Source: an uncultured archaeon (GTDB lineage Archaea > Nanobdellota > Nanobdellia > Woesearchaeales > CAIVOO01). Taken from it: DNA of 47,025 nt. The notes beneath the pieces are model-generated. The model did not search any database and had not been told where the DNA came from. It saw only the letters and a program-made list of their open reading frames with translations. This document shows positions 1 through 47,025 of the stretch, piece by piece. The stretch lies in the NCBI GenBank assembly GCA_903904885.1, contig CAIVED010000010.1:1-47025 (forward strand). The letters are read 5' to 3'. Positions within the stretch are counted from its first letter, which is position 1. Each line of letters begins with the position of its first letter. The position numbers and the translations under genes were made by a program.

Positions 1-122
1 TTCAGCGCGGTGCCTGTGGCAACCTGCGCGTTGAGCTTGATAAGTTCCAGTTCAACTTCGCCGAGCTTTGATTTAAGCTCAGCTTTGCCCATTCCCTTGA
101 ACATCTTTGCTTTCTTTGTCAT
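1..122 (-). CDS. rpl29: Large subunit ribosomal protein uL29 (partial)
   Basis: The N-terminal 40 or so codons of L29, running off the left edge of the window so that the C-terminus is missing. The visible product begins MTKKAKMFKGMGKAELKSKL and reads on to LNAQVATGTAL, which matches the helical hairpin of L29 with its typical 'L..L..Q.ATG.L' segment. L29 binds 23S rRNA near the peptide exit tunnel. An AAGGAAG Shine-Dalgarno-like stretch lies about 5 nt upstream of the ATG at 122. The start lies inside the preceding S3 gene, so the two overlap by 44 nt in different frames, as expected for the distal end of this operon. Confidence 0.85.
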   Translation of the reverse strand, partial: MTKKAKMFKGMGKAELKSKLGEVELELIKLNAQVATGTAL

Positions 123-852
123 TTTTCTTCCTTGGTTTCCTAGGCTTCTTTTCCCTGGGCTCCTTTGGCTTTTCTGATTTCTTCTTCTCCTGCGGCTTTT
201 CGTCTTTTTTTTCCGCAGGTTCGTTTGACTCTTCGAAAATGATTTGCTTGGCTTCCTCTTCCCTCATTGTAACAGTGTCCGGAAGCTCCAGATCCGAGGA
301 CATTATGCTGACCTTGACGCCGACAACCCCGCTCTTCAGGTTTGCCGAGGTCATGGCCTTCTGAACTCCGGTAATTGCAATGTCCCCGCATTTTTTCATG
401 TATCCTGACAAAATTCTCCAGGACTTTGCCCTGCTCCCGGGGATTTTCCCGCCCAGGACAATTTCAACTCCCCTTACGCCGGAGCGCATGACATCGCCGA
501 TTGCCTTGTGCATTATTCCCTTGAAATTCCCGGAGCCGAATCTTTCCAAAGCTCCTGCAATCTTGTCGGAAACTATCTGGGCATTTGAATTGTAGTTCTG
601 GACCTCGCTTATCTCTATCTGAGGATTTTCAAGATTGAAATTTCGCTTGAGGGCGCTGGTAAGCTCCTTGATGTTGCTGCCCTCCTTCCCGACAACAAGG
701 CCGGGGTTTGATGTAAACACAACTATCTTTTCCCCAAGCGGGGTAAGCTGGAGCTTGATATGGCCTATGCCTGCCCTCCCGAGGGATTTCAGCACATACT
801 CCTGTATCTTGCTCTCGGTCACGTTGTGCTTGATGAATTTTCTTTCAATCAT
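79..852 (-). CDS. rps3: Small subunit ribosomal protein uS3
   Basis: 257-aa S3, which lies at the mRNA entry channel of the 30S subunit. The N-terminal KH domain is visible (VVFTSNPGLVVGKEGSNIK, the GxxG-type loop), followed by the S3 C-terminal domain (SGVRGVEIVLGGKIPGSRAK). The last ~45 residues form a Lys/Glu/Pro tail absent from compact bacterial S3. The gene overlaps rpl22 upstream by 4 nt (ATGA type) and rpl29 downstream by 44 nt, so translation is probably coupled. Position after L22 fits the archaeal S10/spc gene order. Confidence 0.97.
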   Translation of the reverse strand: MIERKFIKHNVTESKIQEYVLKSLGRAGIGHIKLQLTPLGEKIVVFTSNPGLVVGKEGSNIKELTSALKRNFNLENPQIEISEVQNYNSNAQIVSDKIAGALERFGSGNFKGIMHKAIGDVMRSGVRGVEIVLGGKIPGSRAKSWRILSGYMKKCGDIAITGVQKAMTSANLKSGVVGVKVSIMSSDLELPDTVTMREEEAKQIIFEESNEPAEKKDEKPQEKKKSEKPKEPREKKPRKPRKKNDKESKDVQGNGQS

Positions 853-1331
853 TTTTTTGCTTCCTTCTTTTCCGGTTTTTCTGACCTTTGCTTTTTCTCT
901 TTTGCCTTTTCCGCCACGGCAATTTCAATGTGCGCCCGTTTCATCTGCCTTCTCCTCTGCCTTCCGTAATGCCAGGGCTTTGATGCCTTGTGGGCGCAGA
1001 CATGGACGATGACCATGGTGCTGAGATTTTTCTGGTGGCCGTTGGCCTCTGCGGATTTCAAAATCCTCATTATCTCTGTGCAGGTCTTGACAGGATATCT
1101 TCCCGGGCCAATTTTTGTCTTGTGGCCCCGGTCAAAATTGAACCTGGTGAATTTTATTGCCTTCTTCAGGCCAATTGCCTCTTCCAGTATTACTTTTGCC
1201 CTTTCAACGCTTTTCCCGCGGATGGCATTGCATACCATGGTGGCGTGCTTTACCGAAATCGGCAGGTCTTTTCCCAAAGCCCTTGCCATTTTTTCCTCAT
1301 TATAATCCTGGAACGCGTATCCCTGCTTCAT
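849..1331 (-). CDS. rpl22: Large subunit ribosomal protein uL22
   Basis: 160-aa L22, a globular domain plus beta-hairpin that lines the peptide exit tunnel. Recognised by the archaeal L22 start (QDYNEEKMARALGKDLPIS), the central NAIRGKSVERAKVILEEAI helix and the C-terminal hairpin with PKTAxHV-like content (MVIVHVCAHKASKPWHYGRQ). The last ~25 residues are a Lys/Glu-rich tail. It overlaps rps3 by 4 nt and lies one base after rps19, within the L3-to-L29 operon. Confidence 0.96.
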   Translation of the reverse strand: MKQGYAFQDYNEEKMARALGKDLPISVKHATMVCNAIRGKSVERAKVILEEAIGLKKAIKFTRFNFDRGHKTKIGPGRYPVKTCTEIMRILKSAEANGHQKNLSTMVIVHVCAHKASKPWHYGRQRRRQMKRAHIEIAVAEKAKEKKQRSEKPEKKEAKK

Positions 1332-1332
1332 T

Positions 1333-1716
1333 TTACTTCAGCGAAAGCGATGAGCTTGATTTTGTCGCCCCGATTCCAGGTGCGCTGTGCTCAACCCTTC
1401 TCCTTGTCATTGCAAATTCGCCCAAAACATGGCCAAGCATTTCGGGCTGTATCAAAACCTGGAAAAACTCCTTGCCTGAGTGTATCTTTATTGTCTGGTT
1501 AACCATTTCAGGAAGAACAACCATGTCCCTGCAGTGGGTTTCGATGTTCTTCTTTCCCTTTTTCAGCCTGAGCAAAAACTTTTTCTGCTGCTCGGTGAAG
1601 CCCCTCTTCATTGTTCTCCTTATCCTTGAGGGAACCAGCTTCATGAATTCGTCCATGGAAAGAGTTTTAAGCTCTTCCAGTGTTTTTCCCCTGTATGTGA
1701 ATTCTTTTTTTACCAT
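1333..1716 (-). CDS. rps19: Small subunit ribosomal protein uS19
   Basis: 127-aa S19, which contacts S13 in the 30S head and the A-site tRNA region. Diagnostic segments are the archaeal/eukaryotic N-terminal extension ([20 protein letters not shown]), [11 protein letters not shown]-like text and the conserved core [19 protein letters not shown] followed by [20 protein letters not shown]. Length matches archaeal S19 (about 130-150 aa). Only 2 nt separate it from rpl2 upstream and 1 nt from rpl22 downstream. Confidence 0.96.
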
Positions 1717-1718
1717 TT

Positions 1719-2432
1719 TTACCTTTTCTTACCTGTTCTTCTCGGAGATATCTTTCCAACCTTTGCTCCCGGAGGAGCGCTCCTTGGCATAATAAGAGAG
1801 TAATTCTTCTTTGATGACCTCTTTCCTCCGTGAGGATGGGCAACGGCGTTCATTGACTGGCCGCAGACATGTGGCCAGAACCTGTTTCTTGCCTTCATCT
1901 TATAGTGCGCTGCTCCTGCCTTCAGAAGCGGCTTCTCAAGCTTTCCTGTGCCCGCAACCCTCCCGATGGTTGCCCTGCAGTTGGGGCTGAATTTTCGCTG
2001 CTTTTTTGAAGGCAGCATGATTGTGATTTCCTTTGCTGTTTTTCCTATTACCCTTGCGAAATTTCCGCCTGCCCTTGCAAACTTCCCGCCATCGCCGGGG
2101 CTTGATTCCAGGTTGAACACCTCTGTCCCGTCTGGTATGTTTTTCAGCGCAAGCACATTTCCTCTTGCAATGGCTGAGTTTTCGCCGGTGGATATTTCGC
2201 TTCCGACCCTTGTTTGGTCAGGCGCTATCATAAGTATGTTCTGGCCGTTGTCAAATGCCACATCAAGCAGCGGAGCCGAATGCCCCGGGCAGTGCACTAT
2301 GTCCCTGACCACTCCCCTTGCATTTGTTGATGCAATGTCTGTGTAGCCTGCCGGTCCTGCAAATGTGTGATTTGGAGCCTTGAATCTAAGCGTGCCTCTT
2401 CCCCTTCTCTGCTGCCTTAGATTTTTTCCCAT
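1719..2432 (-). CDS. rpl2: Large subunit ribosomal protein uL2
   Basis: 237-aa L2, which binds 23S rRNA near the peptidyl transferase centre and helps subunit association. The N-terminus [14 protein letters not shown], the [17 protein letters not shown]-like OB segment ([18 protein letters not shown]), the [20 protein letters not shown] stretch and the catalytic-centre loop [18 protein letters not shown] are all typical of archaeal L2, including the His-containing AHPHGG motif. It starts 12 nt after rpl23 in the same operon. Confidence 0.97.
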
Positions 2433-2444
2433 TTTATATCATCC

Positions 2445-2696
2445 CTATATCATCCCAAGCTGGGTTGCAATGTCGATGGCAGGGGTTTCCATGCTTAATT
2501 TAACATATGCCTTTTTTCTGCAGTCAGGCATTATGCTGGTGTTGATTTTAAGCACCTTTACCTTAAACATTGCCTCAACCTGCTTTTTAACATCTGATTT
2601 TTTTGCATCCTTCGCAACTATGAACGTGAGCACGTTGCCTGATTCCATCATCCTGATTGACTTCTCTGTTGATAACGGGTGGATTATTACTGTCAT
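2445..2696 (-). CDS. rpl23: Large subunit ribosomal protein uL23
   Basis: 83-aa L23, the protein at the tunnel exit that docks SRP and the Sec translocon. Features seen: IIHPLSTEKSIRMME at the N-terminus (the P.TEK motif), FIVAKDAKKSDVKKQVEAMF and VKVLKINTSIMPDCRKKAYV, the expected order for archaeal L23 (80-90 aa). Its ATG overlaps the end of rpl4 by 4 nt. Order L4-L23-L2 is the standard archaeal one. Confidence 0.96.
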   Translation of the reverse strand: MTVIIHPLSTEKSIRMMESGNVLTFIVAKDAKKSDVKKQVEAMFKVKVLKINTSIMPDCRKKAYVKLSMETPAIDIATQLGMI

Positions 2697-3616
2697 TTCT
2701 TAGCCTCCTTCTTTGCGGGCTTTTTTGCTTCTTTTTTTGGCTTTGGAACCGGCTTCGGCTTTTCCTCAGCCTTCTTGGGTTCCTTTTCTTTTTTCTCCGG
2801 CTTTTTCATCTGCTCTGTGAATAATTTTTCCTTGTCTAGCAGTTCAATTGCCGAATCTGTGAATATGGTCATTCTTCCCGGCAGCGTTCCAGGAGCAAGC
2901 AGCTCTGCGTTAAGATTTTTTATTTCGGCAACCTCAACGCCGATAATGTTATTGGATGCCTTTTTAAGGGGGCAGTCCTGGGAAACAACAATTAGCATTC
3001 CCCTTGTTTTCTTGTATTTTCTTCCCCTTGTTTTTCCTTTTCCTGCCCGTATGCTTATGGTTGCCCTTCCGAGCTCTGCTTCAAATCCTAGCTTTTCGAG
3101 CGCGCTTACCAAATCCCTTGTTTTTGCGATTGATTCTATTTTTGATTCAATTATGAACGGATAGTCAGACGGGACTTTGTGGCCCCTTGTTTCAACCAGC
3201 GCCTTTGCAAGCGTTGCCGCCATTGCGCTTCTTATTGCTTTTCTGTTTTCCTTCTTGTTAATTTTCTGCTCCCAGATTTTTTCTGCCTTTGGAGGATGTG
3301 CCCTTCTTCCGCCTACGGTGTTAGGCGAAAACGCACCTGTCCAGTTGAACTGGGTTCCTGAACGGCTCATTATTTTTCTCGGAACTCTGGAAATTCCCTT
3401 TCCGTAGGAGCCCTTGTAATCGCTCCTCCGCCTTGAGATTTTTGAATGGGTCTTTTTTCCTGCAGTGGGATCAGCTCCGTAGGGCTGCCTTCCGTTTGCA
3501 TAGATTGCAAGCACCGCCCTTTTAATCAGGTCATGCCTTACAGGCTCGCTGAACTGGGAAGGCAGGTTTGCTGTTCCCTTTTCAGTTTTTGCCAGGCTTA
3601 GTATTTTGAGCTTCAT
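2693..3616 (-). CDS. rpl4: Large subunit ribosomal protein uL4 with Lys-rich tail
   Basis: 307-aa L4, an exit-tunnel constriction protein. The tunnel loop is visible around residues 50-110 (TAGKKTHSKISRRRSDYKG, RSGTQFNWTGAFSPNTVGGR, RAHPPKAEKIW), followed by the globular C-terminal fold (VETRGHKVPSDYPFIIESK; GRATISIRAGKGKTRGRKY; SQDCPLKKASNNIIGVEV). Archaeal L4 is usually about 250-260 aa; the extra ~45 residues are a low-complexity Lys/Glu/Pro/Ala tail. It overlaps rpl3 and rpl23 by 4 nt on each side. Confidence 0.96.
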   Translation of the reverse strand: MKLKILSLAKTEKGTANLPSQFSEPVRHDLIKRAVLAIYANGRQPYGADPTAGKKTHSKISRRRSDYKGSYGKGISRVPRKIMSRSGTQFNWTGAFSPNTVGGRRAHPPKAEKIWEQKINKKENRKAIRSAMAATLAKALVETRGHKVPSDYPFIIESKIESIAKTRDLVSALEKLGFEAELGRATISIRAGKGKTRGRKYKKTRGMLIVVSQDCPLKKASNNIIGVEVAEIKNLNAELLAPGTLPGRMTIFTDSAIELLDKEKLFTEQMKKPEKKEKEPKKAEEKPKPVPKPKKEAKKPAKKEAKK

Positions 3617-4587
3617 TGTTTGGACCTTATGCTTATGAACTGTATCTCAGGCGCTGTTTCCTGCCTGTTCTTTAATATCCTTCTTGGCATGGTCATTTTC
3701 ACCAGCCTTTTTCTCGGGCCGTCAACAGAGCCCTTCAGAAGCACGTAATCATTTTTTACAACGCCGTAATCCAGCCATCCGCCGGCGGGATTGATTGATT
3801 TTGAATCGTTTGAGATTTTCATGACCCACTTGTTAAGCTGCATTCTCTGATGGTAGCCCATCTTTCCTGCGTGGGGAACAGTGTAATTGCCGTGATGAGG
3901 ATGCCAGGGACCCAATGTTGCAGGGCCTCTCTTTGTTTTTTCTGCCTTGTGCTGCCTTATGGCAACGCCGAATCTTTTTACAGGGCCCTGTGTTCCCTTT
4001 CCTTTTGTTATTGCATGGGTGTCGACCATCTGGTTTTCGGTGAGAACTTCGCTTACTCTCAGCTCCTTTCCTATAACACTTTTAGCATAATCAATTTTTG
4101 ATTTTAGGTCTCCACCGATTCCCAGCTCGAAAACTTCCGGCTTCTTTTTTCCTATGCCAGTCATTGCAGGCTGGGTCTGGACAACAAGGCGGATGTCAAT
4201 CACCTTGCCTAATTTTGAATCGTCAAATTTGATTTCCTTGTTTTTTGTTTTTATCCTTCTTGAAAGCTCCTTGGTGGCGTTCATTATGCCGCCGCAAACT
4301 GCCTTTTTCCCATATGGGTCTGCTGTGTATGCCTGGTAGCCGATTACTTTCAATGGAGGGCATTCGATAACAGTAACAGGGCAGGAAATGTCCTCGCCCT
4401 TTGTCTGGGATGTTTTTTTTGCATCAGTGAAAAGAAGATGAGTCATGCCGACCTTGTAGCCCGCAAATCCCAATGGCCTGAGGTCCTTGAAAGGATGCCA
4501 TGTTCTAACTCGAGCAAATGGTCTCTGGGCCCGTTTTCTCGGCCAAAACTGCATTGAGCCCCTTCTGGGGTTTCTTATTCTTGGCAT
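3613..4587 (-). CDS. rpl3: Large subunit ribosomal protein uL3
   Basis: 324-aa L3, first gene of the ribosomal operon, folding near the peptidyl transferase centre. Archaeal features: start MPRIRNPRRGSMQFWPRKRA, HPFKDLRPLGFAGYKVGMTH, TKGKGTQGPVKRFGVAIRQHK, TKRGPATLGPWHPHHGNYT and the C-terminal SVDGPRKRLVKMTMPRR. Length is normal for archaeal L3 (about 330-360 aa). About 260 nt of leader with TATA-like boxes precede it. Confidence 0.97.
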   Translation of the reverse strand: MPRIRNPRRGSMQFWPRKRAQRPFARVRTWHPFKDLRPLGFAGYKVGMTHLLFTDAKKTSQTKGEDISCPVTVIECPPLKVIGYQAYTADPYGKKAVCGGIMNATKELSRRIKTKNKEIKFDDSKLGKVIDIRLVVQTQPAMTGIGKKKPEVFELGIGGDLKSKIDYAKSVIGKELRVSEVLTENQMVDTHAITKGKGTQGPVKRFGVAIRQHKAEKTKRGPATLGPWHPHHGNYTVPHAGKMGYHQRMQLNKWVMKISNDSKSINPAGGWLDYGVVKNDYVLLKGSVDGPRKRLVKMTMPRRILKNRQETAPEIQFISIRSKQ

Positions 4588-4848
4588 TTTAGTCTAATTC
4601 GAAGTTTTTACAGTTATCTGAAGCTAGTTTTATCTTTGTTGGGTTAAAAAAGCCTATTTTTACCACCTTTCTTCCAGAAAAAGCCTTGCACACCTAAACT
4701 TTGTACTGAAAGACGGTTTTTCAGGCTTGGTTTAGCTTCGTCATCGCATTTAAGCCTTATTTGGCTGTTTAAATGCTCAATATGTAATGTTTTCAGAAAC
4801 GCGGGGGTGTTTATAAAGATTACTGGGAGGGCGTTCATTTAACTATTT
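4588..4848 (-). promoter_or_regulatory. Promoter and leader region of the ribosomal protein operon
   Basis: Non-coding stretch before rpl3. A clear TATA-like box (TTTATAAAC read on the minus strand, 4817-4809) would start transcription near 4787 and give a ~200-nt leader. A second, weaker T/A-rich box (around 4640-4653) would give a ~30-nt leader. Between them 4746-4776 can form a hairpin with 8-bp outer stem (GCATTTAA/TTAAATGC), a 3-nt bulge and a 3-bp inner stem. Such a leader could hold an autoregulatory r-protein site, but no known L1/L4-type target was recognised. The 64-codon frame here contains the TATA box and is not taken as a gene. Confidence 0.5.
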
Positions 4849-5406
4849 TTATTCAAACTCCCCCTTCTCAAAACTTTCTGCGAAATATTTAATGGTGCTA
4901 AATATCTCTTTCAGGGAATTCTTATCCCTGGACAGGGCCATCACAGCCTGCTTTGACCTATTGCCAATAACCATGACCTGCAGTGAGGTAACCCTAACTT
5001 CAAATTGCGGGTATTTAATCCTTATCTCTGTCTCTTCTTCATTTCTTGCGAATTCCAGCCATTTGCCGGGAATATGTTTTTTTGCCAGTTCCCATATCTC
5101 GCCAAAATCAGCGTTTGATATCTTCCCGAGAAAAAAGGATTTTTTTGAAAGGCATTCCCTGATAAAATCATCTACGGCCTTTTTATTTTGTAAATGAAGG
5201 CTTTTTAAGGTCCGCACGACAACCTGGTTAATGCTGAAGTTTAGGTTCTCCCCGACATTAAAAAAAATGCCATTGCTGAGGTTAAGGGAATATCTTTCTA
5301 TGCCTTCTTTGCTTTTGCCATGGGAAGTAACTTCAGGTTTTAAGTTTTGGTCATATTTCTTAATTGAATCGAGCACCCCGGAAAGAATAGAATCTGTATC
5401 ACTCAT
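4849..5406 (-). CDS. Uncharacterised 185-aa protein
   Basis: Not recognised. A soluble, charged protein with no signal peptide or membrane segment and no cysteines typical of metal sites. Residues ~30-70 alternate short beta-like strands (RYSLNLSNGIFFNVGENLNF); the C-terminal half (EETEIRIKYPQFEVRVTSLQVMVIGN, split by turns) also looks beta-rich and ends in a helix. The start at 5406 is supported by a TATA-like run (AAATATATATAA, minus strand, about 5430) that would place the transcript start at or near the ATG, a leaderless arrangement. It stands alone between the ribosomal operon and serA. Confidence 0.75.
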   Translation of the reverse strand: MSDTDSILSGVLDSIKKYDQNLKPEVTSHGKSKEGIERYSLNLSNGIFFNVGENLNFSINQVVVRTLKSLHLQNKKAVDDFIRECLSKKSFFLGKISNADFGEIWELAKKHIPGKWLEFARNEEETEIRIKYPQFEVRVTSLQVMVIGNRSKQAVMALSRDKNSLKEIFSTIKYFAESFEKGEFE

Positions 5407-5480
5407 AATGTGATTTAGGTTAACTAATTATATATATTTTTCTATTTCCTTCCAACAGCAATCAAATCCCAGATAATTTT

Positions 5481-6392
5481 TCAGTTCTTCACCTCATTTG
5501 TCCTGTCCCCCTTCTGCAGGTAATTTACTATGCCCTCTGCAAGCTGAATTGCTGTTCTCTTCTGCGCTTCTATTGTTGATGCCCCTAGATGCGGCAGGCC
5601 AACAAAGTTTGGCAGTTTGAATAACCTGTTTTCATATGGGTTGCCGTCCTTTCCTTCTTCTATATATACATCAAACGCTGCTCCTGCGATTCGTCTTGCT
5701 TCAAGTGCGTTGTAAACTGCAGCTTCATCAACATTTACACCCCTTGATGTGTTAATTAATATCGCAGTTTGCTTCATCAGCTGAAGTTCCCTTTCTCCAA
5801 TTAGGGGTGTTATGATTTTTGGGGTGTGCAACGTAACAAAGTCAGCAGTTTGCAATAATTCATCTAACCTGACATAGCGAACGCCGTTGCCAGAATTCAT
5901 CATATCCTGGGCGATTATTTGAACATCAAATCCCCTCAGCAGTTCTGCAACTCGCTTGCCTATCTTTCCGTAGCCAATTACCCCGACGGTTTTCCCGGTT
6001 ATCTCAACTCCCTCAAATTTCTTTTTTTGCCACAGGTTTTTTTCAGCGAGGGTTGCGTATGCCTGCGGTATGAACCTTGCGGCAGCAAACATCAGCCCCA
6101 GGGTAATCTCAGCAGCGGCATTCACATTCCCGTCAGGGGCGTTTTTTACAACAATCCCCCTCTCTGCCGCAGCCTCCAGGTCAATGTTGTCAACACCTAT
6201 GCCTGCCCTGCCGATTATTCTCAACCGGCTGGCTTTGGATATGAGTTCTCTTGTAACCCTTGTTTTGCTTCTCACAACCAAAACATCTGCTTCTGCTATT
6301 CTTTCTATTTCTGCAGGCATTATCTCATATCCTGCATCCGCAAATATCTTCTTTCCCTCATCTGCCAGCCCGTCTGTTATGAGCACTTCCAT
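5481..6392 (-). CDS. serA: D-3-phosphoglycerate dehydrogenase (short form)
   Basis: 303-aa NAD-dependent 2-hydroxyacid dehydrogenase, most like 3-phosphoglycerate dehydrogenase, the first step from 3-phosphoglycerate to serine. Seen: substrate-domain RIIGRAGIGVDNIDLEAA (catalytic Arg region), KNAPDGNVNAAAEITLGLM, Rossmann motif VGVIGYGKIGKRVAELL, INTSRGVNVDEAAVY, and the acid/base His in FVGLPHLGAST. It lacks the C-terminal ACT/ASB regulatory domains of long SerA enzymes, so feedback by serine binding to ACT is not expected. The ATG at 6392 is chosen over one 15 nt upstream because GGAGG sits 5 nt before it. A Ser/Cys-rich leader ORF precedes it, supporting a serine role over glyoxylate/hydroxypyruvate reductase, the main alternative. 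Confidence 0.88.
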   Translation of the reverse strand: MEVLITDGLADEGKKIFADAGYEIMPAEIERIAEADVLVVRSKTRVTRELISKASRLRIIGRAGIGVDNIDLEAAAERGIVVKNAPDGNVNAAAEITLGLMFAAARFIPQAYATLAEKNLWQKKKFEGVEITGKTVGVIGYGKIGKRVAELLRGFDVQIIAQDMMNSGNGVRYVRLDELLQTADFVTLHTPKIITPLIGERELQLMKQTAILINTSRGVNVDEAAVYNALEARRIAGAAFDVYIEEGKDGNPYENRLFKLPNFVGLPHLGASTIEAQKRTAIQLAEGIVNYLQKGDRTNEVKN

Positions 6393-6491
6393 TTTTCCTC
6401 CATGCAACCTTCACGCATTGGGCAATGCGGCCGGAAAAAGAGCATTGTTGTTTGAAAAAATTTCAGAACGCAAAGCCAATGAGCAGTTTAT
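6393..6491 (-). promoter_or_regulatory. Possible attenuator between leader ORF and serA
   Basis: On the minus strand four complementary segments follow the leader ORF: CATTGGC (6481-6475), CAATGC (6447-6442), GCATTG (6428-6423) and CAATGC (6420-6415). Segment 3 pairs with 4 to give a 6-7 bp hairpin (6414-6429); it can instead pair with segment 2, and segment 4 can pair imperfectly with segment 1. Two T-tracts (complement of A-runs 6455-6460 and 6435-6439) precede the hairpin and could act as archaeal T-rich terminators. The serA Shine-Dalgarno GGAGG follows. This is an inferred attenuation layout, not a recognised riboswitch. Confidence 0.4.
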
Positions 6492-6545
6492 CTACCAGGA
6501 ACTGCAACATGAAGAACCACAGTGTGAACTGTTTGGCTTTTGCAT
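6492..6545 (-). CDS. Candidate leader peptide upstream of serA
   Basis: A 17-codon ORF read on the minus strand: MQKPNSSHCGSSCCSSW then TAG. It holds six Ser, three Cys, one Gly and one Trp codon, all amino acids made from serine in one or more steps. A TATA-like box (TTTTAAATAG, about 6577-6567) is 26-30 nt upstream, so the transcript would begin at or within a nucleotide or two of this ATG: a leaderless start. The serA ATG lies ~100 nt downstream, past T-tracts and competing hairpins. The composition suggests ribosome stalling that senses serine/cysteine charging. Being this short, it could be chance; no homologues were checked. Confidence 0.5.
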   Translation of the reverse strand: MQKPNSSHCGSSCCSSW

Positions 6546-6605
6546 AGGATATTATAGGTGAAGCTACTATTTAAAATTTTCTGAAAAGAACACTATTGTT
6601 GTATA

Positions 6606-7886
6606 TTATTTCCTCCCGCTCCTTATCCTGCCATAGCTCACAGGATTCTTTATCTTGTTGCAGATGTTGTCAGGAAAGCACAGGCCCATTGAGTGGTATG
6701 CTTCCCTGCAGTTTGGCGGGAGAACTTTCTTTTTGTTCTGCTTGTGGTAGTTTAATTGCGTTACCCAGTAATTGTCTCGCAATGGTTCGGGATTCTTCTT
6801 GTTCCACTCTCTTATTAGTTCTTCAATTTTGGGGTAGTCCCATCCGCTCATTGTCAGGAAGTTGATTAATGCAAAAACAAACCTCTTTTTTCCGTCCTGC
6901 ACGCCATCTAAACCTTTTTTTATGCATGGCGGGAATAATTCCTCTGGCAAAGGAGCTTTCATGTCCTCGTAGTCCACCTTTGTTTTTTTCCCTGCGACAA
7001 AATCCTTTATTTCCTCGTTCTTTGTTATCTCCGAGCGCATTTCAGATGCCGCATCAAACAATTCCTGTGCTTCGTTTGGGATGACTTTTTCCCGGTCTAA
7101 AAATTTCATTGACACCCTGCCAAGTTTCTGCGGGTCTGCCATCTCTTTTTTGAACTCCAGAATTTTATCTGGGTCTATGGGAATGCTGACAAGATAGGAT
7201 TTTTCATTTATCGAGTAGGGCATCCTGAACATGTGCCTGCTTGATATCAAAACAGAATCAATGGCAAGAAGCTTGAACGGGTCAAAGACATTCATTCCAT
7301 TTTCTTTTTTTGTTATTTCTTCTATTGTTTTTTTTGTTTTTTCCATAATATCTTCTGCTGATTCCTTTTCAAGAATTTTCTCTGCTAAATGGGGCGCAAT
7401 CATTTCCTGAAGATATCTTGCGATTATCCTCACTCCATCAGGAAAGAAGTTTTTCATGTCTGAGGGGAATGCCTCGAATGGAACGCCAATATGGAAGCCG
7501 TGGTTTCCTGAGAATTTTACTGAAATGTTTTTTATTCCCTTGCTTCTCAGGGCTTTTACTAATAGGTCACCCGCAATTTGGGAGTATTCCAGGTACGGGC
7601 AGTCTATGTCCAGAACCAAATCCCAGCCGATTCTCAGCTTGTCCAGGTCTTTTTTTATCATGCCTGGCTGCAGTTGGAGAGGATTCTTCCACAATTCCTC
7701 AGAGCCGTGGAATGACAAAGCACCCTGCTTTGCAAAATCAGCAATGTCGGATTTGTACATCAGGACGTCCGGCCGCTTTCCAAAGCCGAAGTCGAATTTA
7801 ACTGCTATTTCCCTGTCCTTTGAACAGGCAAGAATCAGCTCCTGAACATCCTCTCTCAGATAATAATCCCGAACCCCCGTATCCAT
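6606..7886 (-). CDS. Single-chain archaeal DNA primase, PriS core fused to PriL Fe-S domain
   Basis: 426 aa. Residues 1-~300 are an archaeo-eukaryotic primase catalytic core: the DxD metal pair is D93/D95 (DLVLDIDC), SGNHGFHI at 126-133 is the nucleotide-binding S-x-H motif, and D210 with SRHMFRMPYSINEKS (216-230) matches the third Asp and R/S region of PriS. Residues ~318-415 match the PriL C-terminal [4Fe-4S] domain: PPC (C321), PPNC (C393), GLC (C403) and DNIC (C409), followed by KIKNPVSYG. Normally these are two proteins. The N-terminal helical half of PriL appears to be missing. A TATA-like box at about 7907-7918 gives a near-leaderless transcript. Makes RNA/DNA primers for replication. 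Confidence 0.87.
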   Translation of the reverse strand: MDTGVRDYYLREDVQELILACSKDREIAVKFDFGFGKRPDVLMYKSDIADFAKQGALSFHGSEELWKNPLQLQPGMIKKDLDKLRIGWDLVLDIDCPYLEYSQIAGDLLVKALRSKGIKNISVKFSGNHGFHIGVPFEAFPSDMKNFFPDGVRIIARYLQEMIAPHLAEKILEKESAEDIMEKTKKTIEEITKKENGMNVFDPFKLLAIDSVLISSRHMFRMPYSINEKSYLVSIPIDPDKILEFKKEMADPQKLGRVSMKFLDREKVIPNEAQELFDAASEMRSEITKNEEIKDFVAGKKTKVDYEDMKAPLPEELFPPCIKKGLDGVQDGKKRFVFALINFLTMSGWDYPKIEELIREWNKKNPEPLRDNYWVTQLNYHKQNKKKVLPPNCREAYHSMGLCFPDNICNKIKNPVSYGRIRSGRK

Positions 7887-7944
7887 ACTATGTTATGGGA
7901 GAAGAAGGTTTTTAAGGGTTTCTTTTGCTTTATTGGGATTATAT

Positions 7945-8021
7945 TAAAATCCCCTTTTCTGGTTCTTGCATTAATCCGGCTATCAGATTTGATTCTTCTG
8001 CTCAGATTGCCATGCAAGAAA
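7945..8021 (+). repeat. Structured intergenic repeat, copy A (first hairpin only)
   Basis: Matches the 5' portion of the family seen near 18 kb, 27 kb, 31 kb and 40 kb: CTGGTTCTTGCATTA at 7960-7974 and TTGCCATGCAAGAAA at 8007-8021, giving a 9-bp stem TTCTTGCAT/ATGCAAGAA. The second and third hairpins are absent. It lies just downstream of htpX but in the opposite orientation to that gene. Confidence 0.75.
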
Positions 8022-8034
8022 TAATATCTTAAAA

Positions 8035-8910
8035 TTACATCGCATCCAATCTTTTAATCCTCTCATCAATCGGAGGATGCGTTGAGAAGAGATTGTTTAT
8101 CCAGCTGGTTTTCATCGGGTTTGCGATGAATAAAGAAGAGACTGACTTGTCGACCTTTTGCATCGGCATGTTTTCTTTCTTGATTTTTCTCAAAGCGTTG
8201 GCTAATCCTTGAGGATATCTTGTTAATAATGCGCCGGAAGCGTCTGCCAGATACTCTCTCTTTCTTGAGATTGCCAATCTGATTATTTCACCGGCCAATG
8301 GCGCGAAGATTGCCAGGATTATGCCCACAAGAATGAAAATCATTCCTGCGCCGTTCTTCTCATCCCGGTTTCCTCCGAACCACATCATTCTCAAAAATAC
8401 ATTGCTTATTATTGCTATCATTCCAATCATCACGACAACAAGCATCATGAATCTTATGTCATAGTTTCCGACATGGGACATTTCGTGGGCGATTACTCCT
8501 TCAAGTTCCTGGCGGTTTAGCTTCTTTAATGCTCCCGTTGTAACTGCGATTGATGCATTTTCAGGATTCCTTCCTGTTGCAAATGCATTAATTGCCTCGT
8601 CATTCATCACATAAACCTTCGGTTTTGGCAGGCCCGCTGCTATTGCCAAACCTTCAACTGTGTTAATCAAATAGATATGGTCTTTCTTGTTTGCCGCCAC
8701 TGCATGGGAAACTGATAACGCTATTTTATCCCCCGAATAATAACTGATTAATGCGTAAATTACTGCTACGATTGCAGCAAGAACTATTCCCGCATATCCG
8801 TTGCCGTAGATGGCGCCGATTACAAACCCAAGAAATATTACAAGGGCGACTATAAGGGAGAACAGAACATAAGATTTTGCCTTGTTTGAAGTAATATCCT
8901 CATATATCAT
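8035..8910 (-). CDS. htpX: HtpX-like membrane metalloprotease (M48)
   Basis: 291-aa zinc protease of the inner/cytoplasmic membrane that degrades damaged membrane proteins. Two N-terminal membrane segments (about 13-35 and 38-57), zinc motif HEMSH (H142, E143, H146), a second pair of membrane helices (about 153-175 and 190-212) and the downstream third ligand Glu in SRKREYLADASGA. The C-terminal THPPIDERIKRL is typical of HtpX. The ATG overlaps the lemA stop by one base (TAATG), so it is translationally coupled to lemA; this lemA-htpX pair is common in archaea and bacteria. Confidence 0.95.
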   Translation of the reverse strand: MIYEDITSNKAKSYVLFSLIVALVIFLGFVIGAIYGNGYAGIVLAAIVAVIYALISYYSGDKIALSVSHAVAANKKDHIYLINTVEGLAIAAGLPKPKVYVMNDEAINAFATGRNPENASIAVTTGALKKLNRQELEGVIAHEMSHVGNYDIRFMMLVVVMIGMIAIISNVFLRMMWFGGNRDEKNGAGMIFILVGIILAIFAPLAGEIIRLAISRKREYLADASGALLTRYPQGLANALRKIKKENMPMQKVDKSVSSLFIANPMKTSWINNLFSTHPPIDERIKRLDAM

Positions 8911-9476
8911 TAGTCGAATTTAACTTTTACAACCTTCCTTTCCTCGGCTGATTCTGTCTTGAAGAATTCCTTGTCTGTGAACTTGAACATGTTTGCTATT
9001 ATGTTTGAGGGGAATGTCTGTATTTTTGTGTTGTATTTCAGGACAGTGTCATTGTAGAACTGCCTTGAGTAGGCAATCTTGCTTTCTGTTCCTGACAGCT
9101 CTTCCTGGAGCATCATGAAGTTCTCGTTTGCCCTTAATGTTGGGTAGGCCTCTGCCACTGCGAATAATGACTTTAGGGCGCCTGAAAGCATATTGTCTGC
9201 CTTGGCCTTTTCCTTCAGGGACGTGGCTTTTGACATGATATTCCTTGCCTCTGTAACCATCTTGAAGGTTTCCTTCTCGTGCTTGGCGTAGCCCTTGACG
9301 GTTTCAACAAGGTTTGGGATTAAATCGAATCTCCTCTTCAACTGGACGTCAATCTGCGCCCAGGCATTCTGGATTCTATTTCGAAGCCAGACCAAAGAAT
9401 TGAAGATTGCGATTACCCATATTACAAAGATTACTACAACCGCGATAATCACCCATGCCCATATTGCTAGTGCCAT
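8910..9476 (-). CDS. lemA: LemA family membrane protein
   Basis: 188 aa with one N-terminal membrane helix (about 3-28) followed by a cytoplasmic helical bundle. The family signature is clear: [60 protein letters not shown], and [20 protein letters not shown]. Precise function is unknown; the constant pairing with HtpX suggests a role in membrane protein quality control. A TTTATAAA box about 22-30 nt upstream suggests a leaderless mRNA starting at the ATG. Confidence 0.95.
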
Positions 9477-9562
9477 AGTTCAGGATTGAGGGGTTAGGAT
9501 TTATAAAGGTTGTGAAAAAAATTCCAGAAAGCTTTAAAAATATTATCCCAATATGGATTTAA

Positions 9563-9931
9563 ATGACATTTGAGCTACAAAGCCAAGTCAAAGGGATAAT
9601 AAGTGCTGTCCTAACAATAATTATTGCAGTTTCTTCAGGCTTTGTCATACAAAATCCTTGGTTTTGGATTGCCATTGCGATATGCGGTTTTGCTCAAGTG
9701 AGCTTGATATGCATCCCCTCTATAGAAGAAAGATTTTATCGAGATAGAATGGCTTATATGGAAAGACAGGATAAACGTGATAGAGATTTTGAAGAAAAGA
9801 CGAAAAAGTTAAGATTGTCTAAAAAGTTGCAAAATATGCAAGATCAAGCAAAGAAAATTGAAAACGGGAAAGGTCTTAGAAATTTTATTGAGTTTGATAA
9901 GTATAATAGACATAGCTGGGGGAGAAAATGA
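9563..9931 (+). CDS. Small two-helix membrane protein with charged tail
   Basis: 122 aa, not assigned to a family. Two hydrophobic segments (about 10-30 and 33-52) are followed by a strongly charged, probably helical cytoplasmic tail of ~70 residues rich in Arg, Lys and Glu (RMAYMERQDKRDRDFEEKTK). A TATA-like AGCTTTAAAAATATT lies 22-32 nt before the ATG. The codon choice and sequence are visibly A+T richer than the flanking lemA and hef genes, suggesting acquired DNA. The next gene starts inside its last codons (ATGA overlap), so the two form an operon. Confidence 0.75.
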   Translation: MTFELQSQVKGIISAVLTIIIAVSSGFVIQNPWFWIAIAICGFAQVSLICIPSIEERFYRDRMAYMERQDKRDRDFEEKTKKLRLSKKLQNMQDQAKKIENGKGLRNFIEFDKYNRHSWGRK

Positions 9932-10242
9932 TAAATATGTTTATAATTAATTTTAAAAAAATGGAGAGGAAGAAGATAAACATATTTGTCAATGAAGATT
10001 TTGAAAGAAAAATGAAATCTTTACCAAAAGAAATTCAAAATGTAGTCAACAAAACACTACTTAGCATTCATAACGGTAATTTATCAAGTGTGACAAAAAT
10101 CCCGAGTTCAGATCTTTATACAAAGAATGTGGGAGAATATGTTCTCATATTTTCAAAGAAAGAAGAGAGTATATTCATAATGAATTTAATGTCTAAGAAA
10201 GAATTTTCGGGGGAATACAAAAAATCTCTATTTTTATTTTAA
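9928..10242 (+). CDS. RelE/ParE-like small protein (tentative)
   Basis: 104 aa. The order of elements resembles the RelE/ParE toxin fold: DFERKMKSLPKEIQNVVNKT helices, then short strands around KIPSSDLYTKNVGEYVLIFS and a final strand IFIMNLMSKKEF. The usual 'YRIIY' strand appears as EYVLIFS, and the C-terminal catalytic Arg/His-Tyr pattern of RelE is not evident, so nuclease activity is uncertain. It overlaps the upstream gene by 4 nt and has GGGGGAG just upstream of the ATG. No antitoxin-like partner is obvious; the upstream membrane protein would be an unusual one. A downstream ATG (9961) is an alternative start. Confidence 0.5.
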   Translation: MINMFIINFKKMERKKINIFVNEDFERKMKSLPKEIQNVVNKTLLSIHNGNLSSVTKIPSSDLYTKNVGEYVLIFSKKEESIFIMNLMSKKEFSGEYKKSLFLF

Positions 10243-10327
10243 ACTATTTGTTTTGTCCTGTTCTCAATTTTAGCCCGGCAAGTTGAACGGGATCCAATTT
10301 AAATACTCTTTTTGGTTTTCTGCCATC

Positions 10328-10945
10328 ATGGATAAGGCAAAAATGTTTGAATGTGTCAAGAAGTTAGGTTTTGATATGTATGATGTTGTTTATTCAACTG
10401 ATGGGGGTGTTGAAATCAGCATCTTCCGCCCTTCAGAACCTTCCAAGCGCTTCGAGCATTATGATAAAAACAAGAACTTTCAGATATGGCTCAAAGAGGG
10501 TAATAGGGATTTCAAACCAAACCATTTAAGGGTGCTCATTGACCTTAATTTGAGGATCAGAAGCCGACCAGATCTAAAGAAACAGCTTTTATTGGCATTT
10601 GATAAAATCTTTTATGGAGAAGACCCAGAATTAGTGCTTAAATCTCTAGAGAAAGAACATTTTGAACATTCCTTAAATGACCTGATTGTCATTGGGATTC
10701 TTGCACAGTTATTGTTGATTGAGCAAGAGTATTGCTATTATGGGGAAAGTCAGTTTGACCCGCCTAATCTGTTTTTGCAAGGGTGGATAAGAGAATTTAT
10801 TGACAACCCAAAGGAAATTGATAATTTATGTATGGCAGTTTGCAGTAGGCAGGCACCGTTAGCACGATACGTTGATTTAGAAAATAAGAAAAGCAAGAAA
10901 CATGTTAAAAGTCTTAGCGAACTTTGGTATTTAGAGAGTAATTAG
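10328..10945 (+). CDS. Uncharacterised 205-aa island protein
   Basis: Not recognised. Soluble; N-terminal part mixes strands and loops (KKLGFDMYDVVYSTDGGVEI), the C-terminal part is predicted helical with a hydrophobic stretch NDLIVIGILAQLLLIEQEY that is too short and charged-flanked to be a sure membrane helix. The ATG at 10328 is preferred to one 45 nt upstream because a TATA-like TTTAAATAC sits about 26 nt before it. Its 3' end overlaps the convergent methylase gene by 32 bp. Position beside a Dam-type methylase makes a restriction or regulatory partner conceivable, but no nuclease motif was seen. Confidence 0.6.
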   Translation: MDKAKMFECVKKLGFDMYDVVYSTDGGVEISIFRPSEPSKRFEHYDKNKNFQIWLKEGNRDFKPNHLRVLIDLNLRIRSRPDLKKQLLLAFDKIFYGEDPELVLKSLEKEHFEHSLNDLIVIGILAQLLLIEQEYCYYGESQFDPPNLFLQGWIREFIDNPKEIDNLCMAVCSRQAPLARYVDLENKKSKKHVKSLSELWYLESN

Positions 10946-11768
10946 TTACTACAACTTCGTTTATTTTTCCTCTTTTTGTTGCGTCGCAATTTATCATTCT
11001 TGTTGCCCTAACTGTTCCTATTTTGAAACCTTTGTAGAGATTTTTTATAAAATCCGTGTCGCTGTTGCTTAACATTAGCTTACACCCTTTTTTATCGAGT
11101 TCCTTGAAAACTCTTGCCAACTGCTCTTGTTCTTTCTCAAGAAAATTGTCTTTTGTGTATGTTGTAAAACTCTTGCCTTTCTTTAACGGGTAATATGGCG
11201 GATCGAAATAAACAAAGTCACCTTTTTTGGTGAGGCCAAGAATTTTTTCAAAAGACATTACTTTTATTTGAACATTCTTTAGTAATTTGGATATTTCTCT
11301 TAAGTCCTCTTCGGAACATATTGCTGGATTTTTGTAGCTGCCTATTGGAACATTAAACTGCCCATTTGAATTTACCCGGTATAATCCATTAAAGCAAGTT
11401 TTGTTTAGGTATATTGATCTTGCTGCATTTTCAACAGCTGACAGCTCTTTGGGATTTTTTGCTCTTATCTTGTAATATTCTTCTTTGCCATGATTTTTTT
11501 TATATTCTTTAAGACGTATTATCAATTCCTCAACATTATTTTTGATAATCTTGTAAATGTTAATTAATTCCTCATTTATATCTGATAGCAGAACTTCTTT
11601 TGGTTTGAAAACTTTTAGGATGTAGAACGCTACCGCTCCGCCACCTACAAATGGCTCAAAATATCTTTCAATTTTTAGGGGGAAGTATGGCTCAAACTGA
11701 GAGATTAGCTGTTTCTTTCCCCCCACCCATTTAACAAGGGTGGGTATTTGTTTTGGTCTTTCTTCCAT
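10914..11768 (-). CDS. dam: Dam-type DNA adenine N6-methyltransferase
   Basis: 284-aa class alpha (D12) adenine methyltransferase. SAM-binding motif FEPFVGGGAVAF (about residues 38-49), catalytic DPPY (about 189-192), and LNKTCFNGLYRVNSNGQFNVP, the segment typical of Dam/DpnII-type enzymes that modify GATC. The ATG at 11768 has AAGGG just upstream; a TTG 15 nt earlier is possible. It follows the membrane-anchored caspase-like gene by 22 nt and so probably shares the hef transcript. No cognate endonuclease was recognised nearby, so it may be an orphan methylase. DNA here is A+T rich. GATC specificity is inferred from family similarity. Confidence 0.9.
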   Translation of the reverse strand: MEERPKQIPTLVKWVGGKKQLISQFEPYFPLKIERYFEPFVGGGAVAFYILKVFKPKEVLLSDINEELINIYKIIKNNVEELIIRLKEYKKNHGKEEYYKIRAKNPKELSAVENAARSIYLNKTCFNGLYRVNSNGQFNVPIGSYKNPAICSEEDLREISKLLKNVQIKVMSFEKILGLTKKGDFVYFDPPYYPLKKGKSFTTYTKDNFLEKEQEQLARVFKELDKKGCKLMLSNSDTDFIKNLYKGFKIGTVRATRMINCDATKRGKINEVVVTNYSLNTKVR

Positions 11769-11790
11769 TGGCCCTTTTACCAAGCTTTAG

Positions 11791-12429
11791 TTACTTATCC
11801 TTTTTTAATTTATCTTTTCTTTTGGCTTCTTTGTACAATTTATCAATAACACTATTGATTTTTAAAACACTCATTTTCTTACAAGTTACAAAAGACATCC
11901 CATTTTTGGATAAAACGTAATCTGCCAAACTTTTCCCATAATTATGGTTACAATGGAATTGATACACTTTTGTTTTTTTCTTAGCATCTTGAAATTCACA
12001 ATAGTAAATGATTTTATTCTTGCCTAATTTAACTCCGTGTCTTTGGCCATGCCCAAAAATGTAAACTGATGAAACTTTATTGTCATTTATAATTTTCCGG
12101 AAATCATTTTGGGACACTTTGTCATAAACTTTGTACGATTCATTATTTAATTTAAGTGTTTTAATTAATTTTGAAATTTCTAGACTATAAATTAGAATTT
12201 TTTCTGGCCAATAGTTATTTGCCAGTATTATTGCAGAATGATTTTTTCTGTTTCCGAATTCTCTATTTTTTTGTACATACTTCATATCAAAATAAACGAT
12301 TGGATAACCAAATATTGGAAGAATGATATTATAAAAAACCCAGACATAAATTTTTACATATAACCAAGCAAGGAATAGCAACGCTAATGAACAAAGAATA
12401 TATGAAGTTATTTGTATTGAACTCATCAT
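11791..12429 (-). CDS. Membrane-anchored protein with caspase/CHAT-like His-Cys signature
   Basis: 212 aa. One or two N-terminal hydrophobic helices (about 7-41) anchor it. The soluble part resembles a caspase-hemoglobinase fold: a first strand SAIILANNYWPE (65-76), a helix, then SVYIFGHGQRHGV (121-133) with H127, and KVYQFHCNHNYGKSLADYVL split around C160. In caspases, gingipains and CHAT proteases the His sits in a GHG-like turn and the Cys ends the next strand, as here. It begins 4 nt after hef, whose stop overlaps a GGTGA ribosome-binding site, so it is coupled to hef. Protease activity is inference; a non-catalytic relative is possible. Confidence 0.6.
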   Translation of the reverse strand: MMSSIQITSYILCSLALLFLAWLYVKIYVWVFYNIILPIFGYPIVYFDMKYVQKNREFGNRKNHSAIILANNYWPEKILIYSLEISKLIKTLKLNNESYKVYDKVSQNDFRKIINDNKVSSVYIFGHGQRHGVKLGKNKIIYYCEFQDAKKKTKVYQFHCNHNYGKSLADYVLSKNGMSFVTCKKMSVLKINSVIDKLYKEAKRKDKLKKDK

Positions 12430-12433
12430 TTTT

Positions 12434-14632
12434 TCACCCCATCAAATAATCCTTCAAATTACTATTATATTCACTGTCGCTGATTTCCTTGATTTTGGCT
12501 GCGATTTTGTCACCAACGCCCTCAACCTTCTTCAATTCCTCTTCTGAAGCGTTAATCACTCCTTTAACTGAACCAAACTTGTTCAATAAGTCTTTCGCCA
12601 ATGCCGGCCCAACAGAAGGAATCGAAGAAACCAGATACTCCATCTGCTCTTTTACGTTAACAGGCTTCTTGACGTGCAAACTGAACTCTTCAAAGCCCTT
12701 GTCCTGCTCTCTGCGAGCAATAGAAACAAACAGCGCAGCTGTCTCATTGGAATCTTTAGTAAATATTAATGGCATCCCGTAACTTACAATAATCGTTGCC
12801 ATCATTCCTCTGATGGCATTCCCATGTATATTTCTCTGGGAAAATAAATCCTCTGAACCTTCAACAACAACAAGCGGCTTTTCAAAATTGTCTTTCAGGT
12901 GCCTGAGTTGTGTCAAAAGCCGTCCATCAATAATCGAATCAACAAAATCTTTCTGGGTTTTGTACTCGACCCCGACCCGTTCAGAAAGCACATAATCAGA
13001 ACTCTCAAGGCTTCGCAAATCAATCTTCACACCTACGTCCATCAGACTTTTAATCACCGCATTTCCTTTCTCTCGGTAATCAGCAACCACTTTAAGCGTA
13101 GGATAATAGTCCTTCAATGTCTTTTTCTCGGATTTGAAAGAAATCTTTGTCTTCAATTCCTTAAGAAGTGAATGCATCCTTTTCTCTTTGTGATGTGCGC
13201 TCCACCTGTATGCCTCATCGCGAGTACCTTTTGCGAAAAGAACAATAACCTTCCCTTCATCATTACGACCAGTTCTTCCTCTACGTTGAATACTACGTAT
13301 GGCCGAAGGAATCGGCTCGTAAAATATCACCGTATCAACCTTCGGAATATCAAGCCCTTCCTCACCAATGGATGTGGCAACAATTGCATTATACTTTCCC
13401 TCACGAAAATCCTCAATTATCTGCTTCTGCTCTTTCTGGCTCAAACCTGAACCATTCTTTTTAGTCTGCCCAACAAATAAAGCACACCGGCCGCCAATCT
13501 TATTTACTTCCTCAACAATCTTCTGGGCATTCTCACGATAGTTATTGAAAATTATCAGCTTGTTCTCCTTATGTATCTCATTTGCAACAATTTTCTTAAG
13601 CTCGGTTAATTTAGGATGCTCAACATTCTTCTCAGCCAAACTGCGCGCCTTAACCAAAGCAGATTTGAAATCAACATCCTTTGCAAGATTCTGCACTGCC
13701 TTGACAGTTGAGCTTGAAGCAGATGAATAAATTCCTTCCAAATAGGTCAAAAGCGAGCCAATGCTCTGGGTCTCCAGCAATTCCAAAGCATGCATAACCT
13801 TAATTGCCTCGGCAGCAACAGACATTGCCCTCATCAAATCAAAATCCTTCTCTCCTTTAGCCAATCTTGCATGTATTCCTGCCTGAAGCATTAATATCTC
13901 TTTTTTGGAAATATTAACCGAACTGTTAATCAGCCCCTGTTCTTTTATCAGCTTCAGTTTGGACGTCAGGCAGTTATCAAGATATTTCTTTACATCATAG
14001 AATTCAGCAGGCAATGTTACAGAAACCCATTCGAACTCTGTTTTTTTGACATACTGCTTTACATCAGAATCATCTTTAGTTCGGACTTCAATGTCTTCAA
14101 TGCCCAAATTCTGGCAGATTTCATTTATTTTCTCAAGGTCAGTACCTGGTGAAGCAGTTAAAGCCAGCACGCGCGGATATTTTGCTTTCTTGAGATATTG
14201 CTTCGCAATAAAATTGTAGGCATAATCTCCCGTAGCCCTATGGCACTCATCAAATATAATCAAAGAAACATCAGACAAATCAATTTTCTCAGAAATAACA
14301 TCATTCTCCAGCCCCTGGGGTGTACTAAACACTATTTTGGCATCATTCCAAAGTGAGGCCCTTTTCTCAGGATTGACCGCGCCTGTAAAAACAACAAGAT
14401 TCCCAACATCAAGGTGCTTCTCGAAGGTGGCCTTGTGCTGGTCAACAAGCGGCTTTGTAGGAGCAAGAAAGATTATCTTTGAATTTGGGTAACTCTTCAA
14501 ACGTTGCACAGCCAAAAGCATGGCAATTCCTGTCTTTCCCATGCCGGTTGGCAATACAACAAGTGTGTTCTTTTCAGAGGCAGTTGCCAGTATGGTTTCC
14601 TGGTACAGCCTTGGAGTAAAATCCCTTAACAT
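12434..14632 (-). CDS. hef: Hef/FANCM-like helicase fused to XPF-type nuclease
   Basis: 732-aa fork-processing enzyme. N-terminal SF2 helicase: Walker A PTGMGKT (about 28-34), DECH box (IIFDECHRATGDYAYN), ALTASPGT motif III, and motif VI SIQRRGRTGRN. C-terminal XPF/ERCC4 nuclease: VVADYREKGNAV, GVEYKTQKDFVDSIIDGRLL, and a tandem HhH end (SSIPSVGPALAKDLLNKFGS; EGVGDKIAAKIKEI). The nuclease signature is normally ERKxxxD; here it reads EYKTQKD, a change at the Arg. Acts on stalled forks and branched DNA, likely with Hjc, PCNA and RPA. The helicase box is DECH instead of the more common DEAH. Confidence 0.95.
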   Translation of the reverse strand: MLRDFTPRLYQETILATASEKNTLVVLPTGMGKTGIAMLLAVQRLKSYPNSKIIFLAPTKPLVDQHKATFEKHLDVGNLVVFTGAVNPEKRASLWNDAKIVFSTPQGLENDVISEKIDLSDVSLIIFDECHRATGDYAYNFIAKQYLKKAKYPRVLALTASPGTDLEKINEICQNLGIEDIEVRTKDDSDVKQYVKKTEFEWVSVTLPAEFYDVKKYLDNCLTSKLKLIKEQGLINSSVNISKKEILMLQAGIHARLAKGEKDFDLMRAMSVAAEAIKVMHALELLETQSIGSLLTYLEGIYSSASSSTVKAVQNLAKDVDFKSALVKARSLAEKNVEHPKLTELKKIVANEIHKENKLIIFNNYRENAQKIVEEVNKIGGRCALFVGQTKKNGSGLSQKEQKQIIEDFREGKYNAIVATSIGEEGLDIPKVDTVIFYEPIPSAIRSIQRRGRTGRNDEGKVIVLFAKGTRDEAYRWSAHHKEKRMHSLLKELKTKISFKSEKKTLKDYYPTLKVVADYREKGNAVIKSLMDVGVKIDLRSLESSDYVLSERVGVEYKTQKDFVDSIIDGRLLTQLRHLKDNFEKPLVVVEGSEDLFSQRNIHGNAIRGMMATIIVSYGMPLIFTKDSNETAALFVSIARREQDKGFEEFSLHVKKPVNVKEQMEYLVSSIPSVGPALAKDLLNKFGSVKGVINASEEELKKVEGVGDKIAAKIKEISDSEYNSNLKDYLMG

Positions 14633-14685
14633 AGGAAAATAAAGTCCAATAAACTTTATAAACTCTGCGAGGAGATGTCCAGTGG

Positions 14686-14958
14686 ATGATAGTCAAACTC
14701 CTCGGTCTTGTTGACCTGCTGACCGCTGTTTTGGCGGTTTTCGCTCACATAGGATTCATCCCAACAAGTGTACTCAAAATATTCGCAGTATACCTTATAA
14801 TAAAAGGCGCAATTTTCATAAAATCTTTCACAAGCATACTTGATCTTGGCTGCGGAGTCTACCTGCTCCTGATGTTCTTTTTCAACATGCACAGCTTCAT
14901 AGTATATCTGGTTGCATTATACCTCTTCCAGAAGGCTGTTTTCAGCATGGCTACTTGA
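14686..14958 (+). CDS. Small polytopic membrane protein
   Basis: 90 aa, almost entirely hydrophobic with three to four membrane helices (about 3-22, 27-46, 48-68, 69-86) separated by short loops. No family recognised by name, though small proteins of this style are frequent in DPANN genomes. The gene is divergent from hef with only ~50 nt between the starts, and a TTTATAAA sequence at 14654-14661 lies 25-32 nt before the ATG. Opposite-strand frames here are chance. Confidence 0.7.
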   Translation: MIVKLLGLVDLLTAVLAVFAHIGFIPTSVLKIFAVYLIIKGAIFIKSFTSILDLGCGVYLLLMFFFNMHSFIVYLVALYLFQKAVFSMAT

Positions 14959-15014
14959 TTATTCACCATTATTCAATAGAAACTTTTATTAACCAATAGT
15001 TTATCTTACATGCC

Positions 15015-15848
15015 ATGGCACGAAAACCCCGCTTTGAGGATGTAAACTATTACTCCAGCCTATTCCTAACTCCCACTGCATCTGATGAAGAAATAAAAAC
15101 TGCACACAAAAAACTGCAGAAATGGCTGCACCCGGACACCAAAAATAATGATTCTTTTGCAACATCCTGCTTCCAGCGAGTGCAGGAAGCCTATAATGTT
15201 CTGGGAGACACGAACAAAAGGAAGTTCTATGATGAATTCCGATCCCAGAGTATGGTCCCGGAAACCAAAGCAGAATCTCCAAAACCAGGCGCTCAAAAAA
15301 AGGAAAAAACGCCGCCGGATTACAAAAAAAGCCGCGTGGTTTTTCCCTATCCGGTTTGGATAGACCTTGAAAGGCGGGCAGTGCCGGATACAAGAACCGG
15401 CGAAAAACTTTGTGACGGAGACATGCTTAACATATTTGCTGAGGACAGCGGTTTAAATTTTCTGGTCATGTTCTGCGTAAAAACCGCATTGGATCCCCAG
15501 GCAGCGCATGCTGCAAAAAGAATGCTTGAGGCCCATGATAAATTCATAATAATCCCCGGTTTTGTACGGGATTGCGGGGTTCTAAGGCCAGACATTGAAC
15601 GCATGATTGCAAGTTATAAGGCGGATGGAACAGGCAGGTCATTGGACAATTTGTTTTTGCTTGGCAATCAGGCAGCGTTGTACAGAATTGACCCTGATCA
15701 GGATTTTAAGCCAAAAAAAGCAGACCACAGGCATCCGGGCAGATTTCTCGGATTCAATTTCTCAAGCAGGTTTGAAGACTGGAGGTATCCTGCAACTGCA
15801 AGATGGATTAAAGAATACAAGAATTATCTTTTAGAGTATGCAGGTTGA
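15015..15848 (+). CDS. J-domain protein
   Basis: 277 aa. An N-terminal J domain (about residues 8-75) is clear: YYSSLFLTPTASDEEIKTAH, KKLQKWLHPDTKNND with the essential HPD, then QEAYNVLGDTNKRKFYDEF. J domains stimulate DnaK/Hsp70 ATPase, but no DnaK lies in this window. After a polar Lys/Pro linker (75-110) comes a ~165-residue C-terminal region (LNFLVMFCVKTALDPQAAHA, GRFLGFNFSSRFEDWRYPA) that does not resemble the DnaJ zinc-finger or client-binding domains. It is therefore a type III-like J protein of unknown specificity. A TATA-like TTTATTAACC lies ~22-30 nt upstream. Confidence 0.85.
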   Translation: MARKPRFEDVNYYSSLFLTPTASDEEIKTAHKKLQKWLHPDTKNNDSFATSCFQRVQEAYNVLGDTNKRKFYDEFRSQSMVPETKAESPKPGAQKKEKTPPDYKKSRVVFPYPVWIDLERRAVPDTRTGEKLCDGDMLNIFAEDSGLNFLVMFCVKTALDPQAAHAAKRMLEAHDKFIIIPGFVRDCGVLRPDIERMIASYKADGTGRSLDNLFLLGNQAALYRIDPDQDFKPKKADHRHPGRFLGFNFSSRFEDWRYPATARWIKEYKNYLLEYAG

Positions 15849-15859
15849 TGCTTTTTATC

Positions 15860-16144
15860 CTAGTCAATCCAGAAAACCGGCTCTGTATTGTCCTCAGACT
15901 TGCACTTCGGGCATTTTGAAGGCCGCGATAATTTCTCCCTGTTCCTGAATTCATAGCCGCAGACATTGCAGACAGAAAACTGCTCCTTCAGCTTCTTGTG
16001 GACATTCTTAAGCGATATTGAAATGTGCTTCAAATCCTCAAGAATAAACCCCACCTCAACCCTGAAAAAATCAGATAGCTGCTTGGCAGACATCTTGTCT
16101 TTTTCCAAAAGTTCCACTATTTCCCTTCGCCTTGTTTCAATCAT
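15860..16144 (-). CDS. HTH plus zinc-ribbon predicted transcriptional regulator
   Basis: 94 aa. The N-terminal half is a winged-helix-like HTH (REIVELLEKDKMSAKQLSDF, FRVEVGFILEDLKHISIS); the C-terminal half is a rubredoxin-like zinc ribbon with two CxxC knuckles (CNVCGYEF; CPKCKSED). This matches the archaeal family of short regulators with an HTH fused to a Zn ribbon (COG3357 type). Its ATG overlaps the hjc stop by 4 nt, so both are made from one message. Targets are unknown. Confidence 0.85.
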   Translation of the reverse strand: MIETRRREIVELLEKDKMSAKQLSDFFRVEVGFILEDLKHISISLKNVHKKLKEQFSVCNVCGYEFRNREKLSRPSKCPKCKSEDNTEPVFWID

Positions 16145-16545
16145 TTTACCAAATCCTCAAATGTTATTCCTAAAAGCTTTGCCTTGTCAAGATTAATGAC
16201 CAGATTTTCGCCTGAGGTTTTATTTGTTTCCCTCAGCGGAAAAAAATACCACTCCTCCCGGTCAAACCGAACTGCAATCCAGGGCTCTGCGCCGAACAAT
16301 TCAGCAAACTTGCCAAGCCCCTCTGCCTGCTCCTTTGTTATGTACTGGTTTTTTGATTTTGTGGACTTGCACTCAATCGCAAGCTTTTTCCTGTAGTTGC
16401 CGGCAATCACATCCGGGCTTGGGAATCTTGAGGAGCCCGAGCCGGCAATCCTGTGGGCTGCCCAGCCGGAATTCCAGAACAGCTCGATTAGCTCCCTTTC
16501 CGCGTTAGAACCCTTCTGCTTTTTATTTTGCATCATATTCGCCAT
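16141..16545 (-). CDS. hjc: Holliday junction resolvase Hjc
   Basis: 134-aa archaeal resolvase that cuts four-way junctions symmetrically. The PD-(D/E)xK catalytic set is visible: KGSNAERELIELFWNSGW (conserved Glu near the N-terminus), AGSGSSRFPSPDVIAGN (SPD, metal-binding Asp) and KLAIECKSTKSKNQYI (ExK). Length and order match Hjc (about 120-140 aa). Three nearby in-frame ATGs (16545, 16536, 16533) leave the exact start open by four residues. Co-transcribed with the HTH/Zn-ribbon gene. Functionally linked to the Hef and FEN1 genes nearby. Confidence 0.93.
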   Translation of the reverse strand: MANMMQNKKQKGSNAERELIELFWNSGWAAHRIAGSGSSRFPSPDVIAGNYRKKLAIECKSTKSKNQYITKEQAEGLGKFAELFGAEPWIAVRFDREEWYFFPLRETNKTSGENLVINLDKAKLLGITFEDLVK

Positions 16546-16617
16546 CTGTCAGGGATTTTGCCCAAGGGATGATACTTTACCGTTAACTTTTTAATTCTTT
16601 CTGTCTTACGCAATACA

Positions 16618-17106
16618 ATGATACCCGCATCCCAGTACATGGAAGAACAGGAAAGAATGTTTGAAGCTTTAAAATTTCTGAGTTCGCAAAATCCTAGTCT
16701 TAAATTGTTTATTGGGCTTAATAGAGCCCGTTTTAAAACTGAAGTAACCTGCCCGGATTATTCAATTGCAGATGAAGTTGGATTGGAACATCCTGACCAG
16801 GCACGCCCATACTACGCGGTAAATTTTCTGCGCAGGATGCTTACCCCATATGGAGAGGTTGAAATTATTTGCAGAAATGGTGTTGGAATGAATTTTTGGG
16901 CAGGAGATGTTGTTAATATTTGCGATTACCGTGACAAGGATGACAGGAATAGTTTATCTAAAATATACATTCAACGCGGGGTTAGGGCGGATCTTGCGGC
17001 CACATTAGTAACTAAGCTAAAAGTAGAATTTGAAAGAATAGAAACTGAAGAACAAAGATTTAGAACCCCACAACCCCAGCTTGGTGAACTAGATTCTCTT
17101 GATTAA
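16618..17106 (+). CDS. Uncharacterised 162-aa protein
   Basis: Not recognised. Soluble, acidic at the C-terminus, no signal peptide. N-terminal helix (QYMEEQERMFEALKFLSSQN), then alternating strand-like segments (KLFIGLNRARFKTEV; GEVEIICRNGVGMNFWAGDV) and a long C-terminal helix (DLAATLVTKLKVEFERIETE). A TTTTTAATTC box ~25-30 nt before the ATG suggests a leaderless message. Divergent from hjc and followed by a partial structured repeat and the histone gene. Confidence 0.7.
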   Translation: MIPASQYMEEQERMFEALKFLSSQNPSLKLFIGLNRARFKTEVTCPDYSIADEVGLEHPDQARPYYAVNFLRRMLTPYGEVEIICRNGVGMNFWAGDVVNICDYRDKDDRNSLSKIYIQRGVRADLAATLVTKLKVEFERIETEEQRFRTPQPQLGELDSLD

Positions 17107-17129
17107 TTGATTTATTGTCCTTTTGGATG

Positions 17130-17175
17130 CTTCCATTGCTTGCTCTAAGAGCAAGAACCAGAAACCGGGTTTTTA
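17130..17175 (-). repeat. Structured intergenic repeat, degenerate copy G
   Basis: On the minus strand the text CCGGTTTCTGGTTCTTGC matches the left arm of the repeat family (compare copy D). The arm is closed by a short, perfect 7-bp hairpin CTTGCTC/GAGCAAG (17139-17155, loop TAA) instead of the usual long loop. The rest of the 17107-17245 gap holds the histone promoter (AAATATTTAAAAAC, about 17212-17224). Confidence 0.45.
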
Positions 17176-17245
17176 GTTGAGAATTCTGCAGCGAATTGGG
17201 CATTAAAATAGAAATATTTAAAAACGCTCAGGCAAAAGGGGTGTT

Positions 17246-17455
17246 ATGATAAAAAAATACATTCCTTTGGCTGCCATGGAAAAGATTATGAAAACCGCAG
17301 GGGCCATGAGGGTTGCTGACAAGGCAAAGGTTGTTCTAAGGGATGCTTTGGAAGACATTGCAGACAACATCTCCCAGAATGCGGCCAGATACGCCCAGCA
17401 TTCAAAGAGAAAGACGGTCAAGGGCTCTGATGTCAAATTGGCTGCGAAGATGTGA
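17246..17455 (+). CDS. Archaeal histone
   Basis: 69-aa tailless histone fold protein that dimerises and wraps DNA. Reads IPLAAMEKIMKTAGAMRVAD (helix 1), AKVVLRDALEDIADNISQNA (long helix 2) and KRKTVKGSDVKLAAK (helix 3 with the conserved R-T/K-T-V..D pattern). The N-terminus has MIKKY in place of the common short MA.LP. A TATA-like box ~25-30 nt upstream of the ATG implies a near-leaderless transcript. It precedes the dUTPase gene by ~34 nt. Confidence 0.95.
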   Translation: MIKKYIPLAAMEKIMKTAGAMRVADKAKVVLRDALEDIADNISQNAARYAQHSKRKTVKGSDVKLAAKM

Positions 17456-17489
17456 AATTATTTAAAACAACGCAGATTATTTCTTTTCT

Positions 17490-17969
17490 ATGAAACCCGT
17501 TCTGAAAATAAAAGCAGTTGCCGGCAATCTTGAGCCTGTAAAATACGCAAAGGAAGGCGATGCAGGAATTGATTTGCGCGCCTCCGGCAAATGGGTTGTT
17601 GATTTGGATTCTGAAAAAAAGGAAATAGTCCAGGAAAGCTACGAACTAAAGCCAATGGAACGCATTCTTGTAAAAGCCGGGATTGAAATTGAAATACCGA
17701 ACGGCTTCTGGGGAAACATAAGGGACAGGAGCGGGGTTGCATTCAACCACGGAGTCCATGCCCTTGCAGGGGTAATTGATGAAACTTATAGGGGAGAGAT
17801 TGGAGTGGTCATAATAAATCTTGGGAATAAAACATTCGCAATAACCAAGAACGACCGGATTGCCCAGATGGTTGTAACACCATATTCTGCTGTTGACATT
17901 GTCTACGAAGAAAACCTGGAAGAAAGCAACAGGGGAAAGGATGGGTTTGGGAGTACCGGTAAAAAATAG
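17490..17969 (+). CDS. dut: dUTP diphosphatase (trimeric dUTPase family)
   Basis: 159 aa; hydrolyses dUTP to dUMP and PPi, keeping uracil out of DNA. All five trimeric dUTPase motifs can be read: motif 1 GDAGIDLRAS, motif 2 RDRSGVAF (the usual GRSS/RSG), motif 3 GVIDETYRGEIGVVIINLG, motif 4 KNDRIAQMVV, and motif 5 NRGKDGFGSTGKK with the C-terminal Phe that stacks on the base. dCTP deaminase is related, but motif 3/5 favour dUTPase. Probably expressed with or just after the histone gene. Confidence 0.93.
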   Translation: MKPVLKIKAVAGNLEPVKYAKEGDAGIDLRASGKWVVDLDSEKKEIVQESYELKPMERILVKAGIEIEIPNGFWGNIRDRSGVAFNHGVHALAGVIDETYRGEIGVVIINLGNKTFAITKNDRIAQMVVTPYSAVDIVYEENLEESNRGKDGFGSTGKK

Positions 17970-17989
17970 GATACAAAAAAATAAAACCC

Positions 17990-18162
17990 TTTCTGGCGCA
18001 ATTCTTATGCTTCAAGTTGTTTCCTAACTAATGCCCGATTGCCAGAATTGCGGAAAACAATAATTGCCTAAGGCAATTACTCTTTCATTTCTTGCATGGC
18101 ACTCCCGCAGAATAAGCTGATCAAACATCAGGAGTAATGCAAGAACCAGCAAAAGGAATTTT
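17990..18162 (-). repeat. Structured intergenic repeat, copy B
   Basis: Near-full copy on the minus strand starting 9 nt after the rnz stop, in sense with rnz. Hairpin 1: GGTTCTTGCAT (18147-18137) with ATGCAAGAA (18095-18087), with inner ACTCC/GGAGT. Hairpin 2: AATTGCC/GGCAATT with loop TTA (18079-18063). Hairpin 3: CGCAATTCT (18052-18044) with AGAATTGCG (18006-17998), where other copies have GGCAGTTCT/AGAACTGCC: compensatory changes at two pairs. A T-rich run (complement of 17973-17987) follows, so it could double as terminator. It sits between the convergent dut and rnz genes. Confidence 0.85.
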
Positions 18163-18170
18163 ATTAGAAA

Positions 18171-19061
18171 TCAAACCTTTATTCTCATAAAATCATGCGC
18201 AGCAACAGAGTTTGCAAAATACGTCTGCGCCTCTTCCTCAATCTCATGAAGTGACTTGTACCGCTGCGAGAAATGCGTCAGAACAACTCTCTTCACATTG
18301 GCGCTGTTCGCAATCAATGCTGCCTGCTTCGCAGTCAGATGCTCGTAGCTCTCTGCCTTTTCCTCTTTTTCAGATACATATGTGGATTCAATAATCAGCA
18401 AATCGGAATTCTTGGCAAGTTTCACGGCATTGTCGCAATAGGCTGTGTCAACAATGTATGCAACTTTCTTCCCAGGAACCAAGATAGTCGCCTGCTTTGC
18501 TGTTATTTTCTTTCCGTCAAACATCACATCCTGGCCGTTCTGCAGCCTGCTCCACAAATTGCCATGGGGAATTTTCATTGATTTCATAAAATCAAGGTTC
18601 ATTTTCCTTTTCGGATTCTCGGCAATTGCAAACCCCAATGTTGGAACTGGATGCTTCATTGGCAGGCATTCCACATTGTACTCCTCGCTTTTGTAAATAA
18701 CTCCCTTTGTTGCATCATGCACCTGTATCTCAAACCTTAGGTCAAACTCAAATGCTTTCAGCACATAGCTGAAATGCTTTTTTGTGCCCTTTGGGCCGTA
18801 AATATGAAGAGTTTTGTCATAGGCCTGGCTGCACATTGTCTGTATAAGCCCTGGAAGCCCCAGAACATGGTCCCCGTGCCAGTGGGTTATGAAAATCTTG
18901 CTTATTCGGTTGATGTCAACCCCTGCAATTTTCATCTGCCTCTGGGTGCCTTCCCCGCAGTCAAACAGGACAGAATCCTTTTCATGATAGATTAAAGTAG
19001 CTGAATGGTTCCTGTCCTTTGTCGGCACCATGGAGGATGTGCCCAGCATTAGTATTTCCAT
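18171..19061 (-). CDS. rnz: Ribonuclease Z (tRNA 3' processing)
   Basis: 296-aa short-form tRNase Z of the metallo-beta-lactamase fold that removes tRNA 3' trailers. Zinc motif THWHGDHVLGLP (H60, H62, D64, H65), upstream FDCGEGTQRQMK, PMKHPVPTLGF with the exosite-proximal His, VDTAYCDNAVKLA (Asp ligand) and the C-terminal LTHFSQRY (His ligand of RNase Z, HxS.RY). Length is typical (about 300 aa). A TTTAAAATACC-type promoter lies ~25-30 nt upstream. It sits back to back with endA, the tRNA splicing enzyme. Confidence 0.95.
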   Translation of the reverse strand: MEILMLGTSSMVPTKDRNHSATLIYHEKDSVLFDCGEGTQRQMKIAGVDINRISKIFITHWHGDHVLGLPGLIQTMCSQAYDKTLHIYGPKGTKKHFSYVLKAFEFDLRFEIQVHDATKGVIYKSEEYNVECLPMKHPVPTLGFAIAENPKRKMNLDFMKSMKIPHGNLWSRLQNGQDVMFDGKKITAKQATILVPGKKVAYIVDTAYCDNAVKLAKNSDLLIIESTYVSEKEEKAESYEHLTAKQAALIANSANVKRVVLTHFSQRYKSLHEIEEEAQTYFANSVAAHDFMRIKV

Positions 19062-19142
19062 TTTGACTCCCTATTTAAAAGCAAAGATTTAAAATACCCT
19101 TTGCTATAAGTATTTATAAGGTTTTGTTTGGGGGGATTGGAT

Positions 19143-19700
19143 ATGGCAGCAAAAAAGGCTAAGGAAGAAGAATCTGAGAAAATCGTAAAGGCCTATGTTA
19201 CAGGAATGAATTCGATTACAGAAGATTCTGACCTTGCAAGGGAACTGTACAACCAAAGCAGGTTCGGGGCTGTGCTGGAAAGCAAAAAAGTCCAGCTCTC
19301 GCTTATAGAATCGCTTTACCTTCTTGAAAAGGGCAAGATATCTATCCTGAAAAACCGCAAAAAAATCTCATTTGACGATTTAATGAAAAATGCAGAGAAA
19401 AAAGAGCCGAACATCTGGACAAGATTTCTGGTTTTCAAGGACCTGAGAAACAGGGGATACATTGTCAAAACCGCCCTTAAATTCGGCGCAGACTTCCGGG
19501 TCTATGACCGCGGAGTGAAGCCGGGAGAAGACCACGCAAAGTGGGTTGTCTATCCAGTGAATGAGGGAGAAGGATTGACATGGTATGAATTTGCCGCAAA
19601 AAACCGGGTCGCCCACTCGACAAAAAAAAGGCTGCTGATTGCCATAGTTGATGATGAGTGCGATGTTACCTATTATGAGATAAAATGGACAAGGCCATGA
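19143..19700 (+). CDS. endA: tRNA-splicing endonuclease EndA
   Basis: 185-aa intron endonuclease. The catalytic triad Tyr/His/Lys is in place: Tyr in DFRVYDRG, His in GEDHAKWVVYPV and Lys in AHSTKKRLLIAIV. The C-terminal domain (KDLRNRGYIVKTALKFGADF onward) is standard; the N-terminal domain (ESKKVQLSLIESLYLLEKG) is also recognisable, so this is the one-domain homotetramer type by length. The ATG at 19143 is preferred over a TTG at 19128: a TATTTATAAGG box (19111-19121) places the transcript start close to it. The next gene begins inside its last codons. Confidence 0.93.
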   Translation: MAAKKAKEEESEKIVKAYVTGMNSITEDSDLARELYNQSRFGAVLESKKVQLSLIESLYLLEKGKISILKNRKKISFDDLMKNAEKKEPNIWTRFLVFKDLRNRGYIVKTALKFGADFRVYDRGVKPGEDHAKWVVYPVNEGEGLTWYEFAAKNRVAHSTKKRLLIAIVDDECDVTYYEIKWTRP

Positions 19701-20620
19701 ACGAGGATCAGGTAATAAGGATTGTCGCAACCAAGGGGCCGATAATTCCCATACAGGTTGTAAAGGAAATAGGCGGCAATACAATGTTTGCCGGTGCGAT
19801 TCTATCACAGTTGGTTGATAAAAAAAGAGTCATTGTTTCAAGCATAAAGATGGGCGGCTCTCCCCTTTATTACATAAAAGGCCAGGAAAGCAGGCTTCAG
19901 GATTATGTTAAATACCTCAACGAAAAAGACAGGCAGGCATTTGAGCTGCTAAGGAACAGCAAAATTTTAAGGGACACAGAGCAGTCCGCCCTTTCAAGGG
20001 TATGCCTGAGAAACATAAAAGACTTCGCAGTTCCGCTTGAGGTAAAATTCGGCGACCAGACTGAGATATTCTGGAAATGGTATCTTCTAAGCGATGAAAA
20101 CGCCACTGAACTGATAAAAAACAATCTTAATATTCCCCAAAAAGAGAGGGAAGAGAAAAAACTGGAGGAAAAAAAGCCGGAAGAGAAAAGGGAATCCGAT
20201 ACTCATCTTCAGGAATTCGGCCAGGAGAGAAAGGAAAGGCTAAGGCCCGCAGAAATAAAAGCGCCCGAAAAAACCCCCGAACCAGCAAGGGACATGCCAA
20301 TCAATATAAATGCTGATACTTTCCTGGAGAAAATAGCAAATTTTTTAAAAACAAAAGACATCTCGATAAAAAAGGCAGAGGTTAAGAAGAAAGCCTCTGA
20401 GATTGAGCTCATATTGCTTGTTCCCAGCGCTGTGGGGCAGATAGAGTATTACTGCAGGGCAAAGAACAAGAAAAGCATTAGCGATGCTGACATCTCCGCG
20501 GCCTATGTCCAGGGCCAGCTGAAAAAGCTGCCTGCGATGCTGCTTACAACAGGGGATGTGACAAAGAAAGCAAAGGAACTGCTTTCCAAGGACATAAAAA
20601 TAAGCATAATGAAAATGTAA
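19697..20620 (+). CDS. Winged-helix protein with nuclease-fold-like C-terminus
   Basis: 307 aa. The N-terminus looks like a winged-helix domain (IVATKGPIIPIQVVKEIGGN; LSQLVDKKRVIVSSIKMGG; PLYYIKGQE, residues ~5-70). A charged, low-complexity Glu/Lys/Pro linker spans about 150-210. The C-terminal ~95 residues (KASEIELILLVPSAVGQIEY onward; YVQGQLKKLPAMLLTTGDVT) resemble a Mrr/RecB-type PD-(D/E)xK fold, but the ExK is replaced by CRAK, so it may be inactive. ATG chosen because it overlaps the endA stop (ATGA); an ATG 12 nt earlier is possible. Function unknown. Confidence 0.65.
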   Translation: MNEDQVIRIVATKGPIIPIQVVKEIGGNTMFAGAILSQLVDKKRVIVSSIKMGGSPLYYIKGQESRLQDYVKYLNEKDRQAFELLRNSKILRDTEQSALSRVCLRNIKDFAVPLEVKFGDQTEIFWKWYLLSDENATELIKNNLNIPQKEREEKKLEEKKPEEKRESDTHLQEFGQERKERLRPAEIKAPEKTPEPARDMPININADTFLEKIANFLKTKDISIKKAEVKKKASEIELILLVPSAVGQIEYYCRAKNKKSISDADISAAYVQGQLKKLPAMLLTTGDVTKKAKELLSKDIKISIMKM

Positions 20621-20631
20621 GGGGGTAAAAA

Positions 20632-21243
20632 ATGAAAAAACTAATAGCTTTATTGCTGGTATTGTCTGTTATCCTGTTTGCCTGCGCAAAGGAAACAAAG
20701 GTAACACAGACAGCAACCACGGGAGGGGTGCAGCCGGGCGTGATTTCTGAGGAAACCAGGACAGCAAGCCAGCCTGCTGCAGCGGCTTCGGCAACAGCAG
20801 ACATAACTGCTTTAACCAGCGCAGGAAATGACTGCCTGAAGGAAAACATAAAGGTTTGCCTTCCAGTTAACTATGCGCTTGCAAGCGTAGGGGACACGGT
20901 AGGATTTGCATTCGGGGTTCAGAACATGCTGCCCCAGGCAAAGAAAATTGCGCTCAAGGTGAAGTTCGTAAGAACCCAGCAAACTTTGGGAGAGCTTGCG
21001 ATTGAGCCGGACAAGGATTACATGACTAGATGGCTTTCGGTAAATGACATAAATCCGTACTATGATGTAGACCCTGGCCAGAAGCTTTCAAAGCCCATGC
21101 TGGTTAAAATAGGGGACAACATTGCGGACGGCAAGCCGACGGTCAAGGGAGCCTACCTATTTGAGGTTCAGGCCCAGACATACGACAACGGCTTTTATGA
21201 AAACTACGGCGGGCCTCAGCAGTTCACAGTAAGGGTTCAGTAA
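20632..21243 (+). CDS. Secreted lipoprotein, uncharacterised
   Basis: 203 aa with a lipoprotein signal: positively charged start, hydrophobic core and lipobox LFAC with Cys at residue 18. A Thr/Ala/Ser-rich linker (21-60) leads to a beta-rich domain (NYALASVGDTVGFAFGVQN; KKIALKVKFVRTQQTLGELA; KGAYLFEVQAQTYDNGFYE) with a Cys pair (DCLKENIKVC). It resembles Ig-like/CARDB-like extracytoplasmic domains and recalls the three lipoproteins at 31-34 kb, but no close family was recognised. GGGGG lies ~6 nt upstream of the ATG and the gene is 11 nt after the preceding one. Confidence 0.75.
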   Translation: MKKLIALLLVLSVILFACAKETKVTQTATTGGVQPGVISEETRTASQPAAAASATADITALTSAGNDCLKENIKVCLPVNYALASVGDTVGFAFGVQNMLPQAKKIALKVKFVRTQQTLGELAIEPDKDYMTRWLSVNDINPYYDVDPGQKLSKPMLVKIGDNIADGKPTVKGAYLFEVQAQTYDNGFYENYGGPQQFTVRVQ

Positions 21244-21274
21244 ACCCTTTATTTTTTTTACTTATTTTTGACAA

Positions 21275-22312
21275 ATGGGAACCAAACTAAAGGACATAAT
21301 AGAAAAAAAAGAAACTTCTTTTAAGGAATTGGCAGGAAAAAGGGTTGTTGTTGATTCATTTAACATACTTTACCAGTTTTTGAGCTCCATAAGGCAGGCA
21401 GATGGAACGCCTCTGATGGACAGCAAAGGGAATGTCACCAGCTACCTAAGTGGCCTGTTTTTCCGAACAGCAAAAATGATGGAGCATGACCTAAGGCCCA
21501 TATTTGTTTTTGACGGCAAAGCCCCAGTCCTGAAAAAAACAGAAAGGGAAAGAAGGGCGGAAGTTAAGGAAGAGGCAAAGAAGCAGTATGAAATAGCCAA
21601 AGAACGGGAAGACATAGATTCAATGAAAAAATTTGCCGCCAGGACATCGGTCCTCTCGCCGGCAATGGTTGAGGAGGCAAAGGAACTGCTTGAAGCGATG
21701 GGGCTGCCGGTTATACAGGCTCCTTCCGAAGGGGAAGCCCAGGCGGCGTTCATGGTAAACAACGGCGATGCATTTGCAGAGGTGAGCCAGGACTATGACT
21801 GCCTGCTCTACGGGGTTAAAAGGGTCATACACAACCTTACTGTTTCTGAAAAAAGAAAAAAACCCGGAACACTGAGTTTTATGAAAGTGGTTCCGCAAAT
21901 GGTTGACCTGAAGGAAAATCTTGAAATGCTTGGAATAGACCAGGAGCAGCTGCTTATGCTGGGAATATTGGTGGGAACTGATTACAACATAGGCGGAGTA
22001 AAGGGGATTGGCCCAAAAAACGCGCTTAAGCTCGTCAAGGAATACAAAGGAAGGTATGATGAGATGTTTGAAAGCGTTAAATGGAGTGAATACTTTGAAG
22101 TCGGCTGGAAAGAGATTTCCAATGTTATCAAAAATATGCCTGTGACCAAGGATTATAAAATCGGATTCAAAGCAGTTGATGCTGATAAGATAAAAAAAAT
22201 ACTTGTGGAGAGGCATGAGTTCGGCGAGGAGAGGATTGACTCTGCACTGGACAAGCTTAGGCAAAGGGTAAAGGAAAAAGCCCAGACAGGGCTTGGAGAC
22301 TGGGTAAGATGA
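21275..22312 (+). CDS. fen: Flap endonuclease 1
   Basis: 345-aa FEN1, which cleaves 5' flaps during Okazaki fragment maturation and repair. N region GKRVVVDSFNILYQFLSSIR (first metal Asp), internal region VFDGKAPVLKKTERERR, APSEGEAQAAFMVNNGDAF and SQDYDCLLYGVKRVIHNL (acidic active site), LGILVGTDYNIGGVKGIGPK (H2TH with the last Asp). The C-terminal QTGLGDWVR is a degenerate PCNA-interacting peptide (QxxLxxWF type) lacking the second aromatic. Followed by two genes with ATGA overlaps. Confidence 0.95.
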   Translation: MGTKLKDIIEKKETSFKELAGKRVVVDSFNILYQFLSSIRQADGTPLMDSKGNVTSYLSGLFFRTAKMMEHDLRPIFVFDGKAPVLKKTERERRAEVKEEAKKQYEIAKEREDIDSMKKFAARTSVLSPAMVEEAKELLEAMGLPVIQAPSEGEAQAAFMVNNGDAFAEVSQDYDCLLYGVKRVIHNLTVSEKRKKPGTLSFMKVVPQMVDLKENLEMLGIDQEQLLMLGILVGTDYNIGGVKGIGPKNALKLVKEYKGRYDEMFESVKWSEYFEVGWKEISNVIKNMPVTKDYKIGFKAVDADKIKKILVERHEFGEERIDSALDKLRQRVKEKAQTGLGDWVR

Positions 22313-22521
22313 AAAATTCAAACAAGATTGCTACTTTTTTGGGGGCACTGGCTGTGAAACTGCTAACATATGTTGCTGTTTCCTGCGTTTTTGTCCTGTT
22401 ATTCTGGTGGTCGGGCATTATTGGAAATTTCAGTTGGAAATATGTTATCATAATGGCCCTCGGAATACTTTGCCTAAGGATTTTCATGGCAGAAATACTT
22501 GTAAAGCAGGATAAAAAATGA
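22309..22521 (+). CDS. Small membrane protein
   Basis: 70 aa with two membrane helices (about 8-33 and 38-62) and short polar ends. It overlaps fen upstream and trm5 downstream by 4 nt each (ATGA both times), so although no family is recognised the tight coupling argues that it is real. Topology would place both termini on the same side of the membrane. Confidence 0.65.
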   Translation: MKNSNKIATFLGALAVKLLTYVAVSCVFVLLFWWSGIIGNFSWKYVIIMALGILCLRIFMAEILVKQDKK

Positions 22522-23540
22522 AAGGGCTGAAGGTTTCTTTGAAAGATGCGCAGCGGACAAAGGAGATTCTCCACGCAAACGGGCTTATGGCCGACTGCAA
22601 AGCGATAAAAGAGGGCAGTTTCCTGATTTTCCCTGTTAAAACTGCTGCTAATGCAAAAAAGCTGGTTAAAAATTCGGAGGTTGTTGAGAAAAAGTTTGAG
22701 AAGATTGAAAAATCAAAAACACTGCGCGGCATTCTGGAGAAAAAACTTACAAAAAATGAGCTTGACATGCTTAAAACATCCTTTGATGTTGTGGGAACAA
22801 TAGCAATTCTTGAGGTTGAAAAGGAGATGGAGAAAAAAGAGAAGGTTCTTGCAGAATCCCTGCTAAAAATAAATCCCCGGATTAAAACCGTGCTGAAAAA
22901 AGAGGGAGGCCACGGCGGAGAATTCCGAGTGCAGAGGATGAGATTCCTTGCTGGCGATGACACAAGGGAAACAATCCACCGGGAAAACGGAATCCAGCTT
23001 AAAATAAATGTTGAAACAGTTTATTTTTCATCCAGGTTAAGCACAGAAAGGAAGAGGATTGCCGAATTGGTAAAGCCGAATGAAAAAGTTTTGGTGATGT
23101 TTTCCGGCGCAGGGCCCTATGTCTGCGTAATTGCAAAAAAAACAAATGCAAAGGATGTTGTTGGCGTTGAAATCAATCCAGAAGGCCACAGGTATGCTGT
23201 GGAGAATCTGCTGCTGAACAAAATAAATAATGCGAGATTATATCTTGGTGACGTCAAAGAAATTATCCCGAAGTTAAACGAAAAATTTGACAGAATATTG
23301 ATGCCATTGCCGAAATCCGCGGAGGATTTCCTGGACACTGCGCTTTCTGCCTCCAAAAAAGGGACAATTGTGCATTTCTATGATTTCCTTGAGGAGAAAG
23401 ACATACCACAGAAGGCAGTTGAAAAAATAGAAAGCGCCTGCAAACGAAACAAAATGAAATGCAAAATACTGCATTATGTGAAATGCGGCCAGAATGCGCC
23501 GAGGAATTACCGGGTTTGCGTTGATTTTGAGGTTGAGTAA
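22518..23540 (+). CDS. trm5: tRNA (guanine37-N1)-methyltransferase Trm5
   Basis: 340 aa; makes m1G37 in tRNAs reading codons that start with C (and precursors of wyosine). Segments: THUMP-like/D1 start, KTVLKKEGGHGGEFRVQRMR, INVETVYFSSRLSTERKRIA (R of the catalytic region), SAM site VLVMFSGAGPYVCVIAKKTN, VGVEINPEGHRYAVENLL, and FDRILMPLPKSAEDFLD. In archaeal Trm5 the last motif is usually N-L-P; here it is P-L-P, which is unusual. Taw2, a related aminocarboxypropyl transferase, is the main alternative. Third gene of the fen operon. Confidence 0.88.
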   Translation: MKGLKVSLKDAQRTKEILHANGLMADCKAIKEGSFLIFPVKTAANAKKLVKNSEVVEKKFEKIEKSKTLRGILEKKLTKNELDMLKTSFDVVGTIAILEVEKEMEKKEKVLAESLLKINPRIKTVLKKEGGHGGEFRVQRMRFLAGDDTRETIHRENGIQLKINVETVYFSSRLSTERKRIAELVKPNEKVLVMFSGAGPYVCVIAKKTNAKDVVGVEINPEGHRYAVENLLLNKINNARLYLGDVKEIIPKLNEKFDRILMPLPKSAEDFLDTALSASKKGTIVHFYDFLEEKDIPQKAVEKIESACKRNKMKCKILHYVKCGQNAPRNYRVCVDFEVE

Positions 23541-23807
23541 CTAAGAAATTTGATTCTGGCGATTTTTAGAAATTATGAATATTGCCAGATTTATTACCGC
23601 TCCGATTATAAAACCAAATATGAATCCAATTGTTATCACGCCCAATATCTCAGGCAATGAAGGAGGAAATGAAAACATCGGGAGCATATTTGAAGACTCA
23701 GCTACCTTTGAAAGTTGATTGGAAATATAAAAAGTTGCAACCAAATGAAAAAGCTCAAGTAAAACGGCAACGATTATGCCAGTTAACCAGCAGTATTTCC
23801 ATTTCAT
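23541..23807 (-). CDS. Small membrane protein
   Basis: 88 aa with two hydrophobic helices (about 6-27 and 55-81) joined by a polar loop rich in Ser and Pro. No family recognised. The gene is convergent with trm5, its stop abutting the trm5 stop with no gap. The upstream region has a TTTATAAA box (23833-23840), 25-30 nt before the ATG, supporting expression. Confidence 0.6.
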   Translation of the reverse strand: MKWKYCWLTGIIVAVLLELFHLVATFYISNQLSKVAESSNMLPMFSFPPSLPEILGVITIGFIFGFIIGAVINLAIFIISKNRQNQIS

Positions 23808-23895
23808 AACAATCTATGATGAATTATTGCTGTTTATAAAATTATCTCTGAATTTTAACAATAACATTTAAAAGCTTTATCCTCCAAATCCTAAA

Positions 23896-23985
23896 CAAAG
23901 AAGCGCAACGTGCAATGATTAAGTGAACACCCGTCTAGCCGAAAGGCAATGAGATGCGGAAGTAACTGCTGAGCACGCGCAGATT
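23896..23985 (+). ncRNA. Candidate box C/D guide sRNA
   Basis: In the gap 23808-23986, a promoter CATTTAAAAGC (23865-23875) is followed 25 nt later by a compact structured sequence. A terminal stem CGTGC (23909-23913)/GCACG (23973-23977) encloses a C-like box ATGATTA (23915-23921) and a perfect D box CTGA (23969-23972). Inside are a D'-like CCGA (23939-23942) and a C'-like AATGAGA (23949-23955). The GA pairs needed for the kink-turn are present. Guide segments would be ACACCCGTCTAG (before D') and GAAGTAACTG (before D). The C box has one mismatch and no target was confirmed. Confidence 0.5.
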
Positions 23986-23986
23986 C

Positions 23987-24586
23987 TTATTGGTCCAATG
24001 TAGAAATTATTGGTATCCGGTTTATAATGTCCCGGTCTTTCAGATGCAATATTGCGCTTCCGCCTTCTGCATCGCCGCTAATCTGGAATCCATTATTCAT
24101 AAAAAACTTTGCAGGATTGTCCTGTTCTTCACGCGGCCCCCATCTGACAGAGAGGCAGTCATAATCCCTCTCAAAGCATCTAATGAAAAAATCAAGCAGG
24201 GGATAGGCGTATTTCCTGGCTTCACGCCTTACCTTAAGATGAAAATCAGCGCGGCATCCAAGGTCCTGGCACACATGGTCTATCCATGCTCCTCCAATGA
24301 CCGCATATTCCGAGATGCCCCTATCAACCATAACCACCACTGGCCTTTTGATGAATCTTGTCCTCTCATTAATTTCCTCTTCCAGCAACAGCTCTGCCCT
24401 GTCAACTTTAGAAAATGGCCTGGAATAAAAATCCCAAAAGCTCCTAATGGCCAGAGGAAAAAATGGGTTCCCTTCATATTTCCAGCTCATTCTCTGCCCG
24501 CTTTTGCTTCTATGCACCGGAGCCTCATACAGCTGGCAGTAAACCTGCCCCTCTGTTCCAAATTTAGCTTCATTTAGGATTGTCAT
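23987..24586 (-). CDS. GNAT-like acetyltransferase (tentative)
   Basis: 199 aa. The C-terminal half has a GNAT-like order: VVVMVDRGISEYAVIGGAWI (strands 2-4), a basic turn and helix KVRREARKYAYPLLDFFIRC in the place of the acetyl-CoA-binding loop/helix, YDCLSVRWGPREEQDNPAKF and FFMNNGFQISGDAEG (the N..a..f....GF end of GNATs). The R/QxxGxG/A loop is degenerate, so acetyl-CoA binding is uncertain. N-terminal 60 residues are of unknown fold. A TTTATTAATTTAAC promoter-like sequence lies ~25 nt upstream. Substrate unknown. Confidence 0.55.
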   Translation of the reverse strand: MTILNEAKFGTEGQVYCQLYEAPVHRSKSGQRMSWKYEGNPFFPLAIRSFWDFYSRPFSKVDRAELLLEEEINERTRFIKRPVVVMVDRGISEYAVIGGAWIDHVCQDLGCRADFHLKVRREARKYAYPLLDFFIRCFERDYDCLSVRWGPREEQDNPAKFFMNNGFQISGDAEGGSAILHLKDRDIINRIPIISTLDQ

Positions 24587-24634
24587 GGAAAATCCCGGGA
24601 AAAGAACAAATTTATTAATTTAACGGTTAGAAAT

Positions 24635-25792
24635 TCACCCAAACATATGCAGATATTCTTCGCCTTCGGCTTTTTCCTCTTCCCTGACCTTATCAATCGC
24701 ATCCATCAGGTCTTTCTGCGTCACAATATACTTGTTTTTCCTTATGGCAAAATAACCGGCTTCTGTGCAGACTGCATGTATCTCTGCCCCGGACATGCCC
24801 TTCATGCCCTCGACCAGCTTCTTCATGTCAACCTTGCTGTCCAACTTCATCCTTTTTGTGTGGATTTTGAAAATTTCCATAATGCCCTCGTCATTGGGCA
24901 CAGGAACCTCAATCATCCTGTCCAATCTACCAGGCCTTAGTATTGCTGGGTCCAGGATGTCCCTTCTGTTTGTGCAACCGATTATTTTGATGTTTCCGAG
25001 AGGCTTGAATCCGTCCAATTCGGCAAGCAGCTGCATGAAAGTCCTCTGCACTTCTCTTTCGCCGCTGGTGCCTATGTCAATCCTTCTTGCTGCAAGCGCA
25101 TCAAGCTCATCAATGAAAATTATAGATGGCGCCTTGTCCCTGGCAAGCTCGAAGATTTCCTTCACCAATTTTGCGCCCTCGCCGATGAATTTCTGCACAA
25201 GCTCAGAGCCAACAACCTCTATGAATGTTGAATTTGTGGAAGCAGCAACGGCTTTTGCAAGAAGTGTTTTCCCTGTCCCGGGAGGACCATGCAATAAAAT
25301 GCCTTTGGGGGGAGTTATCCCAACCTTTTCAAACAATTCCGGTTTCAAAAGGGGAAGCTCAACAACTTCTTTAATCTCCTCCCTCTGCTTGGCCAATCCC
25401 CCAACCTGCTGCCATTCCGTTGTCGGCTTTTCAACTATCACAAATTTCTCAACATTGAAAACCTTGGATATCGGGATTTTCTTTATTATTGTGAGATTTT
25501 TCTGCTCAACAAGAACCGAATCGCCCGGAAGAATCTTTCCGCAGGCAGGGGACGTGCTTACCAAAAATTCGTTCCCGTTGTTAAGCCGTATCATAACCCC
25601 GTCCTGGATAATGTCTTTCACCTCTGCCGCAAGCAAAGGAGTTTTCTGGAATTTGGCAAGCTCATTTTTCAGGTGCTCTATTGTTTCCTTAAGGACTCTG
25701 TTTTCGAGCTCGACCTGGGAATTGTCAACAGAATAGCCCATTGTTGAATTTTTCAATGCCTTTTCAACATCAATCTCTGATTTTTCTTTCAT
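24635..25792 (-). CDS. pan: Proteasome-activating nucleotidase PAN
   Basis: 385-aa AAA+ unfoldase that feeds the archaeal 20S proteasome. Order: N-terminal coiled coil (25-50), OB domain (55-115), Walker A GPPGTGKT (169-176), aromatic-hydrophobic pore loop KFIGEG (201-206), Walker B IIFIDEL (224-230), second region of homology NRRDILDPAILRPGRLDR, and C-terminal helical lid. The extreme C-terminus EYLHMFG takes the place of the HbYX gate-opening motif; Phe replaces Tyr. No proteasome subunits are in the window. Confidence 0.94.
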   Translation of the reverse strand: MKEKSEIDVEKALKNSTMGYSVDNSQVELENRVLKETIEHLKNELAKFQKTPLLAAEVKDIIQDGVMIRLNNGNEFLVSTSPACGKILPGDSVLVEQKNLTIIKKIPISKVFNVEKFVIVEKPTTEWQQVGGLAKQREEIKEVVELPLLKPELFEKVGITPPKGILLHGPPGTGKTLLAKAVAASTNSTFIEVVGSELVQKFIGEGAKLVKEIFELARDKAPSIIFIDELDALAARRIDIGTSGEREVQRTFMQLLAELDGFKPLGNIKIIGCTNRRDILDPAILRPGRLDRMIEVPVPNDEGIMEIFKIHTKRMKLDSKVDMKKLVEGMKGMSGAEIHAVCTEAGYFAIRKNKYIVTQKDLMDAIDKVREEEKAEGEEYLHMFG

Positions 25793-25815
25793 GTTCTGTC
25801 ACGCTGCTTTGTTAT

Positions 25816-26886
25816 TTAAAAGCCTTTAGGTTTTACCGTCCTGAGTTCTTTCGGAATTGCTGTCAGGTTTACCGCCCTGCCGTTCTCAATCAGGATATCA
25901 TCTTCTATTCTTATGCCAAACCTGAGGGGGAAATAAAGCCCGGGCTCGATTGTGAAGCACATGCCTTCAGTGATTTTCGTTTCGGAGCCCTGCGCCACTG
26001 CCGGCGATTCATGAACCTCCATTCCAACGCCGTGCCCCAGGGAGTGTATGAATTTTTTTGAGTAGTTCCCGAATTCCTTTCTCGCATTCCCATCAATTTC
26101 TGAAAACTTTTCACCTATTCTAATGCGGTTTATTGCATTTTTCTGCACATTCAGCACAAGAGTGTAAATTTCAGTTTCCTTTTTTGAAGGCCTGCCGATG
26201 TAAACCGTTCTTGTAACATCAGTGCAGTATCCTTTGTATCTTATGCCAAAATCAATTACGCAGAAACCTTTTTTCAGCGGTTTTTCGTTGGGGACGTGAT
26301 GGGGCGTTGCAGGATTAATTCCTGACGCAACAACAAAATCAAATGATGGCTCAACATTGTTTTTTATGCACTCAATCCTGAGAAAATTGTAAACATCCCG
26401 TTCTGTTTTGAAATTGCGGAAGTTTTTTATGCATGAACTGAGAATTTCACCTGCTATTTTTGAGGCTTCCTTGATTATTTTTATTTCCTCTTTTGTCTTT
26501 ATCATTCGCAGCTCTTCAATTATGCCTGAAACATCCTCAAATTTTGCATTTTTGAACTGCTTCCTGAACCGTTTCTGGGCAAAAACGCTGAATTTTCTAA
26601 GCTCAACCCCCAGTTTTGACACCTTCCCAAGTTTTTTGCGGATTTTTTCCATGAAATCCTTTTTCAGGAGGCTAAACCGCATTCTGGACTTCAGGGCATA
26701 CTCAATGTCCAGCAGGGGAGCGACCAAAAAAGGGGCTTTTTTGGCAGGAACGACCAGAAAACCATAGCCCGGGTAGTTAGCAAGGTAGTGCATGTTCACG
26801 TTTTCCCTATTGGTCTCCATATTATAGAGAATTGCCGCATCCAGGCCCCTTTCCCGCAGTTTTAGCTGGAATTCTTTGATTTTCAC
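25816..26886 (-). CDS. pepQ: M24 family Xaa-Pro peptidase
   Basis: 356-aa creatinase-fold metallopeptidase, probably Xaa-Pro aminopeptidase or dipeptidase. The C-terminal catalytic domain has all metal ligands: CVIDFGIRYKGYCTDVTRTV (two Asp), HSLGHGVGMEVHE (His), CFTIEPGLYFP (Glu) and GIRIEDDILI (Glu). The N-terminal ~120 residues are the typical creatinase N domain (AILYNMETNRENVNMHYLAN). Xaa-Pro aminopeptidase versus prolidase cannot be told apart by eye. Adjacent to pan, it may help finish peptides from the proteasome. Confidence 0.88.
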   Translation of the reverse strand: MKIKEFQLKLRERGLDAAILYNMETNRENVNMHYLANYPGYGFLVVPAKKAPFLVAPLLDIEYALKSRMRFSLLKKDFMEKIRKKLGKVSKLGVELRKFSVFAQKRFRKQFKNAKFEDVSGIIEELRMIKTKEEIKIIKEASKIAGEILSSCIKNFRNFKTERDVYNFLRIECIKNNVEPSFDFVVASGINPATPHHVPNEKPLKKGFCVIDFGIRYKGYCTDVTRTVYIGRPSKKETEIYTLVLNVQKNAINRIRIGEKFSEIDGNARKEFGNYSKKFIHSLGHGVGMEVHESPAVAQGSETKITEGMCFTIEPGLYFPLRFGIRIEDDILIENGRAVNLTAIPKELRTVKPKGF

Positions 26887-26985
26887 GGTCCAAATGGTAT
26901 AAACCGGCCTTTTTAAATGCTTTGGAACTGTTGAAAATAGAAAATTTTAAATACTACTTGAATACTAATTATTTATAACTCCAAA

Positions 26986-27276
26986 ATGATAGGAACACAA
27001 TCGGCAACAACACAGAAGGAGCCTGAAAAGAGGTTTTCTAAGCAGCTTATAGGCAAGACAGTTGTAAGCAAGACCGGAAGGAAATTCGGGGAGCTTGACG
27101 ACCTTATTTTCGAGACAAAAACAGGCGAGCTGATTAATCTTGTGCTTGTAAATCCGACGCCATATGCAGACAAGCTAGAGCTGGAGAAGAGCAAGGACGG
27201 CGACATTCTAATACCATTCAGCGCAGTTACAGCCATCGGAGACTTTGTTGTAATTGCTGAAGAAGATATTGTGTGA
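26986..27276 (+). CDS. PRC-barrel domain protein
   Basis: 96-aa single PRC-barrel: FSKQLIGKTVVSKTGRKFGE, LDDLIFETKTGELINLVLVN, and DGDILIPFSAVTAIGDFVVI form the six-strand barrel also found in RimM and photosynthetic reaction centre H subunit. Stand-alone archaeal copies are common; proposed roles include RNA metabolism and cell division (CdpB), but none can be assigned here. The unstructured N-terminus (TQSATTQKEPEK) precedes the barrel. A TTATTTATAAC box lies ~16-26 nt upstream of the ATG. A full structured repeat follows. Confidence 0.85.
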   Translation: MIGTQSATTQKEPEKRFSKQLIGKTVVSKTGRKFGELDDLIFETKTGELINLVLVNPTPYADKLELEKSKDGDILIPFSAVTAIGDFVVIAEEDIV

Positions 27277-27305
27277 TTGTTTTGTTTCTAGGCGAGTCAT
27301 ATTAA

Positions 27306-27490
27306 GAAAATTCCGTTTGCTGGTTCTTGCATTATCATCCATGTTTGTTTTTGCTTCCTCTGCCCGAGTGCCATGCAAGAAAATATATTTACTTGCCGAG
27401 CGCAGCTAAGGCAAGTTAAGGCAGTTCTGGCAATCAAGGGTAACAGAAAAAGCAAGAAGCAAAGTTAAGAACTGCCCAGAAAAGGCTTTT
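27306..27490 (+). repeat. Structured intergenic repeat, copy C (full length)
   Basis: Full copy in sense, beginning 30 nt after the PRC-barrel stop. Hairpin 1: TGGTTCTTGCATTA (27321-27334) pairs through TTCTTGCAT with ATGCAAGAA (27373-27381). Hairpin 2: CTTGCC (27392-27397)/GGCAAG (27410-27415), loop containing GAGCGCAGCTAA. Hairpin 3: GGCAGTTCT (27420-27428) with AGAACTGCC (27469-27477), loop rich in A. A T5 run (27487-27491) ends it. Part of the 27277-27530 gap; the remainder is the promoter of the next gene (TTTTTAAATG, 27501-27510). Confidence 0.85.
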
Positions 27491-27530
27491 TATGATTAAA
27501 TTTTTAAATGCTGAGAGAATGAATAAAAAT

Positions 27531-28472
27531 ATGAATAAACACCAAAAGTATCCCGGCAGAGGCAAACCCTACAAAAAAGGCTATCTGGATGTCGGTGACA
27601 ATTACAAGATTTATTATGAATGCTGCGGCAACAGAAAAGGGATTCCTGTTTTATTTCTTCATGGCGGGCCAGGAGCAGGATTTGGAGAAAAGCATAAGCA
27701 AAGCGCCAACCTTCGAAAAACAAATTTAATCCTGTTTGACCAGAGAGGGGCAGGCAGAAGCAAGCCCTTTGCAAGCATAACGAACAATACCACAGAAAAG
27801 CTTGTCCAGGACATTAGCAAGCTGCTTGATTTTCTTGAAATAAAAAAAGTTGTTTTGCATGGCGGCTCCTGGGGCTCAACCCTTGCTTTGGTCTATGCAA
27901 TCAGAAATCCAAAAAGAGTAAGCGGGCTGATTGTTGGCGGAATCTTTCTGGCTGCAGAAGAGGACAACAAATTTTACAATGAAACAGGAAAATATTTTTA
28001 CCCTGCGGCATATGAAAGAATGGTCTCTTTTGTTCCAAAAAACAGCAGGAAAAACCCCCTGAAGTTTTATGCTGAAAAAATGAGGACCGGCGATAGGAAA
28101 ACAAAGGAAAAATATGCGAATGAATGGAGCAATTACGAGCATGAACTTATGGAACTAATTCCTTCAAGGAAAAAACATAGGCTAACAAAAGAGGACATTT
28201 CATTGGGCATTCTTGAAACGCACTATCTCGCTAAAGGATGCTTTATTCCTGAAGGATACATACTGAAGAATGCCAAAAAAATCACAGTTCCTGTTTCGAT
28301 TATTCACGGCCAATATGACCTTATATGCCCGCCAAGCAATGCCTGGAGATTGCATAATGCCATTCCTGGCTCAAAACTTCAGTTTGTAATGGCGGGGCAC
28401 GGATTTAACAATGAAACGCGGAAAGTTGTTGTAGCAGAATTAAAGCGATTTACAACACTTATAAGGCATTAA
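27531..28472 (+). CDS. pip: Alpha/beta hydrolase, proline iminopeptidase-like (S33)
   Basis: 313 aa. Signature HGGPGAG (oxyanion region), FDQRGAGRSKP, nucleophile elbow GGSWGSTLAL (Ser), and late Asp/His regions SIIHGQYDLICPP and VMAGHGFNNE give a complete Ser-Asp-His triad typical of S33 prolyl aminopeptidases. N-terminus YKKGYLDVGDNYKIYYECCG is also typical. Start choice: a TTTTTAAATG box at 27501-27510 places transcription near 27531, favouring that ATG; in-frame ATGs at 27492 and 27519 lie before or close to the expected start site. Releases N-terminal proline from peptides; may complement the nearby PAN/M24 peptidase. Confidence 0.85.
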   Translation: MNKHQKYPGRGKPYKKGYLDVGDNYKIYYECCGNRKGIPVLFLHGGPGAGFGEKHKQSANLRKTNLILFDQRGAGRSKPFASITNNTTEKLVQDISKLLDFLEIKKVVLHGGSWGSTLALVYAIRNPKRVSGLIVGGIFLAAEEDNKFYNETGKYFYPAAYERMVSFVPKNSRKNPLKFYAEKMRTGDRKTKEKYANEWSNYEHELMELIPSRKKHRLTKEDISLGILETHYLAKGCFIPEGYILKNAKKITVPVSIIHGQYDLICPPSNAWRLHNAIPGSKLQFVMAGHGFNNETRKVVVAELKRFTTLIRH

Positions 28473-28520
28473 TAATAACCTTTTTAAACTCTGATACTTA
28501 CTTCTGCCTTGGGGTGTTTT

Positions 28521-29474
28521 ATGACTGAAATCTGGACTGAAAAATACAGGCCAAAGGAGTTCAAAGACGTACTTGGCCAGGAGCATGTCGTTTCCAAGAT
28601 AGAGGCATTCGTAAAGCAGAAAAATATGCCCCACCTTCTGTTTGTCGGTCCGGCAGGCGTCGGAAAAACATCACTCTCCTTGGTCATAGCTCACCAGCTG
28701 TTTGGAGATGAATGGAGAAGCAATTTTCTTGAGCTGAATGCATCCGATGAGAGGGGAATTGATGTTGTAAGGGTAAAGGTCAAGGATTTCGCAAGGACAA
28801 AGGCGATCGGGGACGTTCCCTTCAAAATTATCTATCTTGATGAATGCGATGCGCTTACAAAGGATGCCCAGCAGGCATTGAGAAGGACCATGGAAAATTA
28901 TACTCAAACATGCAGATTTATTCTTTCTGCAAACTACAGCAGCAAGCTGATTGACCCAATACAGTCAAGATGCGCAATCTTCAGGTTCAAGCCGCTGGTG
29001 AAGGAGCAGGTCAAGAAAATAATTGAGAAGATTGCGAAACAGGAAAATATCAAAATTGACAATGCTGCTGAGGATGCCCTTGTTGAGATTTCGGGCGGAG
29101 ACTGCAGAAGGGTTGAAAACATTCTCCAGAGCTGCGCGGCAATCTCAGACAAAATAACTGAGGATGTTGTTTTCTCCCTTGCATCAATGGCGAAGCCAAA
29201 GGAACTGCTCAGGGTTTTGAATCTTGCGGTCTCAGGAAAGTTTGTTGACGCAAGAAATGAGCTTTTGAGTGTCATGTTAAATTACGGATTGTCGGGCGCT
29301 GATGCCATACGGCAGATTCAGAGGGAAATACTTGCGCTTGACATTGACAATAAAAAGAAAATGATTTTAATTGACCGATGCGGAGAGGCGGAATTCAGGA
29401 TAAGCGAGGGAAGCGATGCGTTCATACAGCTTGAGGCTTTCCTTGCAAATGCCGGACTGATTGGCCAGAATTAG
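28521..29474 (+). CDS. rfcS: Replication factor C small subunit
   Basis: 317-aa clamp-loader AAA+ subunit that loads PCNA. WTEKYRPKEFKDVLGQEHVV (RFC box II), Walker A GPAGVGKTS, ELNASDERGIDVVR, Walker B IIYLDECDALT (DECD), arginine finger region LSANYSSKLIDPIQSRCAIF (SRC motif), and C-terminal collar. ATG at 28521 starts the conserved MTEIWTEKYRP; an upstream in-frame TTG is not needed. Only 3 nt separate its stop from the next gene. The large subunit is not in this window. Confidence 0.96.
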   Translation: MTEIWTEKYRPKEFKDVLGQEHVVSKIEAFVKQKNMPHLLFVGPAGVGKTSLSLVIAHQLFGDEWRSNFLELNASDERGIDVVRVKVKDFARTKAIGDVPFKIIYLDECDALTKDAQQALRRTMENYTQTCRFILSANYSSKLIDPIQSRCAIFRFKPLVKEQVKKIIEKIAKQENIKIDNAAEDALVEISGGDCRRVENILQSCAAISDKITEDVVFSLASMAKPKELLRVLNLAVSGKFVDARNELLSVMLNYGLSGADAIRQIQREILALDIDNKKKMILIDRCGEAEFRISEGSDAFIQLEAFLANAGLIGQN

Positions 29475-29477
29475 AGA

Positions 29478-30704
29478 ATGCAGCAGCACATAATAGTGGA
29501 GGAGGCGAAGAATCTTATCCAGCAGCTGGAGGATTCCAGGAAAAAGATAGAGCACATTTCAGGCGAGCACGCCTTCGTCAAGGCGCTTCTTCTGGAGAAA
29601 AACAGGAAAATTCTCGAGCAGCAGGAAAAAATAGAGGGGCTCACAAGGCTTCTCGCCATGGCTGACAAAATGCTTTCTGAGATGAAAGAAAAAGTGCGCG
29701 TCAATGAAAATAAGACAAACCTTCTCTCAGAAAAGCTAAAATCCGCTGCAGAGGGCCAGAACAGCGGCCTTGAAGAGATAAAAAAAATCATTGAACTGAG
29801 GAACGAGCAGATAAGTAAGCTTGTCCAGGAAAAGAATCTTATGCAAAACAAGATTAACCTTGCTGTTGATGCCTATTCTAAGCAGAAAAAGCAGCTTAAC
29901 TCCGCCAAAATCCTCCTGCAGGATCCTGCAGGAAAAAAAGCCGCTGAAGCAGACAGGAAAAAGATTGACGAGCTTACGCGGCTGCTTGTAATGGCGGACA
30001 AAATGCTCTCTGATATGCGGGAAAAGCTGTACAACAAGGAGGAAAAAACAACCAGGCTGTCTGAAAAGCTGAGCACAATAGCTGACGGCCAAAACAAGAC
30101 TCTTGAGGAAATGAAAAACGCCATTGAAAGCAGGGATGAGCACATAAAAAAGCTTCTCAGAGAGAGAACATTGATGCAAAACCGGGTTAATATAATTGTT
30201 GATGCCTACTCCAAGACAAAAAAACAGCTTGGAGAATCCATAGAAAGGCTGAGGGCTGCCCAGCAAAATAATGCTTCTGAGGAAGAGAAAAAGAAAATTG
30301 AGGAGATGAAAAAAATCATTGAAAGAAAAGAGGCCGAAATAGGCAATGTGTCAAAAATATTCTCAGAAAGCCGGGGCAGGATAAAGAATCTTGAGGAAGA
30401 AAACCAAAAAATAGCTGTTGAATATGCCCACGAAAAGGAAGTCCTCCAGAGGATGATTGTCAAAAGAGAGGAGGAAATCAAAAAACTGAGGGAGATTGCA
30501 AAGGAAACCGGGCCAAAGCCTGTTTTGCAGAAGAAAGGGCCGGTGAAAATAAATGTGCCGAAAACATTTGACCCTCTTGAGCGAAAGGAACTTGCGTCCA
30601 TGATAAAAATCGCGCTTGCCAACGGGGACAGCATTGAAAGGATAAGGGAGTCGCTTGTCAATGTCGGCTATGACAAGGATAAAGTGGATTCTATTATCAG
30701 TTAA
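29478..30704 (+). CDS. Coiled-coil protein with internal tandem duplication
   Basis: 408 aa, not recognised. Nearly all of it is heptad-rich coiled coil, with two ~90-residue repeats offset by 111 residues: LTRLLAMADKML (55-66) recurs as LTRLLVMADKML (166-177), and NLMQNKINLAVDAYSKQKKQL as TLMQNRVNIIVDAYSKTKKQL in matching places. The last ~45 residues (PLERKELASMIKIALANGDS, IERIRESLVNVGYDKDKV) form a short helical domain with a UBA-like look. It follows rfcS after 3 nt and so is surely co-expressed, suggesting a structural role tied to replication or chromosome handling; an SMC-like head is absent. Confidence 0.75.
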   Translation: MQQHIIVEEAKNLIQQLEDSRKKIEHISGEHAFVKALLLEKNRKILEQQEKIEGLTRLLAMADKMLSEMKEKVRVNENKTNLLSEKLKSAAEGQNSGLEEIKKIIELRNEQISKLVQEKNLMQNKINLAVDAYSKQKKQLNSAKILLQDPAGKKAAEADRKKIDELTRLLVMADKMLSDMREKLYNKEEKTTRLSEKLSTIADGQNKTLEEMKNAIESRDEHIKKLLRERTLMQNRVNIIVDAYSKTKKQLGESIERLRAAQQNNASEEEKKKIEEMKKIIERKEAEIGNVSKIFSESRGRIKNLEEENQKIAVEYAHEKEVLQRMIVKREEEIKKLREIAKETGPKPVLQKKGPVKINVPKTFDPLERKELASMIKIALANGDSIERIRESLVNVGYDKDKVDSIIS

Positions 30705-30727
30705 TTTTTTCTTGCTTATTCTAAAAA

Positions 30728-30897
30728 CAAAATTCCGGATTCTGGTTCTTGCATTAATCTCAATGTTTGCTCTGCTTCTTCTACCCGAGTGCCATGCAAG
30801 AAATTATATTTACTTGCCGCAGGCAAGTTAAGGCAGTTCTGGCAATCGCGGCTAACATTTAAAGTAAGAAGCAAAAATAAGAACTGCGCAGAAAAAA
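30728..30897 (+). repeat. Structured intergenic repeat, copy D
   Basis: Near-full copy in sense, 24 nt after the coiled-coil gene. Hairpin 1: TTCTTGCAT (30746-30754)/ATGCAAGAA (30794-30802). Hairpin 2: CTTGCC/GGCAAG (30814-30827) with loop GCA. Hairpin 3: GGCAGTTCT (30832-30840)/AGAACTGCG (30880-30888), one base changed at the stem end compared with copy C. It sits between convergent genes. Confidence 0.85.
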
Positions 30898-30921
30898 TAA
30901 TTTAATTTAAGAAAAAGGAAA

Positions 30922-30987
30922 ATAAAAAAAACGCAAGAAAATCCAAAGGATTTTCTGCGCGCAGAAATTGCAGAAGCAATTCTTGCG
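30922..30987 (-). terminator. Compound terminator of the surface-protein operon
   Basis: Immediately after the last lipoprotein stop on the minus strand: an outer stem CGCAAGAA (30932-30939)/TTCTTGCG (30980-30987) encloses two inner hairpins, GAAAATCC/GGATTTTC (30937-30955, partly overlapping the outer stem) and ATTGC/GCAAT (30967-30980). On the minus strand the structure is followed by an eight-T run (complement of 30923-30930). This fits a strong transcript end; the cross-like fold is unusually elaborate. Confidence 0.65.
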
Positions 30988-30989
30988 AA

Positions 30990-31931
30990 TCAGCCAATGT
31001 GCTTGACTGTAACTTCCTTGGTTATGAACTGGTCGTAGTCGTATTCTACTGTTGCAGAGATTGTTTTCACAAAGTCTCCCTGGCCTCCAGTTGGCTGAGT
31101 GCATGATATCTGCCTTTCACCGCCGTACATCACAAGGTACCCTTCGGAACCTGAAGCAGGCTGGCCTGCAGATGTCTGAAGCTCTGTGCAAGTAAGTCCA
31201 GTCATTCCAGTGTCTATCTTAAGGTAAACCTTGTCTCTTTTCTCAAAGATATCCTGGCAGCCGGAGCCCTTTTCAAATGACTTTCCGTCGCCGACATGCT
31301 TTAATGTAAATGTCAGCAAAACCGCCTGGGTTCCGCCCTGGGCTTCCCTTACAGAAGTTACCTGCACCGGTGCGCCGGAATTTGCAACTGCCTTTTCCTC
31401 ATTCACAGTGCATACAGAAATGTCTGTGCTTGCCAAATCCTTTTTGACACACAGGCTGGATAAAACTTTTGTTCCATACTGATAGCATAGGTCTGCCTTG
31501 AAAGTGGTTGGTATGTCCCCAAACAGGGTCCGCTTGTAATTCAACCCGGGGAAATCAACAACAATTGTTCCGCCCTCAAGAACCTCTCCATTTGGCCCTC
31601 TTCTTGTTGAAAGCATTCCTAGCGGAGGATTTTTTGAAAGCGCTGCGGCGCTTACCCCGAAATCTGTGGGGTCTATCCCAGATATGGATGCCTTGATTTG
31701 CGAGCCGGAGGTTATTTCCCATTCCCCGACATTTTTCATTTTAAGATTTATGCTGAAAGGATACTTTCCTCCGTCAAAAATCTGGTCCGGAGGCGCGCTT
31801 GGAATGAATTCCATTGAAATTCCCTGCACTCCCCCAACAAAGGAGGGCCCTGCTGTTGTTGTCTGCTGCTGGCATGCTGCCAGAAAAACCACAGCAACCG
31901 CCAAAATTATCAATAAAAACATTCCTTTCAT
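30990..31931 (-). CDS. Surface lipoprotein, paralogue 1
   Basis: 313 aa. Signal peptide with lipobox LAAC (Cys at about residue 20), Gln/Thr linker, then beta-rich extracytoplasmic domains. Shares with the next two genes a layout: GVQGISMEFIPSAPPDQIFD near the N-terminus, a CYQYGTKVLSSLCVKK segment mid-way with a Cys pair, a PVQVTSVREAQGG strand, and a C-terminal strand pattern. Looks like two Ig/CARDB-like domains. Last gene of a five-gene minus-strand operon; function unknown. Its C-terminus abuts a terminator. Confidence 0.8.
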   Translation of the reverse strand: MKGMFLLIILAVAVVFLAACQQQTTTAGPSFVGGVQGISMEFIPSAPPDQIFDGGKYPFSINLKMKNVGEWEITSGSQIKASISGIDPTDFGVSAAALSKNPPLGMLSTRRGPNGEVLEGGTIVVDFPGLNYKRTLFGDIPTTFKADLCYQYGTKVLSSLCVKKDLASTDISVCTVNEEKAVANSGAPVQVTSVREAQGGTQAVLLTFTLKHVGDGKSFEKGSGCQDIFEKRDKVYLKIDTGMTGLTCTELQTSAGQPASGSEGYLVMYGGERQISCTQPTGGQGDFVKTISATVEYDYDQFITKEVTVKHIG

Positions 31932-31941
31932 TTTTGCTCAC

Positions 31942-32850
31942 CTATGATATTTTTCTTATCTGCAGGCTTTGCTGCTTTGAAGCCATGTACCCGTAGTCCA
32001 TGTTAACATCAAGTGTTGTTGTATACGCCAGATTGCCCGGAGGCACGTTGAATACACAGGTTATAAGCGCCTGCTTGTTTACGAGCCTTATGGGGGCGTT
32101 CGGAAGGCACTGGCCTGCTGCGCCGCCAAGCTTGAACGGGGCATAGTAAATCCTGTCAAATTTATCATACTTCAGCTGCGTGCAGATGGGGGTATTGCCC
32201 CTTTCAATAACCTGCCCGTCGCCAACATTTCCTACCCTGATTTTGAAAATTACCTTTCCCCTGAGAGATTCCTGTTCAACAGATGTTACTGAAACAGGAG
32301 CACCCTGGCCTGCGCCGACAGCTGCGCCGTGAGGAACGCATGCTTTAGTAGCAACCGGACTGTAAGGATCAGGGTCTACGCATACCGGTATGCTGGCCAG
32401 TGTCTGATAATCATAGCAGGCAGTTGCCTGGATTGTTACCGGATAAACATCAATGTCCTTTGGCATGTTGATGCTTAATGTTCCGTAGGATGGAAATTGT
32501 ATCTGTGTGTAACCCCCGTCAGGGTTTGTGGTTGTTTTTGCATCAAGTGCGCCAAGAACATACTGGTCTGTGCCTGTCTGTATTATGTTTTTGTCAAATC
32601 CTGAAAGATAAAAATATGCCCCTGTTTTTGTTGAGCCAAGATTTTTGACCTCAAGAACTATGTTGTTCCCGGTATCTCCGCCAGAAGTGTAAATTATTGG
32701 CGGAGGATAGTTAGAAAGGAAATTAAAGACAATTCCCTGGGTTCCCTGATGGGTTTCTCCAATGGTCTGGGCCTTCTGCCCCCCGAGGCTGCAGGCTGAA
32801 GCTAATACCGCAACTATAGAAAACATCAACAAAAGCTTAAAACACCTCAT
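31942..32850 (-). CDS. Surface lipoprotein, paralogue 2
   Basis: 302 aa. ATG at 32850 is preferred (AAGGGCAAG just upstream, giving MRCFKLLLMFSIVAVLASAC with lipobox ASAC); a start 21 nt earlier would put charged residues before the signal. Same architecture as its neighbours: GTQGIVFNFLSNYPPPIIYT, then ACYDYQTLASIPVCVDPDPY, PVSVTSVEQESLRGKVIFKI and C-terminal VNMDYGYMASKQQSLQIRK. Predicted lipid-anchored protein on the outer face of the membrane. The gap to the next gene is 10 nt. Confidence 0.8.
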   Translation of the reverse strand: MRCFKLLLMFSIVAVLASACSLGGQKAQTIGETHQGTQGIVFNFLSNYPPPIIYTSGGDTGNNIVLEVKNLGSTKTGAYFYLSGFDKNIIQTGTDQYVLGALDAKTTTNPDGGYTQIQFPSYGTLSINMPKDIDVYPVTIQATACYDYQTLASIPVCVDPDPYSPVATKACVPHGAAVGAGQGAPVSVTSVEQESLRGKVIFKIRVGNVGDGQVIERGNTPICTQLKYDKFDRIYYAPFKLGGAAGQCLPNAPIRLVNKQALITCVFNVPPGNLAYTTTLDVNMDYGYMASKQQSLQIRKIS

Positions 32851-32905
32851 CTTGCCCTTCAAAAGTGGCACTTATGTATTTAAACTTTTCTTTTTATTAA
32901 ACTTT

Positions 32906-33904
32906 TTATTTAATAGGAACTCTTCTTGAAATTATCATCTTTGTGGATATTGCGCTTGTGTAGCCATAGCCAAGGTCTATGAACAGCAAAGTGGCGTATG
33001 GCTGAGTTAATGTTATTGGAGATTTATAGACGCATCTGAAAGAACTCTCTTTAGCCGAAATCGTTATGGGAAACGGTCCGCAGTCAAAATCCTGGCCTGT
33101 CCCCTCTGTTGAAAGGCTCATTTTAACATCCCCCTCATTTAAATTTCCCCAGAAATCCTTTCCAAGGCCGCTGAAACTGCCCCCGCAGGCAGCTGCTGCC
33201 TTGCCGCGTTGGTATATCTGCCCTTTTCCATTGTTCTGCACATAAACCAAAACATCCAGCTCATAGCCGGAACTCTGTTTTATGAGCTTTGGCTCTACTC
33301 TGGTTATTACAAGCGGCGCCCCCTCGCTTGCCATCGAAACAGATTGCATTTGGCAGGGCTTGGTTGTTTTCTTCAGCGGATCTGGGTCAAGGCATATGGT
33401 AACTCCCTTGCTGGTATGATAATCATAGCATGCAGAGACAACAAATTTTACCTCCTGGCTCTGGGTCTGGCCAAACAGGTCAAGGGTCTTAAAGTTTTTC
33501 GAGTAAACAGTTACATCCCCGTCAGGATTGTCAACAGCTTTTCCCTTCAGGCTGAATTTAAATGCGTTTCCGGCACCCAGCGGTAACTGATAGGACTGGT
33601 CGGTCCAGGGGTCGTCAAGAATCGAGAGAAAGGTGTCATCGTAGGAAACTACAATTTTTCCGTCATTTATGTCCGATGCCCCCTTATTTGCTGCATTTAT
33701 TGCAAACGGAAAAATGGAGCCTTTTTCATAGGTTTCGTTCGGAGGCGCACCCTTCACCACAGACATTACCAGCGCATCGGTGCCTGTCCTAAGGCTTTCC
33801 TGCGTTATTGTTACCGGCTTGTTTGTGCTGCCGCCGCCCACAAGGCCGCAGGCGCTAAAAATTATCATGATGCATGCAAGAAAAATAATTTTTTTGTCTA
33901 TCAT
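32906..33904 (-). CDS. Surface lipoprotein, paralogue 3
   Basis: 332 aa with signal peptide and lipobox FSAC (Cys about residue 19) followed by Gly-rich GLVGGGSTNKP. Paralogue of the two downstream genes: GTDALVMSVVKGAPPNETYE, SACYDYHTSKGVTICLDPDP (closest to paralogue 2), PLVITRVEPKLIKQSSGYEL, and final IDLGYGYTSAISTKMIISRR. The conserved ...D.GYGY.. strand near the C-terminus is shared with paralogue 2. Predicted extracellular partner of the large membrane protein encoded just upstream. Confidence 0.8.
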   Translation of the reverse strand: MIDKKIIFLACIMIIFSACGLVGGGSTNKPVTITQESLRTGTDALVMSVVKGAPPNETYEKGSIFPFAINAANKGASDINDGKIVVSYDDTFLSILDDPWTDQSYQLPLGAGNAFKFSLKGKAVDNPDGDVTVYSKNFKTLDLFGQTQSQEVKFVVSACYDYHTSKGVTICLDPDPLKKTTKPCQMQSVSMASEGAPLVITRVEPKLIKQSSGYELDVLVYVQNNGKGQIYQRGKAAAACGGSFSGLGKDFWGNLNEGDVKMSLSTEGTGQDFDCGPFPITISAKESSFRCVYKSPITLTQPYATLLFIDLGYGYTSAISTKMIISRRVPIK

Positions 33905-33933
33905 TTTTTTTAGCTGATTTTATTTTTTTAAGA

Positions 33934-36129
33934 TTAGCAGGACACCGTTCCGCAACTTATTCCGCATTGCTGCCCAATATTGTCTATATTGTTGGGGATT
34001 CCCGCATTTCGGTTGGACGTACCGCAGCAAAGACTTGCCTGGCATCTCCTGCACCGATACATGTCTTTTTCCACCAAATAAACACACCTTACTCCAGACT
34101 CACTTTTGTCCTGGCACTTAGCTTGTTGGTCATAGGTGCGGGCATCGTAGCTTGAACACGAAACTGATGAAGATTCGCTTCCGGTGTTGCTCGGCAAAGA
34201 GTTTCCAACCGCGCTTCCTGCCTGGCTGCCTGCCGATGCCCCTGCTACTTCCGGTGTTTGCGATGTTGCAGTTCCTGCCTGGCTGCCAGCAGCAGTCCCT
34301 GCAGCAGCTCCCTGCTGGTCGGTTGTTGCTGCTGTTGCCCCTTTCTGCACATTAACTGTCTGGCTTACTATCGCCCGGAAATCATATTCCCCGTTTACAA
34401 AAATATACCTGTCTGCCTCCTGGCCAGCTTCTACTTTCGAGCCTTTGAGAACCAGTTCAGGGTTATTTGTTTTCATAAAGCAGCTGAATGACTGGAATGG
34501 CGTCTCGCCCAGGGCGCTGACTACGCTTCCTGTATCGCTGAGTGTATATGCTGAATAGCCCGGCCTTTGGCCGTCAGATGTTGGCACCACGGGCCGGTCA
34601 CATTCTACAAGCTCGATTCCCTGGGGAACGTTGATTATGAATTTTTTCAAGGTGGTTATGCTACCGCTTCCAACAGGCTCAATTGTTATGCTCATCTGAG
34701 GATATGGGGGCGTTGTTGAAAGCGCAACAGGGCTTTGAAGCCCTATGTTGAATTTTGCAGGGCCTGCAGAAGACACGGAAAGCAGATGAAGTGTGGGGAA
34801 CTTTTCTGGCGCCGCCAGCAGTCTTCCTCTATCAACAAAGGAAACGGCAAGCTGGGAGCTTGTAATTGAATTGAATGTTGCTGTGAAATTTATTATCCTG
34901 TTGCCCCTTTCAAGGCTGTCAAAACTGCATCTCACTGCTTCAGTCCTGCCGACAATGTCCATGGTAAATTGCTGCGGGAATGTTTTTCCGCCCACTGAAC
35001 CTTTTTTTGGATCATCTGACAGGCAGCTTGTTGCTACGTCCAGGGATTTTTCAGGCAGAGACAGCGCGGTTATCTGGGCCCATACAACTGCTGGCTGGCC
35101 TGAATACAGTATGTTTGGCTTTTGCATTTCAACCTTAACTCCCACCGGAGCAACTGTTGCCTGTTCACCCTCGGTGTATGCACCTGCTGTCGCTATGTTA
35201 ATCTGCTGCTTGTACAGACTTGTCAGCCCTTCGGATATAAGCTTGGGGGAATTAAGCGCCCACCTTCCTGCATCCGCAAGCGCTGCCCTCCCTTCGCTTG
35301 TCAGCGTTGCCATGTTGGCTACTGGCTTTAGTATGTCAAATCCTATGGCACCCAGTGAAAGGGCAAATCCCACTATGAACCAGAGAATGAAAAGCAGCTG
35401 GAGCAGCCTCGCGATACCATATATGGTTGTCTGCGGTTTTTCTGTTTCCCCTACGTTTTTTACAAAAAATACAAAATCCAAAGATGGAGCGAAAATTATT
35501 ACCAGAACTATAAGCGAATTTTGGACTGCGCTTGGCAAAATGGGCATTAAATTGAAAACTGGAGTCAGCACCTTGAAATACGCAGGGACATTCTGGGTGA
35601 TTAAAGATATGAAGAATGCAGGGAAAACAAAATCCGCAAGGGCCCATCCGGCAGCTGCAAAAACATTTGTCCTAATCACCACAAGCAAAATAAAAATGAA
35701 AAACAATCCGAACAGCCTGAAGTCCGGCCTGAAGCCCGTAATCCAGCTGAGTATCTGATATGCCAGGATTAGCAGGGCAACAAGGCCCATAAAATTAAGA
35801 TTTGTAACTGCGGGGTCACCCTGTCCTGTGAATTTTCCCCATAGCCAGGAAGCTGCTTTTTTCGCACTCTGCCCCCCGGATGTGCCTTGAACATACTGGG
35901 GAGGAGCCTGAGCATATTGGGGAGGCTGTTTTTGCCCCCTGTCCTTTGCCTCTTCCTTGCTTTTTGCTCTTTGCTCCTTGGCTATTTTTTCTGCTGATTT
36001 TCTCTCCTTTTCCTTTTCTGCGGCCTGCATAGCTGCAGAAACAACAATTCCCTCTGGGCCTGCGAGGCCTGCAGCTTCCTCTGCAAGGCCTAATCCAACA
36101 GGAACGCCCTCAAACTCTTCACCGGCCAT
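33934..36129 (-). CDS. Large polytopic membrane protein with beta-rich ectodomain and Cys-rich C-terminus
   Basis: 731 aa, not recognised. N-terminal ~95 residues are soluble and low complexity (charged helix, then Pro/Gln/Tyr repeats QYAQAPPQYVQG). About residues 112-265 hold five membrane helices. The rest (~460 residues) is probably outside the cell: beta-rich domains (VEMQKPNILYSGQPAVVWAQ; NIGLQSPVALSTTPPYPQMS), an Ala/Gly/Thr/Gln-rich linker (about 600-655) and a ~70-residue Cys-rich end with at least 10 cysteines (RCRRCQASLCCG; CGISCGTVSC). ATG at 36129 chosen over an upstream TTG. Central piece of the surface operon; likely a platform for the three lipoproteins. Confidence 0.75.
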   Translation of the reverse strand: MAGEEFEGVPVGLGLAEEAAGLAGPEGIVVSAAMQAAEKEKERKSAEKIAKEQRAKSKEEAKDRGQKQPPQYAQAPPQYVQGTSGGQSAKKAASWLWGKFTGQGDPAVTNLNFMGLVALLILAYQILSWITGFRPDFRLFGLFFIFILLVVIRTNVFAAAGWALADFVFPAFFISLITQNVPAYFKVLTPVFNLMPILPSAVQNSLIVLVIIFAPSLDFVFFVKNVGETEKPQTTIYGIARLLQLLFILWFIVGFALSLGAIGFDILKPVANMATLTSEGRAALADAGRWALNSPKLISEGLTSLYKQQINIATAGAYTEGEQATVAPVGVKVEMQKPNILYSGQPAVVWAQITALSLPEKSLDVATSCLSDDPKKGSVGGKTFPQQFTMDIVGRTEAVRCSFDSLERGNRIINFTATFNSITSSQLAVSFVDRGRLLAAPEKFPTLHLLSVSSAGPAKFNIGLQSPVALSTTPPYPQMSITIEPVGSGSITTLKKFIINVPQGIELVECDRPVVPTSDGQRPGYSAYTLSDTGSVVSALGETPFQSFSCFMKTNNPELVLKGSKVEAGQEADRYIFVNGEYDFRAIVSQTVNVQKGATAATTDQQGAAAGTAAGSQAGTATSQTPEVAGASAGSQAGSAVGNSLPSNTGSESSSVSCSSYDARTYDQQAKCQDKSESGVRCVYLVEKDMYRCRRCQASLCCGTSNRNAGIPNNIDNIGQQCGISCGTVSC

Positions 36130-36186
36130 TTTCAATTAATGAGAAAAAACCTCTTTCACCTCTTTTAAATTTTAATGATTGCGACA

Positions 36187-37392
36187 TCAAACTATCTTTA
36201 CAACCAGGTCAATTATCTCAAATGTCGACAGCGGCGCCATCTTTATTGCATTGTTGCCTTCCTTTGCAAAGCTGTTGATGTTCCTTGTGTAATTGTAATC
36301 CCTTGTTTCAAGCCCGGTTTTGATTCCGTTTATGTACATGTCTGCCTTCTTGCTTGTGGCTGAATCAGGGAACAGCATGCTCATCTGAAGCGTGCGCGAA
36401 CCGGACCGTACTGCATTGTACTGGGAGCTGTTCAGGTCAAAATAATAAGTGGACGGAAGTGTTGACTTCAGCTTCAGCTTTATCAAGATGTTGTCAATCT
36501 GATAATATGCAGATGTCGGCTTTTCAAACTCCGTGCTGAATGTTATGGTGTTCTCGCCGCTCATCAGTATGTTTGGTGACAGCGGCTGGCTTACGATTTC
36601 CCCGCATATTGGCGCCTGGGAATAAACATTATGGCTGTTTATGTCCACATTAAGCCTGCCAAGCCCCGCCTGGTTTGTGCAGTCAACATAAAACCGCAGG
36701 TTGGCAGTATCAATGTTGTTGTTTTCTGTTGAAGAAATTATAAACGTGCTCTGGGAAAGTCTTTTGGATGTGTCTGTAATGTCTGCAACAAGGTTGAGGT
36801 TGGAAAGCGAATAGCGATTTGTTTTCCAGAACTCAAAGCCAACAGAGCCTGTTTTTATGAGAAGGGAGTTCTGCCCTGACAGAAGGTCTGCCGGAAGTTT
36901 GACAGCAATATTCTGCTCCCCGGGCTCTTTTTCATAAATAACCTGACCGTTCAGCACAAGTATCAGCTCTCCCTGATGATTGTCGATATTAAATGAAAAA
37001 ATCAGGTTTTGGGTATTCTTCACATCCCCCAATGAAAAAGAAAGGTTGTAGGCATCATTTGAGAACCAGTTGCTTTTTATTACAATAGAATCTGCGGTCT
37101 TTAGCGTTGTTGCCTGGGTTGAAACAAGAAGTGTTAGGGGAGGGATGGACTTTTCGTATTCTGTTGAAGAAATATATTCCAGAAGCCCGGGATGCTCCAA
37201 AAGAAGGGTTTGGTTTGAAACATTTGAGGAAGTTGAAGTGCTTCCTGAGTTTCCAGTATCATTGCTAAGGTTTAGGATCTGGTTCCTTTGGGAAGGCGGC
37301 ACAAAAAGTATGTACAAAATTATAAGGCCGCCAATAATGGCAACAAGGGTTGCTGCCTTTGTCCCATCCTGGGCTTTTTTGCTTCTTAACAT
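36187..37392 (-). CDS. Single-anchor surface protein, first gene of surface operon
   Basis: 401 aa. Short basic N-terminus MLRSKKAQDGTKAA, one membrane helix TLVAIIGGLIILYILFV, a Ser/Thr/Asn linker, then ~340 residues of beta-rich ectodomain with jelly-roll/carbohydrate-binding-like repeats (FSFNIDNHQGELILVLNGQV; LLSGQNSLLIKTGSVGFEF; LMSGENTITFSTEFEKPTSA). The N-terminus recalls class III (archaellin/pilin-like) signals, with KKAQDG before the helix, but cleavage is unproven. The ATG at 37392 fits a leaderless start from the TATA box at 37415-37427; a start 57 nt upstream would lie inside the promoter. Confidence 0.75.
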   Translation of the reverse strand: MLRSKKAQDGTKAATLVAIIGGLIILYILFVPPSQRNQILNLSNDTGNSGSTSTSSNVSNQTLLLEHPGLLEYISSTEYEKSIPPLTLLVSTQATTLKTADSIVIKSNWFSNDAYNLSFSLGDVKNTQNLIFSFNIDNHQGELILVLNGQVIYEKEPGEQNIAVKLPADLLSGQNSLLIKTGSVGFEFWKTNRYSLSNLNLVADITDTSKRLSQSTFIISSTENNNIDTANLRFYVDCTNQAGLGRLNVDINSHNVYSQAPICGEIVSQPLSPNILMSGENTITFSTEFEKPTSAYYQIDNILIKLKLKSTLPSTYYFDLNSSQYNAVRSGSRTLQMSMLFPDSATSKKADMYINGIKTGLETRDYNYTRNINSFAKEGNNAIKMAPLSTFEIIDLVVKIV

Positions 37393-37414
37393 ACTTAGGA
37401 CGAATAAATGAGAT

Positions 37415-37428
37415 ACATATATAAATGT
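37415..37428. promoter_or_regulatory. Bidirectional TATA box shared by the surface operon and pelA
   Basis: The near-palindrome ACATATATAAATGT is centred about 37421. The minus-strand ATG (37392) and the plus-strand ATG (37448) are 29 and 27 nt from the centre, so one TATA element could drive two leaderless messages in opposite directions. No second box is suitably placed; TTTTTAAAT at 37434-37442 is too close to the pelA start. Confidence 0.55.
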
Positions 37429-37447
37429 TTTTCTTTTTAAATGGGTC

Positions 37448-38500
37448 ATGAAGATACTGCGCTCTGACCTTAAAAAAGGGGAGATGAAAGTCAGGGTTGA
37501 AAATCCTGATGATGTTCTTGTTTTGAACAGGATAATCGCTGAAGGGGATTTTGTCAGCGGGTTCTGCGAAAGGAAAATAAAAATAGGAACAGGAGAAAAC
37601 GCAAAATCTGTAAAAAAGAGCTATTTCCTGAAGATTCTTGCTGAAAAAAAGGATTTTGAGGGAAATGAGCTGAGGGTTAACGGAAAAACAGTTGAAGAAA
37701 AAGAGGATATTCCAAAGGGCTCATACCAGACAATTGAGGCCATTCCTGGCGCGGAAATTGTGATTGAAAAAAACAAATGGAGCGCATACCACCTGCAGAA
37801 GCTAAAGGATTCTGCCGTTGAAAGCAGGCAAAAGATCATGATTGTTGTCTGCGACAGGGAGAGCGCAATCTTTGCTGTTACAAAAAAAAGCGGCTTTGAC
37901 ATCCTGCTTGAGCTTTCGGGAGATGTGCAGAAAAAAGGACATGAAACAAAAAAGGAAAGCAGATTTTTCCAGGATGTGGTTGAACAGATAAAGGATTACG
38001 CAGAAAGATACAAGATAACAAACATAATCCTGGCGTCTCCTGCATTCTGGAAAGAGGAAATCATAAAACTGGTGAAAGAAAAGGAGCTTAGGCAGAAAAT
38101 CCTGCTTGCAGGATGCGGCTCTGTTTCTGAAAATGCAGTCTATGAAGTGCTGAAAAGCGATGCCATACAAAAGGTTCTTGAGAATGAGCGGGCTGCAAAG
38201 GAGATTGCGCTTGTGGATGAGGTTGTAAAAGAGATATCAACAGAGGGAGCTGTTGCCTATGGCATTGATGACGTGGCAGACAAAATATCCGGCGGAAATG
38301 TGAGAGTTCTTTTGTTTACTGACAAATTTTTCAGCGAAGGCCAGAAAAAAAGCAGGGCAGATTACGCTGAAAACCTGATAGAAACCGCAGAAAAAACGGG
38401 GGCTGAGATGCACATAATCAGTTCTGACCACGAGGGGGGAATGCGCCTGGACGGCCTTGGGGGAATCGCCGCTTTGTTAAGATACAAGAGTTACAGCTGA
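37448..38500 (+). CDS. pelA: Pelota (Dom34) ribosome rescue factor
   Basis: 350-aa aPelota, which enters the empty A site of stalled ribosomes with aEF1A/ABCE1 and promotes subunit splitting. Three domains read in order: Sm-like N domain (MKILRSDLKKGEMKVRVENP; AEGDFVSGFCERKIKI), central eRF1-like domain (KIMIVVCDRESAIFAVTKKS) without the GGQ loop, and C domain (GCGSVSENAVYEVLKSD; AYGIDDVADKISGGNVRVLL; LDGLGGIAALLRYKSY). Length is standard. Leaderless start implied by the promoter 27 nt upstream. Confidence 0.95.
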   Translation: MKILRSDLKKGEMKVRVENPDDVLVLNRIIAEGDFVSGFCERKIKIGTGENAKSVKKSYFLKILAEKKDFEGNELRVNGKTVEEKEDIPKGSYQTIEAIPGAEIVIEKNKWSAYHLQKLKDSAVESRQKIMIVVCDRESAIFAVTKKSGFDILLELSGDVQKKGHETKKESRFFQDVVEQIKDYAERYKITNIILASPAFWKEEIIKLVKEKELRQKILLAGCGSVSENAVYEVLKSDAIQKVLENERAAKEIALVDEVVKEISTEGAVAYGIDDVADKISGGNVRVLLFTDKFFSEGQKKSRADYAENLIETAEKTGAEMHIISSDHEGGMRLDGLGGIAALLRYKSYS

Positions 38501-38560
38501 AAATCATTGGCGAATTGCAAAAGGTTTTCTTTATTAAGCTATGACAAAAGCCAGGGAAAG

Positions 38561-38664
38561 GTTTAAATAGTAGCTATTGTTATCACTCAGTAAAAAGAGG
38601 CGTCACTTAGTTCCTTTTTAAGGGCAAGCTTATTGAGCCCGCGCCTAAAAAGGGGGTTGGAAAG
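38561..38664 (+). promoter_or_regulatory. Promoter and structured leader of TrmB-like gene 1
   Basis: GGTTTAAATAG (38561-38571) is a TATA-like box predicting a start near 38592 and a ~70-nt leader, long for this genome. The leader can form AGGCG (38598-38602)/CGCCT (38642-38646), GGGC/GCCC (38622-38640) and CCTTTTT (38613-38619)/AAAAAGG (38647-38653). The last pairing covers part of the GGGGG Shine-Dalgarno (38652-38656), so access for ribosomes may be switched. The rest of the 38501-38664 gap shows nothing else. Confidence 0.45.
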
Positions 38665-39468
38665 ATGATTGTAAAAGACGATTTTTTAGCAACATTAAGA
38701 AGGTATTTTTCTCTTAATCTTTATGAGGTTAAGATATGGGCCGCACTTCTTTCGAGGGGTGTTTCTACTGCTGGTGAGCTTTCTGACATTGCGAATGTTC
38801 CGAGGTCAAGAAGCTACGATGTTCTCGAATCTCTTGAAAAGAAAGGATTTGCAATTACAAAAATCGGTAAGCCGATAAAATACATTGCTGTTAACCCCAC
38901 AGAAGTTGTTGAAAGGGTAAAGAAAAACATGAAAGAAGATGCAGACACCAAGGTAAAGAGACTGGAAGAGCTTAAGGGAACAGAGATTCTTACCGAACTG
39001 AATGCGCTTCACAATCAGGGCATTGAGCTTGTTGAGCCATCTGAGCTTTCAGGGAGCCTGAAGGGAAGGCACAATTTATACAACCATCTTGAAACTACAA
39101 TCAAGAATGCAGAGAAATCAGTAACTATTATGACCACAACCCAGGGCTTTTTGAGAAAGGTGGAAGGCCTTAAGCCCGTGTTTGAAAAGCTTAAGAAAAG
39201 GGGAGTGAAAGTGAGGATTGCAGCTCCATTGACAAAAGAATGCAATGCTGCCATAAAAGACATAAGCGGCGTTGCAGATGTCAGGAATACTGATTCAAAG
39301 GGCAGGTTTGTTGTGGTTGACGGGAAGGAGATGGTATTCATGATAATGGATGACCAGGAAGTGCATCCTACCTATGATGTGGGCATCTGGGTCAACACAC
39401 CTTTCTTCGCATCCGCTGTTGAGAATCTGTTTGACGGCGCATGGAAGGGCATGAAGCCTGCAAAGTAA
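38665..39468 (+). CDS. TrmB-like transcriptional regulator 1
   Basis: 267 aa. N-terminal winged helix of TrmB type (SLNLYEVKIWAALLSRGVST; AGELSDIANVPRSRSYDVLE; SLEKKGFAITKIGKPIKYIA), a coiled segment (VVERVKKNMKEDADTKVKRL), and a C-terminal PLD-like/TrmB effector domain (KGRHNLYNHLETTIKNAEKS; TIMTTTQGFLRKVEG; GRFVVVDGKEMVFMIMDDQE). TrmB proteins respond to sugars in thermophiles; this short form lacks the obvious sugar-binding extension. Paralogue of the gene at 46043-46837, with an 80-nt identical DNA tract at 38746-38825. Confidence 0.88.
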   Translation: MIVKDDFLATLRRYFSLNLYEVKIWAALLSRGVSTAGELSDIANVPRSRSYDVLESLEKKGFAITKIGKPIKYIAVNPTEVVERVKKNMKEDADTKVKRLEELKGTEILTELNALHNQGIELVEPSELSGSLKGRHNLYNHLETTIKNAEKSVTIMTTTQGFLRKVEGLKPVFEKLKKRGVKVRIAAPLTKECNAAIKDISGVADVRNTDSKGRFVVVDGKEMVFMIMDDQEVHPTYDVGIWVNTPFFASAVENLFDGAWKGMKPAK

Positions 39469-39527
39469 TTATTTTATTTTTTCTTGTTTTCTTTTTTATG
39501 TTTTGATTAAATGACGCTCCACTTTTG

Positions 39528-39722
39528 AAAAAATTACGTTTGCTGGTTCTTGCATTACTCTTCAAGTTTGTTCAGCTTCTTCTGCTGAATTGCCATGCAA
39601 GAAAGTAATATTTGGTTGACGAGCGCAGAGAAACGAGGCAACCTAAAGCAGTTCTGGCAATCGGGGCAAACGGAAAAAGCAAGAAGCCATATTAAGAACT
39701 GCCCAGAAAAACGGGATTTTTC
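39528..39722 (+). repeat. Structured intergenic repeat, copy E (full length)
   Basis: Full copy in sense, about 60 nt after the TrmB-like gene. Hairpin 1: TTCTTGCAT (39547-39555)/ATGCAAGAA (39595-39603), with an inner TTCAGC/GCTGAA stem (39571-39589). Hairpin 2 is rewritten to GGTTG (39614-39618)/CAACC (39639-39643) yet still pairs. Hairpin 3: GCAGTTCT (39648-39655)/AGAACTGC (39695-39702). T-rich tail at 39716-39727. The pheS promoter (ATATATTTTTAAATC, 39793-39807) follows. Confidence 0.85.
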
Positions 39723-39827
39723 TATTTTTGGATTGCCAAAAGTGAGGGTTTGCTTTGCCTAGGGAATGCTGCGCCAAGCCTGAAAACCAGCAATATATTT
39801 TTAAATCATCCACATATCTTGGCTGCT

Positions 39828-41357
39828 ATGGAAATGAAAAAGCTTGCTGAGGGGCTGCATGCCCTTGAGAGGAAGGTGCTGCCGTTCATAAAGAAGGGAA
39901 CATCGCTTTCCGAACTGGTTGAAAAGTCAAAATTATCCGACGTGGAGGTTATGCGCGCCCTGCAATGGCTGGGCAACAAGAAACTGGTTGAGATGCAAAG
40001 CGAGCTCCGGGAGGTTGTTGAGCTTGATGAAAATGGCAAAAAATACATTGAGCACGGGCTGCCTGAAAAGAGATTCGCAAAGGCAATAGAAACCAGGGAG
40101 CTCAGCGCAGAAAAAATAAAAGATGCAGCAAAACTGGATGATTCCGAATTAAATGCAAGCATCGGCCTGCTGAAGCAGAAGGGCATGATTGCCATAAGGC
40201 CGGGAATGATCATATCACTAACAGAGCCCGGCAGAAATTTCCTGAAAAAGGAAAGCCTGGAAGAGGCGTTCCTGAAAAAAATCAAGCCTGGAAAACTGAG
40301 CACAGGCAAGCTGGCACCTGAGGAGAAGTTTGCCCTTGATAATCTTAAGAAAAGAAAGGGAATTGTTAAAACCGGCATTGAAAAAAACGTTGTCGCGTCC
40401 CTGACAGAGCTTGGGGAAAAGGTTGCAAAGGAAAAGATTTCCGAGCACATGGTTGACTCGGTCACAACAGCAATTCTGAAAAGCGGCGCCTGGAAAGGCA
40501 AAAAGTTCAGGAGGTATGATGTCTCCATTAATGTTCCGCAAATTTACGGCGGGAAAAGGCATTTTGTAAACCAGGCCGTTGCCTATGCAAAGAGAATCTG
40601 GACCGATTTGGGATTCAAAGAAATGGAAGGGCCCATGCTTAACACAAGCTTCTGGAATTTTGATGCGCTGTTTACCGCCCAGGACCATCCGGTCAGGGAA
40701 ATGCAGGACACTTTTTTCATAAAAAACCCTGCAAAGGGCAGGCTGCCTGACAAAAAACTTGTTGATTCTGTCAGGAAATCGCACGAATCTGGAGTTTGCG
40801 GAAGCACCGGATGGAAATATAAGTGGAATGATGAGGAGGCAAAAAAGAATGTGCTGAGAACGCACACAACAGTCCTTTCTTCCAGAACAATTGCCACGCT
40901 TAAAAAAACAGACCTGCCTGCAAAATTCTTCGCAGTTGGGAGATGCTTCAGGAATGAGGCGGTTGACTGGAAGCATTTGTTTGAATTTCACCAAAGTGAG
41001 GGAATTGTTATAGACCCGAATGCAAATTTCAGGCACTTGCTTGGCTATCTAAAAGAATTTTACAAGAAAATGGGATATCCAAACGCGAGATTCAGGCCTT
41101 CGCATTTCCCATACACTGAGCCCTCTGTTGAGATTGATGTCTTCAATGCTGAGAAAAAAGAATGGGTTGAAATTGGCGGGGCAGGAATTTTTAGGCCAGA
41201 AGTCGTTTATCCTCTTCTGGGAATAGACGTTCCTGTGCTTGCCTGGGGGCCGGGATTTGACAGGATGTTTATGGAATTTTATGAAATAAAAGACATGAGG
41301 GACATTTACAGCAACAACATGGAACAGCTGAGAAAAATGAAATACTGGACAAAATAA
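39828..41357 (+). CDS. pheS: Phenylalanyl-tRNA synthetase alpha subunit
   Basis: 509-aa catalytic subunit charging tRNA-Phe. N-terminal ~200 residues are the archaeal/eukaryotic multi-winged-helix DNA-binding-like extension (SLSELVEKSKLSDVEVMRAL; LDDSELNASIGLLKQKGMIA). Class II catalytic core: motif 1 region MEGPMLNTSFWNFDALF with AQDHPVREMQDTFF, motif 2 CFRNEAVDWKHLFEFHQSEG, motif 3 GIDVPVLAWGPGFDRM. ATG at 39828 chosen: the TATA box is 25-35 nt upstream, making it leaderless; the longer frame would start before the promoter. Confidence 0.95.
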   Translation: MEMKKLAEGLHALERKVLPFIKKGTSLSELVEKSKLSDVEVMRALQWLGNKKLVEMQSELREVVELDENGKKYIEHGLPEKRFAKAIETRELSAEKIKDAAKLDDSELNASIGLLKQKGMIAIRPGMIISLTEPGRNFLKKESLEEAFLKKIKPGKLSTGKLAPEEKFALDNLKKRKGIVKTGIEKNVVASLTELGEKVAKEKISEHMVDSVTTAILKSGAWKGKKFRRYDVSINVPQIYGGKRHFVNQAVAYAKRIWTDLGFKEMEGPMLNTSFWNFDALFTAQDHPVREMQDTFFIKNPAKGRLPDKKLVDSVRKSHESGVCGSTGWKYKWNDEEAKKNVLRTHTTVLSSRTIATLKKTDLPAKFFAVGRCFRNEAVDWKHLFEFHQSEGIVIDPNANFRHLLGYLKEFYKKMGYPNARFRPSHFPYTEPSVEIDVFNAEKKEWVEIGGAGIFRPEVVYPLLGIDVPVLAWGPGFDRMFMEFYEIKDMRDIYSNNMEQLRKMKYWTK

Positions 41358-41358
41358 A

Positions 41359-43002
41359 ATGACCGTACTAAACATAAATCGGAAGGAGCTTGAAAAAAAT
41401 CTCGGGAAAAAGTTCAGCGATGACTATTTAGTTGACAGGGTAAGCATGATGGGGGCGCCCGTTGACGAGATAACAAAAGAGGAAATAGTAATTGACGTCA
41501 CACCCAACCGCCCGGATTTGCTCAGCCAGCAGGGATTTGCCAGGGCGTTTGCAACATTCATCGGGCTGAAAAAGGGGCTGGCGAAATATACTGTCCATAA
41601 ATCCGGGGAAAAAATAATAATTGACAAGTCCATGAAAAATGTCAGGCCATACACCTGCTGCGCAATTGTGAGGGGCATTAGGTTTGATGATGAGAAAATA
41701 AAGGAAATAATCCAGATACAGGAAAAGCTGCACGTAACTTTCGGGAGAAACCGGAAAAAGGCGGCCATAGGAATTTATCCCTATGAGAAAATCAAGACCC
41801 CCATAAGATTCGTGGCTCTCAAACCCGATGAATTTAAATTTAGGCCTCTGGAATATGACCGGGAAATAACCGGAAGGCAGATACTGTCGATGCACCCGAC
41901 GGGAAGGGAATACGCGCACCTTCTTGAGGGATTTGAAAGGTATCCACTGTTTATTGATGCCAATAATCACGTACTTTCCATGCCGCCCATAATTAATTCG
42001 CATGATACTGGGAAAATAAGCAACAGCACAACTGATGTTTTCATAGAATGCAGCGGGTTTGACTTTAATACCCTGGAAAAGTGCGTCAACATGATTGTCT
42101 GCGCACTTGCGGACATGGGTGGCCAGGTTTATTCCATGGATTTGGTCTATCCCGACAAAAAAATAACAACGCCCGATTTGAAGCCGAAAAAAATGAAGCT
42201 TGATGTAAAATACATAAACAAAATCATCGGCCTTCAGCTCAAGGAAAATGAAATCAAAAATCTTCTGCTAAAAATGGGCTATGGTTTTGAGGGCAAAAAC
42301 GTGCTTGTGCCCGCATACAGGGCAGACATAATGCACCAAATTGACCTGGCGGAGGACGCCGCCATTGCCTATGGCTATGAAAATTTCAAAGAGGAGCTTC
42401 CGAATGTTGCAACCGTCGGAGAGGAAAGCAGATCAAGCAAGCTAAAGACATTTGTTGCCAATATTTTAGCTGGGATTGAAGCCACCGAACTGAATACCTA
42501 TCATCTGATTAACCGGAACACACAGACCAAACTTATGAACTTTGAATGTGAATTTGTCGAGGTGGCCAACTCTGTTTCAAAGGAATACGACAGTTTGAGG
42601 TATTGGCTTCTTCCTTCGGTCGTGGAGGTCTTGAAAAACAACAAGCACGTTGAATACCCCCAGAGAGTTTTTGATGTTGAAACTGTGTTTAAGCTTGACA
42701 AAACAGAGGAAACCGGCGTCAGAGAAGAAATTCATTTGGCCGCTGCAACCTCAAATGAAAAAGCGGATTATACTGAGATAAGGCAGATTCTCGATTACCT
42801 TGTGCGGATGCTGGGACTGAGCTATGAAGTACGGGAGTTTGAGCACTCCTCATTTATCGAGGGCAGGTGCGGCAAAATAATAATCAATGGCAAAGATGTA
42901 GGATTTATCGGAGAGCTTCATCCGCAGGTGCTTGAGAACTTCGGGCTTTCGTTCCCAGTAGCTGCGCTTGAGATTAATCTTAGTGTGATACTTGATTTGT
43001 AA
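41359..43002 (+). CDS. pheT: Phenylalanyl-tRNA synthetase beta subunit
   Basis: 547-aa archaeal-type PheT, one nucleotide after pheS. B1 domain start (MTVLNINRKELEKNLGKKFS), EEIVIDVTPNRPDLLSQQGF, B3/B4 editing-domain region (PPIINSHDTGKISNSTTDVF, ECSGFD), B5 domain with VPAYRADIMHQIDLAEDAAI and B7 catalytic-like module with VANSVSKEYDSLRYWLLPSV. Archaeal PheT of about 550 aa lacks the bacterial EMAP and anticodon-binding domains, as here. Holds the Tyr-tRNA-Phe editing site. Confidence 0.95.
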   Translation: MTVLNINRKELEKNLGKKFSDDYLVDRVSMMGAPVDEITKEEIVIDVTPNRPDLLSQQGFARAFATFIGLKKGLAKYTVHKSGEKIIIDKSMKNVRPYTCCAIVRGIRFDDEKIKEIIQIQEKLHVTFGRNRKKAAIGIYPYEKIKTPIRFVALKPDEFKFRPLEYDREITGRQILSMHPTGREYAHLLEGFERYPLFIDANNHVLSMPPIINSHDTGKISNSTTDVFIECSGFDFNTLEKCVNMIVCALADMGGQVYSMDLVYPDKKITTPDLKPKKMKLDVKYINKIIGLQLKENEIKNLLLKMGYGFEGKNVLVPAYRADIMHQIDLAEDAAIAYGYENFKEELPNVATVGEESRSSKLKTFVANILAGIEATELNTYHLINRNTQTKLMNFECEFVEVANSVSKEYDSLRYWLLPSVVEVLKNNKHVEYPQRVFDVETVFKLDKTEETGVREEIHLAAATSNEKADYTEIRQILDYLVRMLGLSYEVREFEHSSFIEGRCGKIIINGKDVGFIGELHPQVLENFGLSFPVAALEINLSVILDL

Positions 43003-43019
43003 ATTTTGAATCGCACAAC

Positions 43020-43048
43020 AAAATTCCGTTTGCTGGTTCTTGCGTTAA
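43020..43048 (+). repeat. Structured intergenic repeat, truncated copy F
   Basis: Only the left arm is present: AAATTCCGTTTGCTGG (43021-43036) then TTCTTGCGTTA (43038-43048), 18 nt after the pheT stop and in sense. It is nearly identical to the start of copies C and E. The matching right arm is missing; the promoter of the GrpB-family gene follows, suggesting truncation by the neighbouring sequence. Confidence 0.7.
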
Positions 43049-43096
43049 TATGGTCTTTGGATAAGATTTATATATTCAATAACTCCCTTTTTAACC

Positions 43097-43567
43097 GTGG
43101 CAGTCGATGAAGAAATTGTAGAAATCATAGAACCTTCGCAAGAGTTATTCGATCTGTATGCTAAATTTAAAAAAGAAATTCTCTCCGTGCTTCCAAACTC
43201 AAAAGTTGAGCTAATCGGTTCTTTGGCTGTCCCAATGGCGGGCAAGAAAGAACTAGACATTATGGTCGTAACCAAAGATGTGAAAGATGCCCAAGATAAA
43301 TTAGTTCTGAAAGGATTCCCAAAAGGCCCAATAATTGACGGGATTGGTTACTGCCGCAACAGAAAACAAATAGTGATTGTTGAACTGCATATCCTGCCCC
43401 CAGGACATAAAAAAATAGAGCAGTACCGAGAACATGTTAAAATGCTTCAAGAAGACGCTTCTCTAAGAAAGCAGTTTGAGGCCTTAAAAGTGAGCCTGGA
43501 CAAAACAAGCATAGAAAATTACAAAAAGGAAAAAAGCAAATTTATGAAGGAACATAATTTAAAATAG
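43097..43567 (+). CDS. GrpB (UPF0157) family nucleotidyltransferase-like protein
   Basis: 156 aa. Matches the GrpB/UPF0157 family: VELIGSLAVPMAGKKELDIM (the GS..VPG...IDIMV nucleotidyltransferase signature; GS and D-x-M retained), RNRKQIVIVELHILPPGHKK (HLH region reduced to ELHILPPG) and REHVKMLQEDASLRKQFEAL followed by IENYKKEKSKFMKEH. Start is GTG at 43097; a GATTTATATATTC box (43065-43077) puts the transcript start on that GTG. Family members are linked to GNAT or CoaE domains; biochemical role here unknown. Confidence 0.8.
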   Translation: MAVDEEIVEIIEPSQELFDLYAKFKKEILSVLPNSKVELIGSLAVPMAGKKELDIMVVTKDVKDAQDKLVLKGFPKGPIIDGIGYCRNRKQIVIVELHILPPGHKKIEQYREHVKMLQEDASLRKQFEALKVSLDKTSIENYKKEKSKFMKEHNLK

Positions 43568-43573
43568 AAATAA

Positions 43574-43897
43574 TCACTTCTTCTTAACTTCTTTCTGAGC
43601 AGCCGGCTTGGCAGCAGATTTCCTAACTTTCTTTGGCCTTGCCTTCGGCTTTTTTGACTTCTTTTCCTTCATTTCGATCCCGAGCTTCTTTAGTTCCCTG
43701 GAAATCTCAGCGCTTGAGGCGCCTTTTTTTATTGCCAGCTTCTGCTGTGTGGGCTCAAGATGCCTCATATTGACCTTTTTCCTTCTTGTTTCTCCATCAA
43801 CAATAACAAAATTATCATCAATAATGTCGATTACAACACATTTTAGTTTTGCGTCCCTGCCCGCAGTTTTTATGCAAAGTCTTCCTATTTCAATCAT
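43574..43897 (-). CDS. rpl14e: Large subunit ribosomal protein eL14
   Basis: 107-aa L14e. N-terminal KOW-type SH3 barrel is standard (MIEIGRLCIKTAGRDAKLKC; VVIDIIDDNFVIVDGETRRK; KVNMRHLEPTQQKLAIK). ATG at 43897 gives the canonical MIEIGRLC start; it overlaps the rpl34e stop by 4 nt (ATGA). Unlike the usual ~75-95 aa archaeal L14e, the tail has ~35 extra residues rich in Lys, Ala and Pro. Confidence 0.93.
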   Translation of the reverse strand: MIEIGRLCIKTAGRDAKLKCVVIDIIDDNFVIVDGETRRKKVNMRHLEPTQQKLAIKKGASSAEISRELKKLGIEMKEKKSKKPKARPKKVRKSAAKPAAQKEVKKK

Positions 43898-44166
43898 TTT
43901 AAACTCCTCGCCATTGCCTTTATCCTGGCTCTTGAGCAGTTTGAGCACAATACCCCTCCAAACGCCCTTTCGGGCCTTCTCTGGGTCTTTGAGAGCTTAT
44001 CAAGCTTATCCTGGCTTTTGTGCTTCATTCCCTGCAAAATTGAGCCGCAAACGCCGCAAACCGGCTTTTTTGTGTTTCTTTTAGTGTAATAGCTTGCCAG
44101 CCTGTTGCTTGGTGTTCTTTTCTTGATCTGCCGGAATGTGTTTGATTTTGTTTTTGATTCTGACAT
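43894..44166 (-). CDS. rpl34e: Large subunit ribosomal protein eL34
   Basis: 90-aa L34e, an archaeal/eukaryotic ribosomal protein with zinc knuckles. Seen: FRQIKKRTPSNRLASYYTKR, two CxxC pairs (PVCGVCGSIL and VLCSNCSRAR) and TQRRPERAFGGVLC. A TATA-like ACATTTAAAAAAAGG (44204-44190 minus) and GGAG 7-8 nt before the ATG mark the start. Pairing with L14e is a usual archaeal arrangement. Confidence 0.95.
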   Translation of the reverse strand: MSESKTKSNTFRQIKKRTPSNRLASYYTKRNTKKPVCGVCGSILQGMKHKSQDKLDKLSKTQRRPERAFGGVLCSNCSRARIKAMARSLK

Positions 44167-44214
44167 TTTAATCTCCTAATGCGAAAATCGCCCTTTTTTT
44201 AAATGTTTTTCCTG

Positions 44215-44344
44215 TCAAGAACCACATACCACTCTGGAAGGGGGTTACTACCCCGTTACAACCTGGTGGTTCTTGAGCATGCTCAGAAATTGCCCATCCT
44301 ACCTTCTGCCAAAAAAGCGAAGTATGCTTCAAAAGCAATTTCTG
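44215..44344 (+). other. Strongly structured intergenic region between rpl34e and tfe
   Basis: Two long hairpins lie in the 44167-44395 gap. The first has an 11-bp perfect stem TCAAGAACCAC (44215-44225)/GTGGTTCTTGA (44266-44276), with GGGG/CCCC (44241-44254) inside. The second has a 10-bp stem CAGAAATTGC (44284-44293)/GCAATTTCTG (44335-44344). A palindrome GAGCATGCTC (44275-44284) joins them. A T/A-rich box (44195-44205) could start a plus-strand RNA around 44225. Not recognised as tRNA, 5S, SRP, RNase P or H/ACA RNA. The arm GTGGTTCTTG loosely recalls the repeat family. Confidence 0.5.
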
Positions 44345-44395
44345 ACATATTAAAAATAAGAAAGGTTTATAAATGTAGTTTTTTAGGAATGCCCC

Positions 44396-44932
44396 ATGCG
44401 AATTTCAAACAAAACAGTTGATGATGTTGTCAGGGAAGTTGCAGGAGAGGATGTTGTTCCCCTTGTCAACCTGATAAAGAAGAGAAAGAACATTTCTGAG
44501 TTTAAGATTGCCGAAATGATGAATGTCAATGTAAATGTGGTCAGGAACATGCTCTACAGGCTTTATAACAATAGTCTTGTTTCTTTCGTCCGTAAAAAGG
44601 ACAAGAAAAAGGGATGGTACATCTATTACTGGACTTTCATTGAAAAGCGGGTCGGAATACTCCTCGAAGACCTCAAAAAGAAGAAGGTTGACAAGCTGCA
44701 GGAAAGGCTTGGGAGGGAAAAAAGTAATTTTTTCTTCAGCTGCCAGAACGGCTGCATACGGCTTGACTTTGAAAAGGCCATGGACTACGGCTTCAAGTGC
44801 CCTGAGTGCGGCTCACTGATGCAGCAGGAGGACAATGTCAAAAAGATAAAGGACCTTGAGTCAGAAATTGAAAAGCTGTCGGAAAGCAAAAATAAGAAAA
44901 CCGTTAAAAAGAAAAAGACAAAGAAGCGTTAA
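44396..44932 (+). CDS. tfe: Transcription factor E, alpha subunit
   Basis: 178-aa TFE (TFIIE-alpha homologue) that helps promoter opening by RNA polymerase. N-terminal extended winged helix (VVREVAGEDVVPLVNLIKKR; FKIAEMMNVNVNVVRNMLYR; WYIYYWTFIEKRVGILLED), then zinc ribbon with four Cys (SCQNGC and FKCPECG) and a short coiled coil with Lys-rich end. GGTTTATAAATG at 44365-44376 is its promoter, ~25 nt before the ATG, giving a leaderless transcript. Confidence 0.95.
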   Translation: MRISNKTVDDVVREVAGEDVVPLVNLIKKRKNISEFKIAEMMNVNVNVVRNMLYRLYNNSLVSFVRKKDKKKGWYIYYWTFIEKRVGILLEDLKKKKVDKLQERLGREKSNFFFSCQNGCIRLDFEKAMDYGFKCPECGSLMQQEDNVKKIKDLESEIEKLSESKNKKTVKKKKTKKR

Positions 44933-44941
44933 TTGACTTCG

Positions 44942-45628
44942 TTATATTCTTCCCAAAAGCGCGGGCTTTGTTATGCCACCTTCACTTACCAGCCCAGTTA
45001 TGCTGCTGGCCTTTGCTTCCCGCAGGTTTTTCTGCCCCGGCTTTTTGCTGCTGCCAAAAATGCTGTAACCCCCATAGGAAGGCACCTTATGCTTCCTTGC
45101 CTCCTCGATTGCTGCATTTGCTTCCTCAGTTACAATTATCTTGTCGCCGCAAACTGCTTCTGGTTCAAAAAAAAGAATGTCTGATTCTTTGACTGCTTTG
45201 CTTAGCATTTCCTGCGCATTTTCCCGACCGGTTGGCAATTTTCTGTAATCTATCGCGCAAACTGAAAAATTGGTGCCTGCGCTTTTCGCTTTCTCTATTG
45301 CTTTTATTATCTTCTGGGAATCGCCCAGGGTGAGAACCGAGGACCCATTTCTTATTTTGTGGGCAGCCATTACGGATATTTTCTGGCTAGAATTTTTTAT
45401 TGCCTCTTTGTATCTCAAAACTCTCTGCAGGATTTCCTGCTGAAGCTCTGAAATTTTCTTTGGCCTGATTGCCGAAAGTACCTCACTTACTGCAGATTTG
45501 TCCTCGGGGTTGGCCTCCGCGTGCTTTTTTGCTGCAAAATTTATTTTATGCATCAAAAACAGGGAAGTCTTTATTCCGCCGTCTTGTGAAATCTGTTCTA
45601 TTTCCGAAAGAAATTGTTTGAGCACCAA
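44942..45628 (-). CDS. eIF2B/RBP-isomerase-like protein, divergent
   Basis: About 228 aa. The Rossmann-like C-terminal half matches the eIF2B-alpha/R15P isomerase/MTNA family: IRNGSSVLTLGDSQKIIKAI (usually 'I.dGd.ILT...S..V'), NFSVCAIDYRKLPTGRENAQ, ESDILFFEPEAVCGDKIIVT and EEARKHKVPSYGGYSIFG. It is shorter than ribose-1,5-bisphosphate isomerase (~320 aa) and lacks the family's final DVTPP, replaced by GITKPALLG. Role in AMP/ribose salvage or translation is uncertain. The start is TTG (45628) or GTG (45625); no ribosome-binding site is obvious. Confidence 0.65.
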   Translation of the reverse strand: MVLKQFLSEIEQISQDGGIKTSLFLMHKINFAAKKHAEANPEDKSAVSEVLSAIRPKKISELQQEILQRVLRYKEAIKNSSQKISVMAAHKIRNGSSVLTLGDSQKIIKAIEKAKSAGTNFSVCAIDYRKLPTGRENAQEMLSKAVKESDILFFEPEAVCGDKIIVTEEANAAIEEARKHKVPSYGGYSIFGSSKKPGQKNLREAKASSITGLVSEGGITKPALLGRI

Positions 45629-45645
45629 GGTGAAAATTAGCGGGA

Positions 45646-45852
45646 TTACCGTCGCACCATTCTCTCTATCTTCTTTTCTTCCCTTTCTATGTTGTATTCC
45701 TCTTTTACAAGGGCTTTGGAAATCTTAAGGAGACTTTCATCCATTCTTCCGATCCTTCTCTCAAGCAATACCAGAATCCTCAGACTGTATACTATTGCGG
45801 CCAATGTGCCGATTATAATTGCAAGAGTTACCCCTTCAACACTTATTGCCAT
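45646..45852 (-). CDS. Small single-helix membrane protein
   Basis: 68 aa with one N-terminal membrane helix (about 7-30) followed by a charged coiled-coil-like tail (ERRIGRMDESLLKISKALVK, EEYNIEREEKKIERMVRR). Family not recognised; similar short helix-plus-tail proteins are frequent in DPANN genomes. An unusually strong Shine-Dalgarno AAGGAGGCG sits 6 nt before the ATG, and a structured leader precedes it. The next gene follows after 17 nt. Confidence 0.7.
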   Translation of the reverse strand: MAISVEGVTLAIIIGTLAAIVYSLRILVLLERRIGRMDESLLKISKALVKEEYNIEREEKKIERMVRR

Positions 45853-45935
45853 TTTAACGCCTCCTTGAGTTTTTTACGAAAGGAGACCAGCAAACGTTTT
45901 CGTTTGCGCCGCCTCCTTTTTTATTTTATATGTGG
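45853..45935 (-). promoter_or_regulatory. Promoter and hairpin leader with strong Shine-Dalgarno
   Basis: On the minus strand, CACATATAAAATAA (about 45935-45922) is the TATA box. The transcript then carries AAGGAGGCGGCG, a 6-bp hairpin CAAACG/CGTTTG with loop AAAA (45890-45905), CTCC able to pair with the first GGAG, and finally AAGGAGGCG before the ATG. The first GGAGGCG duplicates the ribosome-binding site and could compete for CTCC or for 16S rRNA. The remaining gap to 46042 is A/T-rich with no other signal. Confidence 0.45.
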
Positions 45936-46042
45936 TTTTTGTGTATAGAAACAGGCAGAGTATAAAAATGTTTTTATGGGGGTTTTGTGATTATTAGCAA
46001 TTTATTTACAATATTGAAAAAATAGTTAAGAATCTGACCTAA

Positions 46043-46837
46043 TTATTTCAGCTCTTTCCAGACCCGGTCAAACATCTGCTGAACTGTTCCTGCGAGATAG
46101 TCTGAATTTATCCAGATTGCTGAATCGTAGGTTGGATGAACAACCGCATCGTCGGATATCATGAACGTTACATTTTTTCCATCAACGGCAACAAATCTTC
46201 CCTTAACTTCCTTTGATGTTTTCACTTCAGCAACGCCTTTCAGGTCTTTTGCAATTTCCTGCGCTTCCGGAGACTCAGGAATAATGATCTTAACCCTAAT
46301 GCCCTTTTCCCTTGCCTTTGCCAGCGGTTTCTTCAGGGCCTCGATTTTTCGCTTCGCTCCCTCGATGGAGGTCATAATCAGAACTTCTTTTTCCCCGTTT
46401 TTAATCATGGATTCAAAATGGTTGTACAAATTGTGCCTTCCTTTTATGGCTCCGGAAAGGTCTATCGGGTCGACGAGGTCGATGCCCTGGGAGTGCAGAG
46501 TCTTAAGCTCCTCTATGATTGGGGATTTGTTTATTTTTTCCAATGATTCTATTTGGTCTTTTGTGTCCTCTTCTACTCTCTTCTTAACCCTGTCTATGAC
46601 CTCGGAAGGCTTTACCGCAATGTATTTTATCGGCTTGCCGACTTTCATTATTATAAAACCTTTTTTTTCGAGAGATTCAAGAACATCGTAGCTTCTTGAC
46701 CTCGGAACATTCGCAATGTCAGAAAGCTCACCAGCAGTAGAAACACCCCTCGAAAGAAGCGCTACCCAAATCCTTGATTCATAGCTATTTAAGCCCAAAT
46801 TTTTTAGTTTATTTAAAAAGTCCTTCTTAAGTAACAT
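46043..46837 (-). CDS. TrmB-like transcriptional regulator 2
   Basis: 264-aa paralogue of the regulator at 38665-39468, same architecture: winged helix (SYESRIWVALLSRGVSTAGE; LSDIANVPRSRSYDVLESLE; KKGFIIMKVGKPIKYIAVKP), coiled segment, and C-terminal effector domain (KGRHNLYNHFESMIKNGEKE; VLIMTSIEGAKRKIEALKKP; GRFVAVDGKNVTFMISDDAV). Outside the HTH the two proteins have clearly diverged, but 46680-46759 is identical in DNA to the other copy. Promoter GGTTTATATACC lies ~35-45 nt upstream of the ATG. Targets unknown. Confidence 0.88.
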   Translation of the reverse strand: MLLKKDFLNKLKNLGLNSYESRIWVALLSRGVSTAGELSDIANVPRSRSYDVLESLEKKGFIIMKVGKPIKYIAVKPSEVIDRVKKRVEEDTKDQIESLEKINKSPIIEELKTLHSQGIDLVDPIDLSGAIKGRHNLYNHFESMIKNGEKEVLIMTSIEGAKRKIEALKKPLAKAREKGIRVKIIIPESPEAQEIAKDLKGVAEVKTSKEVKGRFVAVDGKNVTFMISDDAVVHPTYDSAIWINSDYLAGTVQQMFDRVWKELK

Positions 46838-47025
46838 TTTAGTCTCCGAATGAAATGTCTAAATTATAACTGGTATATAAACCTTTCCTTTTTTACTCTT
46901 GATGAGTGATGAAAACATCCCTATTGCCCCTCTGGTTTCCTATGGAAAATGGAAATGTAAGCTCAAATTCCTTTTCTTTTTTTAATTTATTTCTATATAG
47001 TAAATAATATAAAACATATATAAAA
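46838..47025. other. Right-end intergenic region, possible short plus-strand transcript
   Basis: The near-palindromic TATA box (46871-46882) can fire both ways. On the plus strand it would start RNA near 46902, at an ATG opening a 34-codon frame (MSDENIPIAPLVSYGKWK..., ends 47006). A perfect C-box-like GTGATGA (46906-46912) is also there but no D box CTGA follows, so a box C/D RNA is not supported. The last ~30 nt are A/T-only and resemble another promoter. No gene is claimed. Confidence 0.25.

Follow-up and report, generated by a model that had tools for sequence, protein, structure and literature searches.

The window analysed here (the whole stretch of DNA, 47,025 bases) is an entire contig of a 1.31-Mb genome with a completeness of 98.7%, which, as with all genomes in this study, is a metagenome-assembled genome (MAG). 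Its minus strand carries serA, and a short ORF rich in serine and cysteine lies between this gene and a TATA box. TIGR01327 matched the SerA protein with an E value of 1.7e-89 and 301 bits, under the cut-off of 454. The features of the locus are as follows.

5481..6392, minus strand: serA, D-3-phosphoglycerate dehydrogenase without ACT domain (PF00389/PF02826); ATG at 6392..6390
6401..6397, minus strand: Shine-Dalgarno (SD) sequence of serA, GGAGG, from the sequence
6439..6435, minus strand: T5 (U5) tract, from the sequence
6460..6455, minus strand: T6 (U6) tract, candidate termination site in the leader, from the sequence and the U-richness of leaders over 45 nt after the stop
6470..6543, minus strand: possible helix between 5' codons (GCAAAAGCCAA, 6543-6533) and the region after the stop (TTGGCTTTGC, 6479-6470)
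6477..6482, minus strand: post-stop element TCATTG, 9 nt 3' of the leader stop codon
6483..6505, minus strand: possible hairpin around the stop codon (GCAGTT, 6505-6500; AACTGC, 6488-6483), not significant across Ser leaders
6492..6545, minus strand: leader ORF MQKPNSSHCGSSCCSSW (also given as ATGCAAAAGCCAAACAGTTCACACTGTGGTTCTTCATGTTGCAGTTCCTGGTAG), 17 codons (6545..6492), stop codon TAG
6575..6568, minus strand: TATA box TTTAAATA of the leader-serA promoter, the box starting 30 nt 5' of the leader ATG

Directly 5' of this promoter, a protein encoded at 6606-7886 has weak matches to both the small- and large-subunit families of DNA primase (a PriS/PriL-like fusion).

The original prediction had placed a 17-codon ORF, with Ser, Cys, Gly or Trp at 11 of 17 residues, at the 5' end of the transcript expected from the TATA box, followed by two T-tracts before serA; coordinates and counts were all confirmed. 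Nine or more Ser plus Cys residues appeared in only 4 of 85,206 stop-free mononucleotide shuffles of the ORF codons (p ~5e-5), and neither the +1 nor the +2 frame was rich in these residues. Since the ATG lies 30 nt downstream of the TATA box, the transcript is probably leaderless; translation of the ORF from such an mRNA is a likely prediction, inferred from sequence alone through the TATA spacing, with start sites unmapped. The leader DNA occurs only once in this genome, and a repeat or mobile element was rejected. At the Rfam gathering score no match was found in the window, with only chance matches in the leader, and a T-box, riboswitch or other Rfam regulator was therefore rejected. At the thresholds used, TIGR00338 and PF00266 detected neither serB nor serC in this genome (G000), which does have serA, so that the serine pathway there is incompletely reconstructed.

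Because no second serA was found in the searched genomes of the host genus and family, conservation was tested across families. The sole SerA relative found in named genomes was that of a Candidatus Woesearchaeota MAG (60-62% identity). The closest relatives (62% and 52% identity) carried leader ORFs in the equivalent position, in which the Ser/Cys bias was kept but the sequence was unrelated to the window ORF: MEDSHNFRQRNKSILISVCSVLCSWASSGCGSCSGSSE in G324 (L040/L063) and MEKSAGAMMSVSSSWCSSSCSAE in G323 (L041/L064), each 5' of serA and preceded by TTTAAAT at -30 to -33. The check proposed for the prediction was thus passed, the ORF sequence drifting while position, distance to the TATA box and Ser/Cys codons stayed the same. 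On the other hand, the SerA of G324 has an ACT domain, yet the leader is present, and the claim that a missing ACT domain explains control at the leader failed.

Short ORFs were picked solely by Ser/Cys content from both strands of 41 loci (759 kb). A TATA box at -24..-38 was found in 7 of the 34 ORFs obtained, and all seven preceded a serine operon on the same strand as serA. In total, Ser leaders precede nine serine operons including that of the window, before whichever gene leads. Besides those described above, they were located before serA (MNKHSTSCSCSTSC in G018 and MSGTSHPIEVCFSSLRPLSSC, the weakest Ser leader, in G031), before serB of a serB-serC-serA operon (MRCIVNEPSSSCSR, G172), before DUF1015 of DUF1015-serC-serA operons (MLVVFRSSVCSSC, G052; MELICSSCSA, G171), and before DUF1015-serC (MKNNAVTENSFMASSINSGCNSSC, G016; TATA box 44 nt upstream). 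Since serA, serB and DUF1015 are preceded alike, this comparison of serine operons shows that the leader tracks the operon rather than any single gene.

Matching leaders were also found in two other pathways. A PALP search in leader-bearing genomes and an order-wide search for cysteine synthase showed poly-Cys leaders before cysK, including MYRYCCCCC, MINAICCC, MKPNQCCCC, MTKTTCCCDCCCC, MIKAMFCCCC, MAIKIKSCCCC, MQSNIICCC, MLKAVCCC and MQYNICCCC (the list is not exhaustive); in G043 and G158 the leader precedes cysE-cysK. In all, 28 cysteine-synthase operons have a poly-Cys leader. Two candidates came from other orders of the class, MFKALKCCGCNCSCSQCCCCK in G362 and a weaker one in G467. Among all loci fetched up to that analysis, 22 of 24 CCC-containing short ORFs with a TATA box were located before cysteine genes. 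In three genomes a tRNA gene lies between the poly-Cys leader and cysK: a tRNA-Cys in G062 (L193:1345-1419), and Rfam tRNA matches in G034 and G016 (L190:1346-1448 and L333:2841-2958), which are likely, but not established, to be intron-containing tRNA-Cys. Three Thr-rich leaders, MHSVEALKTGISLTTSTTTTTTTC (G171), MNIIEVQNYNISLAFSTMMTTMTTTC (G170) and MKTIEVKNISILMTTSMTMATTC (G168), were found ~100 nt before genes for aspartokinase or fused aspartokinase-homoserine dehydrogenase; Thr leaders were also looked for before threonine synthase, and none was found. Candidate Trp leaders before DAHP synthase (MSMKTRFKQNWRWN; L217, minus strand) and before trpE (MTSDCPWHR and MKSDCPWLGKRNI; L220 and L221, minus strand) contained too few Trp codons to be claimed.

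The anatomy of 40 leaders (9 Ser, 28 Cys and 3 Thr) was compared. A TATA hexamer at -33..-29 was found in 34 of the 40, versus 1.2% of 27,245 background short ORFs; most Ser and Cys leaders were initially picked by composition, and the count is inflated for some later ones picked partly by their TATA box. The last matching codon was no more than one codon from the stop in 38 of 40 leaders, and the target residue accounted for 39% of frame 0 versus 2-3% of the other frames (30 leaders). The 45 nt after the stop were U-rich (fraction of 0.41 versus 0.31, p = 1e-7). Two short motifs followed the stop: [CT]CATTG within 25 nt in 11 of 26 leaders versus 5 of 734 background TATA-bearing ORFs, and TTCT within 4 nt in 16 of 26 versus 36 of 734. 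The enrichment (p ~1e-14) was computed post hoc, and since the motif was spotted in the very sequences on which it was counted, these p-values are descriptive only. The distance from leader to gene was mostly ~40-170 nt, with a U tract of at least five in only ~8 of 20 measured gaps; the gaps in G018 (37 nt) and G025 (16 nt) had none. Comparison shows the ORF with its position and TATA spacing, the match of amino acid to pathway, the placement of the matching codons, the post-stop motif and the U-richness, and the conclusion stands without the weakest leaders (G031, G025, G167, G079 and G467).

The original prediction had further proposed that complementary segments form mutually exclusive hairpins. 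Such segments are present, including GCATTG/CAATGC 5' of the serA SD sequence, but mutual exclusivity was not supported: the window leader was no more stable than its shuffles (z = -1.07 and -1.16), and the GCAAAAGCCAA/TTGGCTTTGC and GCAGTT/AACTGC helices are nested. The 5' codons paired better with their own post-stop region than in mismatched combinations in the nine Ser leaders (p = 0.001) and not in Cys leaders (p = 0.53). Hairpins enclosing the stop codon stood out in the three Thr leaders, where one compensatory change was seen, and could also be made out in several Ser leaders; a combined test was significant in the Thr leaders alone, which come from related genomes, and not over the Ser or Cys sets, so that a universal stop-codon or terminator hairpin was rejected. 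No common fold emerged across the leaders, and mutually exclusive terminator/antiterminator hairpins found no statistical support. Of a bacterial-type attenuation leader before serA, the leader-peptide part was supported and the hairpin part only loosely so.

These results indicate that the window ORF is likely a regulatory leader peptide for codon-sensing control of serA, a reading without expression or ribosome-profiling data. It holds because relatives carry leaders with matching residues before Ser, Cys and Thr genes, from which we infer, by comparison and without experiments, that the window leader is one instance of a broader archaeal device. The residue-pathway match in three pathways makes codon sensing by a translating ribosome the most plausible input. 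As for the output taken alone, tRNA genes inside the controlled unit (G062, G034 and G016) together with U-rich RNA after the stop favour control of transcription; termination is inferred without transcript data, and we prefer it only by a modest margin. Archaeal termination relies on U tracts and FttA/aCPSF1 (PMC8716108, PMC11616081).

In the proposed mechanism, transcription would start at or beside the leader AUG, and a ribosome would initiate on the leaderless 5' end and reach Ser, Cys, Gly and Trp codons that abut the stop codon. When charged tRNA is sufficient, the ribosome would terminate and leave, exposing the UCAUUG element and U-rich RNA (with a stop-codon hairpin in some leaders), and transcription would stop within the leader. 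When charged tRNAs for serine-derived amino acids are scarce, it would pause at the final codons; because these lie immediately 5' of the stop, its footprint would hide both stop and element, and RNA polymerase may continue into serA. That the ORF is translated, that ribosomes stall on it, that transcription terminates and which way the system responds are all inferences, made without transcript, ribosome or growth data. A bolder version, toward which the balance of evidence does not quite tip, is a hairpin-free archaeal attenuation in which the stalled ribosome masks a conserved UUCU/UCAUUG element. That the unmasked element recruits termination in the leader (by U tract or FttA/aCPSF1), one element serving Ser, Cys and Thr leaders, is likewise held with slightly more doubt than belief.

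The rival that remains possible is translation attenuation, in which the leader would be sensed identically, with the stalled ribosome exposing the first gene's ribosome-binding site rather than preventing termination. It is retained because of G052, in which the Ser/Cys codons pair perfectly (11 bp, -13.6 kcal/mol) with RNA just 5' of the DUF1015 start, and G018, with its short gap devoid of a U tract; in the window, the SD region GGAAAAA is a possible pairing partner of CUUUUUCC. Against this, such control would bring no benefit to the tRNA genes that separate leader from cysK in three genomes, and the U-richness and common motif sit at the leader and not at the SD sequence.

The other rivals fared worse. 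Translational coupling, by which the leader stop hands a reinitiating ribosome to serA and the amino-acid content is incidental, would suit G025, where cysK follows the stop by 16 nt with the SD sequence within. However, most gaps exceed 40 nt, whereas reinitiation coupling in archaea declines above ~30 nt (PMC12548453), and amino-acid matching in three pathways is left unexplained, making this very unlikely. A small peptide with a metal-binding or redox function of its own is also very unlikely: the window ORF is Cys-rich, but the sequence is unconserved, such chemistry is absent in Thr leaders, and the residue fits the downstream pathway. A lone 17-codon ORF in 47 kb might be a fluke of pyrimidine-rich intergenic DNA reading as Ser/Cys codons; chance is all but excluded by the shuffles of the window ORF, the frame-specific bias (0.39 versus 0.02-0.03) and the recurrence of leaders before fitting genes in many families, the relatives contradicting it.

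With codon-sensing leader control as the preferred reading, known systems may be compared. Control by leader peptides matched to an amino acid is a textbook bacterial mechanism. Mycobacterial poly-Cys leaderless sORFs (Canestrari et al. 2020, cited in PMC9031893 and PMC13236596; earliest sighting, PMC4633059) have contiguous C-terminal Cys codons before cysteine/sulfur genes, with reported cysteine-responsive operon attenuation (PMC9031893, PMC13236596). The relatives' poly-Cys leaders before cysK resemble these, the window's own leader being Ser/Cys before serA. The archaeal set differs from the bacterial sORFs in having a TATA promoter, Ser and Thr besides Cys, and the shared post-stop TTCT/YCATTG; its leaderless start is predicted from TATA spacing only. 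Since the window relatives are Woesearchaeota archaea, the archaeal leaders are an analogue, not a member, of this class.

Ribosome-mediated transcription attenuation in enterics is represented by thrL, trpL, hisL and ilv (e.g. PMC1183508). The archaeal leaders share a peptide rich in the pathway amino acid 5' of the operon, and the Thr leader of G171 before a fused aspartokinase-homoserine dehydrogenase is comparable to enteric thrL-thrA. Two criteria of attenuation are fulfilled: a short ORF separates the promoter from the first structural gene, and end-product codons are enriched and kept despite sequence drift. Unlike the enteric systems, the archaeal leaders lack an SD sequence, supported alternative hairpins and a conserved intrinsic terminator, their regulatory codons adjoin the stop, and polymerase and termination (U tracts, FttA) are archaeal. 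In tnaC/Rho-type attenuation, a ribosome at the leader end conceals RNA needed by a termination factor. The proposed masking of post-stop RNA by a ribosome paused on the last leader codons would be similar, and archaeal FttA is a functional analogue of Rho (PMC11616081); its involvement here is a guess. Unlike tnaC, there was no sign of an arrest peptide, sensing being via codon supply.

The original prediction knew of no established archaeal serine attenuator; the open-access literature searched held no earlier archaeal case of amino-acid control by a leader peptide, and attenuation goes unmentioned in a review of how archaea couple transcription to translation. A hallmark of bacterial attenuation is seen here in archaea, in the form of Ser-, Cys- and Thr-matched leader ORFs. 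Archaea have transcription-translation coupling and their own termination factor, and the leaders make regulation through these testable with short reporters. In uncultured archaea they also offer an annotation handle for genes of the serine, cysteine and threonine pathways.

Within the order, the leader is absent from many serine operons. In 5 of 10 examined serine operons without leader peptide (L072, L077, L082, L110 and L068), TGTCAA/TTGACA repeats lay close to the TATA box, versus none of nine with it, and some leader-lacking operons carry a divergent ORF of ~220 aa without a Pfam match. A repressor and operator may replace the leader there. Behind Ser/Cys leaders, DUF1015 (PF06245) recurrently shares its operon with serC and serA (L075, L073 and L107), which suggests a role in serine metabolism.
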